In this document: positions 1 to 64,000 of the stretch, piece by piece
Layout of the letters: every line of letters begins with the position of its first letter
Numbering within the stretch: the first letter of the stretch is position 1
Assembly (NCBI RefSeq): GCF_032191465.1
Contig: NZ_JAQOUE010000002.1
Span: forward strand, 434,001-498,000
Source: Candidatus Nitronereus thalassa
Lineage (GTDB): Bacteria > Nitrospirota > Nitrospiria > Nitrospirales > UBA8639
Reading direction: 5' to 3'
DNA length: 64,000 nt
Made by a program: the position numbers and the translations under genes
Notes under the pieces: generated by a model
What the model saw: the letters and a program-made list of their open reading frames with translations, nothing else
The model's database searches: none
Told to the model about the DNA's origin: nothing

Positions 1-102
1 TTGGATAAGCACATCGTGAGGCCCAACGGCTCGTCGATTAAAACTAAATGGCTCCAACGCTGCACCAGCGCTCATGGCCGCATATCCCTTAGTGTGCAAC
101 AT
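1..102 (-). CDS. NAD(P)-dependent zinc alcohol dehydrogenase, N-terminal fragment (runs off the window)
   Basis: The first 34 codons of a minus-strand gene whose remainder lies left of the window. The start reads MLHTKGYAAM, followed by an EPFSFNRRAVGPHDVLI segment. This is the typical N-terminus of the AdhC/YahK group of zinc-dependent medium-chain alcohol dehydrogenases, just before the first zinc-binding CGxCHxD motif, which is not in view. The ATG at 102 is preceded by GGGAGA at a normal distance; an in-frame ATG at 108 would sit on top of that ribosome site. The family reduces aldehydes or oxidises alcohols in the cytoplasm. The family call rests only on the N-terminus. Confidence 0.7.
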   Translation of the reverse strand, partial: MLHTKGYAAMSAGAALEPFSFNRRAVGPHDVLIQ

Positions 103-642
103 GAACATTCTCCCTATTCTAGAAACGTCATAGTGATTATCGCATACATGCCCTAAGAACAAAATTATTTCATCATGGCATAAACTAAGGACCCGAGTCG
201 ATCAAGCTCAGGACAACATTGGGGCTTTCATACATGAACGCTCCAGGCAACCCAGCAACAGGTGAATGAGAGGTCGACTGGACGACGAGAGTCAAAGGAG
301 AAACTCACGTATTTAGTTTAACTTGTGTGGACGGAAGAATAAACGATGGTTACTCGACTGCAAACTTTGCAGGAAATTCTTGATCATCCAGGGACAGGGG
401 TCTTGTCAAAATAAAGCCTGAGACGCTGAAGCCGATCAAAGCAAAAAGGCTATTCACCACCATGCTCACATTAACGACTGAAAGGGTGACAGAGGACAGC
501 CCCACCATGAGGGCCGAGGCCTTTACTTTCGTGGCTTTGCGGATACTTCCCATCGTCTGTTCCGGCCCTTGGAATAATGACGGAAATACACCATTCGCCA
601 CCACTTCACAAAAACCGAAACGACCGGTACAGTGGTGAGATT
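103..642. other. Intergenic region with a doubtful small ORF
   Basis: About 540 bases between two divergently oriented genes. Apart from the doubtful 67-residue reading frame listed separately, I see no RNA gene, terminator or clear promoter hexamers. Promoters for the leftward dehydrogenase and the rightward DUF2891 gene should lie here. Confidence 0.4.
350..553 (-). CDS. Possible small membrane protein (hypothetical)
   Basis: A 67-residue frame starting MGSIRKATKVKASALMVGL, with a basic N-terminus followed by one or two hydrophobic segments covering about residues 13 to 50 and a polar tail. The composition fits a small inner-membrane protein, but I recognise no family and the ribosome binding site is weak (AAGGGCCGG well upstream). 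A longer in-frame start at 604 would run into the neighbouring DUF2891 gene if that gene used its earliest start. It could equally be a chance frame. Confidence 0.25.
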   Translation of the reverse strand: MGSIRKATKVKASALMVGLSSVTLSVVNVSMVVNSLFALIGFSVSGFILTRPLSLDDQEFPAKFAVE

Positions 643-1617
643 ATGATTTCAGATCCTCATCTATCGCCTTCGTCAACAGCATGGGAAAATTTTTGTGCGT
701 CCAGAACAGAATATCTGACGGCACTCGCCATCACCGTAGCTCAGGGTGTCACTCGTCAGGACACGGCACATCCGGCCTTTTGCGGGTGCATAGATTGGCA
801 TTCCTGTGTACATGGCATCTATGCTTTGCTCACCGTTTCGCGACTGACCGACGATCCCCAATGGGCGGAAATCGCGGAGTCTCGACTCACCCCTGATCAA
901 CTTGACCAAGAACTCATCACCATCCAGCGGGAGGAAGTGAATCAAGAACTGCCTTATGGATTTGCGTGGTTTCTAAAACTGGCCCTAGAACGTGAGCGAT
1001 ACTCGGGTAAACCAGATTTACGCCCTTTAGCCACAGAACTCGCACAGCGTTTAGAGCAATGGATATTTTCCCTTTCCCCAGAAAGAATCACCTACCATGC
1101 TCAGCATCGGGCCTACGGAAATCTATCTTGGGCCTTAATTAATCTGTGGGAATGGTCTCAATTTCAATGTGAGAGAGACCGGACCGCGAATCTATTGCAA
1201 TGGACCAAAGATCGACTCCTTCCCCTTGATTCCATCGTCCCTCAGTCGTGGGATAACGCCACCGATGAATTCTTCCCCGCCGCACTTCAGCGAACCCGCG
1301 CATTGCTGGCAATCTTACCGAAGAAGGAAAGCAAAGAGTGGCTGGAGGCATTTTTGAATGAGGGGGAATTCCTCCAGCCTGTGGAGCACCCCTCATCTCC
1401 ACATTCGGCAGGGCTGAACTTTAGTCGCAGTTGGGGCTTGTGGGATCTCTATTCCCATACCGGCAAAGAAGCCTATCGGGATCAATACGTCAACCACATT
1501 GTCACCCACATGGAATTACCTCAATACTGGCGTGACAACTACAAAAAACATAGCCATTGGGTTGCCCAGTTTGGCATCTATGCCATCGCCTTGAGTTTCG
1601 ATAAACCCTTGAACTGA
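643..1617 (+). CDS. DUF2891 family protein
   Basis: A cytoplasmic protein of about 324 residues without signal peptide or membrane segments. The block HPAFCGCIDWHSCVHG, about 50 residues in, is the signature of DUF2891 (COG4975-like), a family predicted to form an alpha/alpha toroid; its activity is not known to me. Further family-like blocks are LPYGFAWFLKLALE and, near the C-terminus, PHSAGLNFSRSWGLW. I chose the ATG at 643, preceded by GGTGAG at short spacing; an in-frame ATG at 577 would add 22 unconserved residues. It stands alone, convergent with the DUF1501 gene downstream. The family call is fairly sure; the function is unknown. Confidence 0.8.
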   Translation: MISDPHLSPSSTAWENFCASRTEYLTALAITVAQGVTRQDTAHPAFCGCIDWHSCVHGIYALLTVSRLTDDPQWAEIAESRLTPDQLDQELITIQREEVNQELPYGFAWFLKLALERERYSGKPDLRPLATELAQRLEQWIFSLSPERITYHAQHRAYGNLSWALINLWEWSQFQCERDRTANLLQWTKDRLLPLDSIVPQSWDNATDEFFPAALQRTRALLAILPKKESKEWLEAFLNEGEFLQPVEHPSSPHSAGLNFSRSWGLWDLYSHTGKEAYRDQYVNHIVTHMELPQYWRDNYKKHSHWVAQFGIYAIALSFDKPLN

Positions 1618-1673
1618 GCAACCCTCTTATTCAATTTTTTGGTAATTGTCAGAAACTGTATCACGCTATCAGA

Positions 1674-3023
1674 TTACACGAACCCTAAATTAGAAACTGG
1701 GAAATTCACCAAATTGGGGAACACTGCATTGATATCTGACGAGTTCACCCCAAACCAATTGGCCAAGGTCGCTCCGTATTGATCTACACTTGTCGTGGGT
1801 ATCCATCGTCCCCTGCCATCGGTCGTATCTGGCCCATCTAATTGCAACACGGGGGGCATCCCATAAATACCTCCAGTCACGGCTCCGCCTAACACAAACT
1901 GATAGCTTCCCCAGGCATGGTCCGTCCCTAAATTTGGATTAGGTTGAAATGTCCGTCCAAAATCCGACTGCGTAAACGCCGTAACTTCGTTTTGTACATT
2001 CAAATCCAACGTCGCTTGATAAAATGCAGCCATCGCCTCGCTCACGCCGCCCAGGATTCCCGCATGTCTCGGCAATTGATCGGAATGTGTATCATACCCA
2101 CCGGTAGCGCAGAAAAATATTTGACGCCGCATACCCAAGCTATTTCGCGCTTGAATGAGTTTGGCCACATTTTCTAGCTGGCGACCTAAGGACGACGATG
2201 GGAAGGTTGTGGGCAACGTGCTGGATTCCAACGCCGCGTCGATCGCTTGACCAACCTGAATCCCTTCGGAGAATGTAGTATTGGCCATATTCATGAGAAT
2301 AGAACCAGATTCCATGTTTAACATTTCCTGAAGAGCCGCTGTACGCGCTTGTCCAGACTCTCCCGAATCCCCGCTCAAAAGAATGCTTCCCCCGCCTGAT
2401 AACGATACTGGCTGAGTCTGCGCTCCGATTAACAACGCATTGCTTCCAGACATGGATAAACCAGCGGGAAATGTTGCAGGCTGATTCAACGCTTGAAGTT
2501 GATCAATCATACGCCCACCCCATCCTGAGGCAGAGGGCCCCTGGGGACTGGCATTTTGCATTTGCTGTTGTTGATCCGAGTGCGAAAACAACGACTGAGG
2601 ACGCGGCTTCAATCGATTTCGGTATTCATCTTTGGTTAAAGGTTCGACCAAATTTCCACAATTGGCCACAACCGCTAATTGTGAGGACAACCCTGCAAGA
2701 TGCGTCATACTTGGATGCAGTCCATACTCCGTGTTTCCATAGGTACTGTGATTGATATTGCCAATTGACAAAAGACTACCTGGAGTATGAGCAATTGCTC
2801 CTCGTACTGCCGCATAATCGGCTTGTGCTTGGCCCGTGATCGGCACGACTGTGTTATCGCCATCATTGCCACCAAACAAGAACACACAGACTAAGGCTCG
2901 ATAATCTCCAGCCGTCTGGGCAAATGCATTCAATGCTCGAAATGGAAACAGTTGAGACGCCACGCCAAAAGCTGTTCCATAGGCTGCCATCTGCAGGACT
3001 TTTCTCCGTGATAAAGCCACCAT
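1674..3023 (-). CDS. DUF1501 domain protein, Tat-exported
   Basis: A 449-residue protein that starts with a twin-arginine signal ([19 protein letters not shown]), so it is probably exported folded. The mature part matches DUF1501 (COG4102), a family related to the alkaline phosphatase/sulfatase superfamily: [14 protein letters not shown] near the N-terminus, GGYDTHSDQ in the middle, and [26 protein letters not shown] towards the C-terminal third hold the expected Asp/His residues. It lies 77 bases downstream of the DUF1800 gene on the same strand, the usual pairing for these two families, so they are probably co-transcribed. AGAGGA precedes the ATG. The substrate is unknown; a role in exopolymer or cell-surface metabolism is only a guess. 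Confidence 0.88.
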
Positions 3024-3100
3024 GATTTATCCTCTCAGTTGAGGTCTGGCATTCTTCAGAATGCCAGACCATATGTTTATTTATTGTGAATCAGCCATGC

Positions 3101-6100
3101 TCAATGTTGCACTTGATACTTGGCCGATGTCGCAACCAAATAGACTGCCGTGCGTGCCCGCGTTGTCGAATTCGACGACACAGACACTGCAGTAATGATG
3201 CTCTGCCGTTCGGCATCGGATAAATTCTCATGCAGCAAGGCACGCTCCACTTCGGCGACTAGCTGACCAGCATCGGCTGCGACAGCTTCAAACCGAGACA
3301 GATCGACCGTAGTTCCCCCACCTAACCCATTGGTCACCACGCGGTTCACAAAATTCGCTCGCGCAATCACATTGGTCAGGGTATGAATTTGATACTCCGG
3401 TCCGAATAGATTCGTCCCCGGAATCTTGTACAACGGTGAGAAGAAATTGAACACGCTCGGCGGCGAGAACAGTGTTTGCCCCAGGTCACGTGTACGGGTA
3501 TAGAGCGGATTATCGAGCTCCACATCCGCTTCTAATGCACGCAACAGAGCCATGGCATACAGGATCGGCTCCCGCAGATGGCTACCATTTGGTACTACCG
3601 TTGCCGCTTCAGCATCCATCAAAATCGCGGTGATCACGGCTTGCATATTTCCACGCACTCCGCTGCCGTCATCATTGAACACCGCGGCCACACGTTGAAT
3701 GTATTCTGGGCTTGGGTTACTCGTCACCAAGTTGCGGATGAGTCGTGTTGCCACAAACGGACCCACGTTCTGATGCTCGAAGATGTGAGTCAGCGCAGCA
3801 TCTAAATCTTCCTGCGCAGTTCCACCTGCTGGAATCACGAAGCCATTCATCAACAATTTCTGTTCAGTGTCATGATGCTCTTCAATGGCTTCCATAGGCC
3901 CATCAAAATGTGAAGGATTCCGCCATCGTGGAGTTTCTCCTGGTCTAGTGGGATAGGTCCAACCAGTAAACACGCGAGAAAGATTGATCACGACATCTTG
4001 GTCATAGGTTGGAATGGGTTGCCCATTCGTATCCAAGACCTCGCTGCCATCAGGACTCAAGACATTCAATCCAACAGAGAACAGCTGGAGCAATTCTCGC
4101 GCATAGTTCTCATTTGGATTCAGCCCAGACCCCGGGTCGGTCTTGTCATTGTTCACCATATCTAGATATAGACCCATGGCCGGACTCAGTGTGACATCGC
4201 GCATGAGGTCATAGAAATTCCCAAATGCATTATTGAGCATGATGCGTTGATACGGGATCATTTGATCATCCCTGCCAAGAGCATTTGCGGAAACCACAAA
4301 CAGTTGGCTCAACGCAAATGCCACGCGTTGCCGTAGTTGATCCTGTCCATGGAACACATTATGGAACCATTGATCTTGTAGCGGTCCCAGAGAACTGGAA
4401 TCATCTACTGGATCAGGATAGGTCGATGGTGTGGCGTTAAACTGTTCAGCCAGGAACGCCGTCTTCCCAATGGATTGCAGGTGAGCAATCGAGGTTGGAT
4501 TTGGTCCCCACGTGGATTGCTCTAAGAACCGAATGGCATCTGCATTGGTCGTACCACCAGGGGTTGAAGGAACAAAGGTCGCCGTGGCTGCAGTTGCCGC
4601 AGTTACCGTCAATGCACAGCTTCCAATACCACTACAGGCTCCAGTCCAACCAGAGAAGGATTGGCCCGTATTGGGAATCGCACTTATTGTCACTATAGTC
4701 CCGGTTGGGATTGGATTCGTACAGGTTCCGGTCGTACACGTCAGATTGACCGGCGTGATTACGACAGACCCATCACCAACAACCGTGACACTCAAATCCA
4801 CATTGGGTGGTGGTGGCGGCGGAGTAAAGGTGGCCGTGATGACGACTGGCGCATTCAATGTCACTTTACATCCCTCGCTACCAGTACAGCCGCCGGCCCA
4901 TTCACCAAAGACTTGGTTTTCTCCAGGTTTCGGTTGCAGGACCACTTCGGTTCCTTGAGGAAACTGCCCAACGCAAGTACCAGCTTCACATTCCAACCCT
5001 TCAGGGTCGCTGATCACTTCGCCGAGCCCCACAATGTTTAATGTGAGCGCAATCTTAGGAACGGCTTGAAACTCAGCTTTAACTGACATGGACTTAGACA
5101 GTGTTAATTTACATGTGGACTCAGACGAGGAGCAGTCACCGGTCCATTTGCCAAAAAGTTGTCCTTCACCAGGCTTTGCTATCAGGGTCACAGGTGAGCC
5201 TTGAGGATATTCCGCGACACAAGTCTCAGTTTTACATTCAATCCCATCAGGATCACTGAAGACCACACCCTCTCCTGCAATCATCACCGTGAGGGTTTCT
5301 TTAGGAATGAGCACAAAGTTCGCATTGACTTCAGCGGGTTCATTCATCGTGACTTTACATTCTTCGTTCCCTTTGCACGCACCAGACCATTCTGAAAACA
5401 CATGGCCTTCGCCCGCCTCCGGCTTCAGGGTCACTATGGTGCCAACAGGAAATCCGCCCTTACAGCTTTCCGTGGTACATTCAATGCCTTCAGGGGAACT
5501 TGTGACTTTTCCTTTGCCTTTCATAGAAAGAGAAAGGACAACTTCTTCAGGAGGGGGGGGAGGTGTGTTCGTGAATTTGGCGAGCACGGTTCGAGGTCGT
5601 CGTAGTTTAACGGTACAAGTCTCTGACCCACGACATGCTCCGCGCCACCGTTTGAAGGATTGTCCTTCCCGAGGAACTGCGGTCAGCGTGACATAGGATT
5701 TTTCAGGAAATTTTCCAAAACAGACATGTTCTCGACATTCAAGGCCTTCTGGGGAACTTGTAATGCTGCCTTCACCTTTGACCATCACGCGCAAGGGCAT
5801 GAGTCGAGGAATCCGGAACTGCGCCAAGACATTGCGTGGCCGTTTGAGTTTGACTTTACATCCTTTGGATCCCCAACAGGCTCCTCGCCATTTCTTAAAT
5901 ATATGGCCGTCACCAGGGTCGGCATGAAGTCTGACTACCGTTCCACGAGCAAATTCACCACGACATTTTCCTGCAGTACAAGAAATGCCCTCCGGTGTAC
6001 TTGTCACCTTTCCTTCACCCCGTACATATACGGTCAAAGGAACGGGAAGTGGGGCTTTGAAACTGGCTAATACCGTCTTAGGTCGTCTCAGTCTGACCTT

Positions 6101-6523
6101 ACATCCTCGCGACCCGCCACATGCTCCACGCCATTGAGAAAACTCCATACCGTCTACAGCTGACGCTCGAAGCCGAACGACAGTCCCACGAGGAAACTCT
6201 CCTTGACACCTTCCCTCTGAACAGGAAATTCCCTCTGGTTTGCTCGTCACTGTCCCACCACCTTGAACCACAACTGTCAGGGGTACCGAACGATGTCTGT
6301 TCTGAAACTTATGATCGTTAGATTTGGCCATGGCCTCAGGCACCACGACTAAGGAAAGCAGGAAAATTATTTGGAGGACAAATCCTATGGGTGAACGGCC
6401 TTTCAGGCCTAAAGCTCCCGAACACCAGCCTCCTGAAAACACACGAGACCGGTCTGGACACCTTGCGACATATGCCCCGTTTTCCTGGTGCTTCGCTGTT
6501 GCCAAAATGCGTTGTACCGCCAT
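3101..6523 (-). CDS. DUF1800 domain protein with seven N-terminal Cys-rich beta repeats
   Basis: A 1140-residue exported protein. A hydrophobic signal segment (FVLQIIFLLSLVVVPEAMA) ends near residue 67. Seven repeats of about 77 residues follow, each of the pattern V-x-G-x-G-x-V-x-S-x-PEGI-x-C...C...F-P-x-G-T-x-V-x-L...W-x-G-A-C...C-K-V, resembling the divergent InlB B-repeat fold and carrying four cysteines each. Proline-rich linkers separate some repeats. The C-terminal half (from about residue 650) is a DUF1800 domain (COG5267), with DAIRFLEQSTWGP, NENYARELLQLFSVG and FSPPSVFNFFSP. I start at the ATG at 6523 because a perfect AAGGAGG stands directly upstream; a longer frame to 6595 lacks one. 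It is first in a unit with the DUF1501 gene. The function of the pair is not established. Confidence 0.88.
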   Translation of the reverse strand: MAVQRILATAKHQENGAYVARCPDRSRVFSGGWCSGALGLKGRSPIGFVLQIIFLLSLVVVPEAMAKSNDHKFQNRHRSVPLTVVVQGGGTVTSKPEGISCSEGRCQGEFPRGTVVRLRASAVDGMEFSQWRGACGGSRGCKVRLRRPKTVLASFKAPLPVPLTVYVRGEGKVTSTPEGISCTAGKCRGEFARGTVVRLHADPGDGHIFKKWRGACWGSKGCKVKLKRPRNVLAQFRIPRLMPLRVMVKGEGSITSSPEGLECREHVCFGKFPEKSYVTLTAVPREGQSFKRWRGACRGSETCTVKLRRPRTVLAKFTNTPPPPPEEVVLSLSMKGKGKVTSSPEGIECTTESCKGGFPVGTIVTLKPEAGEGHVFSEWSGACKGNEECKVTMNEPAEVNANFVLIPKETLTVMIAGEGVVFSDPDGIECKTETCVAEYPQGSPVTLIAKPGEGQLFGKWTGDCSSSESTCKLTLSKSMSVKAEFQAVPKIALTLNIVGLGEVISDPEGLECEAGTCVGQFPQGTEVVLQPKPGENQVFGEWAGGCTGSEGCKVTLNAPVVITATFTPPPPPPNVDLSVTVVGDGSVVITPVNLTCTTGTCTNPIPTGTIVTISAIPNTGQSFSGWTGACSGIGSCALTVTAATAATATFVPSTPGGTTNADAIRFLEQSTWGPNPTSIAHLQSIGKTAFLAEQFNATPSTYPDPVDDSSSLGPLQDQWFHNVFHGQDQLRQRVAFALSQLFVVSANALGRDDQMIPYQRIMLNNAFGNFYDLMRDVTLSPAMGLYLDMVNNDKTDPGSGLNPNENYARELLQLFSVGLNVLSPDGSEVLDTNGQPIPTYDQDVVINLSRVFTGWTYPTRPGETPRWRNPSHFDGPMEAIEEHHDTEQKLLMNGFVIPAGGTAQEDLDAALTHIFEHQNVGPFVATRLIRNLVTSNPSPEYIQRVAAVFNDDGSGVRGNMQAVITAILMDAEAATVVPNGSHLREPILYAMALLRALEADVELDNPLYTRTRDLGQTLFSPPSVFNFFSPLYKIPGTNLFGPEYQIHTLTNVIARANFVNRVVTNGLGGGTTVDLSRFEAVAADAGQLVAEVERALLHENLSDAERQSIITAVSVSSNSTTRARTAVYLVATSAKYQVQH

Positions 6524-6960
6524 AATCTTCCTCCTTATGAAACTCACCAATGTCCCATTATTTACGCACGAATCCCTAGGAACGATTTCACTCATTCCTG
6601 GTTTCCTTAATAACCGATGATTCAGAGGATCTTCCCAAGACGTTCTTGGGACGAGTTACTAGAGAAGAACTATAGCCTGCGCTTGAACCTTCTCAACCCG
6701 AAACATGGTTTGGTTAATTCATTACCCACGACCCATTATCGGCAAGGCGACACACATTTTGCGAATGCAGCGTTGGAAGAGAAATGAAGAATCTGCCGAA
6801 GGAAAGTGAAGAGAAGAATAGAAAACCAAAGTAGCCCAGATCGGACCAGAACAGATCATCTCGCGGGTCTGTCACAAATCAAATATTGGAAGGAAACTAC
6901 TCTATGCTGTTCCTCATATATTTTTTATATAAAAGGCTCACGATTTAACACCCGGAATTT
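6524..6960. other. Intergenic region between DUF1800 and epimerase-like genes
   Basis: About 440 bases. The right side of the DUF1800 start carries its Shine-Dalgarno sequence (AAGGAGGAAG on the minus strand, 6525-6536). Near 6918-6936 an AT-only inverted repeat (ATATATTTTTTATATA) lies just past the end of the epimerase-like gene, too weak to call a terminator. No other gene or RNA is apparent. Confidence 0.4.
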
Positions 6961-7845
6961 TCAGATTTGAAGACTCATTGAAAATCCAGCTTGTAAAATT
7001 TCTCCCTTCTGGAGGACCACCACCCCACAATTCAGATCCCCTTGCGCGTACAAGTTAAATCCATCATTGGCATTGGTCACTGGTTCCAGGGCAAAAAACC
7101 TTTTGTACGGTGGTGAATAAAGAATCACATGTTTCATGCTCGCATCGGCTTGGATGAAGGCTTGGACTCCACTCCCCGGCCAATCAATCAACGCCTGCCC
7201 ATTCCATCCTGCAAAGCAATGATCGAGAACGACATCGAGAGGCCGCCGAACATGAAAATCATGCTCTGGCTGAAGGGGAGTTGCTGGGCCTGAAGGTAAA
7301 GGCGTATTACCCGGATACACACCATTAACGGTCAACTGCAATTCAACTTCGCCCGTAGATCCTTCTAGTCGTCGATTGAAATAGGGATGAAAACCACACC
7401 CCGCGGGCATCGGCCCACTACCCACATTCTGTAATTCAATCCGGCTCGTAAGGGTATAGTCTTCCAAGGCATAGGTCATCTTTGCAAAAAACGGAAAAGG
7501 AAAATTCACGTCCCCTGCCTTGATGGAATCAAATCCAAGGGAAACTCGATCCCCTGAATGATTGATGATCTGCAAAGCCCGATCTCGAACATCCCCATGA
7601 ATCGCATGCTTCTCCCTTCCACGTAATTGATACTCCTTTCCTTGGAAGAAAAATTTGGCATCTCGTAGGCGATTAGAATAGGGAATTAGCACGAAGCTAG
7701 CCGCGTCAGAGGAGCGATTCAGCGGTTCTTCAATCGGACGCAAGATAGGAATCCACTCACCCCCACGGTTGATAGAACATTCCGTGATGGAACCCCCAAT
7801 TTCAGGATTCAACTTCAGGCGAACTTTTCCGTTATTTAATTCCAT
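6961..7845 (-). CDS. Aldose 1-epimerase (galactose mutarotase-like) protein
   Basis: A 294-residue cytoplasmic protein of the galactose mutarotase superfamily, which interconverts alpha and beta anomers of free sugars or sugar phosphates. The start MELNNGKVRLKLNPEIGGSI is the standard first strand. The expected active-site blocks are present: NRLRDAKF, HAIHGDVRD (first His), CGFHPYFNRR (second His) and ALEPVTNANDGFN (catalytic Glu). AAGAGAGG precedes the ATG at 7845; an in-frame GTG at 7896 would add 17 residues not seen in the family. Its sugar is unknown, but its proximity to a GH15 hydrolase and pentose phosphate genes fits carbohydrate reserve metabolism. Confidence 0.85.
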   Translation of the reverse strand: MELNNGKVRLKLNPEIGGSITECSINRGGEWIPILRPIEEPLNRSSDAASFVLIPYSNRLRDAKFFFQGKEYQLRGREKHAIHGDVRDRALQIINHSGDRVSLGFDSIKAGDVNFPFPFFAKMTYALEDYTLTSRIELQNVGSGPMPAGCGFHPYFNRRLEGSTGEVELQLTVNGVYPGNTPLPSGPATPLQPEHDFHVRRPLDVVLDHCFAGWNGQALIDWPGSGVQAFIQADASMKHVILYSPPYKRFFALEPVTNANDGFNLYAQGDLNCGVVVLQKGEILQAGFSMSLQI

Positions 7846-7936
7846 GCCTCTCTTCTTTCGATGAACTGAAAGGGTTACGCCATGTCCATCGGACACCTGC
7901 CTCTACAAATTGATGATAAGAGAACTATTCAACCCC

Positions 7937-8179
7937 TTAGACTGCGTTAAGCATGCGGATTTCCTGCAGTGGGCAAGGAGTCTCGACATTTTTCTGTCTA
8001 AAGCGTTCCACAATGGCTTGATATAATTCTGCCTGGGCCGGAACATACTCTGGAATACTCACCCAGGGTTTCACTGCAATATTGATGGACGAATTATCCA
8101 ACATACTGATGCCAATGACCGGATCAGGATTGGATTGGACCCGAGGATTAGCCTTAATAATTTCCCGAAATGTGGACAA
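7937..8179 (-). pseudogene. Remnant of an MscS-type mechanosensitive channel (C-terminal domain only)
   Basis: An open stretch of 80 codons that matches only the C-terminal cytoplasmic region of small-conductance mechanosensitive channels: NPRVQSNPDPVIGISMLDNS, then NIAVKPWVSIPEYVP, then the terminal strand ETPCPLQEIRMLN. The frame is open only to a stop at 8213-8215, and the upstream translation in all three minus-strand frames shows no pore helix or beta domain. The only start available is a TTG. The gene has therefore lost its N-terminal three quarters. It is probably non-functional, although expression of the fragment cannot be excluded. Confidence 0.7.
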
Positions 8180-9158
8180 TGCCGAATTTTCCCAATGAGC
8201 ATTTGATAAGGTTCAAGAAGTAATTTGCCAAAGCAAATCCATACTGAGGTGCTGATCCAACATCTGGCCCTCCTCGGTGAAGAAATTAATGGGGAACAAG
8301 ATTGGAATATACCTTAAAAAAAATGCAAAGGCTTTTCGCGTTCACACGCAAATAGAAATGGTTCTCATAAACCGGAAATCGAAAGAATTTCATCCCCATG
8401 CCAATGGAGTCCTCGACCCTTTGAGGGTGCAAAGGAGCTCTTCCCCTTTCCCACAATTCCAACGCATCCTCTGGCCAGAAGCGTATTGCTGTAAATTTTT
8501 CACATTTCCGGAAAGAATTGATTAGGTTTCTTCTCTTTCTTGCCGAAATAATAAGTAAGCGTAGTGGCATGAAACCGTCTCACGGATGAGACATTCTCCA
8601 CCAATGGACAAGGAGAGCCATGGATATCAACACACGCTTAATTGTTCATTCCCATCCTTATACCACAGCAACTGGGGACCGTGACCCTGGGAGAAATTTG
8701 TATTTTGGCTCACAGCGGAAACGAAAACCTCAGGAACCTGAGAGTGGAAGCGAGGGGCATGAGCAAGGGCCCGATGAGCCCGAGCATCAAATCGACATTA
8801 TGGCCTAACTCGTTTCTTATGGCGGATCAGGAAGGTCCCCTAAGAAACGGAATGGCCTTTTGCGCCTTCATTCACCCCCTGATTACCCATGAAATGTCCG
8901 TCCCTACGAAAGGCGGAACACTCGAGGGGGAAGGGCGGCACACTAAGCGAATTGACCACGGTAGATGGGTATGTTACCGTCCGCCGTTTTTTCAGACATT
9001 CAACCATTGATCAAAGCATTGAATTATCGCTTCCCAAAATATGCAGGGTTTTGTAGTCCTGCCCAGAGATTCTCCCACCCTTCGATTCTCTTTTCCATTC
9101 GAGAACATCAGGATGTTGTTCGATTTACATTTCCCATTGCCCAGGATTCTGATTAACC
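8180..9158. other. Eroded intergenic stretch of about 1 kb
   Basis: This kilobase lies between the MscS remnant and the GH15 gene. Short frames on both strands (for example 8277-8525 plus and 8286-8570 minus) show no recognisable family and lack good ribosome sites; 8620-8808 is the only one with a strong site and is listed separately. No transposase, tRNA or terminator is visible. With the truncated channel gene it looks like a decayed region. Confidence 0.4.
8620..8808 (+). CDS. Possible small hydrophilic protein (hypothetical)
   Basis: A 62-residue frame beginning MDINTRLIVHSHPY. The second half is rich in Gly, Pro, Glu, Gln and Arg (QRKRKPQEPESGSEGHEQ), consistent with a disordered small protein. 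What supports it is a strong ribosome site, AAGGAGAG, ending three bases before the ATG. No family is recognised, and it sits in an otherwise decayed region, so it may be a chance frame. Confidence 0.35.
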   Translation: MDINTRLIVHSHPYTTATGDRDPGRNLYFGSQRKRKPQEPESGSEGHEQGPDEPEHQIDIMA

Positions 9159-11027
9159 ATGACATATAAACCGATTGGCGATTACGGCATCATCGGGGAC
9201 CTGCACACCATCGCTCTCGTCAGCACGAATGGCTCGATTGATTGGTGTTGCCTCCCGCACTTCGACTCCCCCAGTGTCTTTGCCGCTATGCTGGATCATA
9301 AACAAGGTGGACATTTTAAAATTTCGCCGATTCATGAAGGCAATCAACGCCAAATGTATCTGCCCGAGACCAACATCCTCCTCACCCGGTTCTTTCAAGA
9401 AGATGGTGTCGGAGAAATCACGGATTTCATGCCTGTGGAATCTGATGCCCCAGGGTACATCCCCAAACGCCACCAAATAATTCGAATGGTTGCCGTGACC
9501 CGAGGGCAAGTCCAATTCCGCCTCGAATGTGCCCCTTCATTCAATTATGGAAGAGATTCCCATACCGTGATGACCCGGGACACCAACGTCATTTTCCGAT
9601 CACAACATGCCGTTCTGGGATTGGTCAGTCCCATACCCATTGAAGCACGAGAGGGAATGGCCTTTGCCGAATTTACTCTCAGCGAAGGACAAAGCTTAAC
9701 GTTTTTTATCGAATACTTAGAAGCCAATGGCTCGGACACCTTATTAGCCACTCCAGAGTCAGGAGATATGGCCTTTCAAAATACTTCAGCCTTTTGGCAA
9801 CGTTGGCTGAGCCAATGTCAATATTCCGGACGTTGGCGGGAAACCGTCCATCGCTCTGCCCTCACATTGAAACTCCTGACTTACGCCCCCACAGGCGCCA
9901 TTGTCGCAGCTCCGACCACCAGCCTCCCCGAAGCCATTGGTGGTCCTCGAAACTGGGACTATCGTTATACCTGGATGCGTGACGCAGCTTTCACCGTATA
10001 TGGTCTCCTGCGGTTAGGATTCACCACGGAAGCCGGCCGATTTATGGACTGGCTCAATGCCCGTTGCCACGACCTCAATCCTGATGGATCGTTACAATTG
10101 GTCTATGGCATCGACGGACGCCGAAATCTCCCAGAAGAAGAACTCACCCATCTGGACGGCTACCAGTCATCCAAACCCGTACGGATCGGAAATGCGGCCT
10201 CCCATCAATTACAACTCGACATGTATGGCACACTCATGGATGCCGTGTATCTCTATGACAAACACGGAACCTCGATTTCTTTTGACCTCTGGATGAACCT
10301 GTGCCGACTCCTCGATTATGTGTGTAACAATTGGGAACTCCCGGACGAAGGCATTTGGGAAGTCCGCGGCGGTCGTCGCCATTTTGTCTATTCCAAAGTC
10401 ATGTGTTGGGTGGCACTCGACCGGGGCATCCGCCTAGCCGATCAACGGGGATTCCCAGGAAACCGTACCCAATGGATGCATGAACGCGACCGCATTTATA
10501 TCGATGTCATGGAACGTGGCTACAACACCGAGATTGAAGCTTTCGTTCAGCACTATGACACCACCGCCTTGGATGCCGCGAATCTCATCATGTCCCTGGT
10601 GCACTTTGTTTCTCCTACGGACCCCCGAATGATTTCCACCCTAAACCGCACCCTCGAACAATTGACCATGGGGAGTTTAGTCTATCGGTATCGAGTTGGA
10701 GAGGCAGCGCCCGATGGATTAGAGGGAGATGAGGGCACATTCAGCATGTGTACCTTCTGGTTAGTCGAGGCCTTAACTCGTGCTGGCCGGTTGCAAGAGG
10801 CCCGATTAATTTTTGAAAAAATGTTGAGCTACGCCAACCACCTCCGGCTATATGCTGAAGAGGTATCTCATACTGGGGAGCAATTAGGGAATTTTCCACA
10901 AGCCTTTACGCATTTTGGATTGATCAGCGCAGCCACCAACCTCGACCTGGCCCTAAACACCCGACAGGGTACCACGACAATGACGCGTCGAACGCCTTCT
11001 CCTTCATCAAAACCTCAAAAACCCTAA
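9159..11027 (+). CDS. Glycoside hydrolase family 15 (glucoamylase/trehalase-like)
   Basis: A 622-residue cytoplasmic enzyme without signal peptide. The N-terminal beta-sandwich (about residues 1-230) starts KPIGDYGIIGDLHTIALVS and contains GSIDWCCLPHFDSPSVFA, the typical GH15 opening. The catalytic alpha/alpha barrel follows, with GGPRNWDYRYTWMRDAAFT, DEGIWEVRGGRRHFVYSK and LEGDEGTFSMCTFW, the last two carrying the conserved acidic residues. The length is normal for bacterial GH15. Members release glucose from alpha-glucans or hydrolyse trehalose; which applies here cannot be told from sequence. It precedes the 6-phosphogluconate and glucose-6-phosphate dehydrogenase genes, so released glucose could enter the oxidative pentose phosphate pathway. 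No clear Shine-Dalgarno sequence precedes the ATG. Confidence 0.92.
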   Translation: MTYKPIGDYGIIGDLHTIALVSTNGSIDWCCLPHFDSPSVFAAMLDHKQGGHFKISPIHEGNQRQMYLPETNILLTRFFQEDGVGEITDFMPVESDAPGYIPKRHQIIRMVAVTRGQVQFRLECAPSFNYGRDSHTVMTRDTNVIFRSQHAVLGLVSPIPIEAREGMAFAEFTLSEGQSLTFFIEYLEANGSDTLLATPESGDMAFQNTSAFWQRWLSQCQYSGRWRETVHRSALTLKLLTYAPTGAIVAAPTTSLPEAIGGPRNWDYRYTWMRDAAFTVYGLLRLGFTTEAGRFMDWLNARCHDLNPDGSLQLVYGIDGRRNLPEEELTHLDGYQSSKPVRIGNAASHQLQLDMYGTLMDAVYLYDKHGTSISFDLWMNLCRLLDYVCNNWELPDEGIWEVRGGRRHFVYSKVMCWVALDRGIRLADQRGFPGNRTQWMHERDRIYIDVMERGYNTEIEAFVQHYDTTALDAANLIMSLVHFVSPTDPRMISTLNRTLEQLTMGSLVYRYRVGEAAPDGLEGDEGTFSMCTFWLVEALTRAGRLQEARLIFEKMLSYANHLRLYAEEVSHTGEQLGNFPQAFTHFGLISAATNLDLALNTRQGTTTMTRRTPSPSSKPQKP

Positions 11028-11310
11028 ACACCTTAGCTTCCACGGTCTTCACCCCCATCTCATTTCACACTTTACCCTAAGTATTTTTTGCGGTAAGGTG
11101 GGGTGACTATATTGTCATCCTCCCCTAATACCGATAAATAACTGTCTTCTTCTATTATTTTAGCTTTACTTGAAACGCCTCGAGAGGTGTGAAGACGTTA
11201 TCTCCAGGGTACAACACGAACTCAACCAGAGGCATGCGCTCGCACCAGCCACGCATGACCAAAAAGATCCTAGACCAGCACAATTCGCTCTAGGCGGAAA
11301 GGGAGCGGTT

Positions 11311-12204
11311 ATGGAAATCGGATTTATCGGACTTGGTAAAATGGGTATGAATATGGTGACCCGGCTTCGGCAGGATAATCACCAAATTGTTGTCTTTGAT
11401 CGATCGCCAGAGGCCATCAAACAGGCAGAAGGGACGGGAGCGATAGGAGCCTCTTCACTTCAAGATCTCGTATCAAAACTTGCGAAGCCTTGCGCCGTTT
11501 GGGTCATGGTCCCCTCTGGAGCGCCGACCGAAGAAACCATTCAATCACTGGCCGGAATTCTGCAGCCTGATGATGTGATCATCGACGGTGGCAATACCAA
11601 ATTTCATGATGACGTCCGTCGTGCGGGTGAACTTAAACCAAAACAAATCCACTATATCGACGCAGGAACTAGCGGAGGTATTTGGGGATTACAAATTGGG
11701 TATTGCCTCATGGTTGGAGGTGATAAAGCAGTCGTGAATCGGCTTGACCCGATTTTTACTACCCTCGCCCCCAAGGATGGTTGGTTACATGTTGGCGCCC
11801 ATGGAGCAGGACATTATGTAAAAATGGTACATAACGGCATTGAGTACAGCATGATGCAGGGCTATGCGGAAGGGTTCGAGCTTATGTCCAAAAGTGACTA
11901 TAAGCTGGACCTGGGCAACATCGCCGACCTCTGGATGCACGGCAGTGTGGTGCGTTCATGGCTTTTAGAACTCGCCGCCGGGGCGTTAAAAGAAGATCCG
12001 AAACTCACTGGATTAAAAGGCTACGTCCAGGATTCTGGGGAAGGTCGATGGATGCTCATGGATGCGCTTGATAAGGATGTACCCGTTCCCACTCTTTCGA
12101 CAGCCCTCTTTACCCGATTTCGCTCAAGACAGGAAGAATCATTTGCTGAGAAAATGTTAGCGGCTCTTCGTAATGCCTTTGGCGGCCATAGCGTCAAACG
12201 GTAG
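11311..12204 (+). CDS. gnd: 6-phosphogluconate dehydrogenase, decarboxylating (short form)
   Basis: A 297-residue enzyme converting 6-phosphogluconate to ribulose 5-phosphate and CO2. The Rossmann motif GFIGLGKMGMNM is at the very N-terminus, DGGNTKFHDD and the substrate-binding segment DAGTSGGIWGLQIGYCLMVGG follow, and the catalytic region is GAGHYVKMVHNGIEYSMMQ, containing the catalytic Lys and the HNGIEY motif. The length of about 300 residues marks the short class, often NAD-dependent, rather than the 470-residue NADP class. I start at 11311, preceded by GGGAG; an in-frame start at 11170 would add 47 unconserved residues. The zwf gene starts 27 bases downstream, so the two are probably one operon. 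Confidence 0.92.
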   Translation: MEIGFIGLGKMGMNMVTRLRQDNHQIVVFDRSPEAIKQAEGTGAIGASSLQDLVSKLAKPCAVWVMVPSGAPTEETIQSLAGILQPDDVIIDGGNTKFHDDVRRAGELKPKQIHYIDAGTSGGIWGLQIGYCLMVGGDKAVVNRLDPIFTTLAPKDGWLHVGAHGAGHYVKMVHNGIEYSMMQGYAEGFELMSKSDYKLDLGNIADLWMHGSVVRSWLLELAAGALKEDPKLTGLKGYVQDSGEGRWMLMDALDKDVPVPTLSTALFTRFRSRQEESFAEKMLAALRNAFGGHSVKR

Positions 12205-12231
12205 GCTATTTTCAACGTGAATAGGAATGAA

Positions 12232-13779
12232 ATGACTAAGGCCATTGAGAAAGAATCAGCAGCTCAGAAGAAAAACAATACAAGTCCCACTGTCGAACCC
12301 TGCAGTCTGGTCATCTTTGGAGGGTCGGGAGATTTGACACGACGAAAACTATTGCCTGCCGTATACAATCTCGTAATCGATGGATTGCTTCCGGAAAACT
12401 ATTCGGTGGTGGGCATTGGCCGAAAATCCTGGACCGATGATGAATTCCGAAGAGTTGCTCGTGAAGGCATTGAAAAATTTTCTCGGCAATCACTTCAAGA
12501 AGACAAATGGGAAGAATTCGCTCGTCGTCTCCACTATGTATCCGGTGCGATTGACGATCCTGACATGTATCATGGGCTCCGCACCCGCATCGAAGAAATT
12601 GAAGCACATTTTGATTTGCCAGGCCATCGAATTTTTTACTTGGCCATTCCTCCCACTTCTTTCGCCCCCTCCTGTCAGGGATTGCAACGTGCCGGACTGA
12701 TTTATCCTCCCGAATTACCTGAACGTGTCTCTCGGGTGATTGTCGAAAAACCCATTGGCCATGATTTGGAATCGGCGAAATCCATCAATGCCACCATAGG
12801 AGAGGTATTTGACGAATCGCAGATCTATCGCATTGATCATTATCTTGGGAAGGAAACGGTTCAAAATATTATGGTGCTCCGGTTCGCCAATAGCATCTTT
12901 GAACCTATTTGGAATCATAAGTACATCGACCATGTCCAAATCACGGTGAGCGAGGCGGAAGGCCTGGGTACACGGGCGACTTATTACGAAGAGGCCGGAG
13001 CCCTTCGCGACATGGTGCAAAATCATATTCTCCAACTCCTGTGCCTCATTGCCATGGAACCCCCCTATTCGTTAGACCCCGACGTGGTACGGAATGCTCG
13101 CATGGAAGTCCTTCGTTGCCTCCACCCCATCAAAGGAAAAGATGTCGAAAAGTTTACCGTCCGTGCGCAATACTCGCATGGAAAGGCGCACGACCAGGAA
13201 GTTCCTGGCTACCGAAGAGAGGAAGGGGTCAAAGCCGACTCCACGACGGAAACCTTTGTCGCCCTCAAATTGTTTATCGAAAATTGGCGATGGTCCGGTG
13301 TGCCATTTTATTTGCGGACAGGAAAAGCCATGCCGGGCCGGGCCTCGGAAATTGCTGTCCAATTCAAGGACATCCCAGAAATTTTGTTCAACACCAACCC
13401 TGAGGCGCGACAAGCGCCAAACGTCCTCACGCTTCGGATTCAACCAGAAGAAGGCATGTCTCTTCGGATCATGTCTAAAATTCCGGGAAGCCGGGCACGC
13501 TCTCATCCCGTAGAAATGGACTTCAAATATGGCGATGCCTTTGATGCACCATCACCTGAAGCCTATGAACGATTGTTGTTAGATGTGATGGCTGGTGATG
13601 CCTCGCTGTTTATGCGACGTGATGCCGTGGAAGCCTCATGGGCCTGGATCACCGACATCTTGCAAGGCTGGAAAGACCATGGCGGGAAATGGCTACCGGA
13701 ATACCCCGCCGGCACATGGGGACCAGTCGAAGCGGATAAACTCATCGAAACCGACGGAAGACAATGGCGTTTGGTGTAG
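12232..13779 (+). CDS. zwf: Glucose-6-phosphate 1-dehydrogenase
   Basis: A 515-residue cytoplasmic enzyme oxidising glucose 6-phosphate to 6-phosphogluconolactone. The nucleotide-binding motif GGSGDLTRRKLLPA, the active-site signature RIDHYLGKETVQN (catalytic His region) and the EKPIGHDL segment are all intact. The length is standard. The ATG at 12232 has AGGA six bases upstream; an in-frame GTG at 12217 is the alternative. It lies just after gnd and ends at a strong terminator shared with tal. No separate 6-phosphogluconolactonase gene is seen in the window. With gnd it makes NAD(P)H and pentose phosphates. Confidence 0.95.
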   Translation: MTKAIEKESAAQKKNNTSPTVEPCSLVIFGGSGDLTRRKLLPAVYNLVIDGLLPENYSVVGIGRKSWTDDEFRRVAREGIEKFSRQSLQEDKWEEFARRLHYVSGAIDDPDMYHGLRTRIEEIEAHFDLPGHRIFYLAIPPTSFAPSCQGLQRAGLIYPPELPERVSRVIVEKPIGHDLESAKSINATIGEVFDESQIYRIDHYLGKETVQNIMVLRFANSIFEPIWNHKYIDHVQITVSEAEGLGTRATYYEEAGALRDMVQNHILQLLCLIAMEPPYSLDPDVVRNARMEVLRCLHPIKGKDVEKFTVRAQYSHGKAHDQEVPGYRREEGVKADSTTETFVALKLFIENWRWSGVPFYLRTGKAMPGRASEIAVQFKDIPEILFNTNPEARQAPNVLTLRIQPEEGMSLRIMSKIPGSRARSHPVEMDFKYGDAFDAPSPEAYERLLLDVMAGDASLFMRRDAVEASWAWITDILQGWKDHGGKWLPEYPAGTWGPVEADKLIETDGRQWRLV

Positions 13780-13878
13780 GGTGACACGAAAATAGACAAT
13801 GAACTTGCCATCATCGCTAGTCTGCCGCATACCCCAACATTACATCTTGATCTCATCCCAAAATGTTTATTCATGACA

Positions 13879-13920
13879 AAAGAAAAAGGGACCGGATGAT
13901 TATCCGGTCCCTTTTTCTTT
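13879..13920. terminator. Bidirectional rho-independent terminator between zwf and tal
   Basis: A perfect 19-base inverted repeat (13879-13897 and 13902-13920) with the four-base loop GATT. The stem has a GGGACCGGAT core flanked by A-rich and T-rich arms, giving a T-tract after the hairpin on both strands. It serves the two converging genes. Confidence 0.93.
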
Positions 13921-13999
13921 TTAATTGGCTGTAGGTTTTTTTAAGAATAGACAGAGATCCTAAACTCTTCCTACCGCTTTTCTGTTATGGTTTGACAAC

Positions 14000-15133
14000 T
14001 TATTTTGCCACCAAGAATTCGCTTCGTTTTCGATTAATGACACCCATCAGTTGTTCGAACGACTCCACGAACAGACGAGCCCCATCCTTAAGCAACGTCT
14101 CCGTCACTTCCGCCATACAGACACCGCAATCGGCCAACCGCTGCATGGTGGCTTTGGCTTCTTCTTGCCCTTCCGTCAAAGTTTCTTTCACGGTCCCATG
14201 ATCACGAAACGCGTCAAACGTTGCCGACGGAATTGTATTCACGGTATCCGGGCCAATGAGGGAATCCACATAATAGGTATCTGGATATTTTGGATTTTTC
14301 GTTCCGGTGCTCGCCCAGAGGAGGCGCTGCACCATGGCCCCTTTTTGTTTCAAGGCTTGAAACTTCGGGTTTGAAAAAATTTCCTTATAGGCGAGGTATG
14401 CCACCTTGGCGTTCGCGATCGCCACCTTGCCCTTCAACCCTTCCATTACGGCTCGCTTTTGGGAATCGGTTTCGTCTTTCAGTTTCGCATCAAGTTGTTT
14501 ATCAACCAGGGAATCTATGCGGCTCACGAAAAAACTCGCCACAGAAGCCACCTTAGACACATCGCCACCATTGGCCGCGAGTTTTTCCAATCCGCGGATA
14601 TACGCCCAGGCAACTTCTTCATAGACCTGCACACTAAACAATAAGGTGATATTGATATTCACCCCTTGGCTCAACAACTGCTCGACTGCCGGCAACCCTT
14701 GTGGTGTGCCAGGCACTTTGATCATCACGTTTTTTCGACCCACCGCTTTCCACAGTCGAAGCGCTTCTTCGATCGTGCCTTTGGTATCGAATGCCAAGTC
14801 GGGCGAAACTTCAAGACTGACATAGCCATCTCGACCTTTGCTTGATTCGTACACAGAAGCCATGACATCTGCAGCATCTTGAATATCTCGAATTGCCAAC
14901 GCTTCATAGAGGTCTTTGACATTACCGACCTCGGCAGCCACCCGCTCCAACTCTTCATCATAGTCTTGGCTACCAGAAATGGCTTTCTCAAAAATGGATG
15001 GATTTGAAGTCACACCCATCAATCCATCTTGATCGATCATGGCCTTTAACCCGCCAGAAGCAATTAAGCTCCGCTGAATATAGTCGTACCAGGGGCTTTG
15101 TCCGATTTTGCGAAGTTGAACGAGGGGATTCAT
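14000..15133 (-). CDS. tal: Transaldolase
   Basis: A 377-residue transaldolase of the long bacterial class, transferring dihydroxyacetone units between sugar phosphates in the non-oxidative pentose phosphate pathway. GLMGVTSNPSIFEKAI near the N-terminus, YVSLEVSPDLAFDT, and VMIKVPGTPQGLPA with the Schiff-base Lys are all present, followed by NINITLLFS. AAGGAGG stands just before the ATG. It lies 46 bases downstream of transketolase on the same strand, so the two are probably one operon, and it converges on zwf. A second, sugar isomerase half, as found in some fused forms, is absent. Confidence 0.94.
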   Translation of the reverse strand: MNPLVQLRKIGQSPWYDYIQRSLIASGGLKAMIDQDGLMGVTSNPSIFEKAISGSQDYDEELERVAAEVGNVKDLYEALAIRDIQDAADVMASVYESSKGRDGYVSLEVSPDLAFDTKGTIEEALRLWKAVGRKNVMIKVPGTPQGLPAVEQLLSQGVNINITLLFSVQVYEEVAWAYIRGLEKLAANGGDVSKVASVASFFVSRIDSLVDKQLDAKLKDETDSQKRAVMEGLKGKVAIANAKVAYLAYKEIFSNPKFQALKQKGAMVQRLLWASTGTKNPKYPDTYYVDSLIGPDTVNTIPSATFDAFRDHGTVKETLTEGQEEAKATMQRLADCGVCMAEVTETLLKDGARLFVESFEQLMGVINRKRSEFLVAK

Positions 15134-15179
15134 ATTGTAGCCTCCTTACTTTCCCATCATAGGATCTAGTGCGATTGTG

Positions 15180-17249
15180 CTACGCGCCAACAGTCAGTTC
15201 AAGTTGCTGCCTGGCCGCAGCCATCACACGATCAACGGTAAATCCGAAATGTTTTGTTAAATCCTTCAGTGGCGCGGAGGAGCCAAACGTATGCATGCCA
15301 ATGCTCGTTCCCGTCGCCCCCACATATTGACTCCATCCAAAAGTCGTCGCTTGCTCGACCGAAACGCGTGCTGTGACCCCTGGAGGAATCACCGAATCTC
15401 GATAGTCTTGGGATTGCTGTTCAAACAGTTCCCACGACGGCATACTCACGACCCGCGCCTTTATTCCTTCCACCTTGAGCTTTTCATAGGCATCCACGCA
15501 AAGAGGCACTTCGCTTCCCGTGGCAAGCAAGAGGACCTCTGGTTTGCCATCATCCGCATCCGCCAAAACATACGCTCCTTGAGCCACCCCAAGGGCCGAG
15601 CCATACTTTGTACGGTCCAAAGTCGGAAGTGCTTGCCTGGTTAAGGCTAGCACCACAGGTTGATGCTGCATCTGCATGATCACCCGCCAGGCTTCCACCA
15701 CCTCATTCGCATCGCCAGGACGAATCGTGACTAAGCCAGGAATGGCCCGCAAAGACGCCAGGTGTTCAACGGGTTGATGGGTGGGGCCATCTTCTCCCAC
15801 CCCAATGGAGTCATGGGTGAACACATAAATCACCGGAATTTCCATCATGGCCGCCAGGCGAATGGAGGGCCGACCATAATCACTGAAGATTAAAAAACCT
15901 GACCCATAGGGACGGACCTTTGATAACGCCATGCCGCTTATGACCGCGCCCATGGCATGTTCTCGCACACCAAAATGAAAATTCCTTCCTCCGTAGGTGG
16001 AGGCTTCAAAGTCTCCAGCACCGTCAAACGTTAAACGGGTTTTGGTTGATGGCGCGAGGTCTGCCGAACCTCCGATGAGCCAGGGCACTTCCTTGGCGAT
16101 GGCATTGAGGACTTTCCCTGAGGACTCCCGTGTCGCCAAGCCTTTTGAATCGGCGGGAAATTCTTGCAACCCGCGCGCCCAGCCATCGGGCAGCTGCCGA
16201 TGCTGCATTTTGTGCAATTGATCGGCCAGTTCAGGAAACTGGGTTTTGTATTCCTGGAATCTCGCAGTCCACACTTCTCGATTCGCTTTGCCTCGTTGCC
16301 CTATGCCTGCTTTGAAATGCTGCAAGACTTCCTCAGGCACCAGGAACTTGGCATCTTCCGGCCAACCATAATTTTTCTTGGCCAAGCGGATCTCTTCCTC
16401 ACCCAGGGGCTCGCCATGCGCGCCATGGGTGTCCTGCTTGTTCGGTGCACCAAATCCAATATGACTATCGACAATAATCATGGTGGGCCGAGCGGTCTCC
16501 TCTTGAAACGCTCGGAAGGCTCCAGACAATTTTTCGATATTATTGGCATCATCGACATGGACAACATTCCACCCATAGGCGCGGAACCGCGCCCCGACAT
16601 CTTCGCTAAACGCCAAAGCTGTTTTGCCTTCGATGGTGATCTTGTTGTTGTCATAGATCCAACACAGATTCGACAATTTCAGGTGGCCAGCAAGCGACGC
16701 TGCTTCACTCGAGACCCCTTCCATCAAGCATCCATCCCCGCAGAGGGCATATACATCATAATTGATAATATCGAACCCTGGACGATTAAAATACTCAGCC
16801 ATCCAGCGTTGGGCTATAGCCATGCCAACACTGTTCCCTAAGCCTTGCCCTAGCGGACCCGTTGTGGTTTCCACCCCTGAAGTCCAATGATACTCAGGAT
16901 GTCCCGGACATTTGCTTTCCAATTGCCTGAACCGCTTGATCTCATCCAGCGGGACGGCCAGGTTATTTGTCGCACCATAATCCTCATTCACCGCCTTCAC
17001 TTGCGACACGTGCAACATGGCATAGAGAAGCATCGACGCATGACCGACAGACAACACAAAACGGTCACGGTTAGGCCAAATGGGATCATCCGGATCAAAT
17101 TGCAGAAAACGATTCCATAGGCAGTACGTTACTGGGGCCAATGCCATGGGCGTACCAGGGTGGCCGGAATTGGCAGCTTGTACCGCATCCATTGCCAAGG
17201 TGCGAATCGTATTGATGCTTAATTGTTCAATCGAGACTTGATCAGCCAC
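15180..17249 (-). CDS. tkt: Transketolase
   Basis: A 689-residue thiamine-diphosphate enzyme moving two-carbon units between sugar phosphates. The N-terminal part has SGHPGTPMALAP and the cofactor-binding segment YALCGDGCLMEGVSSEAASLAG ending near IYDNNKITIEG; the middle pyrimidine-binding part has FGVREHAMGA, and THDSIGVGEDGPTHQPVEHL supplies active-site His residues. The length is standard. The start is a GTG at 17249 with AAGGAA upstream. It is the first gene of the tkt-tal unit; the divergent neighbour is the sulfur-carrier gene. Confidence 0.95.
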   Translation of the reverse strand: MADQVSIEQLSINTIRTLAMDAVQAANSGHPGTPMALAPVTYCLWNRFLQFDPDDPIWPNRDRFVLSVGHASMLLYAMLHVSQVKAVNEDYGATNNLAVPLDEIKRFRQLESKCPGHPEYHWTSGVETTTGPLGQGLGNSVGMAIAQRWMAEYFNRPGFDIINYDVYALCGDGCLMEGVSSEAASLAGHLKLSNLCWIYDNNKITIEGKTALAFSEDVGARFRAYGWNVVHVDDANNIEKLSGAFRAFQEETARPTMIIVDSHIGFGAPNKQDTHGAHGEPLGEEEIRLAKKNYGWPEDAKFLVPEEVLQHFKAGIGQRGKANREVWTARFQEYKTQFPELADQLHKMQHRQLPDGWARGLQEFPADSKGLATRESSGKVLNAIAKEVPWLIGGSADLAPSTKTRLTFDGAGDFEASTYGGRNFHFGVREHAMGAVISGMALSKVRPYGSGFLIFSDYGRPSIRLAAMMEIPVIYVFTHDSIGVGEDGPTHQPVEHLASLRAIPGLVTIRPGDANEVVEAWRVIMQMQHQPVVLALTRQALPTLDRTKYGSALGVAQGAYVLADADDGKPEVLLLATGSEVPLCVDAYEKLKVEGIKARVVSMPSWELFEQQSQDYRDSVIPPGVTARVSVEQATTFGWSQYVGATGTSIGMHTFGSSAPLKDLTKHFGFTVDRVMAAARQQLELTVGA

Positions 17250-17621
17250 GGTCTGGTTCCTTCCTGAAAAGTATCAAAAAATTAGCCACAATCGAGAGAG
17301 GACTCTCGGCCATTGAAAACCCCTTTTTATATTCTAACCGATGCTTCTTTGTTAAAAAGTTCCGGTTCCTGACTGTTGGGTAAAATCCTATCATTTTTAT
17401 CGGTTTTTCTATACCGGTAATTGAAGAAAACTTCAAAAATAATAGGGTTAATTTGTCCGGGGCCATAAATAAACCCTTATTATAAAACCGTCTTTGGGAC
17501 TTTCACCCCGATTCCATGGGACCGAGAAAACCCTCCTCTTTGGGGCAAGTGTCAATTCAATGTCGTATTCCTTGAGAAAATTGCAAACTCAGTCAGCACC
17601 ACCTTATGATAGACGAGAACG
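17250..17621. other. Divergent intergenic region between tkt and the sulfur-carrier gene
   Basis: About 370 bases, A+T-rich in its left half. It must hold the tkt-tal promoter on the minus strand, although no hexamer pair is convincing there. A candidate plus-strand promoter at its right end is listed separately. No RNA gene was recognised. Confidence 0.4.
17581..17610 (+). promoter_or_regulatory. Candidate sigma-70 promoter for the sulfur-carrier gene
   Basis: TTGCAA (17581-17586) and TATGAT (17605-17610) are separated by 18 bases. The ATG of the sulfur-carrier gene is only 11 bases past the -10 hexamer, so a transcript from here would have almost no leader. No Shine-Dalgarno sequence is seen before that ATG, which is consistent with a near-leaderless message. 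Confidence 0.4.
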
Positions 17622-17816
17622 ATGAAAATTCATCTCACCAATCCCACCAAAGAGCTGGACATTCAAGGTCCCATGCGTGTGAAACAACTGCTTGAGCACT
17701 TGCAGCTCACCCCGGAAGCCCACCTGGTGATCCGTGGGGATGAACTTGTCACAGAAGATGAAAAGTTGAACGACGGTGATACGATTGAAATCCGTTCAGT
17801 CATATCAGGAGGATAG
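17622..17816 (+). CDS. Ubiquitin-like sulfur carrier (ThiS/MoaD/TtuB family)
   Basis: A 64-residue beta-grasp protein ending in the diagnostic Gly-Gly (RSVISGG), where sulfur is carried as a thiocarboxylate. MKIHLTNPTKELDI and the LNDGDTIEIRSVISGG strand are typical of the family. The gene immediately downstream (8 bases) is a TtuA-type tRNA thiolase, so this is more likely the TtuB-like donor for tRNA 2-thiolation than a thiamin or molybdopterin carrier. No adenylating enzyme is adjacent, so one encoded elsewhere would have to activate it. Confidence 0.85.
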   Translation: MKIHLTNPTKELDIQGPMRVKQLLEHLQLTPEAHLVIRGDELVTEDEKLNDGDTIEIRSVISGG

Positions 17817-17824
17817 TCCCCTGC

Positions 17825-18757
17825 ATGCGTTGTAAGAAATGTCCACAGCAAGCAGCCATCAAGCTCCCTCAGCATAATGCGGCCTACTGCAAGACATGCT
17901 TTACGGAATTCGTTCACTCCCAAGTTGCCAAAGCCATCAAAAAGCAAAAAATGTTTTCCCACGACGACCGCATCCTGGTGGCGGTTTCTGGAGGAAAAGA
18001 CAGCATGGCACTCTGGGCCATTTTGCTGAAATTAGGGTACCGGGCCGACGCCCTGTACGTGGATTTGGGCATTGGCAACTATTCCATGCAGTCTCGCCAG
18101 AAGGTCGAACATTTCAATGATTCAGTAGCCCAACCCTTGGGAGCCACACTCCAAATTCATACGTTGGCTGAAAACGAAGGGGCGGGCGTCAAAGAACTCG
18201 CTATGATGATCAATCGCCCAACATGTTCAGCCTGTGGAACCATGAAGCGCTATCATTTTAATAGGACAGCGTTGGAAAAAGACTACGATGTGATGGCCAC
18301 CGGCCATAATTTGGATGACGAGGCCTCAAGATTATTAGGCAACGTTCTCCACTGGCAGACAGATTTTTTAGAGAAGCAAACGCCCACCCTTCCAGCATCC
18401 TTGGACGGATTCGCGAAAAAGGTCAAACCCCTGTATCGGTTAACCGAGCGTGAAATGGCGGCATATGCCATCATCAATAAGATTGCTTACATCGTCGATG
18501 AATGCCCCATGTCCAAGGGCTCAAAGATGCTGGTGTATAAAGATGTGCTCAATCGATTGGAAGAAGCTTCGCCAGGGACCAAACAAGTGTTTTATTTCCA
18601 ATTTCTTGATAAACAAGCCAAGGAACAAGCCGCCACTCAAAACATTACAGCACAAGATCAGAGTCGCCTCTCTCCCTGCCACTCCTGCGGACAACCGACT
18701 TCCATGGAAGTCTGCACCTACTGTAAAATGATGACCAAAGCCAAAGCCGCCGTTTAG
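17825..18757 (+). CDS. TtuA-type tRNA 2-thiouridine synthetase
   Basis: A 310-residue enzyme of the TtcA/TtuA family, which adenylates a tRNA uridine and inserts sulfur. An N-terminal zinc finger is formed by Cys3, Cys6, Cys22 and Cys25; the PP-loop SGGKDS lies at residues 55-60; and a three-cysteine set compatible with a [4Fe-4S] cluster is at Cys134, Cys137 and Cys227. A second finger (CHSCG and CTYC) closes the C-terminus. Two zinc fingers around the catalytic domain are the TtuA arrangement; TtcA lacks them. The upstream carrier gene supports the assignment. TtuA is best known from thermophiles, where it makes 2-thioribothymidine at tRNA position 54; the target here is inferred. Confidence 0.88.
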   Translation: MRCKKCPQQAAIKLPQHNAAYCKTCFTEFVHSQVAKAIKKQKMFSHDDRILVAVSGGKDSMALWAILLKLGYRADALYVDLGIGNYSMQSRQKVEHFNDSVAQPLGATLQIHTLAENEGAGVKELAMMINRPTCSACGTMKRYHFNRTALEKDYDVMATGHNLDDEASRLLGNVLHWQTDFLEKQTPTLPASLDGFAKKVKPLYRLTEREMAAYAIINKIAYIVDECPMSKGSKMLVYKDVLNRLEEASPGTKQVFYFQFLDKQAKEQAATQNITAQDQSRLSPCHSCGQPTSMEVCTYCKMMTKAKAAV

Positions 18758-18774
18758 CAGTTCCTCTCTGCCAA

Positions 18775-18796
18775 AAACCATCAATGTTGATGGTTT
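18775..18796. terminator. Possible terminator hairpin after the tRNA thiolase gene
   Basis: A perfect ten-base inverted repeat, AAACCATCAA and TTGATGGTTT, separated by TG. It starts 18 bases after the stop codon. The following T-tract is poor, so efficient rho-independent termination is uncertain. Confidence 0.4.
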
Positions 18797-18861
18797 AACG
18801 TTTCATTAACATACACTCAGTATTCAAGGTGCAATGATCTGGGCTTCGTCCATGACTCGAA

Positions 18862-18942
18862 ATTTGTAGCTGCAGCATCTTATGCCGCTTTTTTGGGATT
18901 CACAGGCAGTGTGAGGCAGGATGAGATCGTGCAGCTACAAAT
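18862..18942. repeat. 13-base inverted repeat around a 55-base core
   Basis: ATTTGTAGCTGCA (18862-18874) is repeated in inverted orientation as TGCAGCTACAAAT (18930-18942). The pair lies in the gap between two converging genes, the tRNA thiolase and the adhesin. It could fold as a long-loop hairpin or be a trace of a small mobile element; no flanking duplication is obvious. Confidence 0.5.
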
Positions 18943-18964
18943 ACTTCTGGGCGACAAATAGTTA

Positions 18965-21900
18965 TCAATCTTGGAGGGCTTGAAGATCTTCGGGTTGCTG
19001 TTCTTCTTGTCCAAAGAATGGAAACGATATGGGGGGCCACAGGTCTTCATCATCTGGTGGAGACCAAAAATTCACGAACAAATCCAATTCTGGATTGAAA
19101 GCCATCTTCAGTTCTTCGGATTGGGCCACTAACTGAAAGCGGTTTCCAAAAATGTTGGGTTCCAACGATTCAGACAGCAATTCTTGGGAAAGAGCGTCTT
19201 GGGGCGTCGAAGATCCTGAACCAAGATTCACCAACAAGGGGGGGGATGCCGTCCCGAGCAGGGTCTGGTGAACTTGGGTATAAATAATGGCCGGGGGAAT
19301 CGTGACTGCCCTGTTTTGAGCACTCGTTGAGGCCGAACTCTGAGCAGCAGCCGAAGAACCGAAAATGGAAAACCCATTCAAGGTGTACGGGCCGGCCCCC
19401 TTGGCCCCAATGAAGGTCACCGCACTAGCCGCCGCCTGATTGGCTAACCCATTGAGGGTTCCAGTTAAGATGGCGCTCGTTCCAGAAATCTGTAAGGCCG
19501 TAGCAGTAAGTGCCCCGGTCAGCGCCCCACCCGACATCAGGTTCAACGTACCCGCAGTCGCCCCGCTAATCCCATTCACCAACCCAAGAGCATAGCCGGT
19601 CGTCTCAGTATAATTCACTATCTGGCCCGCGGCATTAATGGCCAATGTCGTAACATTTTGCTGAGCATCACTGAAAGTGACGGTACCGCCCGCCGTTACT
19701 GCCAGGCTATCTTCGATGATACCGCCCGCCGATGCCGTGACCGTGCTACCGGAACGAAGATCAAGTCCCGTGGCATTCGCGGCCGTGATATCAGCAGACA
19801 CGGTTAACGCCCCAGATGCCGAAGACCCAATGACCACGGTATCGGTCGTAATTTGATCAATTACGGTATTGGTAATTTCAAACCGATTCGCGATGGTGCC
19901 GTCGGTACCCACATCAATCACATCCACATCGTTCGCTGTCTCAGGCGCTAGGGTAACTGACTGATTCGCCCCTGCGCTCGCCGTCAACGTACCGGGCAAA
20001 GAAATAATGTCGGAAATGATCGAGATGTTGCCTGCCAAGGATTCAACGTCTGCACCTACCTGAACGTCTACCGTTGCTTCGTTGGCCGCGGCGGTCAGCG
20101 TGATATTGCCACTCGCTTCCACATCGTTGGCCGCAGCAGTGTTGGATACTGTCAGCGTGCCTGTGGTGGCGGTTAATGCCACCGCTCCTGCATCTGTGTC
20201 TACGCCGGTCACGCCATTGACGGTCCCAACGCTGAAACCGTCGGCATCGGTGAACGTCACGCTGCCAGTACTTGTATCAATGGCCAAGGTATCGACATCG
20301 TTCGTTGCCGTATCAAGCGTGACTGCACCACCCGCCGTCACCGACAAGTTGGTCGTCGTTACGGCTTGGGCATCCGTCAAGGCCCCACCTGTCGTGAGAT
20401 TGAGCGTCGTGGAGGTCACCCCAACAACCCCATTCACCGTATCGATATTCAGATCGTCCGTATCACGGAAGCTCACCGTCCGGCCCGCCGCACTCACTGC
20501 GAGGTTGTCCACATCGGTCGTCGCAACATCCAAGGTTGTATCCGCGGCGGTGTTTGTGATCGAGAGGTTAGTCGCAGTAATCGCTTGGGCATCCGTCAAC
20601 GCCCCGCCCGTCGTCAGATTCAGCGTGGTGGCCGTCGCACCCACAATCCCATTCACCGTGTCGATATCCAGATCGTCGGTATCCACAAAGGTCACGGTCT
20701 GCCCTGCCGCACTCACTGCCAGGTTATCAACATCTGTGGTCGTGTCGCTGAAGTTAACGGCTCCGCCAGCGGTTACCGCCAAGTTCGTTTCCACGATACC
20801 TCCCGCCGTGCCCGTGATACTGCCCCCTGATTGCAGATGCAACGTCGTGGTATTCGCCGGCGTGATGTCAGCCTCAATTGTCATCGCGCCCGATGCGCTA
20901 GTGCCAATCACTAGGGTGCCAGCGGTGACGTTGTCGATATCGCTAGCGGCAAGTTCGAACCGATTAGCAGCACTCGGATCTGGACCCAGATCAATCACAT
21001 CCGCGTCGTTCACCGTTTCAGGGGCTAAGGTCACTGTACGCCCCGTATTGGTGATCGTCCCGGCGAGGTTGATATCATCGGCAGTGACGGTGATTGCGCC
21101 ACCGGACGATTCCACATCAGCCGTGGCCTGTATATCAACCAGGGCTTCATTAGCTGCCGCGGTCAGTGTAATGTCGCCGCTCGCTTCTACATCGTTAGCC
21201 GCGGCAGTGTTGGATACTGTCAGCGTGCCTGTGGTGGCGGTTAGTGCCACCGCTCCCGCATCTGTGTCTACGCCGGTCACACCATTGACGGTCCCGACGC
21301 TAAAGCCGTCGGCATCGGTAAATGTCACATTCCCGGTACTCGTATCAATCGCTAAAGTATCAACATCGTTCGTTGCCGTATCAAGCGTGACTGCACCACC
21401 AGCCGTTACCGACAAATTGGTCGCCGTCACGGCTTGGGCATCAGTCAAGGCCCCACCAGTGGTTAGATTCAAGGTCGCAGCGGTCACGCCATTAATACTG
21501 TTGACAGTATCGATATCCAGGTCATCCACATCACGGAACGTCACCGTCCGGCCGGACGCACTCACCGCTAGATTGTCCACATCATTGGTCGCCACGTCCA
21601 AGGTGGTATCCGCTGCCGTGTTCGTGATCGAAAGGTTGGTAGCCGTAATCGCCTGGGCATCCGTCAAGGCTCCACCTGTCGTTAGATTGAGAGTCCCGGC
21701 TGTCACCCCTATCACACCATTAACGGTATCGAGATCGAGATCGTCGGCATCCACAAACGTTACCGTCTGCCCCGGTGCACTGACGGCCAGGTTATCCACG
21801 TCCGTGGTCGCATCCGTAAAATTGACAGTTCCTCCTGCTGAAATAGCAAGATTCGTTTCTACGATTCCACCAGCAGTAGCAGTAATCCCCGCCCCGGATT

Positions 21901-23881
21901 GTAAATGCAGCGTGGTCGTGTTCGCCGGTGTAATATCACTGGAAATGGTTATGGCGCCCGACGTGGCATCACCGATTTTAATGACACCAGCGGTAATCCT
22001 GTCTAGCTCAGTGGTACTGAGATTGAGGTTCGATGACGTTCCGCCTACGTCCGTGCCGCCGACAGCCGCCAGAAGGGTGGTACTTCCCGCACCGGAATTG
22101 ACTGCTGAGGTTCCGTCAATCGTCATGTCAAAAGCTTTCATCGAAATATTCGCCCCACCGCTATTCACCGTCACTCCAGCGGCAAGGGTTAGACTACCGG
22201 CCCCTGATGCGTCGTCATCGGCTGATAAGGTGATGGCTCCCGCATTGGTCGTGATATCGGCATTCACACTAATATCATCCTGAGCTTGAGCAGTGAACGT
22301 TGCACCGGCTGTGGTCAAGTTTACAGCGTTTATAAAGCTAATATCTGCGGTGGCTTGCAAAGTGACGTTTCCCGCGACAGCATCGAGGGTGGCTGGAGCA
22401 ATGGTGAGCGAAGAACCCGGATTGTCAGCAAATGCATCGACATCGCCCGCCGCCGCGGTGCCACCAGTAATGACAATAATATTTAATGGGTCGAGCAACA
22501 GCGTACCGAAGTCACCATGGACGGCGGAAAGATTCGCAGTTCCCTGGAAATCCAGGTTTTGTTTACCGGACACTTCAGCAAAGCCGCCATTTCCGCCGAA
22601 TTCACCGCCGCGCACGTCGATATTCCCATAGTACCGGGATATCTCGTCCGCCCAGACAATTACCCGCCCACCGTCGCCAGCCGCTTTGGCATGCGCATTA
22701 ATTGTTACGTCCTCACCAAGGTACGTTTTTTTGGCATTCTGCTCTGGTCCATTACCTTGGAAGTTGCCTCCGATCAGCACTTCGCCCCCGCCAGCTTCCC
22801 CAGATGCATTCACGATCGCATCACCGAACAAGCCGACTTTTTCGCCCAGTACTTTTATAATCCCGCCTTTTTCATCAACATCATCGCCTGAAGCTTTCAA
22901 TGTCCCTGCTACTTCCACGACACCCAGGTCACCGCCGGACAACACGATTTGCCCATTGACCTCTGCCACGCTATTGGCTTGGACAATACCATCCATGTTG
23001 ATCACTCGATCCAGAATATTTGTCACTGTCTGCGCCGTGAGCAATACTGTGCCACCATCAGCCTGAATCGTCCCAGAATTATTGACCAGCCCTTTCAACG
23101 GGGTTCCGTCAGGCGCAAAGAGCTGTTGGGATGTTTGAGCATCCACCGGCAACTTCACGAGGCCATCCCCAAATAAGTCGAGCGTAAAACCATCCCCCGA
23201 GGCCAGGGACACCGTACCGAGTCTCGCTTGAATCACGCCGGTATTTTCAACTCCAGGCCCAACCAGTGCGACTAATCCACCTTCGGCAGCCGTGATGGTC
23301 CCACGGTTCACGATGGTCGCTGCGGGGTTACTCATCTGATCGAAGGTAAAATCATTGGCAAGGATGCGTTCGTTGGAGATATCGATGGTGGTTGCAATGA
23401 GACTATTCACGTCAACTCTAGACCCAGCTCCAAATAAAATGCCGTTGGGATTGATGAGCATGAGTCGTCCATTGGCGGTAAGTTGCCCTAAAATACTGGA
23501 AGACTCATTGCCTATCACACGATTGACGGCAAGCGAAGTGGAGGACGGTTGAGAGAAAGTCACACTTTCCGCGGCGCCAATAGAAAAACTGGTCCAGTCG
23601 ATAATGGCCTTGTCGGTATGTTGTTGTATCGTGAGGTGGGAAGGATCGGTGCGATCTACATCGGCGGCACCATGGACGATCGTTTCCCCAGTAGGATTCG
23701 CAATAAGGCTATTGGGCTGAAACACAAGCCCGACCCACAAGATAAAACAGAAAATTCCTAAAGTCTTTGGAGGAGGTCCTTGCCCAGTGGCAGCAATAAT
23801 GTGTGATGATTTATATGAATGTCGTAATTGACAACCCCATTGGGCTCTAGGGCAACAAAGGGATGAGGAAATTCGGAACAA
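18965..23881 (-). CDS. Filamentous-haemagglutinin-type two-partner secretion exoprotein (TpsA)
   Basis: A very large secreted protein (up to 1638 residues). After a hydrophobic signal (LGIFCFILWVGLVF) comes the TPS secretion domain: NPTGETIVHG, TDKAIIDWTSFSIG, VTFSQPSSTSLAVNRV, GRLMLINPNGILFGAGSRV. The rest is a Ala/Thr/Val/Asp-rich beta-helix with long near-identical repeats; a C-terminal region of about 130 residues is not repetitive (LDLFVNFWSPPDDEDLW). No cysteine-rich or toxin domain is recognised, so surface adhesion or biofilm structure is the likely role. The 5' limit is uncertain: the only start upstream of the signal is a TTG at 23881 without a good ribosome site. Its transporter gene lies 216 bases upstream. 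Confidence 0.88.
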   Translation of the reverse strand: MFRISSSLCCPRAQWGCQLRHSYKSSHIIAATGQGPPPKTLGIFCFILWVGLVFQPNSLIANPTGETIVHGAADVDRTDPSHLTIQQHTDKAIIDWTSFSIGAAESVTFSQPSSTSLAVNRVIGNESSSILGQLTANGRLMLINPNGILFGAGSRVDVNSLIATTIDISNERILANDFTFDQMSNPAATIVNRGTITAAEGGLVALVGPGVENTGVIQARLGTVSLASGDGFTLDLFGDGLVKLPVDAQTSQQLFAPDGTPLKGLVNNSGTIQADGGTVLLTAQTVTNILDRVINMDGIVQANSVAEVNGQIVLSGGDLGVVEVAGTLKASGDDVDEKGGIIKVLGEKVGLFGDAIVNASGEAGGGEVLIGGNFQGNGPEQNAKKTYLGEDVTINAHAKAAGDGGRVIVWADEISRYYGNIDVRGGEFGGNGGFAEVSGKQNLDFQGTANLSAVHGDFGTLLLDPLNIIVITGGTAAAGDVDAFADNPGSSLTIAPATLDAVAGNVTLQATADISFINAVNLTTAGATFTAQAQDDISVNADITTNAGAITLSADDDASGAGSLTLAAGVTVNSGGANISMKAFDMTIDGTSAVNSGAGSTTLLAAVGGTDVGGTSSNLNLSTTELDRITAGVIKIGDATSGAITISSDITPANTTTLHLQSGAGITATAGGIVETNLAISAGGTVNFTDATTDVDNLAVSAPGQTVTFVDADDLDLDTVNGVIGVTAGTLNLTTGGALTDAQAITATNLSITNTAADTTLDVATNDVDNLAVSASGRTVTFRDVDDLDIDTVNSINGVTAATLNLTTGGALTDAQAVTATNLSVTAGGAVTLDTATNDVDTLAIDTSTGNVTFTDADGFSVGTVNGVTGVDTDAGAVALTATTGTLTVSNTAAANDVEASGDITLTAAANEALVDIQATADVESSGGAITVTADDINLAGTITNTGRTVTLAPETVNDADVIDLGPDPSAANRFELAASDIDNVTAGTLVIGTSASGAMTIEADITPANTTTLHLQSGGSITGTAGGIVETNLAVTAGGAVNFSDTTTDVDNLAVSAAGQTVTFVDTDDLDIDTVNGIVGATATTLNLTTGGALTDAQAITATNLSITNTAADTTLDVATTDVDNLAVSAAGRTVSFRDTDDLNIDTVNGVVGVTSTTLNLTTGGALTDAQAVTTTNLSVTAGGAVTLDTATNDVDTLAIDTSTGSVTFTDADGFSVGTVNGVTGVDTDAGAVALTATTGTLTVSNTAAANDVEASGNITLTAAANEATVDVQVGADVESLAGNISIISDIISLPGTLTASAGANQSVTLAPETANDVDVIDVGTDGTIANRFEITNTVIDQITTDTVVIGSSASGALTVSADITAANATGLDLRSGSTVTASAGGIIEDSLAVTAGGTVTFSDAQQNVTTLAINAAGQIVNYTETTGYALGLVNGISGATAGTLNLMSGGALTGALTATALQISGTSAILTGTLNGLANQAAASAVTFIGAKGAGPYTLNGFSIFGSSAAAQSSASTSAQNRAVTIPPAIIYTQVHQTLLGTASPPLLVNLGSGSSTPQDALSQELLSESLEPNIFGNRFQLVAQSEELKMAFNPELDLFVNFWSPPDDEDLWPPISFPFFGQEEQQPEDLQALQD
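19700..21960. repeat. Tandem internal repeats of about 1068 bp in the TpsA gene
   Basis: Long near-identical blocks recur at a spacing of 1068 bp (356 codons). For example, the GTTGGATACTGTCAGCGTGC block occurs at 20141 and again at 21209. Two copies are close to identical, and a third, more diverged unit follows at the lower-coordinate end. Within each unit shorter motifs such as LNLTTGGALTDAQA recur. The boundaries are approximate. Confidence 0.8.
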
Positions 23882-24097
23882 TTAGGCACCACCCAAAAGA
23901 TAAGGTATGGATCTTCGTCAAAACTTCTTAACCTCAAGCGCCAGGTATAAATGCCCGTTTTGACGATACAGTAGCATCTTATAGTCAGTTCGGTTATTTT
24001 ATGTGCCATCTTAAGTATCACTATCTAGAAAAAGATCATGAAACCAATATCCTACATGGCCACTTAGGCAAAAGACTGTAGATGGTGCGATGGCTAC

Positions 24098-25870
24098 TCA
24101 ATACCGGATCGCCAAGCTGAAAAAAACCCTGGGATCTTTCCCATCCCCAGTGACCTGTGTCGTCACACGCCGCGTAAGAGGTTGTGCCACTTCAATATAG
24201 CCAGAAAACCAATCGGTGAAATTCGCACGAATACCCCCTCCCGCTGAAGACACGGAAGCCTTATTCGAATTCTCAACCTGATACACCACACCCAGGTCAT
24301 AAAACCCATACAATTGCATATCCCGCAGAACCGGCAGGGCCGTCGTGTTTCCATACTGCAACTCGAGAATACCGGCCATTCCATGATCGCCGGTAATTTC
24401 CGAGGGATCATATCCCCGCCCCATAAACGCTCCCCCTACGGCAAACTCTTCCGGAGATAGCAATGGAACCGCCGCATATTGCGCCTTGCCGGCAAAGAAT
24501 ATATTGACACGATTGATCAACGGCTGAAGTCGGGAGAGCTCTCCTCGCACCTTGGTAAAGTCACTATGTCCTCCAGCGCGAGAAAGAGTACTCGAGGCTT
24601 GATCGGAATGATTCAAAATTTCCAGTCCCTTCGCAATCATCAATTCAAAAGACGTAATGGCTCGAAATCGATCCACAAAGTCATAGTGAGCGCTGAACTG
24701 GAGGCTACGGATTCGATCCTCGGCTAGTCGAGCACTCAAGAGATCCGTCTTGGTATTGATAAAGGAAAACTGTGACGTCACAAAAAGGTTTTGGGCTCGA
24801 GACCGAATGATCGGGTGGGTGAGCCCGATAGCAAACCTCACGGCACTGCTCTCCACGTTCAACGCCCGTAGCGTAAAGCCCGGCTCTGAATCAGTATAGT
24901 TAAAATTTATGGAGAACTGGGTGCCTTCATCCGAAATTGGTTGCTGATGGTTCAGCGCCACGTAGGTGAGCTCTCGACGAGCCTGATCCGACTCTGGGCT
25001 GCCCGTCACGAATTGCGCCGTGGTTCTTTCGCCCCAACCCCAGAATGAGTTGAGCCCGGCAAACGCAGTAATCTGCAATGGACCGACGAATAACGTGCCT
25101 CGATTATTCACGTTCAACGCGGCATTCACTGGCCGGTATCGAAGCTGAATCACAAGTTCCGACGCACCAGGAACGGCCTTATCAGGACGCAGCACACTTT
25201 CCGCATAAAATCCCGGGAGATCACGTATGAACAGCAGGTACCGTTCTAAGTCCGACGAATGAAGGGGACGGGATTGTTCGATCTTCGCACGATAAGCATG
25301 AATGAGCTTCGGGACTTCATACCCCTGACTGTCAATGACCACCTTGTTGATATAGCCTTCAATAATCCGAATGTTGACCACTCCCCCTTCAATTTTTTGG
25401 GGAGGTAAAATGGCTCGTGAAAGAATATAGCCATCATTCCGGTATTTTGCAGTGATGGCATTCGTGAGGTTATAGATGATGCGGAGGGAAATTCTCTTCC
25501 CAATGTAATTTTTGTACAGGGGAAGAACATCAGTCTCCTGGTAGACCGTCGATCCCTCCAGGATAATTCGGGCCAAGGTGAAGATGATCGTGTCGGCATT
25601 ATCCGGGGGAACCACATCATCATCGCGTTCCGGCACGATGGGTTTAATGACGGACTTCGGTTCTTTTTTCTGTTCAAATCGTTTTTCAATTTGCCCTGGC
25701 TCGGCGGACTGAGGAATCGTCTGGGCTTGAGCACTCAGGAAACTGCTAAATAGAACGAGACTCAGCGCTGCACAGAAGGCGAACTTTGGAAAGATAGATC
25801 GGTAAGATGGTAGGAATGGATGAACATTAGCCGCATGACTGAAAATTTTCTGAGTGGAAATCACACGCAT
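24098..25870 (-). CDS. Two-partner secretion outer-membrane transporter (FhaC/ShlB-type TpsB)
   Basis: An Omp85-superfamily pore of about 590 residues that exports the adjacent TpsA protein. A signal peptide (FCAALSLVLFSSFLSAQAQ) is followed by a Pro/Lys/Glu-rich linker, then two POTRA-like regions (FTLARIILEGSTVYQETDVLPLY..., and GGVVNIRIIEGYINKVVID...), and a beta-barrel of about 370 residues ending in a typical aromatic C-terminus (RVFFSLAIRY). FMGRGYDPSEITGDHG corresponds to the conserved VRGY/F-type motif of the L6 loop region. I chose the ATG at 25870; the frame extends to a TTG at 25882. It is the first gene of the pair with TpsA. Confidence 0.9.
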   Translation of the reverse strand: MRVISTQKIFSHAANVHPFLPSYRSIFPKFAFCAALSLVLFSSFLSAQAQTIPQSAEPGQIEKRFEQKKEPKSVIKPIVPERDDDVVPPDNADTIIFTLARIILEGSTVYQETDVLPLYKNYIGKRISLRIIYNLTNAITAKYRNDGYILSRAILPPQKIEGGVVNIRIIEGYINKVVIDSQGYEVPKLIHAYRAKIEQSRPLHSSDLERYLLFIRDLPGFYAESVLRPDKAVPGASELVIQLRYRPVNAALNVNNRGTLFVGPLQITAFAGLNSFWGWGERTTAQFVTGSPESDQARRELTYVALNHQQPISDEGTQFSINFNYTDSEPGFTLRALNVESSAVRFAIGLTHPIIRSRAQNLFVTSQFSFINTKTDLLSARLAEDRIRSLQFSAHYDFVDRFRAITSFELMIAKGLEILNHSDQASSTLSRAGGHSDFTKVRGELSRLQPLINRVNIFFAGKAQYAAVPLLSPEEFAVGGAFMGRGYDPSEITGDHGMAGILELQYGNTTALPVLRDMQLYGFYDLGVVYQVENSNKASVSSAGGGIRANFTDWFSGYIEVAQPLTRRVTTQVTGDGKDPRVFFSLAIRY

Positions 25871-26098
25871 GCGGTTCAACAAGGCAGCAGGTAAGGATCA
25901 GGTTGGCCAACCAATCCTGTTTAATGGCCACAATTTTCAAACGAGGACATGCTACACTATTTACCTGCCGCAAAAACAGGAGTTTTCTACGAAAGACCTG
26001 ACAAATCGACACCGGAGATTCCTACTTAGTCTTGAACACCATGAACAAACATTCCATACAACAACGAGGAAAAATCGCTTCGCTTGGCACCATTCCCT

Positions 26099-26512
26099 TT
26101 ATATCGCCTTGCAGCATTTTTGACTCCCGCAGGTACAGCGGCGAGTTCCATTATGATGTGATTCTCCATAATCACATGTCAGCTCCTCACCTGGCTTGAT
26201 GTCCCTTAAGGCATAAAATTCCGCAAGGTTTCGAAATATCCGAATGAAGGTATTGGGGCTGCACGAATGATTCATGTGTCGAAACCCATTCCCGTGTCGT
26301 GACCCATCAATCGCCTTGCCATTATTCAATTCGACAATCGCAATGTGCTTGAGATGTTTCGCCCGCCTCCTGGCTTCGCGGATACTAATTAACTCACCTG
26401 CAAATTCACCGATTTTTCTTCGCCCTTGCAACTTCGCCTTTGCAAAAAGTCCTTTGCCATCGATTCGACTAGGTCTAGTTTCTGCTAATATGCTTAGATT
26501 GACCGTATTCAT
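26099..26512 (-). CDS. SET-domain protein (putative protein lysine methyltransferase)
   Basis: A 137-residue protein made of little more than a SET domain, which transfers methyl groups from S-adenosylmethionine to lysine. The sequence shows SRIDGKGLFAKAKLQGRRKIGEF at the start, the pseudoknot motif HMNHSCSPN, the catalytic block ELTCDYG and a post-SET cysteine set (CTCGSQKC) ending KAI. This compact form is found in scattered bacteria; its substrate is unknown. I start at the ATG at 26512; a TTG at 26524 is in frame. The ribosome site is weak. A CheY-like gene lies upstream on the same strand. Confidence 0.85.
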   Translation of the reverse strand: MNTVNLSILAETRPSRIDGKGLFAKAKLQGRRKIGEFAGELISIREARRRAKHLKHIAIVELNNGKAIDGSRHGNGFRHMNHSCSPNTFIRIFRNLAEFYALRDIKPGEELTCDYGESHHNGTRRCTCGSQKCCKAI

Positions 26513-26728
26513 GCCAAAGAACAATTCGACTTTTTTTTAACGCATCTGGCCAAGCCAAGACTTTGACTGAATCCGCCTTTTAGGAAGAGCTGTTTGAACG
26601 AAGGGGTGAATTTGCACTTTGGTAAGAGTTCCCGAACCCTTGGGATTCAGCAGGGGGTCGAAGGGAACCCAAAGCGCTGGGCCAAGGCAAGAATGGTTTT
26701 GGTTATTTTGCCGAAACAAAAGGACGTC

Positions 26729-27118
26729 CTACTCCTCATCCTTAAAAATATCCTCCAGCTTTTGTTGCAACCTCTCTTGGGTCACTGGCTTCACGAGGTA
26801 GCCATCTGCTCCAGCCAATATTGCCTCGAGAATATGCTCCTTATCATCGTTGGCTGTGACCATGAGAACTCTCATGTGTTTCAGGGCAGCATCGGCCTTG
26901 GCGGATTTAAGCAATTCCAATCCATCCATTTTTGGCATATGCCAGTCAGCTAACAACAGGTCAAAGGCTTGGCCCTGTAACTGTTCCTTCGCCTCCTGTC
27001 CATTCGCGACCGCCACAACGTTGGAAATCCCTAATTTGTCCAAGAGCCGCACGACGAGTTTTCGCCCGTCCGGATGATCCTCGGCGACAAGGATGGATTT
27101 GTTGGCATATTTTTTCAT
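26729..27118 (-). CDS. Single-domain response regulator (CheY-like receiver)
   Basis: A 129-residue stand-alone receiver domain. The acidic pocket is at ILVAEDHPD, the phosphoacceptor Asp in LLLADWHMPKMDG, the conserved Thr in VLMVTAND and the Lys in GYLVKPVTQE, so it should be phosphorylatable. No output domain is attached. No histidine kinase is adjacent, so its partner is unknown. The ATG at 27118 is used; an in-frame ATG at 27133 gives five more residues. It reads divergently from ilvD. Confidence 0.88.
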   Translation of the reverse strand: MKKYANKSILVAEDHPDGRKLVVRLLDKLGISNVVAVANGQEAKEQLQGQAFDLLLADWHMPKMDGLELLKSAKADAALKHMRVLMVTANDDKEHILEAILAGADGYLVKPVTQERLQQKLEDIFKDEE

Positions 27119-27408
27119 GTTACGTGCACCCATTGTTGATGAAAAATGAATCGGTCAACTCTGCAGTCCAAACGTACTATTCGGACCGTAATGGTACTGC
27201 AGATACTCATAAATTTCCAGAAATACTCAGGATGAAAAATCACAATCCCTTGGATTTCCACACATGATGCCCCTATCGAGTGGTCACATCTCCTAATGGG
27301 GTATCGAAAGCCCGACCCCCCCCTGACACCTCCCCCATGGGGTTTGCACATTGGCCGGAGAATGCTTGAACACCGAAGAGGTCGCAAGGCGACTGCCCCA
27401 AGTATCGC

Positions 27409-27437
27409 TTGACACCGGAAATTTGCTAGACTACACC
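27409..27437 (+). promoter_or_regulatory. Candidate sigma-70 promoter for ilvD
   Basis: A perfect TTGACA at 27409-27414 is followed after 17 bases by TACACC (27432-27437), a weak -10. The ilvD start is about 41 bases further on, with GAGG as ribosome site. The rest of the 27119-27478 gap shows no gene, attenuator or T-box. Confidence 0.4.
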
Positions 27438-27478
27438 TAAACTGGCAGAGAGATTCCCCTCCAACCTTCGAGGTAGTC

Positions 27479-29314
27479 ATGATACCCTTTCGTTCAGCCA
27501 CAACGACCAGCGGTCGGAATATGGCTGGTGCCCGTGCGCTCTGGCGGGCGACCGGCATGAAAGATGAAGATTTTCAAAAACCCATCATTGCCGTGGCGAA
27601 TTCCTTTACGCAATTCGTCCCTGGGCATGTCCATCTGAAAGATCTTGGTCAACTCGTCGCTCGTGCAATTGAGAAGGCCGGCGGGGTGGCCAAAGAATTC
27701 AACACCATCGCCGTAGATGACGGCATCGCGATGGGCCATGATGGCATGCTCTATAGCCTCCCCTCGAGAGATCTGATAGCAGACTCTGTGGAATACATGG
27801 TGAATGCGCATTGTGCCGATGCCATGGTCTGCATTTCCAATTGCGACAAGATCACCCCCGGCATGCTGATGGCGGCCATGAGATTAAACATTCCCGTCAT
27901 TTTTGTGACCGGCGGCCCCATGGAAGCTGGCAAAACCCGCCTGGCCAAGCACAAACTCGATCTCATCGATGCCATGGTGATTGCGGCAGACAACACAGCC
28001 TCGGAGGAAAAAGTCGCTGAGTTCGAACGAAGTGCCTGTCCCACCTGTGGCTCATGTTCCGGCATGTTTACGGCTAACTCCATGAACTGCTTGGCGGAAG
28101 CCATGGGGTTGGCCTTGCCAGGGAACGGGACCCTGCTCGCCACACATGCCGACCGTAAAGGTCTCTTTGAACAAGCAGGATCGAGGATTGTGGAACTCGC
28201 CCTACGCCATTACAAATCAGAAGATTACAGCATCTTGCCGCGCAGCATCGCGACCAAACAGGCGTTCGAAAATTGCATGGCCCTGGATATCGCCATGGGA
28301 GGTTCCACCAACACCATCCTCCATCTCTTGGCCATTGCCCGCGAAGCCTGCGTGGACTTTACCATGGACGACATTGACTACCTTTCCCGAAGGGTTCCAC
28401 AACTCTGCAAAGTCGCACCGAATACGCAACAATATCATATTGAAGATGTGCACCGTGCCGGAGGCATCATGGGCATCCTCGGCGAATTAGACCGGGCCGG
28501 CATTCTGCATACCAAGGTTCCCACGATCCACAGCGCGACCCTGCAAGACGCCCTCGACAAATGGGACATCATGCGCAATCAGGATCCTGCCGTGGCGGAA
28601 TTTTTCCGAGCTGGGCCAGCGGGCATACCCACTCAAGAAGCCTTTAGCCAGGCCACACGCTGGGAAACTCTGGATACCGACCGTGAAAACGGCTGCATCC
28701 ATTCCGCGGAACATGCCTTCAGTCGTGAAGGAGGCTTGGCTGTCCTCAAGGGCAATATCGCCGAAGACGGGTGTGTGGTCAAAACAGCCGGGGTGGACGA
28801 ATCTATTCTGGTCTTTACTGGTGAAGCCCATGTGACCGAATCCCAGGAAGAAGCCGTGGCGAATATCCTCGACGAAAAAATCAAAGCTGGAGACGTGATC
28901 ATTGTCCGTTACGAAGGTCCACGTGGGGGGCCGGGGATGCAAGAAATGCTCTACCCAACCTCCTATATCAAATCCAAAGGCCTGGGGAAAGCTGTTGCGC
29001 TCATCACGGATGGCCGATTTTCTGGAGGCACTTCAGGGTTATCCATCGGGCATGTTTCTCCCGAAGCTGCCGCGGGCGGAGCGATTGGATTAGTCCAAAA
29101 TGGAGATCGCATAACGATTGATATTCCTAACCGTAGCATCAACGTGCTGGTCGAGGATAGCGTGTTGCAAGCCCGTCGCAAGGAACAAGATCAAAAAGGT
29201 TGGAAACCAGACAAGGAACGTCCTCGAAAAATCAGTACCGCTTTAAAAATCTATGCTGCTTTCGTGTGTAGTGCCGATAAAGGCGCGGTGCGGGATCTCT
29301 CAAAAATTGATTAA
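27479..29314 (+). CDS. ilvD: Dihydroxy-acid dehydratase
   Basis: A 611-residue iron-sulfur enzyme that dehydrates 2,3-dihydroxy-isovalerate and -methylvalerate in valine, leucine and isoleucine synthesis. The start [30 protein letters not shown] and [20 protein letters not shown] (cluster-binding cysteines), and the C-terminal [20 protein letters not shown] and [11 protein letters not shown] are all present. The length and near line-by-line agreement with my memory of the E. coli enzyme place it in the proteobacterial-type class of about 615 residues rather than the shorter class of about 560. It is monocistronic, ending at a terminator. Confidence 0.95.
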
Positions 29315-29452
29315 CGTGATGTTCCGATCTACTCTACGAGGTCCTTTTGTTTCGGCAAAAGTGACGCGTCATGTCAGGGCGAAACCCTCCTAAAAATAGA
29401 GGCCAAAATCTTTCCAAACAAAACAAACCCACCACATGGTGTGATTTCTCAT

Positions 29453-29490
29453 AAAAAAGGCGGAGAGGTTTATCACCTCCCCGCCTTTTC
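29453..29490. terminator. Bidirectional terminator between ilvD and the cytochrome cluster
   Basis: AAAAGGCGGAGAGGT and ACCTCCCCGCCTTTT pair across a five-base loop with a single A/C mismatch, flanked by A- and T-tracts. It serves both ilvD and the end of the minus-strand nine-gene run. Confidence 0.88.
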
Positions 29491-29510
29491 CAAGAGTCTG
29501 GACCTTCTGT

Positions 29511-30752
29511 TTATTCTTGACCAGTCAACTTTACATTTTCCTTAAACCGCACAATCTGCACGGGTTTAAAGGCTCGATCTTTCTTTCCCAAGGCGGCACG
29601 CTGCTCAACCTCCTTCACAAATTCTTCGTCGCCATGGATAGGGGCATAGGTCAGCGTCACAATGACATCCATGGAAGGCGCATCTTTTGGGGTAGGAAAC
29701 GTAAAATTTTCTACTCGTTTCTCTTCAGGAGTCAAGACATTCTCTTTCAAGACTTTGACGGCTTCAAAATCAAACACCGTGGGGTTTCCATCTTTATCGC
29801 CAAACACGCGTTCATAGTATCGCTGCTCGGTGTACACTTTTCGCAAATTTTTCCCAAGTATCGTGAGATCGATTTCCACTCGAGACCATCCAGGATGCGG
29901 CAAGGGCAAATTATGGGGCACTAAGCTTTGAATCGTGACCTTGACTTCAGATGTCTGCCCCTTGACTTCAGTCTCAACTTCCAATTTTACGGCATCAGCT
30001 CGAACTTTTCCGAATCGCCCAGGGAAGCTATGATTGGCGATTTTACGATTGCGTTCACCATTCGCCGATTCGCCAAACTCTTCAGGCATATGACACGACT
30101 GACAATTCTTCCCCGCCTTTTGTGTCTTGGATTCTTCCCAGGCCCCTAATAATTTCGGAAGTATCTTTTCAAAACCAGGTAAATTCTCATGGCAGGTCAC
30201 GCAAAATTGCGATTGACTATATAAGGGAAGCTGCACAGACTGATGAGCCAAATTTTCTTCCGGATTTTTATAACTTCCAAACACCGTCCGATCTAATTGA
30301 TAGGTCGGATGCGGAGGATGCTGATTCGGGTCCACCTCGCTGATGAGATGACATTGCGCACAACCCACTCCATCCAACTTGGGATCGCCAGATTCAATTT
30401 CTTTGATAAACACTCCAGCATGGTCTGGATATTCTAAGACGCTGGGTGCATGGCATCGAAAACACATGGAGCCTTCCTTATCGGAAGTCGTCGCACGATA
30501 TCGTTCTAACGACACACGGAAGGGGGCACTGATGATGGACCGGGATTGAGCCGAGGCTTCCCATTCTTCAAACACCCGAAGGTGACACCGTTTGCACTTC
30601 TGTGAATGAGGAAAGGCTTTCTCCAGAGGTTTGTCAGGACTCTTTTTTGCCGCTAGGGTTTCTGCGTGAGGAAGTCCTAGAGCGAGGCTCGCCACCGCGA
30701 TCACGACCGGGAGGCCAAGTATCCAACGTAAGGAAGGCAAAAGTTTTGGCAT
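29511..30752 (-). CDS. Pentaheme cytochrome c, periplasmic (paralogue 1)
   Basis: A 413-residue exported protein with an N-terminal hydrophobic signal (ILGLPVVIAVASLALGL) and five CxxCH heme sites at residues 53-57 (CKRCH), 97-101 (CFRCH), 131-135 (CAQCH), 184-188 (CVTCH) and 217-221 (CQSCH). The heme part resembles the cytochrome c554 type. From about residue 250 a beta-sandwich-like domain with PHNLPLPHPGWSRVEID follows, as in several multiheme cytochromes. It presumably passes electrons in the periplasm. It lies 55 bases after its paralogue and closes the nine-gene run. GAGG precedes the ATG. Partner and potential are unknown. Confidence 0.88.
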   Translation of the reverse strand: MPKLLPSLRWILGLPVVIAVASLALGLPHAETLAAKKSPDKPLEKAFPHSQKCKRCHLRVFEEWEASAQSRSIISAPFRVSLERYRATTSDKEGSMCFRCHAPSVLEYPDHAGVFIKEIESGDPKLDGVGCAQCHLISEVDPNQHPPHPTYQLDRTVFGSYKNPEENLAHQSVQLPLYSQSQFCVTCHENLPGFEKILPKLLGAWEESKTQKAGKNCQSCHMPEEFGESANGERNRKIANHSFPGRFGKVRADAVKLEVETEVKGQTSEVKVTIQSLVPHNLPLPHPGWSRVEIDLTILGKNLRKVYTEQRYYERVFGDKDGNPTVFDFEAVKVLKENVLTPEEKRVENFTFPTPKDAPSMDVIVTLTYAPIHGDEEFVKEVEQRAALGKKDRAFKPVQIVRFKENVKLTGQE

Positions 30753-30807
30753 GAGGATGACCTCAACTCATCATGTTGGGATAAATGAACATGAAATTTT
30801 TGCGTGA

Positions 30808-32169
30808 TTAAAAAGACTTGGTCCGAAACGTTAATAATCGTTCTGCGGCGTAATTGGTTATAATTTCTTTGGCTTTGTCTTTTTCTCGGTCACTTCCCAA
30901 GGTTGCCAGATAGCGATCAAGCAAGTCTGAATCAGGCTCAGGAATCAACGCATAACTCAGGGACGCTTCGACATAGCTTGGCGCTTGCCCTGGGTTCACT
31001 ACAATTGAAAAAGGCACACGACGCGTAGTCCCACCATTAACCAGGGGATTGGGAATTGGACCACGAAGGATCTTATCAAAGGGCAACCCAAATCTCTCCT
31101 GCTGGGTTCCTAACACATGTCCTTCCGCATTTTTGACCGTCACGGTGACAAAAAACTGTTTTAATACCGGATCTCCACCCGGGAACATATGCGGCAGGCT
31201 ACCATTACGCACCAGCACTTTTCCTTCTATCGCTTCATTGCCTTTTTGAACTTCAATATCAACACGAGGAAACCATTCGGCTTGCAGATTGCGATTGCTG
31301 AGCATAATTCCCGGAATCACTATCCCTTGGAACCAATGCCGTCCAATGGGCCGTGTCAGCGATCCTCGTTTTGAAGTCGAACTTCCCGTGGAACGCTCCA
31401 TATGACAATCCTGACAAATCGTGCCTTGCAATATTTGTCCGGGCAATTCGGCCTGGGTCACGTCTTTGACCTTGCTAAAATGGCAGGAAGCGCAAAATTG
31501 AGCACCCTGATAGACATCAGCCTGTTTGGAAGGATGCACGAGATTGTCCTCGGCATTATCATAAGGACCGAACAAGACTTTCCCAGTGTTAATCTTAAAC
31601 GCCGGGTAGTCGGTCGGATTCTCTTTCACAGAATCAATCATGTGACACGATGAACAACTGATCCCCTCGAGTCGACGTTGTTCCTTGGCCCTTCTTCCGC
31701 GTTGCTTTGGTTGTTCAGACATGACTTGGGCAATAAGGTTGCCCGTGTGTTGCGGAAAAGCCGTTACTGCCGGGGCATGACAAGCTAAACACCGCGTTTG
31801 TTCTTCACTGGTAGGATTCGTCTGCAGCCATAGACCCAGTACGGTCTTGAATACCGGAGACGTCAAAGCCGTTCCATGCAATAATGCCCCATCCACGCGA
31901 CCAAATGTTTTCAGGTCTGGCGTTTGCTCACGCATCCCTTTCCATTCTTCATAATGCCGGTCATGACATTGCTTGCAGTGATCCGACGGCAGGAACACTT
32001 GTTCAATTTCATCAATCCAGGCATGGTCTTCGTGAGCAGCTTCCCCTGGATTTTGGGCAGCCCATGAGGACAAAGGAGAAACCATAATTCCTATAAAAAC
32101 TGCGAAAACTCCAAGAGTCCTCATCCACAACGAAAAACTCGAATGCCCTGATTGTCGAAAAGATCGCAT
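30808..32169 (-). CDS. Pentaheme cytochrome c, periplasmic (paralogue 2)
   Basis: A 453-residue exported protein with a signal (LGVFAVFIGIMVSPLSSWA) and five CxxCH sites at residues 65-69, 127-131, 172-176, 226-230 and 252-256. It shares spacing, the GPYDNAEDNLVHPSKQ-type segment and the C-terminal beta domain (SLPHMFPGGDPVLKQFF) with the next gene, so the two arose by duplication and diverged. An insertion of basic residues (PKQRGRRAKEQRR) between hemes 2 and 3 is not in the paralogue. It starts eight bases after the PDZ gene stop, indicating co-transcription. The two together would provide a ten-heme electron path if they form a complex, which is inference. Confidence 0.87.
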   Translation of the reverse strand: MRSFRQSGHSSFSLWMRTLGVFAVFIGIMVSPLSSWAAQNPGEAAHEDHAWIDEIEQVFLPSDHCKQCHDRHYEEWKGMREQTPDLKTFGRVDGALLHGTALTSPVFKTVLGLWLQTNPTSEEQTRCLACHAPAVTAFPQHTGNLIAQVMSEQPKQRGRRAKEQRRLEGISCSSCHMIDSVKENPTDYPAFKINTGKVLFGPYDNAEDNLVHPSKQADVYQGAQFCASCHFSKVKDVTQAELPGQILQGTICQDCHMERSTGSSTSKRGSLTRPIGRHWFQGIVIPGIMLSNRNLQAEWFPRVDIEVQKGNEAIEGKVLVRNGSLPHMFPGGDPVLKQFFVTVTVKNAEGHVLGTQQERFGLPFDKILRGPIPNPLVNGGTTRRVPFSIVVNPGQAPSYVEASLSYALIPEPDSDLLDRYLATLGSDREKDKAKEIITNYAAERLLTFRTKSF

Positions 32170-32177
32170 ATTTTCGT

Positions 32178-32690
32178 CTATTCCTTTTGAATGCGAACCA
32201 GGTGAAAGTTGAGACCCCCACCAATTCCTTGATCATCGATATCAGCGGGCTCGTACGTCGCCACAGAAAAATTTTGGGTCGGCAAGGCTTTCTCTAGGGC
32301 CTTTCCGAGGTCTAAAATTGTGTGGATTTCCATGCCATCGACTTCCTTAATAATCGATTTGGACTTAATTCCTGCAAGATCAGCCGCGGTATTGCCAATA
32401 ACCGCAAACACCACCACCCCTTCAGCCTTAAGCAATCCTAAAATTTTCCTGATCTCCTCATCCACCTCCCCAACGTCCACCCCAAATTCCTCGGCAAGAG
32501 CGAAGGCTCGATCTTCCGTCATTTCGGGTGCCCCTGCCAAAACCAGCCCAGGCACATTGAGTAATCCAAGACAAAGAAGGCCTACGAGAAATATCCGAAA
32601 TCCTGGGCAAAGAAAGCCGGTGTGATTTTTTTGTAAAAAAGGAAGGGTAATCATGAATTCTGATTTTTTCCAATACCAATCTTTCCACAT
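32178..32690 (-). CDS. Exported PDZ-domain protein
   Basis: About 170 residues with a hydrophobic signal or anchor (FRIFLVGLLCLGLLNVPGLVLAG) followed by a short acidic helix region and a PDZ-like domain (VVFAVIGNTAADLAGIKSKSIIKEVDGMEIHTILDLGKALEK). No protease domain is attached, so it probably binds a partner peptide in the periplasm. The start is uncertain: an ATG at 32690 is used, another in frame at 32654 is possible, and a longer frame reaches into the preceding gene. It sits between the gamma-like heme protein and the two pentaheme cytochromes, which suggests an assembly or scaffolding role. Confidence 0.72.
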   Translation of the reverse strand: MWKDWYWKKSEFMITLPFLQKNHTGFLCPGFRIFLVGLLCLGLLNVPGLVLAGAPEMTEDRAFALAEEFGVDVGEVDEEIRKILGLLKAEGVVVFAVIGNTAADLAGIKSKSIIKEVDGMEIHTILDLGKALEKALPTQNFSVATYEPADIDDQGIGGGLNFHLVRIQKE

Positions 32691-32736
32691 CAAAAATACT
32701 ACAAGGCCTCCTTCTTGCTCTATCTTATCATGCTCA

Positions 32737-33591
32737 TCATGATTTCTGTAGGGAAGGTGGTCCACCGACGGGATCGACGAGAAGTTGGAGCCATGAGGCC
32801 ACGGCTTTCTGGCCATTCCGTTCCTTATATTCCCCATTCCATACGGCAAAGGATACCGCCTGCATTCTTCCAGGGATGAGCGTGGCTTCGTTTTCTTTAT
32901 CATCACCTTGCTGAGTCAAAGGACGTTTCATCACAACCCGCCAAAACCCATTTTTCCATTCCGCTTGCCCCTTGATCGTTCCCTGACTGGACTTACTCGT
33001 CAGCGTACTAAACCCTCCTCCTATCAAATCTTCTACCGACGAGGGACGACGGGGAATCACTTCAAACCGCCTGATGCCGCCTTCTTGTCGTTTCCGTTCT
33101 TTTGCCCGTGCGGCCCGACGATCGACGTCACTTTGCCAATCCGCTTTCCAATGCCAAATATTCACATAGTGATCCAGTTGGCCCATGCAAAAAAAGGCTG
33201 GCGCATCTCCAAGTGGCAATGCCAACGCGGCACCATCGCGAAACACTCCTGGAGTGAGTTGCTCATTTTTGGTGGCATCCTGCCATTCAATGAGAAAGGA
33301 AATGTCTTGTCCATTATGAATGGAACGAACGGAGATAACCTTTGCGCTTGGTTCTGGCCAGACGGGGCGAGTGATAATCTGCCCACTCAGAGGGATCGGA
33401 ATGGGAGCTAGGGATTCCCAATCCTTATCGGAAGGAAAAGAAGGAACCTCCCCTTCACGAAAGTGAGAACGGATGACAATGCCTTGGCTACTGACCACGG
33501 GAATCTCGAACCAACCCAAAACCATGGCCACCACAACAATGCCTAAACCCGTGGCCATTTGGAACCGCGTGATTTTTCCTCGAATCTTCAC
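32737..33591 (-). CDS. Exported heme b gamma-subunit-like protein (EB_dh fold, NxrC-like paralogue)
   Basis: A 284-residue protein with an N-terminal hydrophobic signal (MATGLGIVVVAMVLGWF). The mature part matches the ethylbenzene dehydrogenase gamma family, which binds one heme b and takes electrons from the iron-sulfur subunit of DMSO-reductase-type enzymes. It shares with the NxrC-like protein at 39794-40747 the blocks IPLSGQIIT, FFCMGQ...VNIWHW, SSVEDLIGGGFSTLT and FWRVVMKRPL. Met136 and Lys222 are candidate axial ligands by analogy with the Met/Lys pair of the family. No alpha or beta subunit gene is next to it; a cognate enzyme would be encoded elsewhere. The next gene starts 46 bases on. 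Confidence 0.82.
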   Translation of the reverse strand: MKIRGKITRFQMATGLGIVVVAMVLGWFEIPVVSSQGIVIRSHFREGEVPSFPSDKDWESLAPIPIPLSGQIITRPVWPEPSAKVISVRSIHNGQDISFLIEWQDATKNEQLTPGVFRDGAALALPLGDAPAFFCMGQLDHYVNIWHWKADWQSDVDRRAARAKERKRQEGGIRRFEVIPRRPSSVEDLIGGGFSTLTSKSSQGTIKGQAEWKNGFWRVVMKRPLTQQGDDKENEATLIPGRMQAVSFAVWNGEYKERNGQKAVASWLQLLVDPVGGPPSLQKS

Positions 33592-33689
33592 ACCATACCT
33601 CTCAATGCTTGAGTCATGGGCATTATACCAAGCTTCAGTTTATTTTCAGTGAAGGAGTAGGAGATGTTTTAGAGACTGATAACGATATT

Positions 33690-34952
33690 TTACCAGAGTT
33701 TGACCCGACGGATTTTATTTTCATTCCGTTCACAAATATAGAGATAGCCTTGAGCATCTAGAGCCAATCCAGACGGAGCATTCACGACTGCATCAATGGC
33801 CTGGCTCCCATCTCCATGTTTCAATAGCCCCGTTTCTTCCTTCGCAACAAACCGAGCGGCTCCACAGCCGCCCATATTCTTATCATCGTACCCGCTATCT
33901 CCATTCCCTGCCACGGTGGTAATCATCCCTGTAGCAGGATCGACTTTGCGAATGCGGTGGTTCATGGAATCTGCGATATAGATATTTCCGTCAGGATCCA
34001 CAATAGCCGCCTCCGGAACATTCAACATGGACATGACCGCCGGTTTATTATCGCCGTCGTAACCAAAACGGCATACGCCGGCAATCGTGGAAATCGTGCC
34101 GGTTTTCATATGAATTTTTCGTATCCGATTGGTCGCCTTATCCGTAAGATATAGGTCACCCTCTTGATCCACGGCAATGGCCACGATATCCCAGAGTTTG
34201 GCTTCCAGGGCCGGCTTTCCGTCATCAAGATAGACGGACAAATCCAGGTTGTCGGAACATTGGGGACGAAGCCATCCTTGATCATCACTAAAATCAATCC
34301 CAATGGCATCTCCGGAGAGGACGACAAGATTCTGTGCCGTGAGAGGGCTGATCCAATCTTCATCCATCCCAGTCCACGTTCCTGCAACGGTGGTCACCAT
34401 TTCCGAGCGAGGATTGTATTTGCGTATACGATGTGCCTGAGTATCGGCAATGAATAAATTGTCATCTTTGTCAAAGGCAATAGCGCCAGGGTAGGTGAGA
34501 TTCACTTCTAAGGCCGGCCCGTCACCATTATAGCCAGAGGGGCCCGCTCCAACGACGGTCGTGATAATATCTGTCTTATGGTCGACTTTTCGGATTCGAT
34601 TACTTCCTGAATCACAAATATACAGGTCATTGTTGGAATCCACCGCGACGCTTAAGGGAAGGTACAGTCCAGCCTCACCACATGGTCCATAATCGCCGCT
34701 ATAACAGGTCTCGCCAATTCCCGCATAGTTATGGATGCGTCCTGTCTCCAGATCCACTCGACGGATGCGATCCGATCCATTTTCGGCGATATAGAGCCAA
34801 CGCTGTTCCTTATCGAGACAAATGTGATTGGGGAGTGGAATGCCAGCCTTGACGGCCCGCTTACCATCACCGGTGCTTCGGGATTTTCCATTCCCGGCAA
34901 AGGTTTCAATTTTGCCTACGATTGACTCGACCGCTTCTATGCTGGTTTCCAT
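33690..34952 (-). CDS. NHL-repeat beta-propeller protein
   Basis: A 420-residue protein built of six NHL-type blades, each with a D-x-x-G-x-L/I-Y-I-x-D-x-x-x-x-R-I-R-K pattern (for example NGSDRIRRVD, SGSNRIRKVD, SMNHRIRKVD) and linking AGxGxxGxxGDG loops. No signal peptide or membrane segment is seen, so it is probably cytoplasmic unless exported by another route. An insertion of about 30 residues sits between blades three and four. Such propellers usually bind ligands or proteins and are rarely enzymes. GAGGAG precedes the ATG. It lies within the nine-gene run; its partner is unknown. Confidence 0.85.
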   Translation of the reverse strand: METSIEAVESIVGKIETFAGNGKSRSTGDGKRAVKAGIPLPNHICLDKEQRWLYIAENGSDRIRRVDLETGRIHNYAGIGETCYSGDYGPCGEAGLYLPLSVAVDSNNDLYICDSGSNRIRKVDHKTDIITTVVGAGPSGYNGDGPALEVNLTYPGAIAFDKDDNLFIADTQAHRIRKYNPRSEMVTTVAGTWTGMDEDWISPLTAQNLVVLSGDAIGIDFSDDQGWLRPQCSDNLDLSVYLDDGKPALEAKLWDIVAIAVDQEGDLYLTDKATNRIRKIHMKTGTISTIAGVCRFGYDGDNKPAVMSMLNVPEAAIVDPDGNIYIADSMNHRIRKVDPATGMITTVAGNGDSGYDDKNMGGCGAARFVAKEETGLLKHGDGSQAIDAVVNAPSGLALDAQGYLYICERNENKIRRVKLW

Positions 34953-35143
34953 TGCTTACTCCTCACTCAACAGGCTGAGTTTCCCACAGCTTTAGACAAA
35001 ATGAGCGCCAATTATGGCGCTCTCGCGTACGTTTTTAAGACCATCGACCGACCGCTTCGTGCAAAATGGCGGAATCCAAAGGACCCAATGCCATGAATCC
35101 GTTATTCTCAAACATCCTTCATCACGCAGAGTAGGCCATCATT

Positions 35144-35470
35144 TTATCGAGATGGTTGGACCGGTTCTGGCCTTGCGACTTGTTCAGATGGTACCGCCGC
35201 TTTCTCAGAAGCAGGTGCGATTTGCAATGCCACCTTATTTGGGTCCGGAGCCTGCCCCTGACCAGCCATGGGTGGATGAGCCTGTGTTTGCTCCGCAGCC
35301 TGGGCTTGAGCTTCGGCTTCAATGGCATCAGCTTCATGGACGGATTTTTTAAAGCCTTTGATGGCCTTTCCCACGCCCTCCCCCAATTGAGGCAACTTCC
35401 CTGCTCCAAATATGATCAGGACAATAATCAGAATCAACACCAGTTCTGTAATCCCTAAACTCCCAAACAT
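35144..35470 (-). CDS. tatA: Twin-arginine translocase subunit TatA/TatE
   Basis: A 108-residue protein starting [20 protein letters not shown], the transmembrane helix, followed by the [23 protein letters not shown] amphipathic helix typical of TatA. The C-terminal tail is long and rich in Ala, Gln, Glu and Pro. AAAGGAG stands before the ATG at 35470; a longer frame to 35533 is not supported. TatB and TatC genes are not adjacent. Tat exports folded cofactor proteins, and the ferredoxin at 42085-42708 carries a Tat signal, so a copy here may serve the NXR-related substrates. That link is inferred from position only. Confidence 0.92.
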
Positions 35471-35498
35471 GATAAGTCTCCTTTTGACGCTAGAACTA

Positions 35499-36314
35499 TT
35501 AACTCGGATTCCCTTCCTTGGTCCTCTTGGCAAACCGCTGCTTTAATCGCTGCCTAGCCTCTTCCGCCTGTTCAAACATTTTACACTTTTCATACGTGTT
35601 AATAAGATTGTAGTACGCCAACGGTTCATCCGGACTATGATCGACAGCGTCTTCCATGACTTTGACGGCCATATCGGTCTTTTTCAAGGTAAAGGCAATA
35701 TCCATCAATTTGAAGCTGGACTCTAAATGCGCTGGATCAAATTCCAACACTTTCATATAGGCTTGGACCGCCATGTCCAGGGTATTGAAATCCGAAATTT
35801 GCGGGTTATCCAATTGTTCATAGACCCCCGCCAAATTATACCAGGCAATGGGATCCTCCGGAGTCACTTCAATCAGTCGCTCAAAGTACTCCTTTGCCTT
35901 CATATATTCCTTTTTTTCGCTGAGAAGCCTCCCCAAATTGAATAAAGACAACACATCATATTTATTCAATTCCAGTGCTCGTTCGAACTGCTGACAGGCA
36001 TCATCCATCATTCCCTTGGTTCCATAAATCGTCCCCAAGTTGGAATAATACATGGCCAGTGACCGGTCCATTTCAACTCTCAAGCCCTCTGCCATTTCAA
36101 TGGCCTTTTTGACCTCAGTCAGCGCCTCATCCATTCGCCCTTTACCGAAATATAATTCCCCCAGGCGGCATCGAGCTTGAAAATCATCGGGCTCTTCGCT
36201 AAGCAGCTTCTCGAGTTCGGCGATTTCCTGATCCGGAGTTAGTTGCTCTTCTGATTGAGGCGCATCCTCCGCCCCCTGACTTTGTGCTTCCGTGACGACA
36301 TCTTGCTGTTCCAT
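35499..36314 (-). CDS. TPR-repeat protein
   Basis: A 271-residue cytoplasmic protein with an acidic N-terminus (residues 1-30, Glu/Gln-rich) and about six tetratricopeptide repeats, visible in [57 protein letters not shown] and [12 protein letters not shown]. It has no enzyme domain and no signal peptide. The start at 36314 lies 16 bases past the stop of the preceding membrane protein gene, and tatA follows after 28 bases, so all are likely one transcript. It is probably an assembly or scaffold factor; the client is unknown. Confidence 0.85.
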
Positions 36315-36330
36315 TGTTCTCACAGTCCTC

Positions 36331-37455
36331 TCAGCGAATTTCACTTAATACCGGAGCCACCGGTGAGTACACCACGGGCTCTCCGATTTTGTCTCTTAAT
36401 TTCCCTAAGGTGCCACGCTTATCCAGCGTCATCAGTATGAGACCGACCACCACCATCAAGGTTAAATGGGACAATTGCAGGGCATATCCCGCCATAAACA
36501 TTAACCCGAGACCATACCCCGCTAAACGCCCAATCATCACTAATTTTATGACAGTATAGGCCCAACAGGTAAAGCCTGCCAAATACAAGGCAAAGGGCAA
36601 GTAAAATGTGTATCCCATCCCCATTTGAAATACCCACCCAATCCCCTGCCCCGCTTTTCTGGCCTCTTCAGCCAAGCCCGGGCTATACAAGGATAAAAAG
36701 AAATCAATATATAAAAAGGCAAGAAAGGTAACGCCACCACTTACCAAGAGAGTCATCGCCCATTTTCGCTGGGTTTTATTCTTGGAAAAAAACGAGGTAC
36801 TTCCATAGGACCAAAGGACAAGGATACTGGCCAGCACCATAAAGGCTTCGCCGCCACGGCTAATTTCATGAACAAGAGGTGGCGCATCGAGGATCCCCAA
36901 TAGACCATACGTCGTCGAAACCGTTTGATAATAGATCCACCCCAAAATTCCAAGGACAAAACACCCAATGGTAATCCGCTGATTCCACAGATGGTGGGAC
37001 CTCCAGAATTCCGCCATAAGGATCATAAGTATTCCCAATGACACAGTATTATAGAGAACTGCCCCCAACATGGCTGGAGGAAACACTAAATACACCACGG
37101 TGAGAACCAAGAGAAGGGACACCGAGGGCAGTAAGAAGCGGTCAAAACTACCTGACCAAATAGAGGGTTTGAGCTTTTGAATAAGGAGAATAAATAACAC
37201 GAGAAACAGCAGAATAGAGGTCACATTGAGCAGAAAAAACCCTAGAGAAGAAAGCGTTTTAAACGTTATGCGAACCGCCTCAGATTTCTCTGCCAGTTTG
37301 GCCATGTGCATGCCAAGCCGAGACGCCAATCGATAGAGCACTAACTCCAAAAAGGCGGACACCAAGAGAAATTTCAAGGCATATTCAAAGAGCAAACTTG
37401 GATTCCCTGAACGCCCCGAATCTTTTCCTGATGTCGTGACTCCCAAGACATCCAT
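36331..37455 (-). CDS. Polytopic membrane protein (hypothetical)
   Basis: A 374-residue protein with about nine or ten hydrophobic helices, for example ALKFLLVSAFLELVLY, FFLLNVTSILLFLVLFILLI, FLLPSVSLLLVLTVVYLVF and LGLMFMAGYALQLSHL. A few conserved-looking His residues lie in loops (RSHHLW, PPLVHEISRGG), and HL occurs in the last but one helix. I do not recognise the family. The arrangement could be compared with heme-handling or quinone-interacting membrane proteins, but no diagnostic motif is present. It lies between the radical SAM and TPR genes with gaps of 66 and 16 bases. Confidence 0.7.
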   Translation of the reverse strand: MDVLGVTTSGKDSGRSGNPSLLFEYALKFLLVSAFLELVLYRLASRLGMHMAKLAEKSEAVRITFKTLSSLGFFLLNVTSILLFLVLFILLIQKLKPSIWSGSFDRFLLPSVSLLLVLTVVYLVFPPAMLGAVLYNTVSLGILMILMAEFWRSHHLWNQRITIGCFVLGILGWIYYQTVSTTYGLLGILDAPPLVHEISRGGEAFMVLASILVLWSYGSTSFFSKNKTQRKWAMTLLVSGGVTFLAFLYIDFFLSLYSPGLAEEARKAGQGIGWVFQMGMGYTFYLPFALYLAGFTCWAYTVIKLVMIGRLAGYGLGLMFMAGYALQLSHLTLMVVVGLILMTLDKRGTLGKLRDKIGEPVVYSPVAPVLSEIR

Positions 37456-37521
37456 GTTACGCCTACTTGTCCTTTCGGGTCAGAGAAGCACCCTATTCCT
37501 AATACTCCCCACCATCAACAT

Positions 37522-39297
37522 TCAGGAAACCGAAGAAAACTCCGCGGCATGCTGTTTTTTATGCCGCGCAATATAAAGGAGCCCATCGGCCATGGAATAG
37601 TTAAACGGCAACTCCACAACCACCTCGCTAATTTTTTCATAGACATATTGATATAACTTCTCTGCCTCTTCCGGAGTCATTCCCTCTTTGACCTCATAGA
37701 AAAATCCTAGGCTTAGGTCCTCCGCTGCCGGACGCATAATACGTTGAACTCCATACCCCCCGGGATCACTCATAATGGGAGCTTCTTTCTCGAGATCGAA
37801 TAGGCAGGGCTGACAAGAAAACCCATACGAGGAATTCAAATTCGTGTTTTCCACGATAAAGTTCATAGTTTCCAATGCTTCTTCCTGGGTCTCCGTGGGG
37901 AAGCCGACAATGACATAGCAATGCACAGCAATGCCTAAGTCCACACAGTCCACGCAAATCCGCTGAACACTTTCTTGTGTAATACCCTTTTGCATGAAGT
38001 CCATCATGCGCTTGTTATATGTTTCGAGACCAAAGACGATTTTGTGACACCCCGCATCCCGCAATTGCGTCAACAACTCACGGGAAAGGTTTTTTTCAAA
38101 CCGAAATTCTGCGGTCCACTGAATATCAAAATTGCGACTGGTGATTTCCTTGCACAACCGACGTGCGGGAGATAACGCGAGGCATTCGTCGGTAAAAAAG
38201 AAGAATGGCGTATCATATTTTTTCGATAAATATTGCAATTCATCCACAACTTTTACCGGATCTTTTTGTCTAAAATTTTGATGATCGAGAGTCAGAGCAC
38301 AAAATGCACAGTCCTTGTAATAACAGCCTCGAGAAAACTGCACAGGCAACACCGTTTTGGGAGCCAAATATTGATTAAGCGGAAATCCGTCATAATTTGG
38401 GGCCGGGTGCTGTGCAAGATTTTCTGAATAAAACGGCTGATTGACGATCACCTTTCCCTCATGACGATAAATCAAATTTGGCACTTTGGCGAAATTCTTA
38501 TGTCCCGCGAGTTGATTCACCAACTCGAGGAGAGCGGTCTCCCCCTCAAATACAATAAAATCATCCGTGAGCTGAAATAACCGTTCACAGCGTCGTAAAT
38601 TATCTACTAAACGCGTAAAGATACTTCCACCGATGGTGACATGAATTTCGGGGTTAGCTTCTTTGATCAGACGAGAGAGGGTGAGACCAGGAATAATTTG
38701 AGAAGTGGCCGTAATGGAAATACCAACAAGGTCCGGCTGGTCGTCAAGAATGGATTGAAGAAAGTACTGCCGATAGAGTTCAATATAAGGATTCTGTTCT
38801 TCATCCTTCACCGCTTTAACAATATCACGTGAGGAATAAATTGAATAACTCAGTTGGTTATCGACGACCGTCAATCGGGTGGGGAAATAGATCGACGAAA
38901 CCACTTCCAACCAACGATCAATGAGAAACAGACATTCACGATATCGATTGATATCATAAAACTCTTCACATCGCAGAGAGGCTTTTGCAGGCTCGATTTC
39001 GTCAATTAAATGGGGAAATCGATCCAAGGCTTCCACAACCTTGGCATAGTGTTCATCGCTGCCGGGTCCAAATTCGCCCTCCCTGGTTTTCTCTAATTGC
39101 TTCAGTTTATCAACCAACCGTTCATAGACCAACAACCCATAGGTACGGGTCAGGATGGTATCCAGCATTTCAATATTAAGATCTCGTTGCCTTTTTTCGG
39201 TAATCCCGGCTTGATCAAGAAAGGCAGTTAAACAGGGGAGGCTTAAGTACGGTTGAGAAGGGTGCCAACTTGGTGGAAACAACAGCGATACTTTCAC
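37522..39297 (-). CDS. B12-binding-domain radical SAM protein
   Basis: A 591-residue enzyme. The N-terminus VKVSLLFPPSWHPSQPYLSL and the segment DLVGISITATSQIIPGLTLS with VTIGGSIF match a cobalamin-binding-like Rossmann domain (about residues 1-260). The radical SAM cluster motif is GCYYKDCAFC (Cys325, Cys330, Cys333), a CX4CX2C spacing found in some B12-radical SAM groups. FFFTDECLALSP and FGLETYNKRMMDFMQKG follow in the barrel. It may make methyl transfers or rearrangements; the substrate is unknown. I start at the GTG at 39297 because GAGGGG stands six bases before it. It is the first gene of the nine-gene run. Confidence 0.85.
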   Translation of the reverse strand: MKVSLLFPPSWHPSQPYLSLPCLTAFLDQAGITEKRQRDLNIEMLDTILTRTYGLLVYERLVDKLKQLEKTREGEFGPGSDEHYAKVVEALDRFPHLIDEIEPAKASLRCEEFYDINRYRECLFLIDRWLEVVSSIYFPTRLTVVDNQLSYSIYSSRDIVKAVKDEEQNPYIELYRQYFLQSILDDQPDLVGISITATSQIIPGLTLSRLIKEANPEIHVTIGGSIFTRLVDNLRRCERLFQLTDDFIVFEGETALLELVNQLAGHKNFAKVPNLIYRHEGKVIVNQPFYSENLAQHPAPNYDGFPLNQYLAPKTVLPVQFSRGCYYKDCAFCALTLDHQNFRQKDPVKVVDELQYLSKKYDTPFFFFTDECLALSPARRLCKEITSRNFDIQWTAEFRFEKNLSRELLTQLRDAGCHKIVFGLETYNKRMMDFMQKGITQESVQRICVDCVDLGIAVHCYVIVGFPTETQEEALETMNFIVENTNLNSSYGFSCQPCLFDLEKEAPIMSDPGGYGVQRIMRPAAEDLSLGFFYEVKEGMTPEEAEKLYQYVYEKISEVVVELPFNYSMADGLLYIARHKKQHAAEFSSVS

Positions 39298-39793
39298 AGG
39301 GGTCCCCTCAAAAAACAATTCGGTCGTAAAAAATTATTGCTTATGTTTTCACTTCAATCTTCAGCTTAAACTGAAAAATCAGTTGAAAATCAAAGGATAA
39401 TCCTCTCTTCCTCTGTTTCTTATACACGCCCATTGGATTCCAACGCAACCTTACCAAAAAAGGGTTACTGTGGTGAAATATGGATGAAACCTAAAAGAAA
39501 AATGGTTCAATATTTCCAAAATTTTCTTTCCAGTCAAGGACAATTCCGAGAGAGATTTCGCTATTTTTATAAAGAGCAAAAAATATAGTAAAACCCATTA
39601 CCAAGGTTTTTTGTTCCGGGAATTAAATGAATTAATCGTGTTACATACCTTACGTAGGTTAATTATCTAAGAACACCAAGAATCTATCAAATTGAGGGTA
39701 GGGAATAAAAAAACCCTGGCAGCCCATAGGGAGCTACCAGGGTTTTTGTACTTCTGTATGAGTAAACAAAAAGCCTAAATAATCAAAAATCCT
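39298..39793. other. Intergenic region upstream of the nine-gene run
   Basis: About 500 A+T-rich bases. It contains the ribosome site of the radical SAM gene, a small hairpin (AACTGAAAAATCAGTT near 39369-39384), and the terminator of the NxrC-like gene at its right end. The promoter of the nine-gene run should lie here on the minus strand, but I could not fix a hexamer pair. Confidence 0.45.
39707..39747 (-). terminator. Terminator of the NxrC-like gene
   Basis: AAAACCCTGGCAGC pairs with GCTACCAGGGTTTT (one mismatch), with an inner CCC/GGG pair near the loop and A/T-tracts on both sides. It lies about 50 bases past the stop of the NxrC-like gene on the minus strand. Confidence 0.88.
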
Positions 39794-40747
39794 TTATGGC
39801 ATTTTTGCGGTAAACCATGTGGAAATGCCTTTCATGCCATTACGTTCGACATTTTGGCCATCCCACACTGCAAACGCCACTGGAAGACTGGCTCCAGACT
39901 TGAACTGCACATCGTTGGAGTCATTGGTTGTCAGTGAACGCTTGAACACCACCCGCCAGGTTGGTCCGCTGCAGCAACCACCCTTTAAGGCACCATATGG
40001 TTCCCACAACCCGTTGCCGATCACATCTTGTGAAGCTTGTGTGGTCAACGTGCTAAAACCATTGGCATTCAAATCTTCGACCGAACTTTTTCGAAGATTT
40101 GGGTCAGACATAATGTTACCAGACCAAATCCCAGGATTGAATGGGCCAAGGCTCCGTCCAATACGATCTGGGTAGGTCACACCACCTGCTGGTTCCTCAT
40201 AATAGAAATCCCATGCGATGGAGGGATATTGGTTATCCACATCCCACATTCCCGCAACGCCAGCACCCAGGTCTCTTTGCCATTCGGCATTCCAACGCCA
40301 GATATTGACGGTACCACCGGATTGCCCCATACATTGGAAAGGTGGCGCACCAGAGGTTTGCACAGGGAATTGCACCGCAACTTGGTCACGAAAATCTTGT
40401 GGACCAATAGTGGTGTTATTAAGAGTTTGATCACCCCAGTTTGTCCAAACCCCAATCTCTTTACCATTGGTGGCCATTTTCACCATCACGGTTTTAACAG
40501 AGATATTGGGATGCATAGGGGTAGTAATGGTTTGGCCGCTCAACGGCACCACAATACCTGGCACGGTTTCCCAAACGGGATTGGCCGCGTCCATTGGGAT
40601 GGAGCCGCTAATCTTGCCCACCGGAATTGTGACCGGTTGGCTGACGGCGAGAGGCACCTGCCCGAGCGTCAACATGACACCAACTGCCAGGGCAGAGAGC
40701 AAAATGCCGAACACCAGTCCTTTGTTACGCGTCTGCACCACTCTCAT
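39794..40747 (-). CDS. nxrC: Nitrite oxidoreductase gamma-subunit-like protein (NxrC)
   Basis: A 317-residue exported protein with a Sec-type signal (LVFGILLSALAVGVMLTLG, cleavage likely after AVS). The mature part is the ethylbenzene dehydrogenase gamma-like heme b fold: VWETVPGIVVPLSGQTITT, PPFQCMGQSGGTVNIWRWNAEWQ, KSSVEDLNANGFSTLT, WRVVFKRSL and LPVAFAVWDGQNVERNG. Met140 and Lys269 are candidate heme ligands by family analogy. In Nitrospira such proteins are candidates for the NXR electron-exit subunit. AAAGGAGG precedes the ATG, implying strong translation, and an AT-rich tract lies upstream. The TorD-like gene is 109 bases upstream. The alpha and beta subunits are not in this window, so exact pairing is inferred. 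Confidence 0.85.
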   Translation of the reverse strand: MRVVQTRNKGLVFGILLSALAVGVMLTLGQVPLAVSQPVTIPVGKISGSIPMDAANPVWETVPGIVVPLSGQTITTPMHPNISVKTVMVKMATNGKEIGVWTNWGDQTLNNTTIGPQDFRDQVAVQFPVQTSGAPPFQCMGQSGGTVNIWRWNAEWQRDLGAGVAGMWDVDNQYPSIAWDFYYEEPAGGVTYPDRIGRSLGPFNPGIWSGNIMSDPNLRKSSVEDLNANGFSTLTTQASQDVIGNGLWEPYGALKGGCCSGPTWRVVFKRSLTTNDSNDVQFKSGASLPVAFAVWDGQNVERNGMKGISTWFTAKMP

Positions 40748-40856
40748 AATGACGCATCCTCCTTTGATGAAAGATTAAAACTAGATGACTGCGGACTAAC
40801 TAACTCTTCAATTAATTTAATTAATAATTAATAAACGCACGACTTCCACACGACTA

Positions 40857-41819
40857 CTAAGCGGTCCCCGATGGACCCTGCTCCGGTTTTTCCTTTTCAA
40901 GGTAGTCCTGAGCCCCCACCTCATTCATTAACAGGCTTAATTCATTTCCTTTATCCTGTGCCCCACATTCAAAAGACTGGCCTTCTGGGTTGGAATAGTT
41001 AGCCGGACGATAGTCCGTTTCTGAATAAGGTTGAGGATTTACCGAAAGGAAATTAATTTCGAAATTTACCCAGGCTGATGTCAAATCAGCAATAGTTTTA
41101 TAAAAACCAAAGTCTGCTTTCTTCTTTAACATTCCAGAAAATAGTGGAACCCACCGCCCTACATGCTCTTTCACAAATTTCTTTTCAGCATCAATAACCA
41201 TTTGGATTTTCTCTTTTCCATCATGGCAAAGGGCATACGATTCTTTATAGGCAAGAAAATGGAGAAATTCGAGCTCTACACTCAAATGATCAAGGCGTTC
41301 ATGGATATCTTGCGACAATTGCAAGCCAAACGCTGTATAGAATCCTGAAATATCCCCCATAACATAAGATTGGCCAAATACATGATCATTACCAAATAAG
41401 GTTTCGTAGGGAGGACAATCTAACGCAATCACATTACTAAACACACGACGGTGCTCATCCCGAAGATCTTGAAGTCCCCAATTGACCCCCTCAGAGGAAA
41501 TCCACTCTTCTATTTCATCAAAGTGTTTCGCAATGGACTCAAGACTTTCTTTGGCTTCATTTCCGCCTCGATCACCCAATACTTTAATCAGACTGTCGAG
41601 AGCGGCTCTCCCATCTTCAACGAACTCTCCACTCTGCACATAATCCAGGAATTCATCATCTTCAGGATAGAGATAACTCCAGGAAAGTAACAGATATAGT
41701 TTACTTCGGGATAGGGCTTGTTCAACGGCAGGAGAATCTTTGAGGGGAGAAACTGAAGTGGCAGCAGAACTTGAAATACCGCTTACTCCATTTTGACTTT
41801 CTTTTAATTTCGTCGCCAT
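40857..41819 (-). CDS. TorD/NarJ-type molybdoenzyme chaperone
   Basis: A 320-residue, mostly helical cytoplasmic protein. SRSKLYLLLSWSYLYPEDDEF at the start of the domain, LRDEHRRVFSN, CPPYETLFG, DHLSVELEFLHFLAYKE and HVGRWVPLFSG are the typical blocks of the TorD family, which protects the apoenzyme and its Tat signal until molybdenum cofactor and clusters are inserted. It is longer than most relatives because of an N-terminal Ser-rich segment of about 30 residues and a C-terminal extension of about 60 containing SFECGAQDKGNELS. The context with the ferredoxin and NxrC-like genes suggests NXR as client. Confidence 0.88.
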   Translation of the reverse strand: MATKLKESQNGVSGISSSAATSVSPLKDSPAVEQALSRSKLYLLLSWSYLYPEDDEFLDYVQSGEFVEDGRAALDSLIKVLGDRGGNEAKESLESIAKHFDEIEEWISSEGVNWGLQDLRDEHRRVFSNVIALDCPPYETLFGNDHVFGQSYVMGDISGFYTAFGLQLSQDIHERLDHLSVELEFLHFLAYKESYALCHDGKEKIQMVIDAEKKFVKEHVGRWVPLFSGMLKKKADFGFYKTIADLTSAWVNFEINFLSVNPQPYSETDYRPANYSNPEGQSFECGAQDKGNELSLLMNEVGAQDYLEKEKPEQGPSGTA

Positions 41820-42084
41820 AGACTACCTCTTTAAATTCCTATCCGGAATAGTCTCAGCTTCCCCGATCACAGACAACGAACCATGCAGGTTTCCCTCTGT
41901 TTAGAGGGAGGCCAGATCATAGGCGAACTCTGTGGCGAAGTCAAGGTCTAATTCCAGCATTTTTGACCAAAAAAATTAACAAATCATCCCTCTTAGAGAT
42001 GAAAATTTAGAGACAAACTCAATTCAAAATCACTCCTCAAATTTAATAAAAATTAATCACCTGAACACCCGACAAAGTCTTAAC

Positions 42085-42708
42085 CTATTGAAAAGTCCTT
42101 ATCGGCATGACTTTGATGGCAATTCGATCATTCACACTGCCACAAATATATTCACAAATACCACAACCTACACATACCTCTTCATTGACGGATAACGCAA
42201 ATACCGAAAAATCCATGGTAATTGCAGACGTTGGGCACTTTGACACACAGGCATTACACCCCTGAGAAGCAGTACATTTCCGAGGGTTTACTTTTGCTAT
42301 CCCCAGCTTAACCTCAGAGACATCCCCTTTAGGGGGAAGCAAGGCTTCGGTCTCACAAGCATCAATACATGGAAGATCTTCACAAGCATAACAGGGGGTC
42401 TGGTCAGCAAATATTACCGGTCTTTCATCTTGCTGAGATACCTGAATGCTGTCATGGGGGCACACATCAACACAGTCTCCGCATGCGGTACAACGCTCAA
42501 GAAACAGGGACTCCCCTACTGCTCCTGGTGGACGTAACCAATCGCTCCGAATGGGTACGGGTTTTTCTTGAACTGGAGGTTTGGCATCTCGATGTTTAAC
42601 AAATTCTTGGACCGTGACACCCAGCGAAACCGCGGACTGCTTTAAAAAATTCCGCCGTCCGTATACTGCCTCAGGATTTCCCGTTTTCCCACCAGAGGAA
42701 TCACTCAT
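42085..42708 (-). CDS. Tat-exported ferredoxin with four [4Fe-4S] sites (NapG/MauM type)
   Basis: A 207-residue protein with a twin-arginine signal (YGRRNFLKQSAVSLG) and four cysteine groups: CTACGDCVDVCP, CYACEDLPCIDACE, CTASQGCNACVSKCP and CVGCGICEYICG. This is the pattern of NapG/MauM-type ferredoxins, which hand electrons between quinol and periplasmic enzymes. No NapH-type membrane partner is adjacent. The ATG at 42708 has AGGAGAT upstream; the frame also runs to 42732. It lies between the HExxH protein and the chaperone gene on the same strand. It may act in NXR electron transfer or assembly, by inference from position. Confidence 0.88.
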   Translation of the reverse strand: MSDSSGGKTGNPEAVYGRRNFLKQSAVSLGVTVQEFVKHRDAKPPVQEKPVPIRSDWLRPPGAVGESLFLERCTACGDCVDVCPHDSIQVSQQDERPVIFADQTPCYACEDLPCIDACETEALLPPKGDVSEVKLGIAKVNPRKCTASQGCNACVSKCPTSAITMDFSVFALSVNEEVCVGCGICEYICGSVNDRIAIKVMPIRTFQ

Positions 42709-42811
42709 AGTCTTAAGATCTCCTGGGCCCATGCCCCCCGGATGCTAAAGGGAGTAGGTTTATCACGGTCCCCCGGCAATCACCAATCACTTTCCCGCAA
42801 ATACTATGACT

Positions 42812-43810
42812 CTATACGACCCCTGCTGCTCTAAGTTTGTACACCTCGACACAACGATCGCAAGCACCATATTCAACATCCCACCCTGGATGATTTTCTC
42901 TCATATAATCCAGGACAAAAGGTTCAACATTGTTTTCTAAATCCTCAACCCAAGAATATGTGGGGAAACGACAAAGGGGACATGGAAAGCCCGGCATCAA
43001 AATATGCTTGGTGGGAACTTCGGGAATCTCACTCTCATCAACTTCGACTGCACGCTCAATGACTCGACCCGTGTCTTGGGCCATTTCAATGAGTTCGGCA
43101 TGCGTGAAATAATCTGTACGCCATAATCCTTCAAAAACAGATTCGGCTTGGTTCGGGGCAATTTTTCGATACCACGAACGAAACTCCCGCAACCGATATT
43201 CACGACTAAACATCGGCTCTTTACCGGATTGCGCAATTCGTGAATCAACATGAAGGCTCCACAACACCCGATAACGATTCAGGATGAGGTGCTCCTCCCC
43301 TGGATTCAACCCCACCTTCGTATCCGGATCATACCCAAACGCGGGATCCAACATATCAAAAATATGGGTAAGTTCATGGCGCAGATATCGATTGATGGCA
43401 GGGTCATAGAATCGGCGAGGAATAAGCTTAATACCCACCCCTTTTTTTCCTTGTTCCTCAAACTGCTTCGCAAGCTTTTCTTCGACAGTCCCCCATTTTC
43501 TGAGGATATCCACGCCTTCTTGATCCTCCTTTAGCACTCCACGCACCAGGACGATACCAATTTTATCTCGCAATTCTGGAAACTCATTAAACCCATCGCG
43601 CAAAATATCCGCAAACCCCCATTTGGCAAACAAATATTGATATAACTTTTTAAACTCCTCTTCCCGATCGTCGAGTGAAAACTTTTCATAAATGGGATCG
43701 GCAACTTCATGAAACTCATTGTAGTACGTTGGATCCCCTTCCCGTTCAGTTTTTTCAGCGAACGAGTCAATAACTTCTTGAAGAAGGGCTGGCTGAAATC
43801 GTATTTCCAT
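42812..43810 (-). CDS. HExxH-motif protein with a C-terminal zinc-binding CxxC pair
   Basis: A 332-residue cytoplasmic protein without signal peptide. A metalloprotease-like RHELTHIFD motif lies at residues 144-152 (HExxH at 145-149), following a long helical N-terminal part with many Glu and Lys. The C-terminus has CPLC (277-280) and CDRC (317-320), a likely zinc ribbon. I know no family name. It heads the block of ferredoxin, chaperone and NxrC-like genes, which suggests a role in processing or quality control of an NXR component. The enzymatic activity is untested; the HExxH may be structural. The start is followed by MEIRFQPALL, with AAGGAG before it. Confidence 0.75.
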   Translation of the reverse strand: MEIRFQPALLQEVIDSFAEKTEREGDPTYYNEFHEVADPIYEKFSLDDREEEFKKLYQYLFAKWGFADILRDGFNEFPELRDKIGIVLVRGVLKEDQEGVDILRKWGTVEEKLAKQFEEQGKKGVGIKLIPRRFYDPAINRYLRHELTHIFDMLDPAFGYDPDTKVGLNPGEEHLILNRYRVLWSLHVDSRIAQSGKEPMFSREYRLREFRSWYRKIAPNQAESVFEGLWRTDYFTHAELIEMAQDTGRVIERAVEVDESEIPEVPTKHILMPGFPCPLCRFPTYSWVEDLENNVEPFVLDYMRENHPGWDVEYGACDRCVEVYKLRAAGVV

Positions 43811-44044
43811 AATTTACTCCTTACACGCGATCACTCTGTATGAACGGGGCCTCTTTTCAACAACAAAAAACCCATTCGCATTTTTACGTATTCTTCATTC
43901 AACCACCCCAGCTTGACGGGGCGTTTCTTCGCTCGCTACTATTCATTTTATACTCTGGTAAAGGCATTATAGTCACCCCTCCTTTTCATTGGCAAGGACT
44001 TCATCGACGTACGGTTTTACGAAAAGCGAAAGGATCAATGCAGA

Positions 44045-45142
44045 ATGGATCACATGAATATATCCTCGGTTGACATTGAACCAACCCATGAGAATCTAGA
44101 GCCACTTCCAGCGCCACCTCCACCGATTGATGCCATTCCTTATTGGAAGGCAGGAGTCCAAGAGGTGAAAACATTCCGAGGACATACTCAAGGCGTCTGG
44201 AGCGTTTCCTATTCTCCGGATGGACTCACCCTAGCCAGCGGCGGCAGTGATCGTTACCTTCGCCTTTGGGAAATTGAAACTGGACGTCTCGTTCGATCTC
44301 TACGAGGTCATACCCAAGATATTCGACAGGTGGCCTATAGCCCAGATGGCAGTATTATTGCGACGGGCAGCGAAGATCGGACGATCCGAATTTGGAATCC
44401 CCAAACTGGAGAAACCACACGGCTTCTCTTTACACGATACGATCATGCTGTATGCAGCATCTCTTTTTCCCCTGACGGATTAATGTTAGCACGCGCCGGA
44501 CAAAACAAGGATATCAAAATTTGGGAAGTTACGACGGGAACGGAGCTCATGACTCTGCTCGGCAAAGACCAATATGACCACCACTGGACCGTCTGTACGG
44601 CATTTTCCCCGGATGGCATTCATTTGGTGGGTGGAAGCGACATTGGAAAATTGAAATTATATGAAGTGCTTCCAAGTGGCGAAGAAAAAATGATTTGCAA
44701 TGGTCATTGGCGGGACGAGCCAGATGATGAAGAAACCGAGCAACGTGGATTCTTTGTTGATGAACATGGAGGTTTTCAAAAGCCTATGGAATATTGGGTC
44801 GGAGCCATCACCTTTTCCCAAGACGGCAGCCAAGTGATTACTGGGGGACGGGATGCGACCATCAAATACTTTGATATGCCCGATATGAAAGAATCCCGCA
44901 CGCTCAAAGGACATAAGGAATGGATTCGGTGCCTTATACTATCCCCCGATGGGAAAATGGTGGTAAGCGCCAGCGATGACCACACTATTAAAATGTGGGA
45001 TGTGGCAACCGGACGGCAAGTTCAAACACTCAAAGGGCATGCAGGACCGGTTCGAGGAATTTCTTTCTCTCCCGATGGACGCTATTTAGCTAGCGCCTCT
45101 TTCGATCGAACCGTTCGACTTTGGAAGGGCGGCGATGACTAA
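44045..45142 (+). CDS. WD40-repeat beta-propeller protein
   Basis: A 365-residue protein with seven WD40 blades, seen as GHTQGVWSVSYSPDG, GHTQDIRQVAYSPDG, DHAVCSISFSPDG, HHWTVCTAFSPDG, YWVGAITFSQDG, GHKEWIRCLILSPDG and GHAGPVRGISFSPDG. The N-terminal 35 residues are Pro/Glu-rich and probably unstructured. Between blades four and five an acidic insertion (RDEPDDEETEQRGFFVDEHG) breaks the regular spacing. There is no signal peptide. It is divergent from the HExxH gene, with 234 bases between the starts. Propellers of this kind are protein-binding scaffolds; the partner is unknown. Confidence 0.88.
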   Translation: MDHMNISSVDIEPTHENLEPLPAPPPPIDAIPYWKAGVQEVKTFRGHTQGVWSVSYSPDGLTLASGGSDRYLRLWEIETGRLVRSLRGHTQDIRQVAYSPDGSIIATGSEDRTIRIWNPQTGETTRLLFTRYDHAVCSISFSPDGLMLARAGQNKDIKIWEVTTGTELMTLLGKDQYDHHWTVCTAFSPDGIHLVGGSDIGKLKLYEVLPSGEEKMICNGHWRDEPDDEETEQRGFFVDEHGGFQKPMEYWVGAITFSQDGSQVITGGRDATIKYFDMPDMKESRTLKGHKEWIRCLILSPDGKMVVSASDDHTIKMWDVATGRQVQTLKGHAGPVRGISFSPDGRYLASASFDRTVRLWKGGDD

Positions 45143-45196
45143 GTCTGGAGAGGATAGCCCTGAAGTATTGAGGGCCAATTCATCCTGCCAACTTCA

Positions 45197-45216
45197 AGAG
45201 GTTTTCAATTACCTCT
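45197..45216. terminator. Weak hairpin between the WD40 gene and the response regulator gene
   Basis: AGAGGT (45197-45202) and ACCTCT (45211-45216) form a six-base stem across eight bases. It lies between two converging genes and lacks a strong T-tract, so it is only a possible terminator. Confidence 0.3.
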
Positions 45217-45231
45217 AATTTAAGATTGCTG

Positions 45232-46692
45232 TCACTCTTCTGATTCAACCGAATCGGAAATTCCATACCGCTTACACTTTTCCCAAAGGGCTTTACGAGA
45301 TAGCCCCAGGGACTTCGCTGCAATGGTTCGACTCCATTCTGTACGATTCAACACTTCCACAATATAGTCGCGTTCGATCTTTTCCCTCACCTCCGCCAGA
45401 GTGCCGGTCATCGGCGAGGAAATTCCAGAGGAGTCCCCAGCTGATGGGGTCGGCTGATTACAAAGTCCTTCTTGACAAAACCCACAGCCCTCTTGAGGCG
45501 TCCCTCCCAAAAATGGGCAGCCTTGATGCCCACAAAGGTCCCACACCTCGATTTCCTGTTTATTTTGGGCTAACGCCACTCCACGTTCGATCGTGTTTTC
45601 CAATTCACGAACGTTTCCAGGAAACGAATACCGTAATAAGACTTCCCGGGCTTGAGGGGAAAAGCCATTCACGGCACAAGTCGTTTTTGAAAGAGAGGAA
45701 TGCAACAAGTGATCCGCCAATACTAAAATATCTTCCTTTCGTTCCCGCAAGGGCGGTAACCGCACTTGGACGACATGCAACCGATAATATAGATCCTCAC
45801 GGAACCGTCCTTCATCTACCTCTTTTTTTAAATCCTTTTGCGTCGCACAGACAAGTCGAACATCGCATTCAACGGTCTCCGTCCCCCCAACGCGTTCAAA
45901 TTGCCGCTCTTGAAGCACCCGCAACAACTTGACCTGCACCATAGGAGAGATCTCCCCAATTTCATCCAAGAACAACGTTCCCTTATGGGCTAATTCAAAT
46001 CGCCCACGACGCTGCTTGAGCGCCCCGGTAAATGCACCCTTTTCATGACCAAACAATTCGGCTTCGAGCAACGTTTCTGGCAACGCGGCACAACTCACTT
46101 TAATCAACGCATATTCCCGTCGGGGACTGTTGCGATGGATGGCATTCGCAAACACCTCTTTCCCGGTTCCACTTTCTCCCGTAATGAGCACTGTGGCATC
46201 CGTAGTGGACACGAGTTTAATTTTTTCAATGACCTGCCGCATCCGATCATGTTTGCCAACGATGCCTTCGAAACTAAACTTCCCTTCAAGCTCCTGACGA
46301 AGCGCCGTATTTTCCTTACGTAAGGCAACCACCTGAGTAGCCCGATCTACAGTCAATAAGAGTTCATCCATAGAGAACGGCTTGGTAATATAGTCATACG
46401 CGCCCAACTTCATCGCTTGCACTGCCGTTTCAACTGAACCATGGGCGGTAATCACAACCACCTCCGTATCTGAAGAAAATTCTTTGCAGGCTTGAACCAC
46501 TTGCAACCCAGTACTCCCAGGCATTCGCAAATCCGTAATCACGACATCGTACCGACTCGTTCGGGATCGCTCGATTCCTTCGTCACCAGTCGACGCTTCT
46601 TGCACCTGATACCCCACCGCTTTCAGCGCATCGACCATCGAAAGGCGCATGAGCGGTTCATCGTCAATGATCAACACGGAGGCTTCACTCAC
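45232..46692 (-). CDS. NtrC-type sigma-54 response regulator with Cys-rich linker
   Basis: A 486-residue regulator. The receiver (residues 1-120) has the phosphoacceptor Asp54 in VITDLRMPG. The AAA+ domain (140-375) has Walker A GESGTGKE (172-179), the sigma-54 contact loop GAFTGA (219-224) and Walker [12 protein letters not shown] Fis-type helix-turn-helix ends the protein (about 445-480). Between AAA+ and HTH sits an unusual segment with Cys387, Cys392, Cys403, Cys406 and Cys411. I start at the GTG at 46692, which overlaps the stop of the sensor kinase gene by four bases (GTGA) and has GGGAGGG upstream, indicating translational coupling. Targets are unknown. Confidence 0.93.
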
Positions 46693-49600
46693 GATACCCT
46701 CCCCGTAGGCACTCGAGTGGCACTGCATGGGAGCCTTACGGTAAAGACCGTCCCCCGGCCCTCTTCACTTTCTACTTCCAATTGTCCACCATGGCGCTCC
46801 ACGATGCCTAGGCTCACTGATAACCCCAACCCCGTCCCTTCTCCTGTGCGTTTGGTTGTAAAAAATGGATCAAAAATATGGGGACGAACATCCGCCGGAA
46901 TACCCGTTCCCGTATCGGAAACTTCGATTTCACACATCTCCCCTACGATCCTTGTGCGCAGGACAATTCGGCCACCAGACTGCGTGGCCTGAACGGCGTT
47001 GAGCAACAGATTCGTAATGACTTGTTCAATCATATGTGGGTCGACAAACATAGCCGGCAAGTCGGCGGCCAAGTCTATTTCAAGCTGCAACCCTTTTTCC
47101 ACAATGGCATGATTGATCAACACCAATACACGATCAATGAGAACATTGATCTCACTCATGGTAAATTCCGGTTCACGTTGTTGAGAGAAGTCGAGTAATT
47201 GGCGAACAATCTTTTGGGCCCGACGAAGTCCGTCTTCCATATACATGAGATATTCTTCTTGCCGCCCAGGAGCCAAGGTGCCCTTGCGAATGTTATACAG
47301 ACAATTCAAAATTCCCCCTAACGGATTATTTATTTCATGTGCCACTCCCGCGGCTAATTTCCCCACAGACGCGAGACGTTCTGTATTGCGAATGTGCTGT
47401 TCCATACTTTTCCGATCGGTGATGTCACGCGCAATCCCCAGGACACCCACCACGGAATCCAGATCATTGCGAAGCGGAGAAACACTCACTAATACTGACC
47501 GCGTTTCACCCTTTCGGCTCATGACCTCCACTTCATATTCTTGTTTCACATGCATATTGAGAATGTCTTTCAAGTGTCGGCCTCGATGACGCTTCGAGAG
47601 AAGCGTGAGGAAAGGTCGTCCCAACAAATCTTCTTTTCCATAGCCCCAAATTTCCACTTTACTATTTACATAGGTAAATCGCTGATCGTGATCCAAGGTA
47701 TAGATCACATCGTTGGCATTTTCCAACAAGCTTTCTAGATACAATTTTGTCTGGTGAATTTCCAGGGTCCGCTCCTGAACCTTTTCCTCTAATTCCTCAC
47801 TATGTTGTTGAAGGCGAGCTTCCAGTTGTTTCCGTTCCGTAATATCACGAAGTTGCACCATTGCTAGGACAGCGGACTCCTGCTCCACTCGAATCAGGTC
47901 CATTTCGACAGGCAACAGCCGGCGGTCGGAGGCATAGACTTCGATTTCCTTGGTTGGAACTTTTTCCTCCCCAGACACCACCATGGTCAATAACTGGTCT
48001 GTTAATTCTTGATATTTTTCAGCCACAAAATCTGTAAACGGATGTCCACGCAGGGCGGATTCCTCATACCCCAACACTTCCTGTTCTCGCTCATTCGCCG
48101 CCACGATGATCCCCCTACTATCCACCATAAATATGGAATCGGCCGAGCGATTGAATAACGCCCGATACCGTTGCTCCGACTGAGATAATTGATGAGTCTG
48201 TGCCGCCACCTCTTCTTCTAGCTTCGTTGTATATTGCTCAACCTGTCGTTGCAGGGCTTTCCTTTCCGTAATATCCCTCACAAACGCCCGGGTATACACC
48301 AATTCACCCGAGACCGAATCCACTAAGGCTGTTGAATGAATTTCTACATCTAGGCAAGTCCCTTGCCGTGTCACGAACACGGTTTCCAGCGTCCCTTCCT
48401 GTTGATGGGGTAAATGTTGAAAATACGTCCGAATTTCCGACTGTTGTGAAACCGGCACAATATCCCACAAATACTTTTCCAACATCTCGGCGAGCGAATA
48501 GCCGAGTTTTTCAAGTTCCGTCTCGTTGACATGGACGAACCGGCCAGTCTTGTCGATCTGGTGAATCATCTCCGGTGATTTTTCAATGAGATCGCGATAG
48601 CGCTCCTCTAACTGACGAATTTCGTTCATCTGGTCATTGAGCTGCGCAAAGGACTGTTTTAGGTTCGTGGCCATTTTATTGAACCCATTGGCCAGATCTT
48701 CAATTTCGTCACCGGTCGAGAGAATTAAATGATGATCTAAATTTCCGCTGCCGATTCGCTGCACGCCATCATGCAAAGTTTGAATCGGACTCACGATACG
48801 CCGTGCGACCATAATCCCCATTAACCATAAAATACCAAAGACAATGATGCCGTAGGTGGCTACCTTGATAAGCATTTGGTCCAATGGAGCAAAGGTTTCC
48901 TGAGGATCTTGCCGAACATACGTGACCCAATGCCGGCCCCCAAAGCTCTCGGGGGCTAAGGGTTCACCAATACGCAACCGCGCGAATCCCACAATCGAAT
49001 CCTGTGCCCCATGAGAATCGGCTTCGGCCTGCACCCAACCCACGACTTTTTCCTCAATAGCCGCCACCAGGGAGGGTTGAATCACATGTTGTTCCAATGA
49101 AAGCACGGGACAGATGAGGGGAGTACCGTCACTGGCCATCAACATGGCATGTCCCGTAGACCCGGCGGTCACCTCAGAAATTGACCGAAATAACGAGTCG
49201 CGACGCAACAAAATACTCACGGTGCCAATGGCCTGCTTTCGTTGTTCATCAAAAATAGGGACGGCCACATTCAACACATGTGTCCCAAACGAGGGATCAA
49301 AGGTCAGGTCACTCACATAAATCTGACCAGCCCCTTCACGAAATGCGGCGCGCCACCACGCACTTTCACCATGATAAAATTGAACTTGCGGTAAGGAACT
49401 CAACACAATGGCACCCTGATTATCCGTCACTAATATTCCCAGATAATCTGATTTACGAATGGCGTTCCAATCCATCAAATAATTAATGGCAATGTGATTC
49501 ACAAATACCGGAAACTCATCGGGATCTTGTCGTTGCCGCCAACGCTGCTGCCATTCCTCGATAAAGGCTTTGATCTTTTCAGGTTCGCGGCCTTCGTAGC

Positions 49601-49868
49601 TCCGATTCGCCTCTATCACAGATGTGCGAATAAAGGGAATCGTCGCCAATTGCTGCGCTTCGTTTATTCCTCGAGTGATTTGAGTCTCAATTTTTCGAGC
49701 AACCTCAACCGCAATGCCTTTAAAATTTGAACCGCTGGTTTCACGAAGAGCGCGACGCTCTTCGATATAGGTGAGAACTAAGGAAAGGAGAAGCGGGAGA
49801 AGTCCCACCAACACCATTCCTAGAATAGTTTTGTGATGGATACTATGAGACCACTTCCACCGTTTCAT
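46689..49868 (-). CDS. Membrane sensor histidine kinase with three PAS domains
   Basis: A 1059-residue kinase. TM1 is near residues 15-33, followed by a periplasmic double-Cache-like sensor (36-330), TM2 (335-356), a HAMP domain (352-405), three PAS domains (about 420-540, 565-680, 705-820) and the kinase core. The phosphoacceptor is His844 in GVAHEINNPLGG, and the ATP-binding lobe has SDTGTGIPADVRPHIFDPFFTTKRTGEGTGLGLS. It overlaps its regulator gene by four bases. The periplasmic sensor implies an external ligand, and the PAS domains could add redox or ligand inputs. No Shine-Dalgarno sequence is obvious. The signal is unknown. Confidence 0.93.
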   Translation of the reverse strand: MKRWKWSHSIHHKTILGMVLVGLLPLLLSLVLTYIEERRALRETSGSNFKGIAVEVARKIETQITRGINEAQQLATIPFIRTSVIEANRSYEGREPEKIKAFIEEWQQRWRQRQDPDEFPVFVNHIAINYLMDWNAIRKSDYLGILVTDNQGAIVLSSLPQVQFYHGESAWWRAAFREGAGQIYVSDLTFDPSFGTHVLNVAVPIFDEQRKQAIGTVSILLRRDSLFRSISEVTAGSTGHAMLMASDGTPLICPVLSLEQHVIQPSLVAAIEEKVVGWVQAEADSHGAQDSIVGFARLRIGEPLAPESFGGRHWVTYVRQDPQETFAPLDQMLIKVATYGIIVFGILWLMGIMVARRIVSPIQTLHDGVQRIGSGNLDHHLILSTGDEIEDLANGFNKMATNLKQSFAQLNDQMNEIRQLEERYRDLIEKSPEMIHQIDKTGRFVHVNETELEKLGYSLAEMLEKYLWDIVPVSQQSEIRTYFQHLPHQQEGTLETVFVTRQGTCLDVEIHSTALVDSVSGELVYTRAFVRDITERKALQRQVEQYTTKLEEEVAAQTHQLSQSEQRYRALFNRSADSIFMVDSRGIIVAANEREQEVLGYEESALRGHPFTDFVAEKYQELTDQLLTMVVSGEEKVPTKEIEVYASDRRLLPVEMDLIRVEQESAVLAMVQLRDITERKQLEARLQQHSEELEEKVQERTLEIHQTKLYLESLLENANDVIYTLDHDQRFTYVNSKVEIWGYGKEDLLGRPFLTLLSKRHRGRHLKDILNMHVKQEYEVEVMSRKGETRSVLVSVSPLRNDLDSVVGVLGIARDITDRKSMEQHIRNTERLASVGKLAAGVAHEINNPLGGILNCLYNIRKGTLAPGRQEEYLMYMEDGLRRAQKIVRQLLDFSQQREPEFTMSEINVLIDRVLVLINHAIVEKGLQLEIDLAADLPAMFVDPHMIEQVITNLLLNAVQATQSGGRIVLRTRIVGEMCEIEVSDTGTGIPADVRPHIFDPFFTTKRTGEGTGLGLSVSLGIVERHGGQLEVESEEGRGTVFTVRLPCSATRVPTGRVS

Positions 49869-49979
49869 TTTGGTAACAAAATCCCAAGTGAAAACTATAA
49901 GTTATTAATTTTCTGAAGAATTTTTTCAGGGAAGCCCAACCCTTGTCAAGGATCAGGCATAATTAGATTAAGGAAGGAG

Positions 49980-49996
49980 GCAGCATCAAATGCTGC
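49980..49996. other. Small perfect hairpin flanked by two AAGGAGG boxes
   Basis: In the 270-base gap before the kinase gene, GCAGCAT and ATGCTGC form a perfect seven-base stem with the loop CAA. AAGGAGG occurs directly before it (49974-49980) and again shortly after (about 50002). No coding frame follows either box on the plus strand that I could support. Confidence 0.4.
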
Positions 49997-50138
49997 AACT
50001 CAAGGAGGGAGAAAGTGTATAGATAGATAGGGGAATGTAAAACCTGTCCCCAATTTCTAGACTCTTTCATGCGTCCCTGTGCCTGAGCCCTGCAACGCAC
50101 AGGCAAAAAAACAAACGACGAGGCACAAAATAGAGCCG

Positions 50139-51059
50139 TTATTTAGTCCGGCTTAATAACCGGCCATCCCCACTCGGCCAAGCCAGGAGCAAAGGGCTGG
50201 CCACATAAATTGACGAATACGTTCCAATGAGGACGCCCAACAACAGGGCCAAGGAAAAATCATGAAGCACTTCACCGCCGAACAAGGTCAAAGGGAGCAA
50301 CACGAGAACCACCGTGAGCGTCGTTACCAACGTCCGGCTTAACACTTGATTGATGCCATTATTGATAATAGTCAGAATTGAATCACGCCGCCTCCCCCGC
50401 AAGTTTTCACGGATTCGGTCAAACACCACTACAGTATCCGTAAGAGAATACCCTGCCAACGTCAATAAGGCCGTCACGACTAATAGGGTAATTTCAATAT
50501 CCAGCAAATAAAAAATCCCAAGGACGGCTAAGACATCATGAAACGTGGCGATGGCCGCGGCGACACCAAATCGCAATTCGAAACGTGTGGCTACATAGAG
50601 AATGATGCCAATCAAAGAAATGGTAATAGCCAACAAGGCATCCTTCTGCAATCGATGCCCAATGGTTGGACCAATTTCTGTGCTCGAATCCACGACAAAT
50701 TTATTATTCGAAAACTCCTGTTCAAAGACTTGGACAATCTGTTCGGCAATTTTCTGTTCAATGGTTTCTTCGGTTTTGACACGGACTAACAGCTTATTGT
50801 CTTGCGTGAATTCCTGTAATTCCGCATCAGTAAGACCATGCTTCCCCAACGCTTGGCGTGCGGAATCGATGGCAATCGGGTTATCAAATTTTAATTGCAC
50901 CGCCGTCCCACCGGAAAAATCAATTCCTAAATTCGCAGCACCTCGGGCAATTTGGACAATGGTGATTAGTCCAAGCACCACCAACACCCCAGAAATCACC
51001 AGGGCAATATTACGTTTCCCCATAAAATCAATGTGTGTGTTACCGACAATTTCTAGCAT
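50139..51059 (-). CDS. secF: Protein translocase subunit SecF
   Basis: A 306-residue inner-membrane protein with six predicted helices, part of the SecDF complex that uses the proton gradient to pull proteins through SecYEG. GIDFSGGTAVQLKF near the N-terminus, a periplasmic loop of about 100 residues, and the membrane motif TLAGYSLTDTVVVFDRIRENL are characteristic. GGGGGAA precedes the ATG. It follows secD after 17 bases. The length is normal. Confidence 0.95.
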   Translation of the reverse strand: MLEIVGNTHIDFMGKRNIALVISGVLVVLGLITIVQIARGAANLGIDFSGGTAVQLKFDNPIAIDSARQALGKHGLTDAELQEFTQDNKLLVRVKTEETIEQKIAEQIVQVFEQEFSNNKFVVDSSTEIGPTIGHRLQKDALLAITISLIGIILYVATRFELRFGVAAAIATFHDVLAVLGIFYLLDIEITLLVVTALLTLAGYSLTDTVVVFDRIRENLRGRRRDSILTIINNGINQVLSRTLVTTLTVVLVLLPLTLFGGEVLHDFSLALLLGVLIGTYSSIYVASPLLLAWPSGDGRLLSRTK

Positions 51060-51076
51060 CAGTTCCCCCGATGATA

Positions 51077-52714
51077 TTATATACTCAGGTATTCAAGCTT
51101 TCGACGATTCACCAAATCAAACACTACTTTTGTTCCGATAAATGCGGTAAACAGGTTGATACCAATCCCTAAACAAAGCGTCACCGCAAAACCTTTAATA
51201 GGGCCACTGCCAAAGACAAAGAGAGCGAACCCCGTAATTAAGGTCGTCACATGCGAGTCCACAATCGTCAAAAAGGCCTTATCGTAACCCGCATCCACGG
51301 CTAGTCGTATGGGCCGTCCTTGACGAAGCTCTTCACGAATGCGCTCAAAAATGAGCACGTTGGAATCGACCCCCATCCCAATAGTCAGAATAATCCCGGC
51401 AATCCCCGGCAGCGTCAACGTGGCATTCAATCCAGACAAGGCCCCAAACAAACAAATCAAATTCAACGCCACGGCAGCATTCGCCACCATTCCCGACATA
51501 CGGTAATACACCACCATGAAGATCAAGACGACGAATCCTGCGATCATGGTGGTCTTCAATCCTTTTTCAATCGAGTCTTGCCCCAACGACGGGCCGACGG
51601 TAAGATCCTGAAGAATTTTCATGGGCGCGGGAAGCGCACCAGCACGCAACACAATGGCCAAATCATTCGCTTCGTTGGTGGTAAAGTTTCCGGTAATTTG
51701 AGCTCGACCACCACGAATCGGTTCGTTAATTCGAGGGGCCGAATACACGGTCCCATCCAGCACAATGGCCATAAACTTTCCCACATTCGCGGTGGTAATG
51801 TTCCCAAATTCTTCCGCGCCATTACTATCAAATGTCACAGACACTTGGGGTTCGCTAAAGTCCCCGATCGTCACTCGCGCATCTTGCAACACATCACCCG
51901 TGAGGGCGGCAGTTTTATAAACCAAGTATGGTCGACTATATTGTGGCTGCCCCGCATCTGATTTCAGAGGTTCAAATAAAATTTCTGACCCTTCAGGCAC
52001 CTGGCTCGAAAATTTTTCACGGAGGGCTTCTTCTTCGGACCGTGCGACTTGAGACGGCAATGCCAACTTTGGAAAATTGACCTCATCCAACATTTTGAAT
52101 TCAAGGAGGGCGGTATCTTGAATCAACGCTTTGGCCCGTGCCGGATCTTTCACCCCAGGCAATTGAATGACAATCTGCGTTCGTCCTTGGCGCTGAAGGA
52201 GCGGTTCAGTCACACCAAATTGGTCAATACGGTTTCGAATCGTTTCCAGGGCCTGATTGATGGCTCCATTCTTGATGCGATCAATGTCATCGCTATCGAG
52301 TTCATACACCAACGTGTTGCCCTCTTTGGAAACTTGAGCATAGGAGGAAAATGACTCACGAATGAAGTTTGCCGCTTCATCCAGTTTGTCGGACCCACCA
52401 AGCTCAATGGCAATTTTTACCCCCTCTTGACGAGCGGCCTTGGTGACCTCAATACCCTTATCGACCAACAAGTCTTTCATGGCTCTGGCTGAGCGATCGA
52501 CCGCAATTTCCACGGCACGATCTTCTTCCACTTCCATGACCATATGAATGCCACCTTGGAGGTCAAGGCCCAGAGAGACGCCACGAGGAGGAACCACCCA
52601 CTTGAGTCCTTCAGGCAGCGAATCATGAAGTCCTGGCCACGAGGGGATGGACAAGTACACCGAGAGGAGCGTTAACCCCAACACCAGCAATAAGCGCGTA
52701 CGAACTTTTTTCAT
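51077..52714 (-). CDS. secD: Protein translocase subunit SecD
   Basis: A 545-residue inner-membrane protein. The first helix is RLLLVLGLTLLSVYLSI; the periplasmic P1 region starts with SLGLDLQGGIHMVMEVE; the C-terminal membrane part carries IGMGVDSNVLIFERIREEL, the conserved protonation segment. A GGAGAG precedes the ATG at 52714, with a TTG one codon earlier also possible. It lies between yajC and secF, the standard order. Confidence 0.95.
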   Translation of the reverse strand: MKKVRTRLLLVLGLTLLSVYLSIPSWPGLHDSLPEGLKWVVPPRGVSLGLDLQGGIHMVMEVEEDRAVEIAVDRSARAMKDLLVDKGIEVTKAARQEGVKIAIELGGSDKLDEAANFIRESFSSYAQVSKEGNTLVYELDSDDIDRIKNGAINQALETIRNRIDQFGVTEPLLQRQGRTQIVIQLPGVKDPARAKALIQDTALLEFKMLDEVNFPKLALPSQVARSEEEALREKFSSQVPEGSEILFEPLKSDAGQPQYSRPYLVYKTAALTGDVLQDARVTIGDFSEPQVSVTFDSNGAEEFGNITTANVGKFMAIVLDGTVYSAPRINEPIRGGRAQITGNFTTNEANDLAIVLRAGALPAPMKILQDLTVGPSLGQDSIEKGLKTTMIAGFVVLIFMVVYYRMSGMVANAAVALNLICLFGALSGLNATLTLPGIAGIILTIGMGVDSNVLIFERIREELRQGRPIRLAVDAGYDKAFLTIVDSHVTTLITGFALFVFGSGPIKGFAVTLCLGIGINLFTAFIGTKVVFDLVNRRKLEYLSI

Positions 52715-52732
52715 CAATCAACTCTCCGGAAG

Positions 52733-53062
52733 TTAACCTTCGTCAGTGGTCCTGATCCTCGAGATATTTTCTCGTTGAATTTTCACTTTTGTATTGTCAT
52801 CGATCTGCACCGTAGCGGTCTCTTTATCCAATCGCGTAATACTCCCCCAAATGCCCGAGGAGGTAATTACTTTGTCCCCCTTCTTCAGAGCTTCAAGCAT
52901 TTTTCTATGCTCTTTTTGTTTACGCTGTTGTGGGAGAATCAGCAAAAAATAAAAGATCACGAAAATCAAAATAAACGGGACTAACGATAAGAGGCCCGCC
53001 GGCCCTTCAGCCGCTCCAGCCCCTTGAGCCCATGCCACGGAGGCCATTGAAATTATTGTCAC
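52733..53062 (-). CDS. yajC: Preprotein translocase subunit YajC
   Basis: A 109-residue single-span membrane protein: a helix LVPFILIFVIFYFLLIL followed by the signature PQQRKQKEHRKMLEALKKGDKV and a short beta domain (VITSSGIWGSITRLDKE). The start is a GTG at 53062 that overlaps the tgt stop codon by four bases (GTGA), with AAAGGAG upstream. It is an accessory part of the SecDF complex. Confidence 0.94.
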   Translation of the reverse strand: MTIISMASVAWAQGAGAAEGPAGLLSLVPFILIFVIFYFLLILPQQRKQKEHRKMLEALKKGDKVITSSGIWGSITRLDKETATVQIDDNTKVKIQRENISRIRTTDEG

Positions 53063-54249
53063 AATACTTGCTCCTTTCGGGAACGTCCATTTCGATCAAC
53101 GACACCGACGTCTATTTCATCAAGATAGGCCCTGCTGCGAGGCGATGCCTCGCGAGTTGCATAAAACTGTTCACGAAATGCCAACAGGCGATCTTGTTGA
53201 ATGGCTTCACGCATGTGTTTCATCAGCTGTTGATAATACCACAAGTTATGAAGGGTATTCAGACGAACTCCCAACATTTCATTCGACACGAAGAGATGCC
53301 GCAGGTAGGCTCGAGAATACTTCTGGCACACCGGACAGGCACATTGAGCATCAATCGGTGATTCATCACGCATATATTGGGCATTTTTAATCATCACGCG
53401 TCCGGTGGAAGTAAACAGCCACCCGGTCCGCCCATGACGCGAAGGCATGACGCAATCGAACATATCAATCCCTCGGATCACCCCTTCCACCAAATCTTCA
53501 GGCAACCCAACTCCCATAAGATACCGTGGGTGATCTTCGGGCAACTCGGGGATCGTGACCTCAATCATGGTCAACATGGCCAGCTTATCTTCGCCCAAAC
53601 TTAGACCACCGAGAGCATATCCATCAAATCCCATTGCAACGAGATCCTGAGCCGCCGTTCGCCGAAGATCGGCATCTAGCCCCCCCTGGACTATGCCAAA
53701 CAAGGCTTGGCCGCTTCCCTCGGCGGCTACTTTGCACTGCCGCGCCCAATGCCTGGAGCGTCGAACAGCCTCCCGGGCCTGTTCTGTCGTACAAGGATGA
53801 GTTGGGCATTCATCAAGGACCATCATGATATCGGAACCTAAGGCTCGTTGAATTTCTATACACCGTTCAGGCGTCAACTGATGGAGAGATCCATCCAGAT
53901 GCGACTTAAAGGTCACACCTTCATCTGAGATGTGCCGCAAATCCGACAGGCTGACCATTTGAAACCCGCCGCTATCGGTGAGTATGGCTCCCGACCAACT
54001 GGCAAAGCGATGCAGTCCGCCCAATTCGGCAATGAGTTCATGCCCCGGACGAAGGTAGAGGTGGTACGAGTTGCTCAGCATCAACCCAAAACCACAGGAT
54101 TTCAGTTCATCGGGCGTAATCCCTTTGACGGGCCCTAAAGTCCCGACGGGCATAAACACCGGGGTTTCGATGATTCCATGGGGCGTGGTCAATTGCCCCG
54201 TTCTCGCCTGACAGGCGGTTTCTTTATATGAGGTCGAAAACTGAATCAT
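53059..54249 (-). CDS. tgt: tRNA-guanine transglycosylase (queuine tRNA-ribosyltransferase)
   Basis: A 396-residue enzyme replacing guanine 34 of GUN-anticodon tRNAs by preQ1. The substrate-pocket block ILTDSGGFQMVSL, the nucleophile segment DMFDCVMPSRHGRTG, and the zinc site CACPVCQKYSRAYLRHLF with a further His are all present. The order tgt-yajC-secD-secF is common in bacteria, and the four-base overlap with yajC supports one operon. The C-terminal extension (about 25 residues, RNGRSRKEQVL) is slightly longer than usual. Confidence 0.95.
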   Translation of the reverse strand: MIQFSTSYKETACQARTGQLTTPHGIIETPVFMPVGTLGPVKGITPDELKSCGFGLMLSNSYHLYLRPGHELIAELGGLHRFASWSGAILTDSGGFQMVSLSDLRHISDEGVTFKSHLDGSLHQLTPERCIEIQRALGSDIMMVLDECPTHPCTTEQAREAVRRSRHWARQCKVAAEGSGQALFGIVQGGLDADLRRTAAQDLVAMGFDGYALGGLSLGEDKLAMLTMIEVTIPELPEDHPRYLMGVGLPEDLVEGVIRGIDMFDCVMPSRHGRTGWLFTSTGRVMIKNAQYMRDESPIDAQCACPVCQKYSRAYLRHLFVSNEMLGVRLNTLHNLWYYQQLMKHMREAIQQDRLLAFREQFYATREASPRSRAYLDEIDVGVVDRNGRSRKEQVL

Positions 54250-54384
54250 AAAATGATCTAAACTTAATTAACTCCGAAACTTGAGTATCGATATCTGAGA
54301 AAAATTCGAATTAAGATTTGAAAGTTTTTTTGATTCCGACATTCGTATTTCGAGTCTAGAGAACGTTTTTGAATGATCCTCACA

Positions 54385-56142
54385 CTACATTTTTTCTGGG
54401 GCGCTTACCCCTAAGAGCGTGAGACCATTCTTCAGTACAGTTTTGACTTGCTGCAATAAGGCCAATCTGGCTTGGGTGAGAGCCGGAGAGACGATTTCCC
54501 GAAGAGCTTCGACGGGTTCGCCCTCGGCCCCTGTATCGATCATGTCATCCTGCCCATCACCATCCTTGGGCGGCAAGACCCGATGCTTGTAATAAAACGC
54601 ATGGAGCAACCCAGCCAACTCCTGCAAATAGAACGAGATCCGGTGAGGCTCCAAGGCCTGCGCACAACTTTCGATCAAGCCCGGAAAACTGGAAAGGTGT
54701 TTGATGAGCCGAAATTCCTCAGGAGCCACAAGTAAAGACAAATCGACATTCTGAACTGCGGGAATCGTCAGGCCGCGTTCTTGCGCAATACGCGATAGAC
54801 TGGCCAACCGCGCATGGGCATATTGCACATAGTACACAGGATTTTCCGACGATTGCTTTTTGGCTAATTCCAAATCGAATTCCAGATGTGTATCGGATCG
54901 CCGCATGAGGAAAAAAAACTTTGCCGCATCCGCGCCCACTTCCTCCGCCACCTCGCGAAGCGTGACGAACTCGCCAGATCGTTTGGACATTTCGACTTTC
55001 TCTCCACCTCGCAACAGGCTCACCATCTGCACCAACACAACCTGCAGTCTGTCCTTGGGGTAGCCAAAAGCCTCAACTGCCCCCTGCATTCGAGGCACAT
55101 ATCCATGATGATCAGCACCCCAAATGTTGATGAGCCAATCAAAGCCCCTCGTCAATTTGTCATAATGATAGGCAATGTCTGAAGCCAAGTACGTATAATC
55201 ACCATCCTTCTTACACACCACACGGTCTTTTTCATCTTTGAATGTTGACGACCGAAACCAAATCGCCCCGTCTTCTTTGAAGACCAGATCTCGCTGTTCC
55301 AGATCCTTCAATGCATCCTGTATTTTTCCAGTCGTAAAGAGTGATGCTTCGCTGTACCACGTTTCAAAATTGATCCCAAAGTCAGAGAGGTCCTGCTTGA
55401 TGGCATCAAGAAGCTTTTCATACGCTAGTTGCCCACATCGAGCCTGTGCGTCTTCCATAGAGAGGGCAAGAAGAGTAGAGCCAACTTGCGCTTGAATGTC
55501 TTGGGCTAACTCTTTGATATAGGCTCCATGATATCCGTCCTCAGGAAAATCAACCTTCTGCCCTTCTAACTCTCGATACCTGGCATGAACTGAGGCAGCA
55601 AGGAGTTTCATTTGCCGGCCGGCATCATTAATGTAGTACTCACGTTCTACAGAGTACCCAGCGGCACGGAGTAATCGAGCTAACGCTTCTCCCAAAGCCG
55701 CCCCACGCCCGTGCCCCATGTGCAGCGGCCCTGTGGGATTGGCACTCACAAATTCCAGTAAAACTCGCCGGCCTTGGCCAATCCTGCTCTGCCCATAGCA
55801 TTCCCCCTGTGTTTCAATTTCAGTGAGCACTGAATGCCAACAGTCTCGACGAAGGGTGAAATTCAGAAATCCCGGGGGAGCAATATCAATTTTTTCAAAA
55901 ATTCGGCAAGAGGTTCTTAATTGTTCCGCTAGAAGATCCGCCACCGCACGGGGCGGTTTGCCTTCTTTCTTGGCAATGGACATGGCTACATGGGATGAGA
56001 GGTCTCCCCATTCCTCACGTTTGGGAAATTCTACTGTAGGAGAGGGAAAGGATTCCGAGTTGAGCAACCCCTGATTTTTAACTTTTTCAAGGGCTTCTGA
56101 AATGGCCGAAGAAACTTGTTCTTGAACTATACCTGCAGACAC
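54385..56142 (-). CDS. argS: Arginyl-tRNA synthetase
   Basis: A 585-residue class I synthetase charging tRNA-Arg. The N-terminal additional domain (residues 1-110) is followed by the HIGH-type motif NPTGPLHMGHGRGA and, downstream, VEMSKRSGEFVTL in place of a canonical KMSK loop. The C-terminal anticodon-binding DALR domain ends LGVSAPEKM. The start is a GTG at 56142 with AGAGAGA upstream. An acidic insert (DGDGQDDMIDTGAEGEP) lies in the C-terminal domain. Confidence 0.95.
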   Translation of the reverse strand: MSAGIVQEQVSSAISEALEKVKNQGLLNSESFPSPTVEFPKREEWGDLSSHVAMSIAKKEGKPPRAVADLLAEQLRTSCRIFEKIDIAPPGFLNFTLRRDCWHSVLTEIETQGECYGQSRIGQGRRVLLEFVSANPTGPLHMGHGRGAALGEALARLLRAAGYSVEREYYINDAGRQMKLLAASVHARYRELEGQKVDFPEDGYHGAYIKELAQDIQAQVGSTLLALSMEDAQARCGQLAYEKLLDAIKQDLSDFGINFETWYSEASLFTTGKIQDALKDLEQRDLVFKEDGAIWFRSSTFKDEKDRVVCKKDGDYTYLASDIAYHYDKLTRGFDWLINIWGADHHGYVPRMQGAVEAFGYPKDRLQVVLVQMVSLLRGGEKVEMSKRSGEFVTLREVAEEVGADAAKFFFLMRRSDTHLEFDLELAKKQSSENPVYYVQYAHARLASLSRIAQERGLTIPAVQNVDLSLLVAPEEFRLIKHLSSFPGLIESCAQALEPHRISFYLQELAGLLHAFYYKHRVLPPKDGDGQDDMIDTGAEGEPVEALREIVSPALTQARLALLQQVKTVLKNGLTLLGVSAPEKM

Positions 56143-56237
56143 AATATCTCTCTATCCTAGCTTAATATATGAAGATTTTCGGGGAATGGGCTCGGAATCT
56201 AACACAGCCTTCCGCAGGCTGGCAAGCGAGAAAACCC

Positions 56238-57296
56238 TTACTGAGTATTAACCAAACTGCCGAAATGCACGACTTTTCGAGAATGATTTGCTAAACGCTC
56301 AGCCACCTGAACGATCTCCTCGATGGGGTGCATCAAACAAGATTTTTTTGAGCATTGTTGAACTGCATTCCAATCCTGACACTGGCACCCGAGTCCTTGA
56401 AGAATTTCCACCTTTGCCCCCCTTGGTCCCCAACGTCGATGGTCCGTTGGGCCAAACAAGGCGAGGGTGGGAACTTCCAATGCCGCGGCCAAGTGAGTTA
56501 ACCCGGAATCGTGTCCCACAAAAACATCCACTCCCCGTAACACCTTCATAACACACAACAATTCAGTATCTTTCAAGATTTCACAGGACACTTGATTAAT
56601 AAAAGGCTTTAACACAAAAGCCATTTCTGCATCGGCTGGGCCTTGGCATAGAATGACCTTACGATAGGGTGCATTCGCCAACCGCCTAATGATACGTCCC
56701 ATTCTTTCGGGCGATACACATTTATGTTGGCTCCCACTTCCATAATGAACCATAAAAACCTGAGGTTCATGACGAATCGGAGAATCAAGGATACCCTCTT
56801 TGAGGCGTGCACTTGGAAAATTCAGAGGAAACAATTGAGAAGGGTTAGTACCCGTATTTTCTGTTTCCCAATGCTCTAAAGATTCGCAATATCGATCAGC
56901 CTGATGGACTGCCGACAACAACTCATCATGAGGGGAAATAATGCAGCGATTCTGTATCCCCATTTTCTTAAAATTTTCCCCCAACCGCCCGTCGCGATCT
57001 TGCATCCAAGCCACGACATGATCGCAGCGGGACAACACCTCAGCAGAGTCCCCATCCAATTGAGGATCGTCTCTAAGCAATTCGCTCAAGACTGGCCCTT
57101 CCATGTCCATAAAACGATCCGCGGCTTTCAATTGGACCAAAACCTTCCCGATTTCCTGCCGCACCAACATGACGAGTTCATGTTGAGGACAACAAGTACG
57201 AATAACCTGAAGGGCCTGTAGGGACAACACCACATCCCCCAATGTCCCTGGATGGATTATGAACACAACTGGGCTTTTGCTTGTGCGGATCATCAT
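56238..57296 (-). CDS. Glycosyltransferase family 9 (heptosyltransferase-like)
   Basis: A 352-residue GT-B glycosyltransferase of the family that adds heptoses to lipopolysaccharide core. The N-terminus VVFIIHPGTLGDVVLSLQALQ has the typical xxGxLGDxxLxxP pattern; the C-terminal donor site contains VDVFVGHDSGLTHLAAAL and TLALFGPTDHRRWGP. The acceptor and sugar are not determined by sequence. It starts four bases after mobA, so the two are probably co-transcribed, although no functional link is evident. Confidence 0.88.
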   Translation of the reverse strand: MMIRTSKSPVVFIIHPGTLGDVVLSLQALQVIRTCCPQHELVMLVRQEIGKVLVQLKAADRFMDMEGPVLSELLRDDPQLDGDSAEVLSRCDHVVAWMQDRDGRLGENFKKMGIQNRCIISPHDELLSAVHQADRYCESLEHWETENTGTNPSQLFPLNFPSARLKEGILDSPIRHEPQVFMVHYGSGSQHKCVSPERMGRIIRRLANAPYRKVILCQGPADAEMAFVLKPFINQVSCEILKDTELLCVMKVLRGVDVFVGHDSGLTHLAAALEVPTLALFGPTDHRRWGPRGAKVEILQGLGCQCQDWNAVQQCSKKSCLMHPIEEIVQVAERLANHSRKVVHFGSLVNTQ

Positions 57297-57300
57297 GAGA

Positions 57301-57912
57301 TTAGGGAGAAGGGCTTTTAATTTTTTTGGCCAATTCCAGGTCAGCAGGAGAGTTAAGGTTCATAAATGATAGTAGATCAGGATCGTAGGGCATAATGTCG
57401 GATTCGGGAATCATCTGAACTTGCAATGACGGATGCCGGATGAGCTCTTGGAGTCGAAGTTTTTCTTCCTTCACCATTTTCTCTATGACAGGAAGACAAC
57501 GCTTGGAATAAATACCGTGCATGGTTTGAGGTCCATGCGCCAGTTGAGCCAAATGGATATCTCCTTCATCAGCAAGAGAAGCCATAAACCGAATAACCTC
57601 AGGATTTAAAAATGGCATATCACAAGCCACAACAAATATTCGTGGATTTTTTGCATAAAATAACCCGGTATAGAGCCCCCCGGCAGCGGCTCGATTGGGA
57701 ATAATATCATGAACGACCTTTATATGAGTTGCCTCAATTGGAAAATCCCCTTCGCCCAAAACAACGATGACTTCCTGAAAAATAGTTTTTAATACCCCAA
57801 GCGCTCGATTAAATAGTGTCTCCCCAGAAAGAAGAATGGACCGCTTATCATTGCCCATTCGCCTGCTCTTTCCTCCGGCTAAAAGAACCCCTGTAATGTG
57901 GTTAATTACCAT
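57301..57912 (-). CDS. mobA: Molybdenum cofactor guanylyltransferase
   Basis: A 203-residue enzyme that joins GMP to molybdopterin, giving the bis-MGD cofactor used by DMSO-reductase-family enzymes such as NXR. The nucleotide-binding block GVLLAGGKSRRMGNDKRSI is complete, and VVACDMPFLNPEVIRF holds the metal-binding Asp. I use the ATG at 57912; the longer frame to 57954 would run through the terminator hairpin of the upstream gene. No clear Shine-Dalgarno sequence is seen. Placement just after the respiratory cytochrome genes suits its role in NXR maturation. Confidence 0.9.
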   Translation of the reverse strand: MVINHITGVLLAGGKSRRMGNDKRSILLSGETLFNRALGVLKTIFQEVIVVLGEGDFPIEATHIKVVHDIIPNRAAAGGLYTGLFYAKNPRIFVVACDMPFLNPEVIRFMASLADEGDIHLAQLAHGPQTMHGIYSKRCLPVIEKMVKEEKLRLQELIRHPSLQVQMIPESDIMPYDPDLLSFMNLNSPADLELAKKIKSPSP

Positions 57913-57926
57913 AATGATTTTTTCAC

Positions 57927-57966
57927 AAAAAAAGGGGGGTGGGTTTTCCCCCACCCCCCTTTTTTC
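57927..57966 (-). terminator. Terminator after the diheme cytochrome gene
   Basis: GGGGGGTGGG and CCCACCCCCC pair across a TTTTCC loop, extended by A7 and T6 arms. It lies 38 bases past the stop of the diheme cytochrome/gamma-like gene and just before mobA. Confidence 0.92.
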
Positions 57967-58004
57967 ATTCCAGGACCATTTTGGCCCAAGAGCTGATATG
58001 TAAA

Positions 58005-59837
58005 TTAGGCCTGGCCTTGCGCCTTACGGCGATTGGCACGTCGACCAAGCACCCAACCTTCTAAAATGATGATTCCCACAGCCATTAAAGCAGGGTAGAT
58101 GTATGTAGTGGTTGGAATTGGTGGCTCCATCACGAGGTAGTAAAACGCGGAAACCGCCATTTTCCGTCCCACATCACCATTATGGCCATCCCATGCAAAA
58201 AATACCATGGGAATGTATTTTCCACTCTCTAAATAGGCTACTTCTTCATAATCGCCTTTAAGAGGACGCTTGATAATCACGGTCCACCGGCCATGAACCC
58301 ACTCTGCTTTTACCACAGAGACTTCTTCTTGAAAGTCCAAATCATAGAAGTCCATATCCCAGCCAGTTCCTTCATACACCCCTAGGTGTCCATCTGCTGT
58401 CCATTTGGTGATATCAGCAGCAAAATTCTCATCTCCCCAGAAGTACCGTGGTTTACGTGGCGCGGGTAACTCCTGCCATTTTCGTGGGAATTGAAACGCA
58501 ATTCCATCGTTAAAAACTTGGTATCCATCTTTTTGTTTGGCAGCAATGGATTCGGGATGGAATCGCTCATCCTTAAACAGCGAGCCATTGGGTTGCTGTT
58601 CTTCAATCCCATAATCACCGAGATTAACTTCGGTTCTATCCCAGTCGACTTCGCCCTCCTGAATACTCTTCGTTCGGTCGTCCCATTTGAACATAAATAG
58701 GATATGCTCATCGTTATATACTGATTGCACCCAGGCATCATCAATACGATTCACGAAGTTTCTTGGTTTATGAGTAATTTGCCCCCCCAGAGCCACCCAA
58801 ATTCTTGGAGCGGTCTTCCAAGCTTCTCCGTTTTCATCCGTAGGTAGTTCCCCTTCCACAAATTTTGATGGAATTACGAACGTACCTTTGGGCTTATCTG
58901 TTTGAGGATCTATTGGCAAAGGTTGCGCCGCGTTAAATGCAGCAGCGGTTTCCTCACTAACTGTCCCATTGGGAGCATCTATCTCGACCTGTCTTTCACA
59001 CAGGGAATTTACATAATTGGCAATATCCCAACGATCCGCGATACTCGTAGTATCAGCAAATGATGGCATTGGGGTCCCATTAATACCAGTGGAAAACGTA
59101 CGGAAGATATTTTTTACATTGTAAGGATCTTGCCGACTCCCACGAAAATTCCAACACTTATGCCAATCCGCTGGTTGAATAGAAAAACCCCAGTCGTCTT
59201 TCAAATTAAAGGCGTTGCCATCCCCGCGACCTTCCATGCCATGACATTCAACACATTTTTTCTCTTGGACCAATTCTGATCCACGCTTGATGGATTCAGG
59301 AGTTTTTGGTGTCGCTTGAATTTTATCTAGTTCCAAAACATAAAAATCTTCAAACTCCGTATCTTGCCAGTCGCGATCCTTCACGAGTTGAGTGCTGACA
59401 AACGCAATTACATCCTTTCGTTGTTCTTCCGTTAAGATTCCTTCCCACGAAGGCATTGCCGAACCCGGAAGACCATGGGTCACAGTTTGGAGAAGATCAA
59501 GGTTTACAACTGGCAATTGTCCGCTTGCAGTATGACGAATTTTGAAGGTTCCCTGCACAAAGTTCCTTGGGCGTGGCCACAATCGTACTGCACCAGGTCC
59601 ATCCCCCGCACCCTCAACCCCATGACACCAAACACATTTAGTAAAATATACTCGCTTTCCTGATTCTATTTGTTCTGCACTTGGTGGAGGAGCTGCTGTT
59701 TGTTTCACAAAACCCTCTGGTGGACCATCTTGTGCCCAACCTGATATTGGTAGACATGCTCCAAGTAGAAAACTTAATCCTACTGTGAGAGCAAAACGTC
59801 TTGATGTGCTCGCCTTGAATTTCAAGTTACTGTTCAT
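58005..59837 (-). CDS. Diheme cytochrome c fused to an NXR gamma-like domain, membrane-anchored
   Basis: A 610-residue protein. A signal (ALTVGLSFLLGACLPISGWA) is followed by two class I cytochrome c domains with hemes at Cys68-His72 (CVWCH) and Cys195-His199 (CVECH), then an ethylbenzene dehydrogenase gamma-like domain (about 320-575, with WVALGGQITHKPRNF and WTVIIKRPL), and one C-terminal transmembrane helix (IYPALMAVGIIILEGWVL). The CMGQ heme-ligand motif of the two smaller gamma-like proteins in this window is not found. The start at 59837 has AGAGGA upstream. It is the last gene of the respiratory block with two cytochromes and the bd-like oxidase, so it likely relays electrons to that complex. 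Confidence 0.85.
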   Translation of the reverse strand: MNSNLKFKASTSRRFALTVGLSFLLGACLPISGWAQDGPPEGFVKQTAAPPPSAEQIESGKRVYFTKCVWCHGVEGAGDGPGAVRLWPRPRNFVQGTFKIRHTASGQLPVVNLDLLQTVTHGLPGSAMPSWEGILTEEQRKDVIAFVSTQLVKDRDWQDTEFEDFYVLELDKIQATPKTPESIKRGSELVQEKKCVECHGMEGRGDGNAFNLKDDWGFSIQPADWHKCWNFRGSRQDPYNVKNIFRTFSTGINGTPMPSFADTTSIADRWDIANYVNSLCERQVEIDAPNGTVSEETAAAFNAAQPLPIDPQTDKPKGTFVIPSKFVEGELPTDENGEAWKTAPRIWVALGGQITHKPRNFVNRIDDAWVQSVYNDEHILFMFKWDDRTKSIQEGEVDWDRTEVNLGDYGIEEQQPNGSLFKDERFHPESIAAKQKDGYQVFNDGIAFQFPRKWQELPAPRKPRYFWGDENFAADITKWTADGHLGVYEGTGWDMDFYDLDFQEEVSVVKAEWVHGRWTVIIKRPLKGDYEEVAYLESGKYIPMVFFAWDGHNGDVGRKMAVSAFYYLVMEPPIPTTTYIYPALMAVGIIILEGWVLGRRANRRKAQGQA

Positions 59838-59895
59838 TGTTTTCCTCTTCAAATTGCCAGTCAACAATTGTTCGGTTAACACCATATCAATCTGG

Positions 59896-60861
59896 TTAAT
59901 CCCATGTACGGGGATAATACCCGGTGTGCCAATATTCAAACATTACCACTTTCCAGATTTCATCAACCGTAAGATGTTGTTCCCAAGGCGGCATAACGGA
60001 AGCCCAAGGGAACCCTTCCCCAGGCAGTCCAATACCACCTTTCGCTACACGCCAAAATACAAAAGTCTCTTGCAACTGGGCAATTGTTCCAGCATCAGTG
60101 AAGTTAGCCGGAATTGGATTAAAGGCATAGGCCCACAGCCCGCGACCATTCAGGTTATCGCCGTGACAGAAGTGGCAATTTTGAAAGAATATTTCTCCAC
60201 CTTCACGCACATACTTCGTATAACCCTCAGCGTTGGGATCCCAAGGATTAAAATTTGGATCGTTCACATCTTTCATGAGGCGACCCATGGCCTGCTCTAC
60301 AATTCTTTCATCGGTATAGGCTTGGTCATATTTGCCTTCTTTATTCACGCGGTAAGGATTTTGAACCGTTTGCAGTACAAAAGTTTTTCCTTGAACCTTT
60401 GTTGTAGCTGGCGGTGCTGGATGCACTGTTCGTAACTCAATGGGCTCTTCAAAACTTGGCAGGAACGAATTGTATGCAAATCCACCCAATGCCAATGGTA
60501 TAACAATGAGGGCGACAACTCTAACTGCCTTGTGGAATCCAGTAATCCCATCCATCACATTAAGGATAGGTCGCTTAAATTCTTCCCAGGCACCCTGTGA
60601 TCCGGAAACCCACATAAAGATTCCACATGCTGACACTGTGCCGTAAATGGCTCTCACACTAAAAGGAATAGGAGGATAAATTCGGTACTTAAGATAGAGT
60701 TGAATGTATATCCATACTCCAATTCCAGCCCAGAAGGCCGAAATTCCCATTCCTGCCTTTTTTAGCGACCAGTTGATCAAGGCAAACACTAAGATTGAAC
60801 AAGCCAATTCAGAAATCATCTGCATTGGCATGTAGCCTTCTACTAACTTTAACCAGGTCAT
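59896..60861 (-). CDS. Membrane-anchored monoheme cytochrome c
   Basis: A 321-residue protein with four hydrophobic helices in the first 130 residues (about 15-32, 40-57, 68-85, 112-130) and a periplasmic cytochrome c domain with one CHFCH heme site at residues 229-233. The axial Met is probably in SVMPPWEQHL. It stands 58 bases upstream of the diheme cytochrome gene and 44 bases downstream of the next cytochrome gene, in one transcription unit. It probably brings electrons to the bd-like oxidase; the family has no name that I know. Confidence 0.85.
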   Translation of the reverse strand: MTWLKLVEGYMPMQMISELACSILVFALINWSLKKAGMGISAFWAGIGVWIYIQLYLKYRIYPPIPFSVRAIYGTVSACGIFMWVSGSQGAWEEFKRPILNVMDGITGFHKAVRVVALIVIPLALGGFAYNSFLPSFEEPIELRTVHPAPPATTKVQGKTFVLQTVQNPYRVNKEGKYDQAYTDERIVEQAMGRLMKDVNDPNFNPWDPNAEGYTKYVREGGEIFFQNCHFCHGDNLNGRGLWAYAFNPIPANFTDAGTIAQLQETFVFWRVAKGGIGLPGEGFPWASVMPPWEQHLTVDEIWKVVMFEYWHTGYYPRTWD

Positions 60862-60905
60862 TGTGTAAACTCCTGTTTTATATTTTCAGAGCTTGGGAAT
60901 ACGGT

Positions 60906-62240
60906 TCAATTAAATTCGTCTAACGCTGGGGGTTCTTTTCCCTCTTCCAATCGTGACAAATAATCCACAATTTTATTTACGGCACCAGCACTTAATTTCA
61001 CCCCAAAATCCTTTGGCATTTGATTATCAGGGTAATCTTTGACCACATAGGCGCTGGGCTTCAAAATTGATTCCGTAATGTATTCACGAGCTGATTTTGC
61101 TCTTCCCTGATAACCAGGATCCTTCATACGTTTAACGGCATTGCTTCCCTCCATCAACAAGGGACCAACCTTACCCGTCGCCCCCTCAATGCCCGGAATC
61201 GTGTGGCATGCCGGACAACCAGCCTTCATGAAGAGATCTGTAATGGGCTCTTCACCTGTTGCAAGAACACCGCCGGCTGCCTCATCGCCACCTGCACTTG
61301 CTTTTGGGCGATCTGCCTCAGGAATAAACTTTTCATAGGAGGCCTGAATTTCATCATAAGTCGGCGGATCTTTACCTTCCCGAACGTACATCCAGGTATC
61401 AACTGCTGCCATCTCACCAATAGTCAGTGATATCGGTGGCTTATGAATTCTAGGCATAGGACTTTCCGTATCATTCGAGCCTTTCACTCCAAAACCAGGA
61501 ACCACGAAACAATTCGGGCAAGCATGTGATTCAGCAATATATTCCTGCCCTGTTGTAGCCGTCCCTGAGCCCTCAAACGCTTCTTTTTGAACCGTATCGC
61601 GGGCTGCCGGATCGTTCATATGATATTTTTCGTGCTTAAGCCTTTCTTCAGCTCTAGCAGGAATATCCCAAAGGTTTGGTGCTCTTTCACTCAAAAACCC
61701 CTGATTAAATCCGTGACAGAGAGGACATTGGCCTTTTCCTATGGCACCCTGAACCTTACTCTGCCCAAGACCGCCAAAAATAATCTTTTCGCCTTCATCG
61801 CCCAATTGCTGGGCAGACATACTTTGGAAATCTAGCTTCACCTCCGGAGGAGGGAATCCCCCTTCTACCTGGGGCAACCAATTTCCATAACCCGACAAGG
61901 CAGCGGCAACAAAGAACATAAACCCGCCAATTTTCATTAGCGCACTTATGTTTGAAAAATAGATTCCCATCAAAAACGTCAAACTGGTAATCATCACCAG
62001 AGAGATAGGCAACTTCCCATCATCAACCCCAAAATTATCCCGATAGTTGACAATTGCGATTAACAACATGACGGAGGCAATTAATCCGATCATGGTATTA
62101 AAAGTCATGTTCTTTTTTACTTCAGGGTCTTTCACCTTCGTTTGCTTATAAAGGGAAATCCCAACAACCAAGGCTAAAAATGGCCAACCAAATGCGATTG
62201 CCTCCGTTAATAATTCAAGCACCTTGTTACCCTCCATCAA
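60906..62240 (-). CDS. Membrane-anchored diheme cytochrome c with a degenerate third motif
   Basis: A 444-residue protein with about four hydrophobic helices in its first 118 residues, then periplasmic cytochrome domains. Two intact heme motifs are CPLCH (172-176) and CPACH (342-346). Between them CPNCF (241-245) has the cysteine pair but no His, so covalent heme there is doubtful. PMPRIHKPPISLT and NQMPKDFGVKLS are likely Met-ligand regions. It follows the bd-like oxidase gene by 82 bases. By position it is a subunit or donor of that oxidase. Confidence 0.85.
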   Translation of the reverse strand: MMEGNKVLELLTEAIAFGWPFLALVVGISLYKQTKVKDPEVKKNMTFNTMIGLIASVMLLIAIVNYRDNFGVDDGKLPISLVMITSLTFLMGIYFSNISALMKIGGFMFFVAAALSGYGNWLPQVEGGFPPPEVKLDFQSMSAQQLGDEGEKIIFGGLGQSKVQGAIGKGQCPLCHGFNQGFLSERAPNLWDIPARAEERLKHEKYHMNDPAARDTVQKEAFEGSGTATTGQEYIAESHACPNCFVVPGFGVKGSNDTESPMPRIHKPPISLTIGEMAAVDTWMYVREGKDPPTYDEIQASYEKFIPEADRPKASAGGDEAAGGVLATGEEPITDLFMKAGCPACHTIPGIEGATGKVGPLLMEGSNAVKRMKDPGYQGRAKSAREYITESILKPSAYVVKDYPDNQMPKDFGVKLSAGAVNKIVDYLSRLEEGKEPPALDEFN

Positions 62241-62322
62241 TATTGACCCTCTCGTTCATGGGAGGAGAGGGTCAATATTTTTAATTCAGCTTTTTCGTTA
62301 AAATTTCAGTCTTTTTTCTATC

Positions 62323-64000
62323 TTAATTTCCACCAGCGGGCTGTGGTGAAGGAATTCCCTGTGCAGGCTCCTTAGCCGCCACCGGGGCCTTCTTAGTACC
62401 CAGAGTTCCGAGCCAAAAGACAAACATAATGGAAATCCAGAAAAATAACACATTAAACGAAATCACATTGGCGGCAAATCCAATGGTGTGAGTGTAGGCC
62501 CAAGGAGAATTATCTCGCATAATTTCATTCACGTGCCAGAACAGCCTTACGGAAGATCGGATATAACCCATCAATCCCATCATCCAAGTAAAGGCAGTGG
62601 CTAACATGATAAGGGCATACTGAGAGCGAGGGGCAATCTTTCCGTACTCAATTGGACCAATTTCTTTTGCCCCCTTCAACATCATTAGATTGATTGTTGA
62701 CCCGATAAACAAACAGGACAGCGTCCCAGCCACCTGAGGCACGGACAACCCAATTCGAACGTTTGCCGGAATAAAATACCCGTAGCAAGCCACCCAAATA
62801 TTATTGATATGTCCCACCACAAAGAAGGTGATCAAGAAGATATTTCCAAAACTTGCCCAGCTTACCGCCGGCAATTTATTTCCCCTCTGATACCAAATGA
62901 AACTTGCGATCGTTATCATGATAATCGCATTGATACCGCCATTTTTGGCCGACATTACGCCATAGTTACCCAACACCGGATGCTGCTGACCACCCATGGC
63001 TTTCAATTCTGCCGGCGTCATCACGATAGTGTGAGGCGTAATGAATACGAGGAGACCGACGACCAAGATGAATACGAAGTACTTAATATACCTCTGAAAC
63101 CTATCACCCCCAGTCATCCTTCCAAGGGCTTGCCAGAGATAGTAGTTAGTGGTCAAGAATAGAATCCCGATCATGGTAGCCTGAATAATGAACAACCAAG
63201 CAAGCAAACCACCCATCAAAGTGATACCCATTTGCTGTCTATAGGCATACACCTCACGCATCAACCAATATCCAGCAAAGGGAAGGGGAATTAAGAATGC
63301 CACCCCTAGTGACATAGCAATGTAACCCATCCAATCATAATGGGCTCGCTCTTCATCCGTCTTTGCTGATAAAAATCTATAGGCGGCATAGGCGGCTACC
63401 ACACCACCACCAAACGCCATATTCCCAAGAATGCGATGCACGTTAAGAGGATTCCAAAGGGCGGTATGCAGAACGTGCCAAATATTTCCCAAATAACGAC
63501 CCTGCTCATCAACACCAGCAGGAGACATCATGAAAGCGATCCAGGAATTCGCCAAGAACATCAGCACAGTCCCAATAACGTTCAGAACCACGGACATACT
63601 GACGTGGATCCACTTCAGCAGTCCCTCTTTCATCTTGTCCCAACCATAGTAGTAGATGTATAGGCATCCACTTTCCGCCACAAACATCAAGGCATATATA
63701 TGCATGACAGGTCGGAAGATACTGGAGAGGTAACCAAAGAAGGAAGGATACAGCGTCAGGAAGGTAAAGATGAGAATTCCACCGAGAATTGCCGTTAACG
63801 AATAAGCGGTAAGACTGATTTTAATAAAGTCATAGGCAAGCTGATCATACTTCTTTGCCATCGCCTTATCTTTACTAATCAACCCCGCAAACTCAATGCA
63901 CATACAAAAGATAGGGACTGCTAGCACAAAGCTTCCATAGTAGAGATGTTGCTGATTGGCCACCCAGAGAAGAACGCGGCTTTCAAAGTTGTATCGTGGA
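62323..64000 (-). CDS. Cytochrome bd-like terminal oxidase subunit (N-terminus beyond the window)
   Basis: A polytopic membrane protein, partial; 559 codons are visible and the frame is open to the window edge, continuing upstream as RYNFESRVLLWVANQQHLYYG. About 14 hydrophobic helices are present. NSWIAFMMSPAG resembles the NSWMQTPxG motif of cytochrome bd subunit I, with several conserved His positions (HLYYG, VMHIYALMF, WHVLHTALWNPLNVHRILG). The C-terminal tail is Ala/Pro-rich. A GTG at 63963 could be mistaken for its start, but the upstream residues match the family. In Nitrospira, bd-like proteins of this kind have been proposed as the terminal oxidase; catalysis here is inferred. Confidence 0.85.
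   Translation of the reverse strand, partial: PRYNFESRVLLWVANQQHLYYGSFVLAVPIFCMCIEFAGLISKDKAMAKKYDQLAYDFIKISLTAYSLTAILGGILIFTFLTLYPSFFGYLSSIFRPVMHIYALMFVAESGCLYIYYYGWDKMKEGLLKWIHVSMSVVLNVIGTVLMFLANSWIAFMMSPAGVDEQGRYLGNIWHVLHTALWNPLNVHRILGNMAFGGGVVAAYAAYRFLSAKTDEERAHYDWMGYIAMSLGVAFLIPLPFAGYWLMREVYAYRQQMGITLMGGLLAWLFIIQATMIGILFLTTNYYLWQALGRMTGGDRFQRYIKYFVFILVVGLLVFITPHTIVMTPAELKAMGGQQHPVLGNYGVMSAKNGGINAIIMITIASFIWYQRGNKLPAVSWASFGNIFLITFFVVGHINNIWVACYGYFIPANVRIGLSVPQVAGTLSCLFIGSTINLMMLKGAKEIGPIEYGKIAPRSQYALIMLATAFTWMMGLMGYIRSSVRLFWHVNEIMRDNSPWAYTHTIGFAANVISFNVLFFWISIMFVFWLGTLGTKKAPVAAKEPAQGIPSPQPAGGN

Follow-up and report, generated by a model that had tools for sequence, protein, structure and literature searches.

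The window, by which we mean the whole analysed stretch of 64,000 nucleotides, carries two adjacent genes on its plus strand, ttuB and ttuA. The former (17622..17816) encodes a 64-residue sulfur carrier with a ThiS/ubiquitin-like fold and a tail ending in Gly-Gly (...SVISGG), as assigned from the open reading frame, Pfam, a PDB match and a 19-row alignment. The latter (17825..18757) encodes a tRNA 2-thiouridine synthase of the TtuA type, 310 residues long, which was recognised by the profile NF049949, a PDB match, a tree and the fold. Only 8 bases (17817-17824) lie between the ttuB stop codon and the ATG of ttuA, and the arrangement described in the first-pass annotation, a short Gly-Gly carrier followed after 8 bases by a thiolase, agrees with the two reading frames. 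Both genes are kept in the Nitrospirae MAG L002, the nearest named relative as judged by TtuA, where the carrier is 97% and the enzyme 91% identical, and a chance or pseudogene origin of the pair was rejected. No tRNA genes were found in the window by ARAGORN. Downstream of ttuA, the minus strand (18965-25882) encodes a two-partner-secretion exoprotein of 1638 residues, with a TPS domain and repeated VDNLAVSA-type segments, together with a ShlB/FhaC-type transporter.

The enzyme bears the full set of residues expected of its type. Its first zinc finger (17831..17899), recognised by Pfam TtuA_LIM_N and by alignment, comprises C3, C6, C22 and C25; in a 100-row alignment C3 and C6 are present in 99 rows (one has a gap) and C22 in all, and position 25 is Cys in 77 rows and His in 23. 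The PP-loop SGGKDS, which forms the ATP site (residues 55-60; 17987..18004), is found in 100/100 rows. The same is true of the three predicted [4Fe-4S] ligands, two of which belong to the motif C134-S-A-C137 (18224..18235; C130 and C133 in Thermus) and the third of which is Cys227 (18503..18505; Thermus C222). All four cysteines of the second zinc finger (C285, C288, C297 and C300; 18677..18724) are invariant in 21 rows. Thus, the two fingers, the PP-loop and the three cysteines claimed from the sequence at first reading are all present when the protein is aligned with TtuA rows. A further residue, Lys141 (18245..18247), is the counterpart of Thermus Lys137, described in PMC3980101 as a site of TtuB conjugation; this position is Lys in all 100 TtuA rows and Arg in NcsA and TtcA.

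Identification of the enzyme as TtuA is based on several concordant comparisons. Pfam matches to TtuA_LIM_N (37.8 bits) and ATP_bind_3 (49.5 bits) exceed the gathering scores. Among the family profiles, TtuA NF049949 gave 273.7 bits, NcsA 105.9 (cut-off 500) and TtcA 81.0 (cut-off 272), so that each score lies below the respective curated cut-off, which for NF049949 is 450 bits. The latter threshold was passed by none of 197 genomes of the phylum and by one of the six control genomes with a match, which indicates that the model, whose name refers to Pyrococcus, is narrow; we read the missed cut-off as a limit of the model and not of the family. In a PDB search the best scores were those of Thermus TtuA (5gha, E 5.4e-72) and Pyrococcus TtuA (5.6e-70), with Methanococcus NcsA following at 3.3e-21. 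An AlphaFold model (mean pLDDT 88.8) compared by Foldseek gave TM values of 0.84-0.89 with TtuA entries and 0.74-0.79 with NcsA. Finally, in a tree of 102 rows (93 different, identical proteins being kept), a 99/97 branch separates both characterised TtuAs and all fetched sequences from NcsA and the TtcA of this genome, an outgroup of two rows with long branches. Phylogeny against TtcA had been named beforehand as a possible refutation, and it did not place the enzyme with TtcA. Profile, PDB search, tree and fold rule out both TtcA and NcsA, and together with the catalytic residues they confirm the earlier match to TtuA.

The carrier matches Pfam ThiS above the gathering score (32.5 bits), and its best solved relative is Thermus TtuB (5ztb, E 9.3e-10). 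A ThiS or MoaD identity was ruled out by separate copies of both elsewhere in the genome: a ThiS (TIGR01683, 81 bits) beside genes that by eye resemble thiG and thiE, and a MoaD forming the N-end of a longer frame that is MoaE-like, again as named by eye. In some TtuB homologues (L014, L044, L047, L053, L054, L067 and L078) the frame extends from 1 to more than 20 residues past Gly-Gly, and these proteins would need trimming before activation.

The functional tail of TtuB may have a second use at the DNA level. The triplets for Ser-Gly-Gly in ttuB contain AGGAGG (17807..17812), a likely ribosome-binding site of ttuA that precedes its ATG by 12 bases. When ttuB matches reaching residue 62 were considered and identical genes counted once, GGAGG was present at the tail in 20 of 35 ttuB genes located at most 20 bases from ttuA, as against 0/25 of the others; the Fisher p value for this difference, 8e-7, is overstated because ttuB genes are related. 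These counts suggest that the codons of the TtuB tail double as the ribosome-binding site of the following gene.

The first-pass annotation had called for an activating enzyme to be sought elsewhere in the genome, and two candidates, both E1s of the MoeB type, were found. They are clustered (G000:C1:796637-801883, corresponding to L073:8637-13883) with two ThiS-fold carriers, a JAMM protease and, as named by eye, cysteine-synthase-like and threonine-synthase-like genes. Both carriers have residues after Gly-Gly (MGGGR and IAGGAHG), and the cluster has the look of a pathway for sulfur amino acids that uses carriers and trims their tails. At another site (G000:C1 near 2641414, L071) an E1-like protein is followed by a YcaO-like one, named by eye; this is possibly a thiazole/oxazole peptide locus.

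The presence of two E1s and a JAMM protease in one cluster, and the conjugation of Thermus TtuB to TtuA and TtuC described in PMC3980101, could be taken to mean that TtuB mainly modifies proteins or carries sulfur for a different thio-compound, TtuA being its target or side partner. We consider this highly improbable, as two other carriers are encoded within the E1/JAMM cluster itself and TtuB tracks TtuA across the phylum: among 197 genomes, each at least 80% complete, both were found in 82, TtuA only in 11, TtuB only in 3 and neither in 101. The two genes share a strand and are no more than 2 kb apart in 64 of the 82 genomes bearing both. All 11 genomes with TtuA only belong to one genus (g50) of family f23; these genomes, of which G070 is an example, have TtuA and TrmI and gave no match to TtuB or TrmFO. 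Their TtuA perhaps uses free sulfide.

A separate problem is the temperature at which the host lives. From amino acid composition (IVYWREL), with the longest non-overlapping frames taken as ORFs, rough temperatures were estimated: about 27 C for the genome analysed here, 29 C for a relative resembling Nitrospira and about 63 C for the f23 genome G070; the values for f26, f3 and f5 come from 13-14 ORFs each. In the tree, the window TtuA falls among Nitrospirales sequences. No 16S rRNA of this genome was detected with a covariance search, which gave matches in 9 of the 14 control genomes; phylogenetic placement of the host in this analysis is therefore that given by TtuA and kinship labels. For the cultured Nitrospira that it mentions, PMC13049253 gives optima between 28 and 42 C. 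Two lines, composition and kinship to Nitrospirales, indicate a probable mesophile, as the first-pass annotation had supposed.

The distribution of other tRNA modification genes bears directly on the target of the pair. TtuA was found in 93 of the 197 genomes. It was accompanied by TrmI, the m1A58 enzyme, in 92 of them (TtuA only 1, TrmI only 13, neither 91; by genus 27, 1, 6 and 65, in the order both, TtuA only, TrmI only, neither) and by TrmFO, the m5U54 enzyme, in 80 (TtuA only 13, TrmFO only 61, neither 43). The tie of TtuA to TrmI is thus much tighter than that to TrmFO, with the reservation that such counts are not independent of ancestry. Two Nitrospirales genomes that are 99% complete, G063 and G125, have neither TtuA nor TtuB and keep TrmI and TrmFO, an apparent joint loss.

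Gene order points the same way. Among 67 fetched loci, a sample biased by having been found with peptide patterns of the window TtuA itself, 21 have trmI immediately after ttuA; these comprise 21 of the 23 loci outside Nitrospirales (Manganitrophaceae, Actinomycetota, one Acidobacteria and one Chloroflexi) and none of the 44 within, some loci ending close behind ttuA. In the phylum sample, trmI follows ttuA within 2 kb in 7 genomes, all of the same class as the window and of other orders. In the genome analysed here trmI (98.2 bits) is unlinked to ttuA. Three of the fetched sequences, L054 and L064 (titled Bifidobacterium breve) and L063 (titled Nitrosospira), have a TtuA whose neighbours in the tree are of Acidimicrobiia type or from Nitrospira, and are probably mislabelled bins.

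According to PMC6418473, TtuA of Thermus transfers sulfur to U54 faster when TrmI has made m1A58. Together with this effect, co-occurrence and gene order point to the known target, position 54. The genome also encodes MnmA for U34 (228.9 bits) and TtcA for C32 (439.5 bits), and with its ThiS and MoaD this means that positions 34 and 32, thiamin and molybdopterin have parts of their own. One could still imagine that the pair acts like NcsA and thiolates the wobble U34 alongside MnmA, or that its site is another position in tRNA. NcsA is indeed a homologue with the same fold and zinc fingers, and of 24 genomes with TtuA, three (G006, G011 and G019) gave no full-strength match to MnmA (PF03054). 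However, those three are MAGs of which completeness is not established, MnmA is present at full strength in the other 21, tree, profile and Lys141 side with TtuA and not with NcsA, and the position of trmI relative to ttuA speaks for the T-loop. We therefore regard a U34 role as improbable. The suggestion of the first-pass annotation that such a host points to another target was not supported, MnmA and TtcA covering positions 34 and 32 and the TrmI partnership arguing for 54; such a target is not favoured here. Judged from its sequence, the window pair is a TtuB/TtuA system, and its most likely product is 5-methyl-2-thiouridine (m5s2U, s2T) at position 54 of tRNA, made by a mesophilic member of Nitrospirota.

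The methyl group of this product would depend on TrmFO, which is encoded in this genome (654.7 bits). In 6 of the 24 genomes with TtuA (G015, G017-G020 and G022) no TrmFO match was obtained, and in G014 the match is in pieces; hence m5U54 cannot be assumed everywhere. TrmFO is absent from the tested Actinomycetota, Acidobacteria and Chloroflexi genomes with TtuA, and in these, as in f23, the product may be s2U54 rather than m5s2U54.

Another possibility is that the pair is a relic of a thermophilic ancestor, or a recent acquisition by transfer, that is little expressed or useless. Some other members of the phylum that bear TtuA are suggested to be thermophilic by their IVYWREL values, as in f23, and 7 of 74 sampled genomes of the window's class have no TtuA, which indicates that it is dispensable and that the pathway can be lost. 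On the other hand, TtuA is present in the other 67, the catalytic residues are all kept, and Nitrospira retains ttuB even where it has become separated from ttuA, as it has in part of that genus. These facts make a useless relic very unlikely. In three of four loci examined (L074, L075 and L078, and not L077), the separated ttuB is preceded by a gene resembling poly(A) polymerase or CCA-adding enzyme, a designation tested with Pfam in L074 only.

For the preferred reading, thiolation of U54, the following course of events may be proposed. TrmFO would methylate U54 and TrmI A58, as their genes suggest. By analogy with Thermus, TtuB would be adenylated at its Gly-Gly end by one of the two MoeB-type E1s and converted into a thiocarboxylate with sulfur from a cysteine desulfurase. 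TtuA would then bind the T-arm, adenylate C2 of U54 at the PP-loop and pass the sulfur by way of a [4Fe-4S] cluster with Cys134, Cys137 and Cys227 as its ligands; the residues are in place, and the chemistry is presumed from them. The product, m5s2U54, would stiffen the tRNA elbow.

The enzyme pair itself is known; what is new is its host range, with an unexpected host. A statement in a review (PMC6313347) has it that the m5s2U54 nucleoside was found in thermophiles and not in mesophiles. The open-access literature, as far as its accessible text goes, yielded no description of the pathway for any mesophilic bacterium, which argues weakly for its absence there. It is plausible that the pair serves the cell in some way other than by allowing survival at 80 C or in extreme heat. 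More tentatively, and with slightly less than even confidence, we suggest that m5s2U54 is a standing modification in most mesophilic Nitrospiria (nitrite oxidisers and comammox), as s2U54 or m5s2U54 would be in Acidimicrobiia and some other mesophiles, made by a ttuB-ttuA-trmI T-loop unit. It could serve to tune tRNA elbow stiffness or half-life rather than survival of heat, and might be tied to oxygen or sulfide through the oxygen-sensitive Fe-S cluster of TtuA. The full enzyme set in a probable mesophile means that a sulfur mark on tRNA may serve beyond heat resistance. Should the nucleoside really be made, a 'thermophile' modification would prove to occur widely among nitrifiers of a class with global importance, and a new account of what it is for would be needed.

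Comparison with characterised systems places the window pair closest to that of Thermus thermophilus (5gha, 5ztb and 5b4e). Both have the same types of carrier and enzyme, the three Fe-S cysteines, the PP-loop, two zinc fingers, the lysine corresponding to Lys137 and the Gly-Gly tail. Identity of the TtuA proteins is about 40%, the first finger has His at position 25 in Thermus and Cys in the window, and the hosts differ, that of the window being probably a mesophile. TtuA of Pyrococcus horikoshii (PH0300; 3vrh and 5mkq) is alike in fold and residues (41% identity, TM 0.85-0.86) but comes from an archaeal hyperthermophile. The U34 thiolase NcsA of Methanococcus maripaludis (6scy) shares the superfamily, fold, zinc fingers and three cysteines; however, it is only 24% identical, lies across the 99/97 branch and has Arg in place of Lys141. 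The C32 thiolase TtcA, represented by the copy in this genome (L128), has the PP-loop and cysteines at the three positions, but it differs from the window enzyme in its far higher score with the TtcA profile and in gaps at finger positions 3 and 6 of TtuA.

What the first reader, a model, noticed from the sequence alone, without database searches (positions are those of the whole stretch)
42812..43810. HExxH protein with a zinc ribbon heading the NXR accessory block
The protein combines HELTH (145-149) with CPLC and CDRC near the C-terminus and matches no family I know. Its position upstream of the Tat ferredoxin, TorD-like chaperone and NxrC-like gene suggests a maturation protease or chaperone for NXR subunits.
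Basis: partly seen in the sequence, partly recalled or inferred. Interest (0 to 1): 0.6.

Follow-up and report, generated by a model that had tools for sequence, protein, structure and literature searches.

The report
Unknown zinc protein of nitrite oxidizers
In nearly every Nitrospirota genome tested that has the nitrite-oxidizing enzyme NXR, an unrecognised zinc protein with a protease-like signature is encoded beside that enzyme's helper genes, and it is absent where this enzyme is absent, so it is probably a dedicated but untested factor for building the enzyme.

Summary
A real 332-aa gene lies at 42812-43810 on the minus strand, with HELTH (145-149), CPLC (277-280) and CDRC (317-320). It matches no Pfam, NCBIfam, PDB-sequence or PDB-fold family. 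H145, E146, H149, D152, E172, E173 and the four cysteines are identical in all 51 distinct homologues aligned, including one only about 35% identical. The gene heads a conserved cluster (this gene, NapG-like Tat ferredoxin, TorD-like chaperone, NxrC, B12-radical-SAM protein, membrane protein, TPR protein), behind the strongest promoter-like site scanned in that stretch. In a phylum sample it is in 138 of 141 genomes of the three NXR-bearing Nitrospirales families, and at least two of the three misses are contig breaks. It is in 0 of 4 genomes of the NXR-less family. In 16 other Nitrospirota with more distant NxrB-like proteins it is absent. The one carrier found outside the order, a distant MAG, has it in a run nxrB-torD-nxrC-[gene]-ferredoxin-membrane protein. 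Best reading: a cytoplasmic, NXR-dedicated zinc biogenesis factor, probably a zincin-type peptidase; protease activity is inferred, not shown. The cluster is already published as NXR-diagnostic; the HExxH-plus-ribbon protein is uncharacterised.

The parts
42812..43810 (-). 332-aa HExxH + zinc-ribbon protein
   Evidence: ORF; homologues; no family
43364..43378 (-). HELTH motif, residues 145-149 (followed by invariant D152)
   Evidence: 51/51 homologues
43292..43297 (-). E172-E173, invariant, at the start of the next predicted long helix: candidate third zinc ligand
   Evidence: invariant columns; helix 170-194
42971..42982 (-). CPLC, residues 277-280, first half of C-terminal zinc ribbon
   Evidence: 51/51 homologues
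42851..42862 (-). CDRC, residues 317-320, second half of zinc ribbon
   Evidence: CxxC in 51/51 homologues
43966..43995 (-). sigma-70-like promoter TTGCCA-18-TATAAT upstream of the gene (11 of 12 consensus bases)
   Evidence: TTG[CA][CA]A-N(14-20)-TATAAT-like site in 29/47 upstream regions, 0.11 expected by shuffle; -10 box in 45/47
43912..43917 (-). GTCAAG element downstream of the -10 box, conserved among homologues
   Evidence: GTCAAG/GTCAAC in 46/47 upstream regions
42085..42732 (-). Tat-type NapG/MauM-like ferredoxin, next gene of the cluster
40857..41819 (-). TorD/NarJ-like chaperone (type II DMSO reductase chaperone family)
39794..40747 (-). NxrC-like heme-b gamma subunit (EB_dh)
37522..39318 (-). 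B12-binding radical SAM protein, conserved cluster member
36331..37455 (-). membrane protein without family; homologue follows the ferredoxin in the distant genome G090
35499..36344 (-). TPR protein, conserved cluster member

Best explanation
It is a cytoplasmic zinc protein dedicated to biogenesis of the periplasmic nitrite oxidoreductase (NXR). An N-terminal helical region leads into a zincin-like core in which H145 and H149, with E172 or E173, would bind a catalytic zinc and E146 would activate water. A separate C-terminal zinc ribbon (C277, C280, C317, C320) would hold the substrate or the TorD-like partner. It would act on NXR subunits or their accessory ferredoxin before Tat export, most likely by a limited proteolytic cut or by checking assembly, together with the TorD-like chaperone encoded two genes downstream. 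Shown here: the motifs, their invariance, the conserved cluster and promoter, and the distribution with NXR inside Nitrospirota. Inferred: zinc binding, the third ligand, cytoplasmic location, peptidase activity and the substrate.
For: Invariant H145/E146/H149/D152/E172/E173 and four Cys down to about 35% identity, while the x positions of HExxH vary. Catalytic Glu kept, which zinc binding alone would not need. Same gene order in all Nitrospirales loci examined with enough flank. Second most conserved protein of the cluster: mean 79% identity against 84% NxrC, 69% TorD, 57% ferredoxin. Distribution: gene in 138/141 genomes of NXR families f1-f3, 0/4 in NXR-less f4. In distant G090 the gene lies in a same-strand run nxrB (71% id), torD, nxrC, gene, ferredoxin, membrane protein. 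Absent from 16 genomes with more distant NxrB-like proteins, about 50-55% identical where listed, and no such gene in those of their operons that were inspected. A paper finds the cluster NITMOv2_3614-3631 (NxrC, TorD, unknown proteins) diagnostic of nitrite-oxidizing Nitrospirales and expressed (PMC12342949). No hydrophobic stretch of membrane-helix strength.
Against: No metallopeptidase family reaches its cut-off. Profile-profile comparison with SprT and M78 aligns only the HExxH motif itself. Neither AlphaFold model matches a solved structure. nxrA of G090 was not found in that 77%-complete MAG, and its run is split over two contigs joined by a 47-base overlap with one mismatch. Within the order, co-occurrence partly reflects common descent.
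Confidence: 0.55

Rival explanations
1. A zinc-dependent assembly chaperone or scaffold for NXR without peptidase activity; the HExxH helix is structural.
For: Clustered with a TorD chaperone and a NapG-like ferredoxin; no peptidase family or fold match; large helical part in the model.
Against: E146, needed for catalysis but not for zinc binding, is invariant in 51/51 homologues.
Confidence: 0.25
2. A peptidase that acts with the neighbouring B12-radical-SAM protein on a modified peptide (RiPP-like maturation), not on NXR itself.
For: The radical SAM gene just past nxrC resembles RiPP C-methyltransferases (163.8 bits to TIGR03975, below its cut-off) and is conserved in the cluster.
Against: No obvious precursor gene in the gaps; the radical SAM gene is not seen in the two G090 contigs that keep the HExxH gene next to nxrB, torD and nxrC.
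Confidence: 0.08
3. A housekeeping or regulatory zinc protein that merely sits beside the NXR genes by vertical inheritance.
For: Within Nitrospirales the whole neighbourhood, including unrelated flanks, is conserved.
Against: Absent from the NXR-less family of the same order, and linked to nxrB-torD-nxrC in a distant class with different gene order.
Confidence: 0.1

Closest known systems
SprT/Spartan-like metallopeptidases (PF10263) with C-terminal zinc ribbon
   Same: HExxH helix followed by a C-terminal CxxC...CxxC zinc ribbon; weak hit of the G090 homologue (14.8 bits, E 0.026).
   Different: Below the 25.6-bit cut-off and no hit for the window protein; profile-profile aligns 12 columns, probability 1.3%; the SprT HGxxF third histidine is absent. 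The genome has separate SprT-like genes over the cut-off.
Atp23 / peptidase M76 (PF09768)
   Same: HExxHxxD followed after about 20 residues by a Glu, recalled from memory; weak hit of the G090 fragment (12.3 bits). Atp23 is both peptidase and assembly chaperone, a functional parallel (own knowledge).
   Different: Below cut-off 25.2 bits; no C-terminal CPLC ribbon of this kind in Atp23 (own knowledge).
TorD/NarJ redox enzyme maturation proteins
   Same: Works in the same place: cytoplasmic biogenesis of exported molybdoenzymes, same gene cluster.
   Different: TorD/NarJ proteins are all-helical chaperones without HExxH (own knowledge); the cluster has its own TorD-like gene.
NXR-diagnostic cluster NITMOv2_3614-3631 (PMC12342949) and the 'putative zinc finger' protein of NXR clusters (PMC3578206)
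   Same: By gene order this protein should be the gene next to the ferredoxin NITMOv2_3626; the 2013 paper lists a conserved putative zinc-finger protein with NXR genes in Nitrospira, Nitrospina and Kuenenia.
   Different: Neither paper's main text, in the passages read, describes HExxH or a peptidase; identity with the 2013 'zinc finger' protein could not be checked.

Membership tests
HExxH zincin metallopeptidase (general) | HExxH with catalytic Glu conserved in all members | tested here: met
   51/51 homologues
HExxH zincin metallopeptidase (general) | third zinc ligand (Glu, His or Asp) downstream on an adjacent element | tested here: inconclusive
   E172/E173 invariant and predicted to start the next helix; model coordinates not available to measure distances
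HExxH zincin metallopeptidase (general) | zincin fold | tested here: inconclusive
   strands 84-90 and 123-128 then HExxH helix 139-154, but Foldseek finds no solved structure at E<=0.001
HExxH zincin metallopeptidase (general) | zinc-dependent peptide bond hydrolysis | not testable with these tools
   needs biochemistry
SprT-like (PF10263) | curated profile cut-off | tested here: not met
   no hit for window protein; best relative 14.8 of 25.6 bits; profile-profile 1.3%
SprT-like (PF10263) | third ligand His in an HGxxF motif | tested here: not met
   absent from alignment; an HGxxF motif is present in the SprT sequences printed
Peptidase M76 / Atp23 (PF09768) | curated profile cut-off | tested here: not met
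   12.3 of 25.2 bits for the G090 fragment only
Peptidase M78 / ImmA-IrrE (PF06114) | profile match | tested here: not met
   no Pfam hit for any family member; profile-profile aligns 8 columns, 7%
NXR biogenesis factor (functional class) | co-occurrence and clustering with NXR-type genes | tested here: met
   limited to Nitrospirota
NXR biogenesis factor (functional class) | required for NXR assembly or activity | not testable with these tools
   needs a mutant or reconstitution

The most novel reading that the evidence does not exclude
A new zinc peptidase family that makes a cofactor- or assembly-dependent cut in a molybdoenzyme subunit before Tat export, a checkpoint like the hydrogenase maturation endopeptidases, for which I know no precedent in the DMSO reductase superfamily.
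Probability: 0.15. Interest if true: 0.8.

Novelty: new variant of a known kind. Interest (0 to 1): 0.5.

Why it matters
NXR makes nearly all biological nitrate, and how its exported Mo/Fe-S complex is built in Nitrospira is unknown beyond a TorD-like chaperone. A dedicated, highly conserved and uncharacterised zinc protein gives a concrete test target, a possible marker for true NXR-bearing genomes within Nitrospirota, and a likely missing part for heterologous NXR production.

Tried and rejected
Family membership in SprT, M76 and M78: rejected by cut-offs and profile-profile comparison. Fold searches of the whole model against PDB and viral models and of the core against PDB: nothing significant. 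Sigma-54 site upstream (the cluster lies beside an NtrC-type regulator): matches at chance level. Plasmid and viral collections: no homologue. Reaching other phyla through an E. coli locus: not possible. Apparent absences or broken copies: G154 has a run of N, G250 has its N-terminal part elsewhere on the contig, G298 and G385 have contig ends just past torD, G222 lacks the torD gene too in its assembly.

Full report
Observation. The ORF 42812-43810 is on the minus strand and encodes 332 aa. HELTH is at 145-149, CPLC at 277-280 and CDRC at 317-320. Shuffling gives HExxH in 2.1% of permuted sequences and the double CxxC in 0.005%, so the HExxH motif needed support from homologues. It got it: 51 distinct sequences all keep HExxHxxD and CPLC-x-CxxC. 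The residues identical in all of them, including a homologue only about 35% identical, include H145, E146, H149, D152, E172, E173, D189, R191 and the four cysteines. Codon-position divergence shows purifying selection.

Family. No Pfam or NCBIfam model matches the protein, and no relative comes near a cut-off. PDB sequences give nothing. AlphaFold2 on 30 sequences gives a mean pLDDT of 83, with two strands, the HExxH helix 139-154 and a long helix 170-194 that starts with the E172-E173 pair. Foldseek finds no significant solved structure for the whole model or for the core. Profile-profile comparison with SprT and M78 sets built here aligns only the motif. The C-terminal ribbon resembles stand-alone proteins of about 60 aa (CPLC...P(E)W...G.C..C) in other Nitrospirota, one of them as a tandem pair.

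Neighbourhood. In Nitrospirales the order is HExxH gene, NapG-like Tat ferredoxin, TorD-like chaperone, NxrC, B12-radical SAM, membrane protein, TPR, with a divergent WD40 gene and a two-component system upstream. The strongest promoter-like site of the 39000-44300 stretch (TTGCCA-18-TATAAT) lies 156-185 bases upstream of the HExxH start codon. A comparable site is present in 29 of 47 homologous upstream regions against 0.11 expected, and a GTCAAG/GTCAAC element in 46 of 47. The HExxH protein is the second most conserved of the cluster after NxrC.

Distribution. In 396 Nitrospirota genomes the full-length family is found in the order Nitrospirales and in one distant MAG, G090 (G200 matches by the ribbon only). 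Within the three NXR-bearing families 138 of 141 genomes have it. Two of the three exceptions end at a contig edge beside torD, and the third lacks torD in its assembly. The fourth family has neither the gene nor NXR (0 of 4), in agreement with a published statement that family UBA2166 is the only Nitrospirales clade without NXR (PMC12342949); that f4 is UBA2166 is my inference. Sixteen non-Nitrospirales genomes carry NxrB-like proteins with E below 1e-80 (about 50-55% identity where listed) and lack the gene; nine such loci, eight of them outside the order, were inspected, and none has it in the operon. NxrA or NxrB was not recovered in some Nitrospirales MAGs; I take these as assembly losses of multi-copy genes, which I did not check one by one.

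The distant case. In G090 two contigs hold, on one strand, nxrB (71% identical to the window genome's NxrB), torD, nxrC, then the HExxH gene, whose halves meet at a 47-base contig overlap with one mismatch, then a ferredoxin and a homologue of the membrane protein. The gene order differs from Nitrospirales, so the association survives rearrangement. Caveats: 77% complete MAG, no nxrA recovered.

Mechanism. The protein has no evident signal peptide or membrane helix, while the NxrA of this genome has a Tat motif (MFLSRRQFLK), so the likely site of action is the cytoplasm before export. Conservation of the catalytic Glu favours hydrolysis. I put 0.55 on an NXR-dedicated zincin-type biogenesis factor and 0.25 on a non-catalytic zinc chaperone. 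Substrate and activity are not shown.

Prior knowledge. PMC12342949 lists the cluster NITMOv2_3614-3631 as diagnostic for nitrite-oxidizing Nitrospirales and expressed. PMC6606698 reports nxrC_2 (NITMOv2_3624) and the TorD-like NITMOv2_3625 among highly transcribed genes. PMC3578206 mentions a 'putative zinc finger' protein conserved with NXR genes in Nitrospira, Nitrospina and Kuenenia, which may or may not be this protein. I found no description of an HExxH protein there.

Noticed in passing
window 37522-39318: B12-binding radical SAM protein inside the NXR accessory cluster, conserved at 67-87% identity; nearest models are RiPP C-methyltransferases and, weaker, an MCR glutamine C-methyltransferase. 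It may modify an NXR-related protein.
   Followed up: partly
window 43912-43995: Conserved promoter (TTGCMA-18-TATAAT) and a GTCAAG element in the leader upstream of the HExxH gene, the latter kept in 46 of 47 upstream regions; possible operator or leader signal.
   Followed up: partly
L085, L086, L087 (window genome, contig C1): Three nxrAB copies: the NxrB proteins are 100% identical while one NxrA is only 88% identical to the query copy, which suggests gene conversion of nxrB.
   Followed up: no
L079 7016-7420; L102 7750-7932; L103 362-541: Stand-alone zinc-ribbon proteins of about 60 aa, one as a tandem pair, resembling the C-terminal domain of the HExxH protein.
   Followed up: partly
window 29511-30752 and 30808-32169: Two multiheme c-type cytochromes near the cluster, probably the pentaheme proteins mentioned for this cluster in PMC12342949.
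   Followed up: no
window 36331-37455: Membrane protein without any family whose homologue also sits in the NXR-linked run of G090 (25% identity); another candidate NXR factor.
   Followed up: partly
window 44045-45142: WD40 propeller protein transcribed divergently from the HExxH gene in the Nitrospirales loci examined.
   Followed up: no
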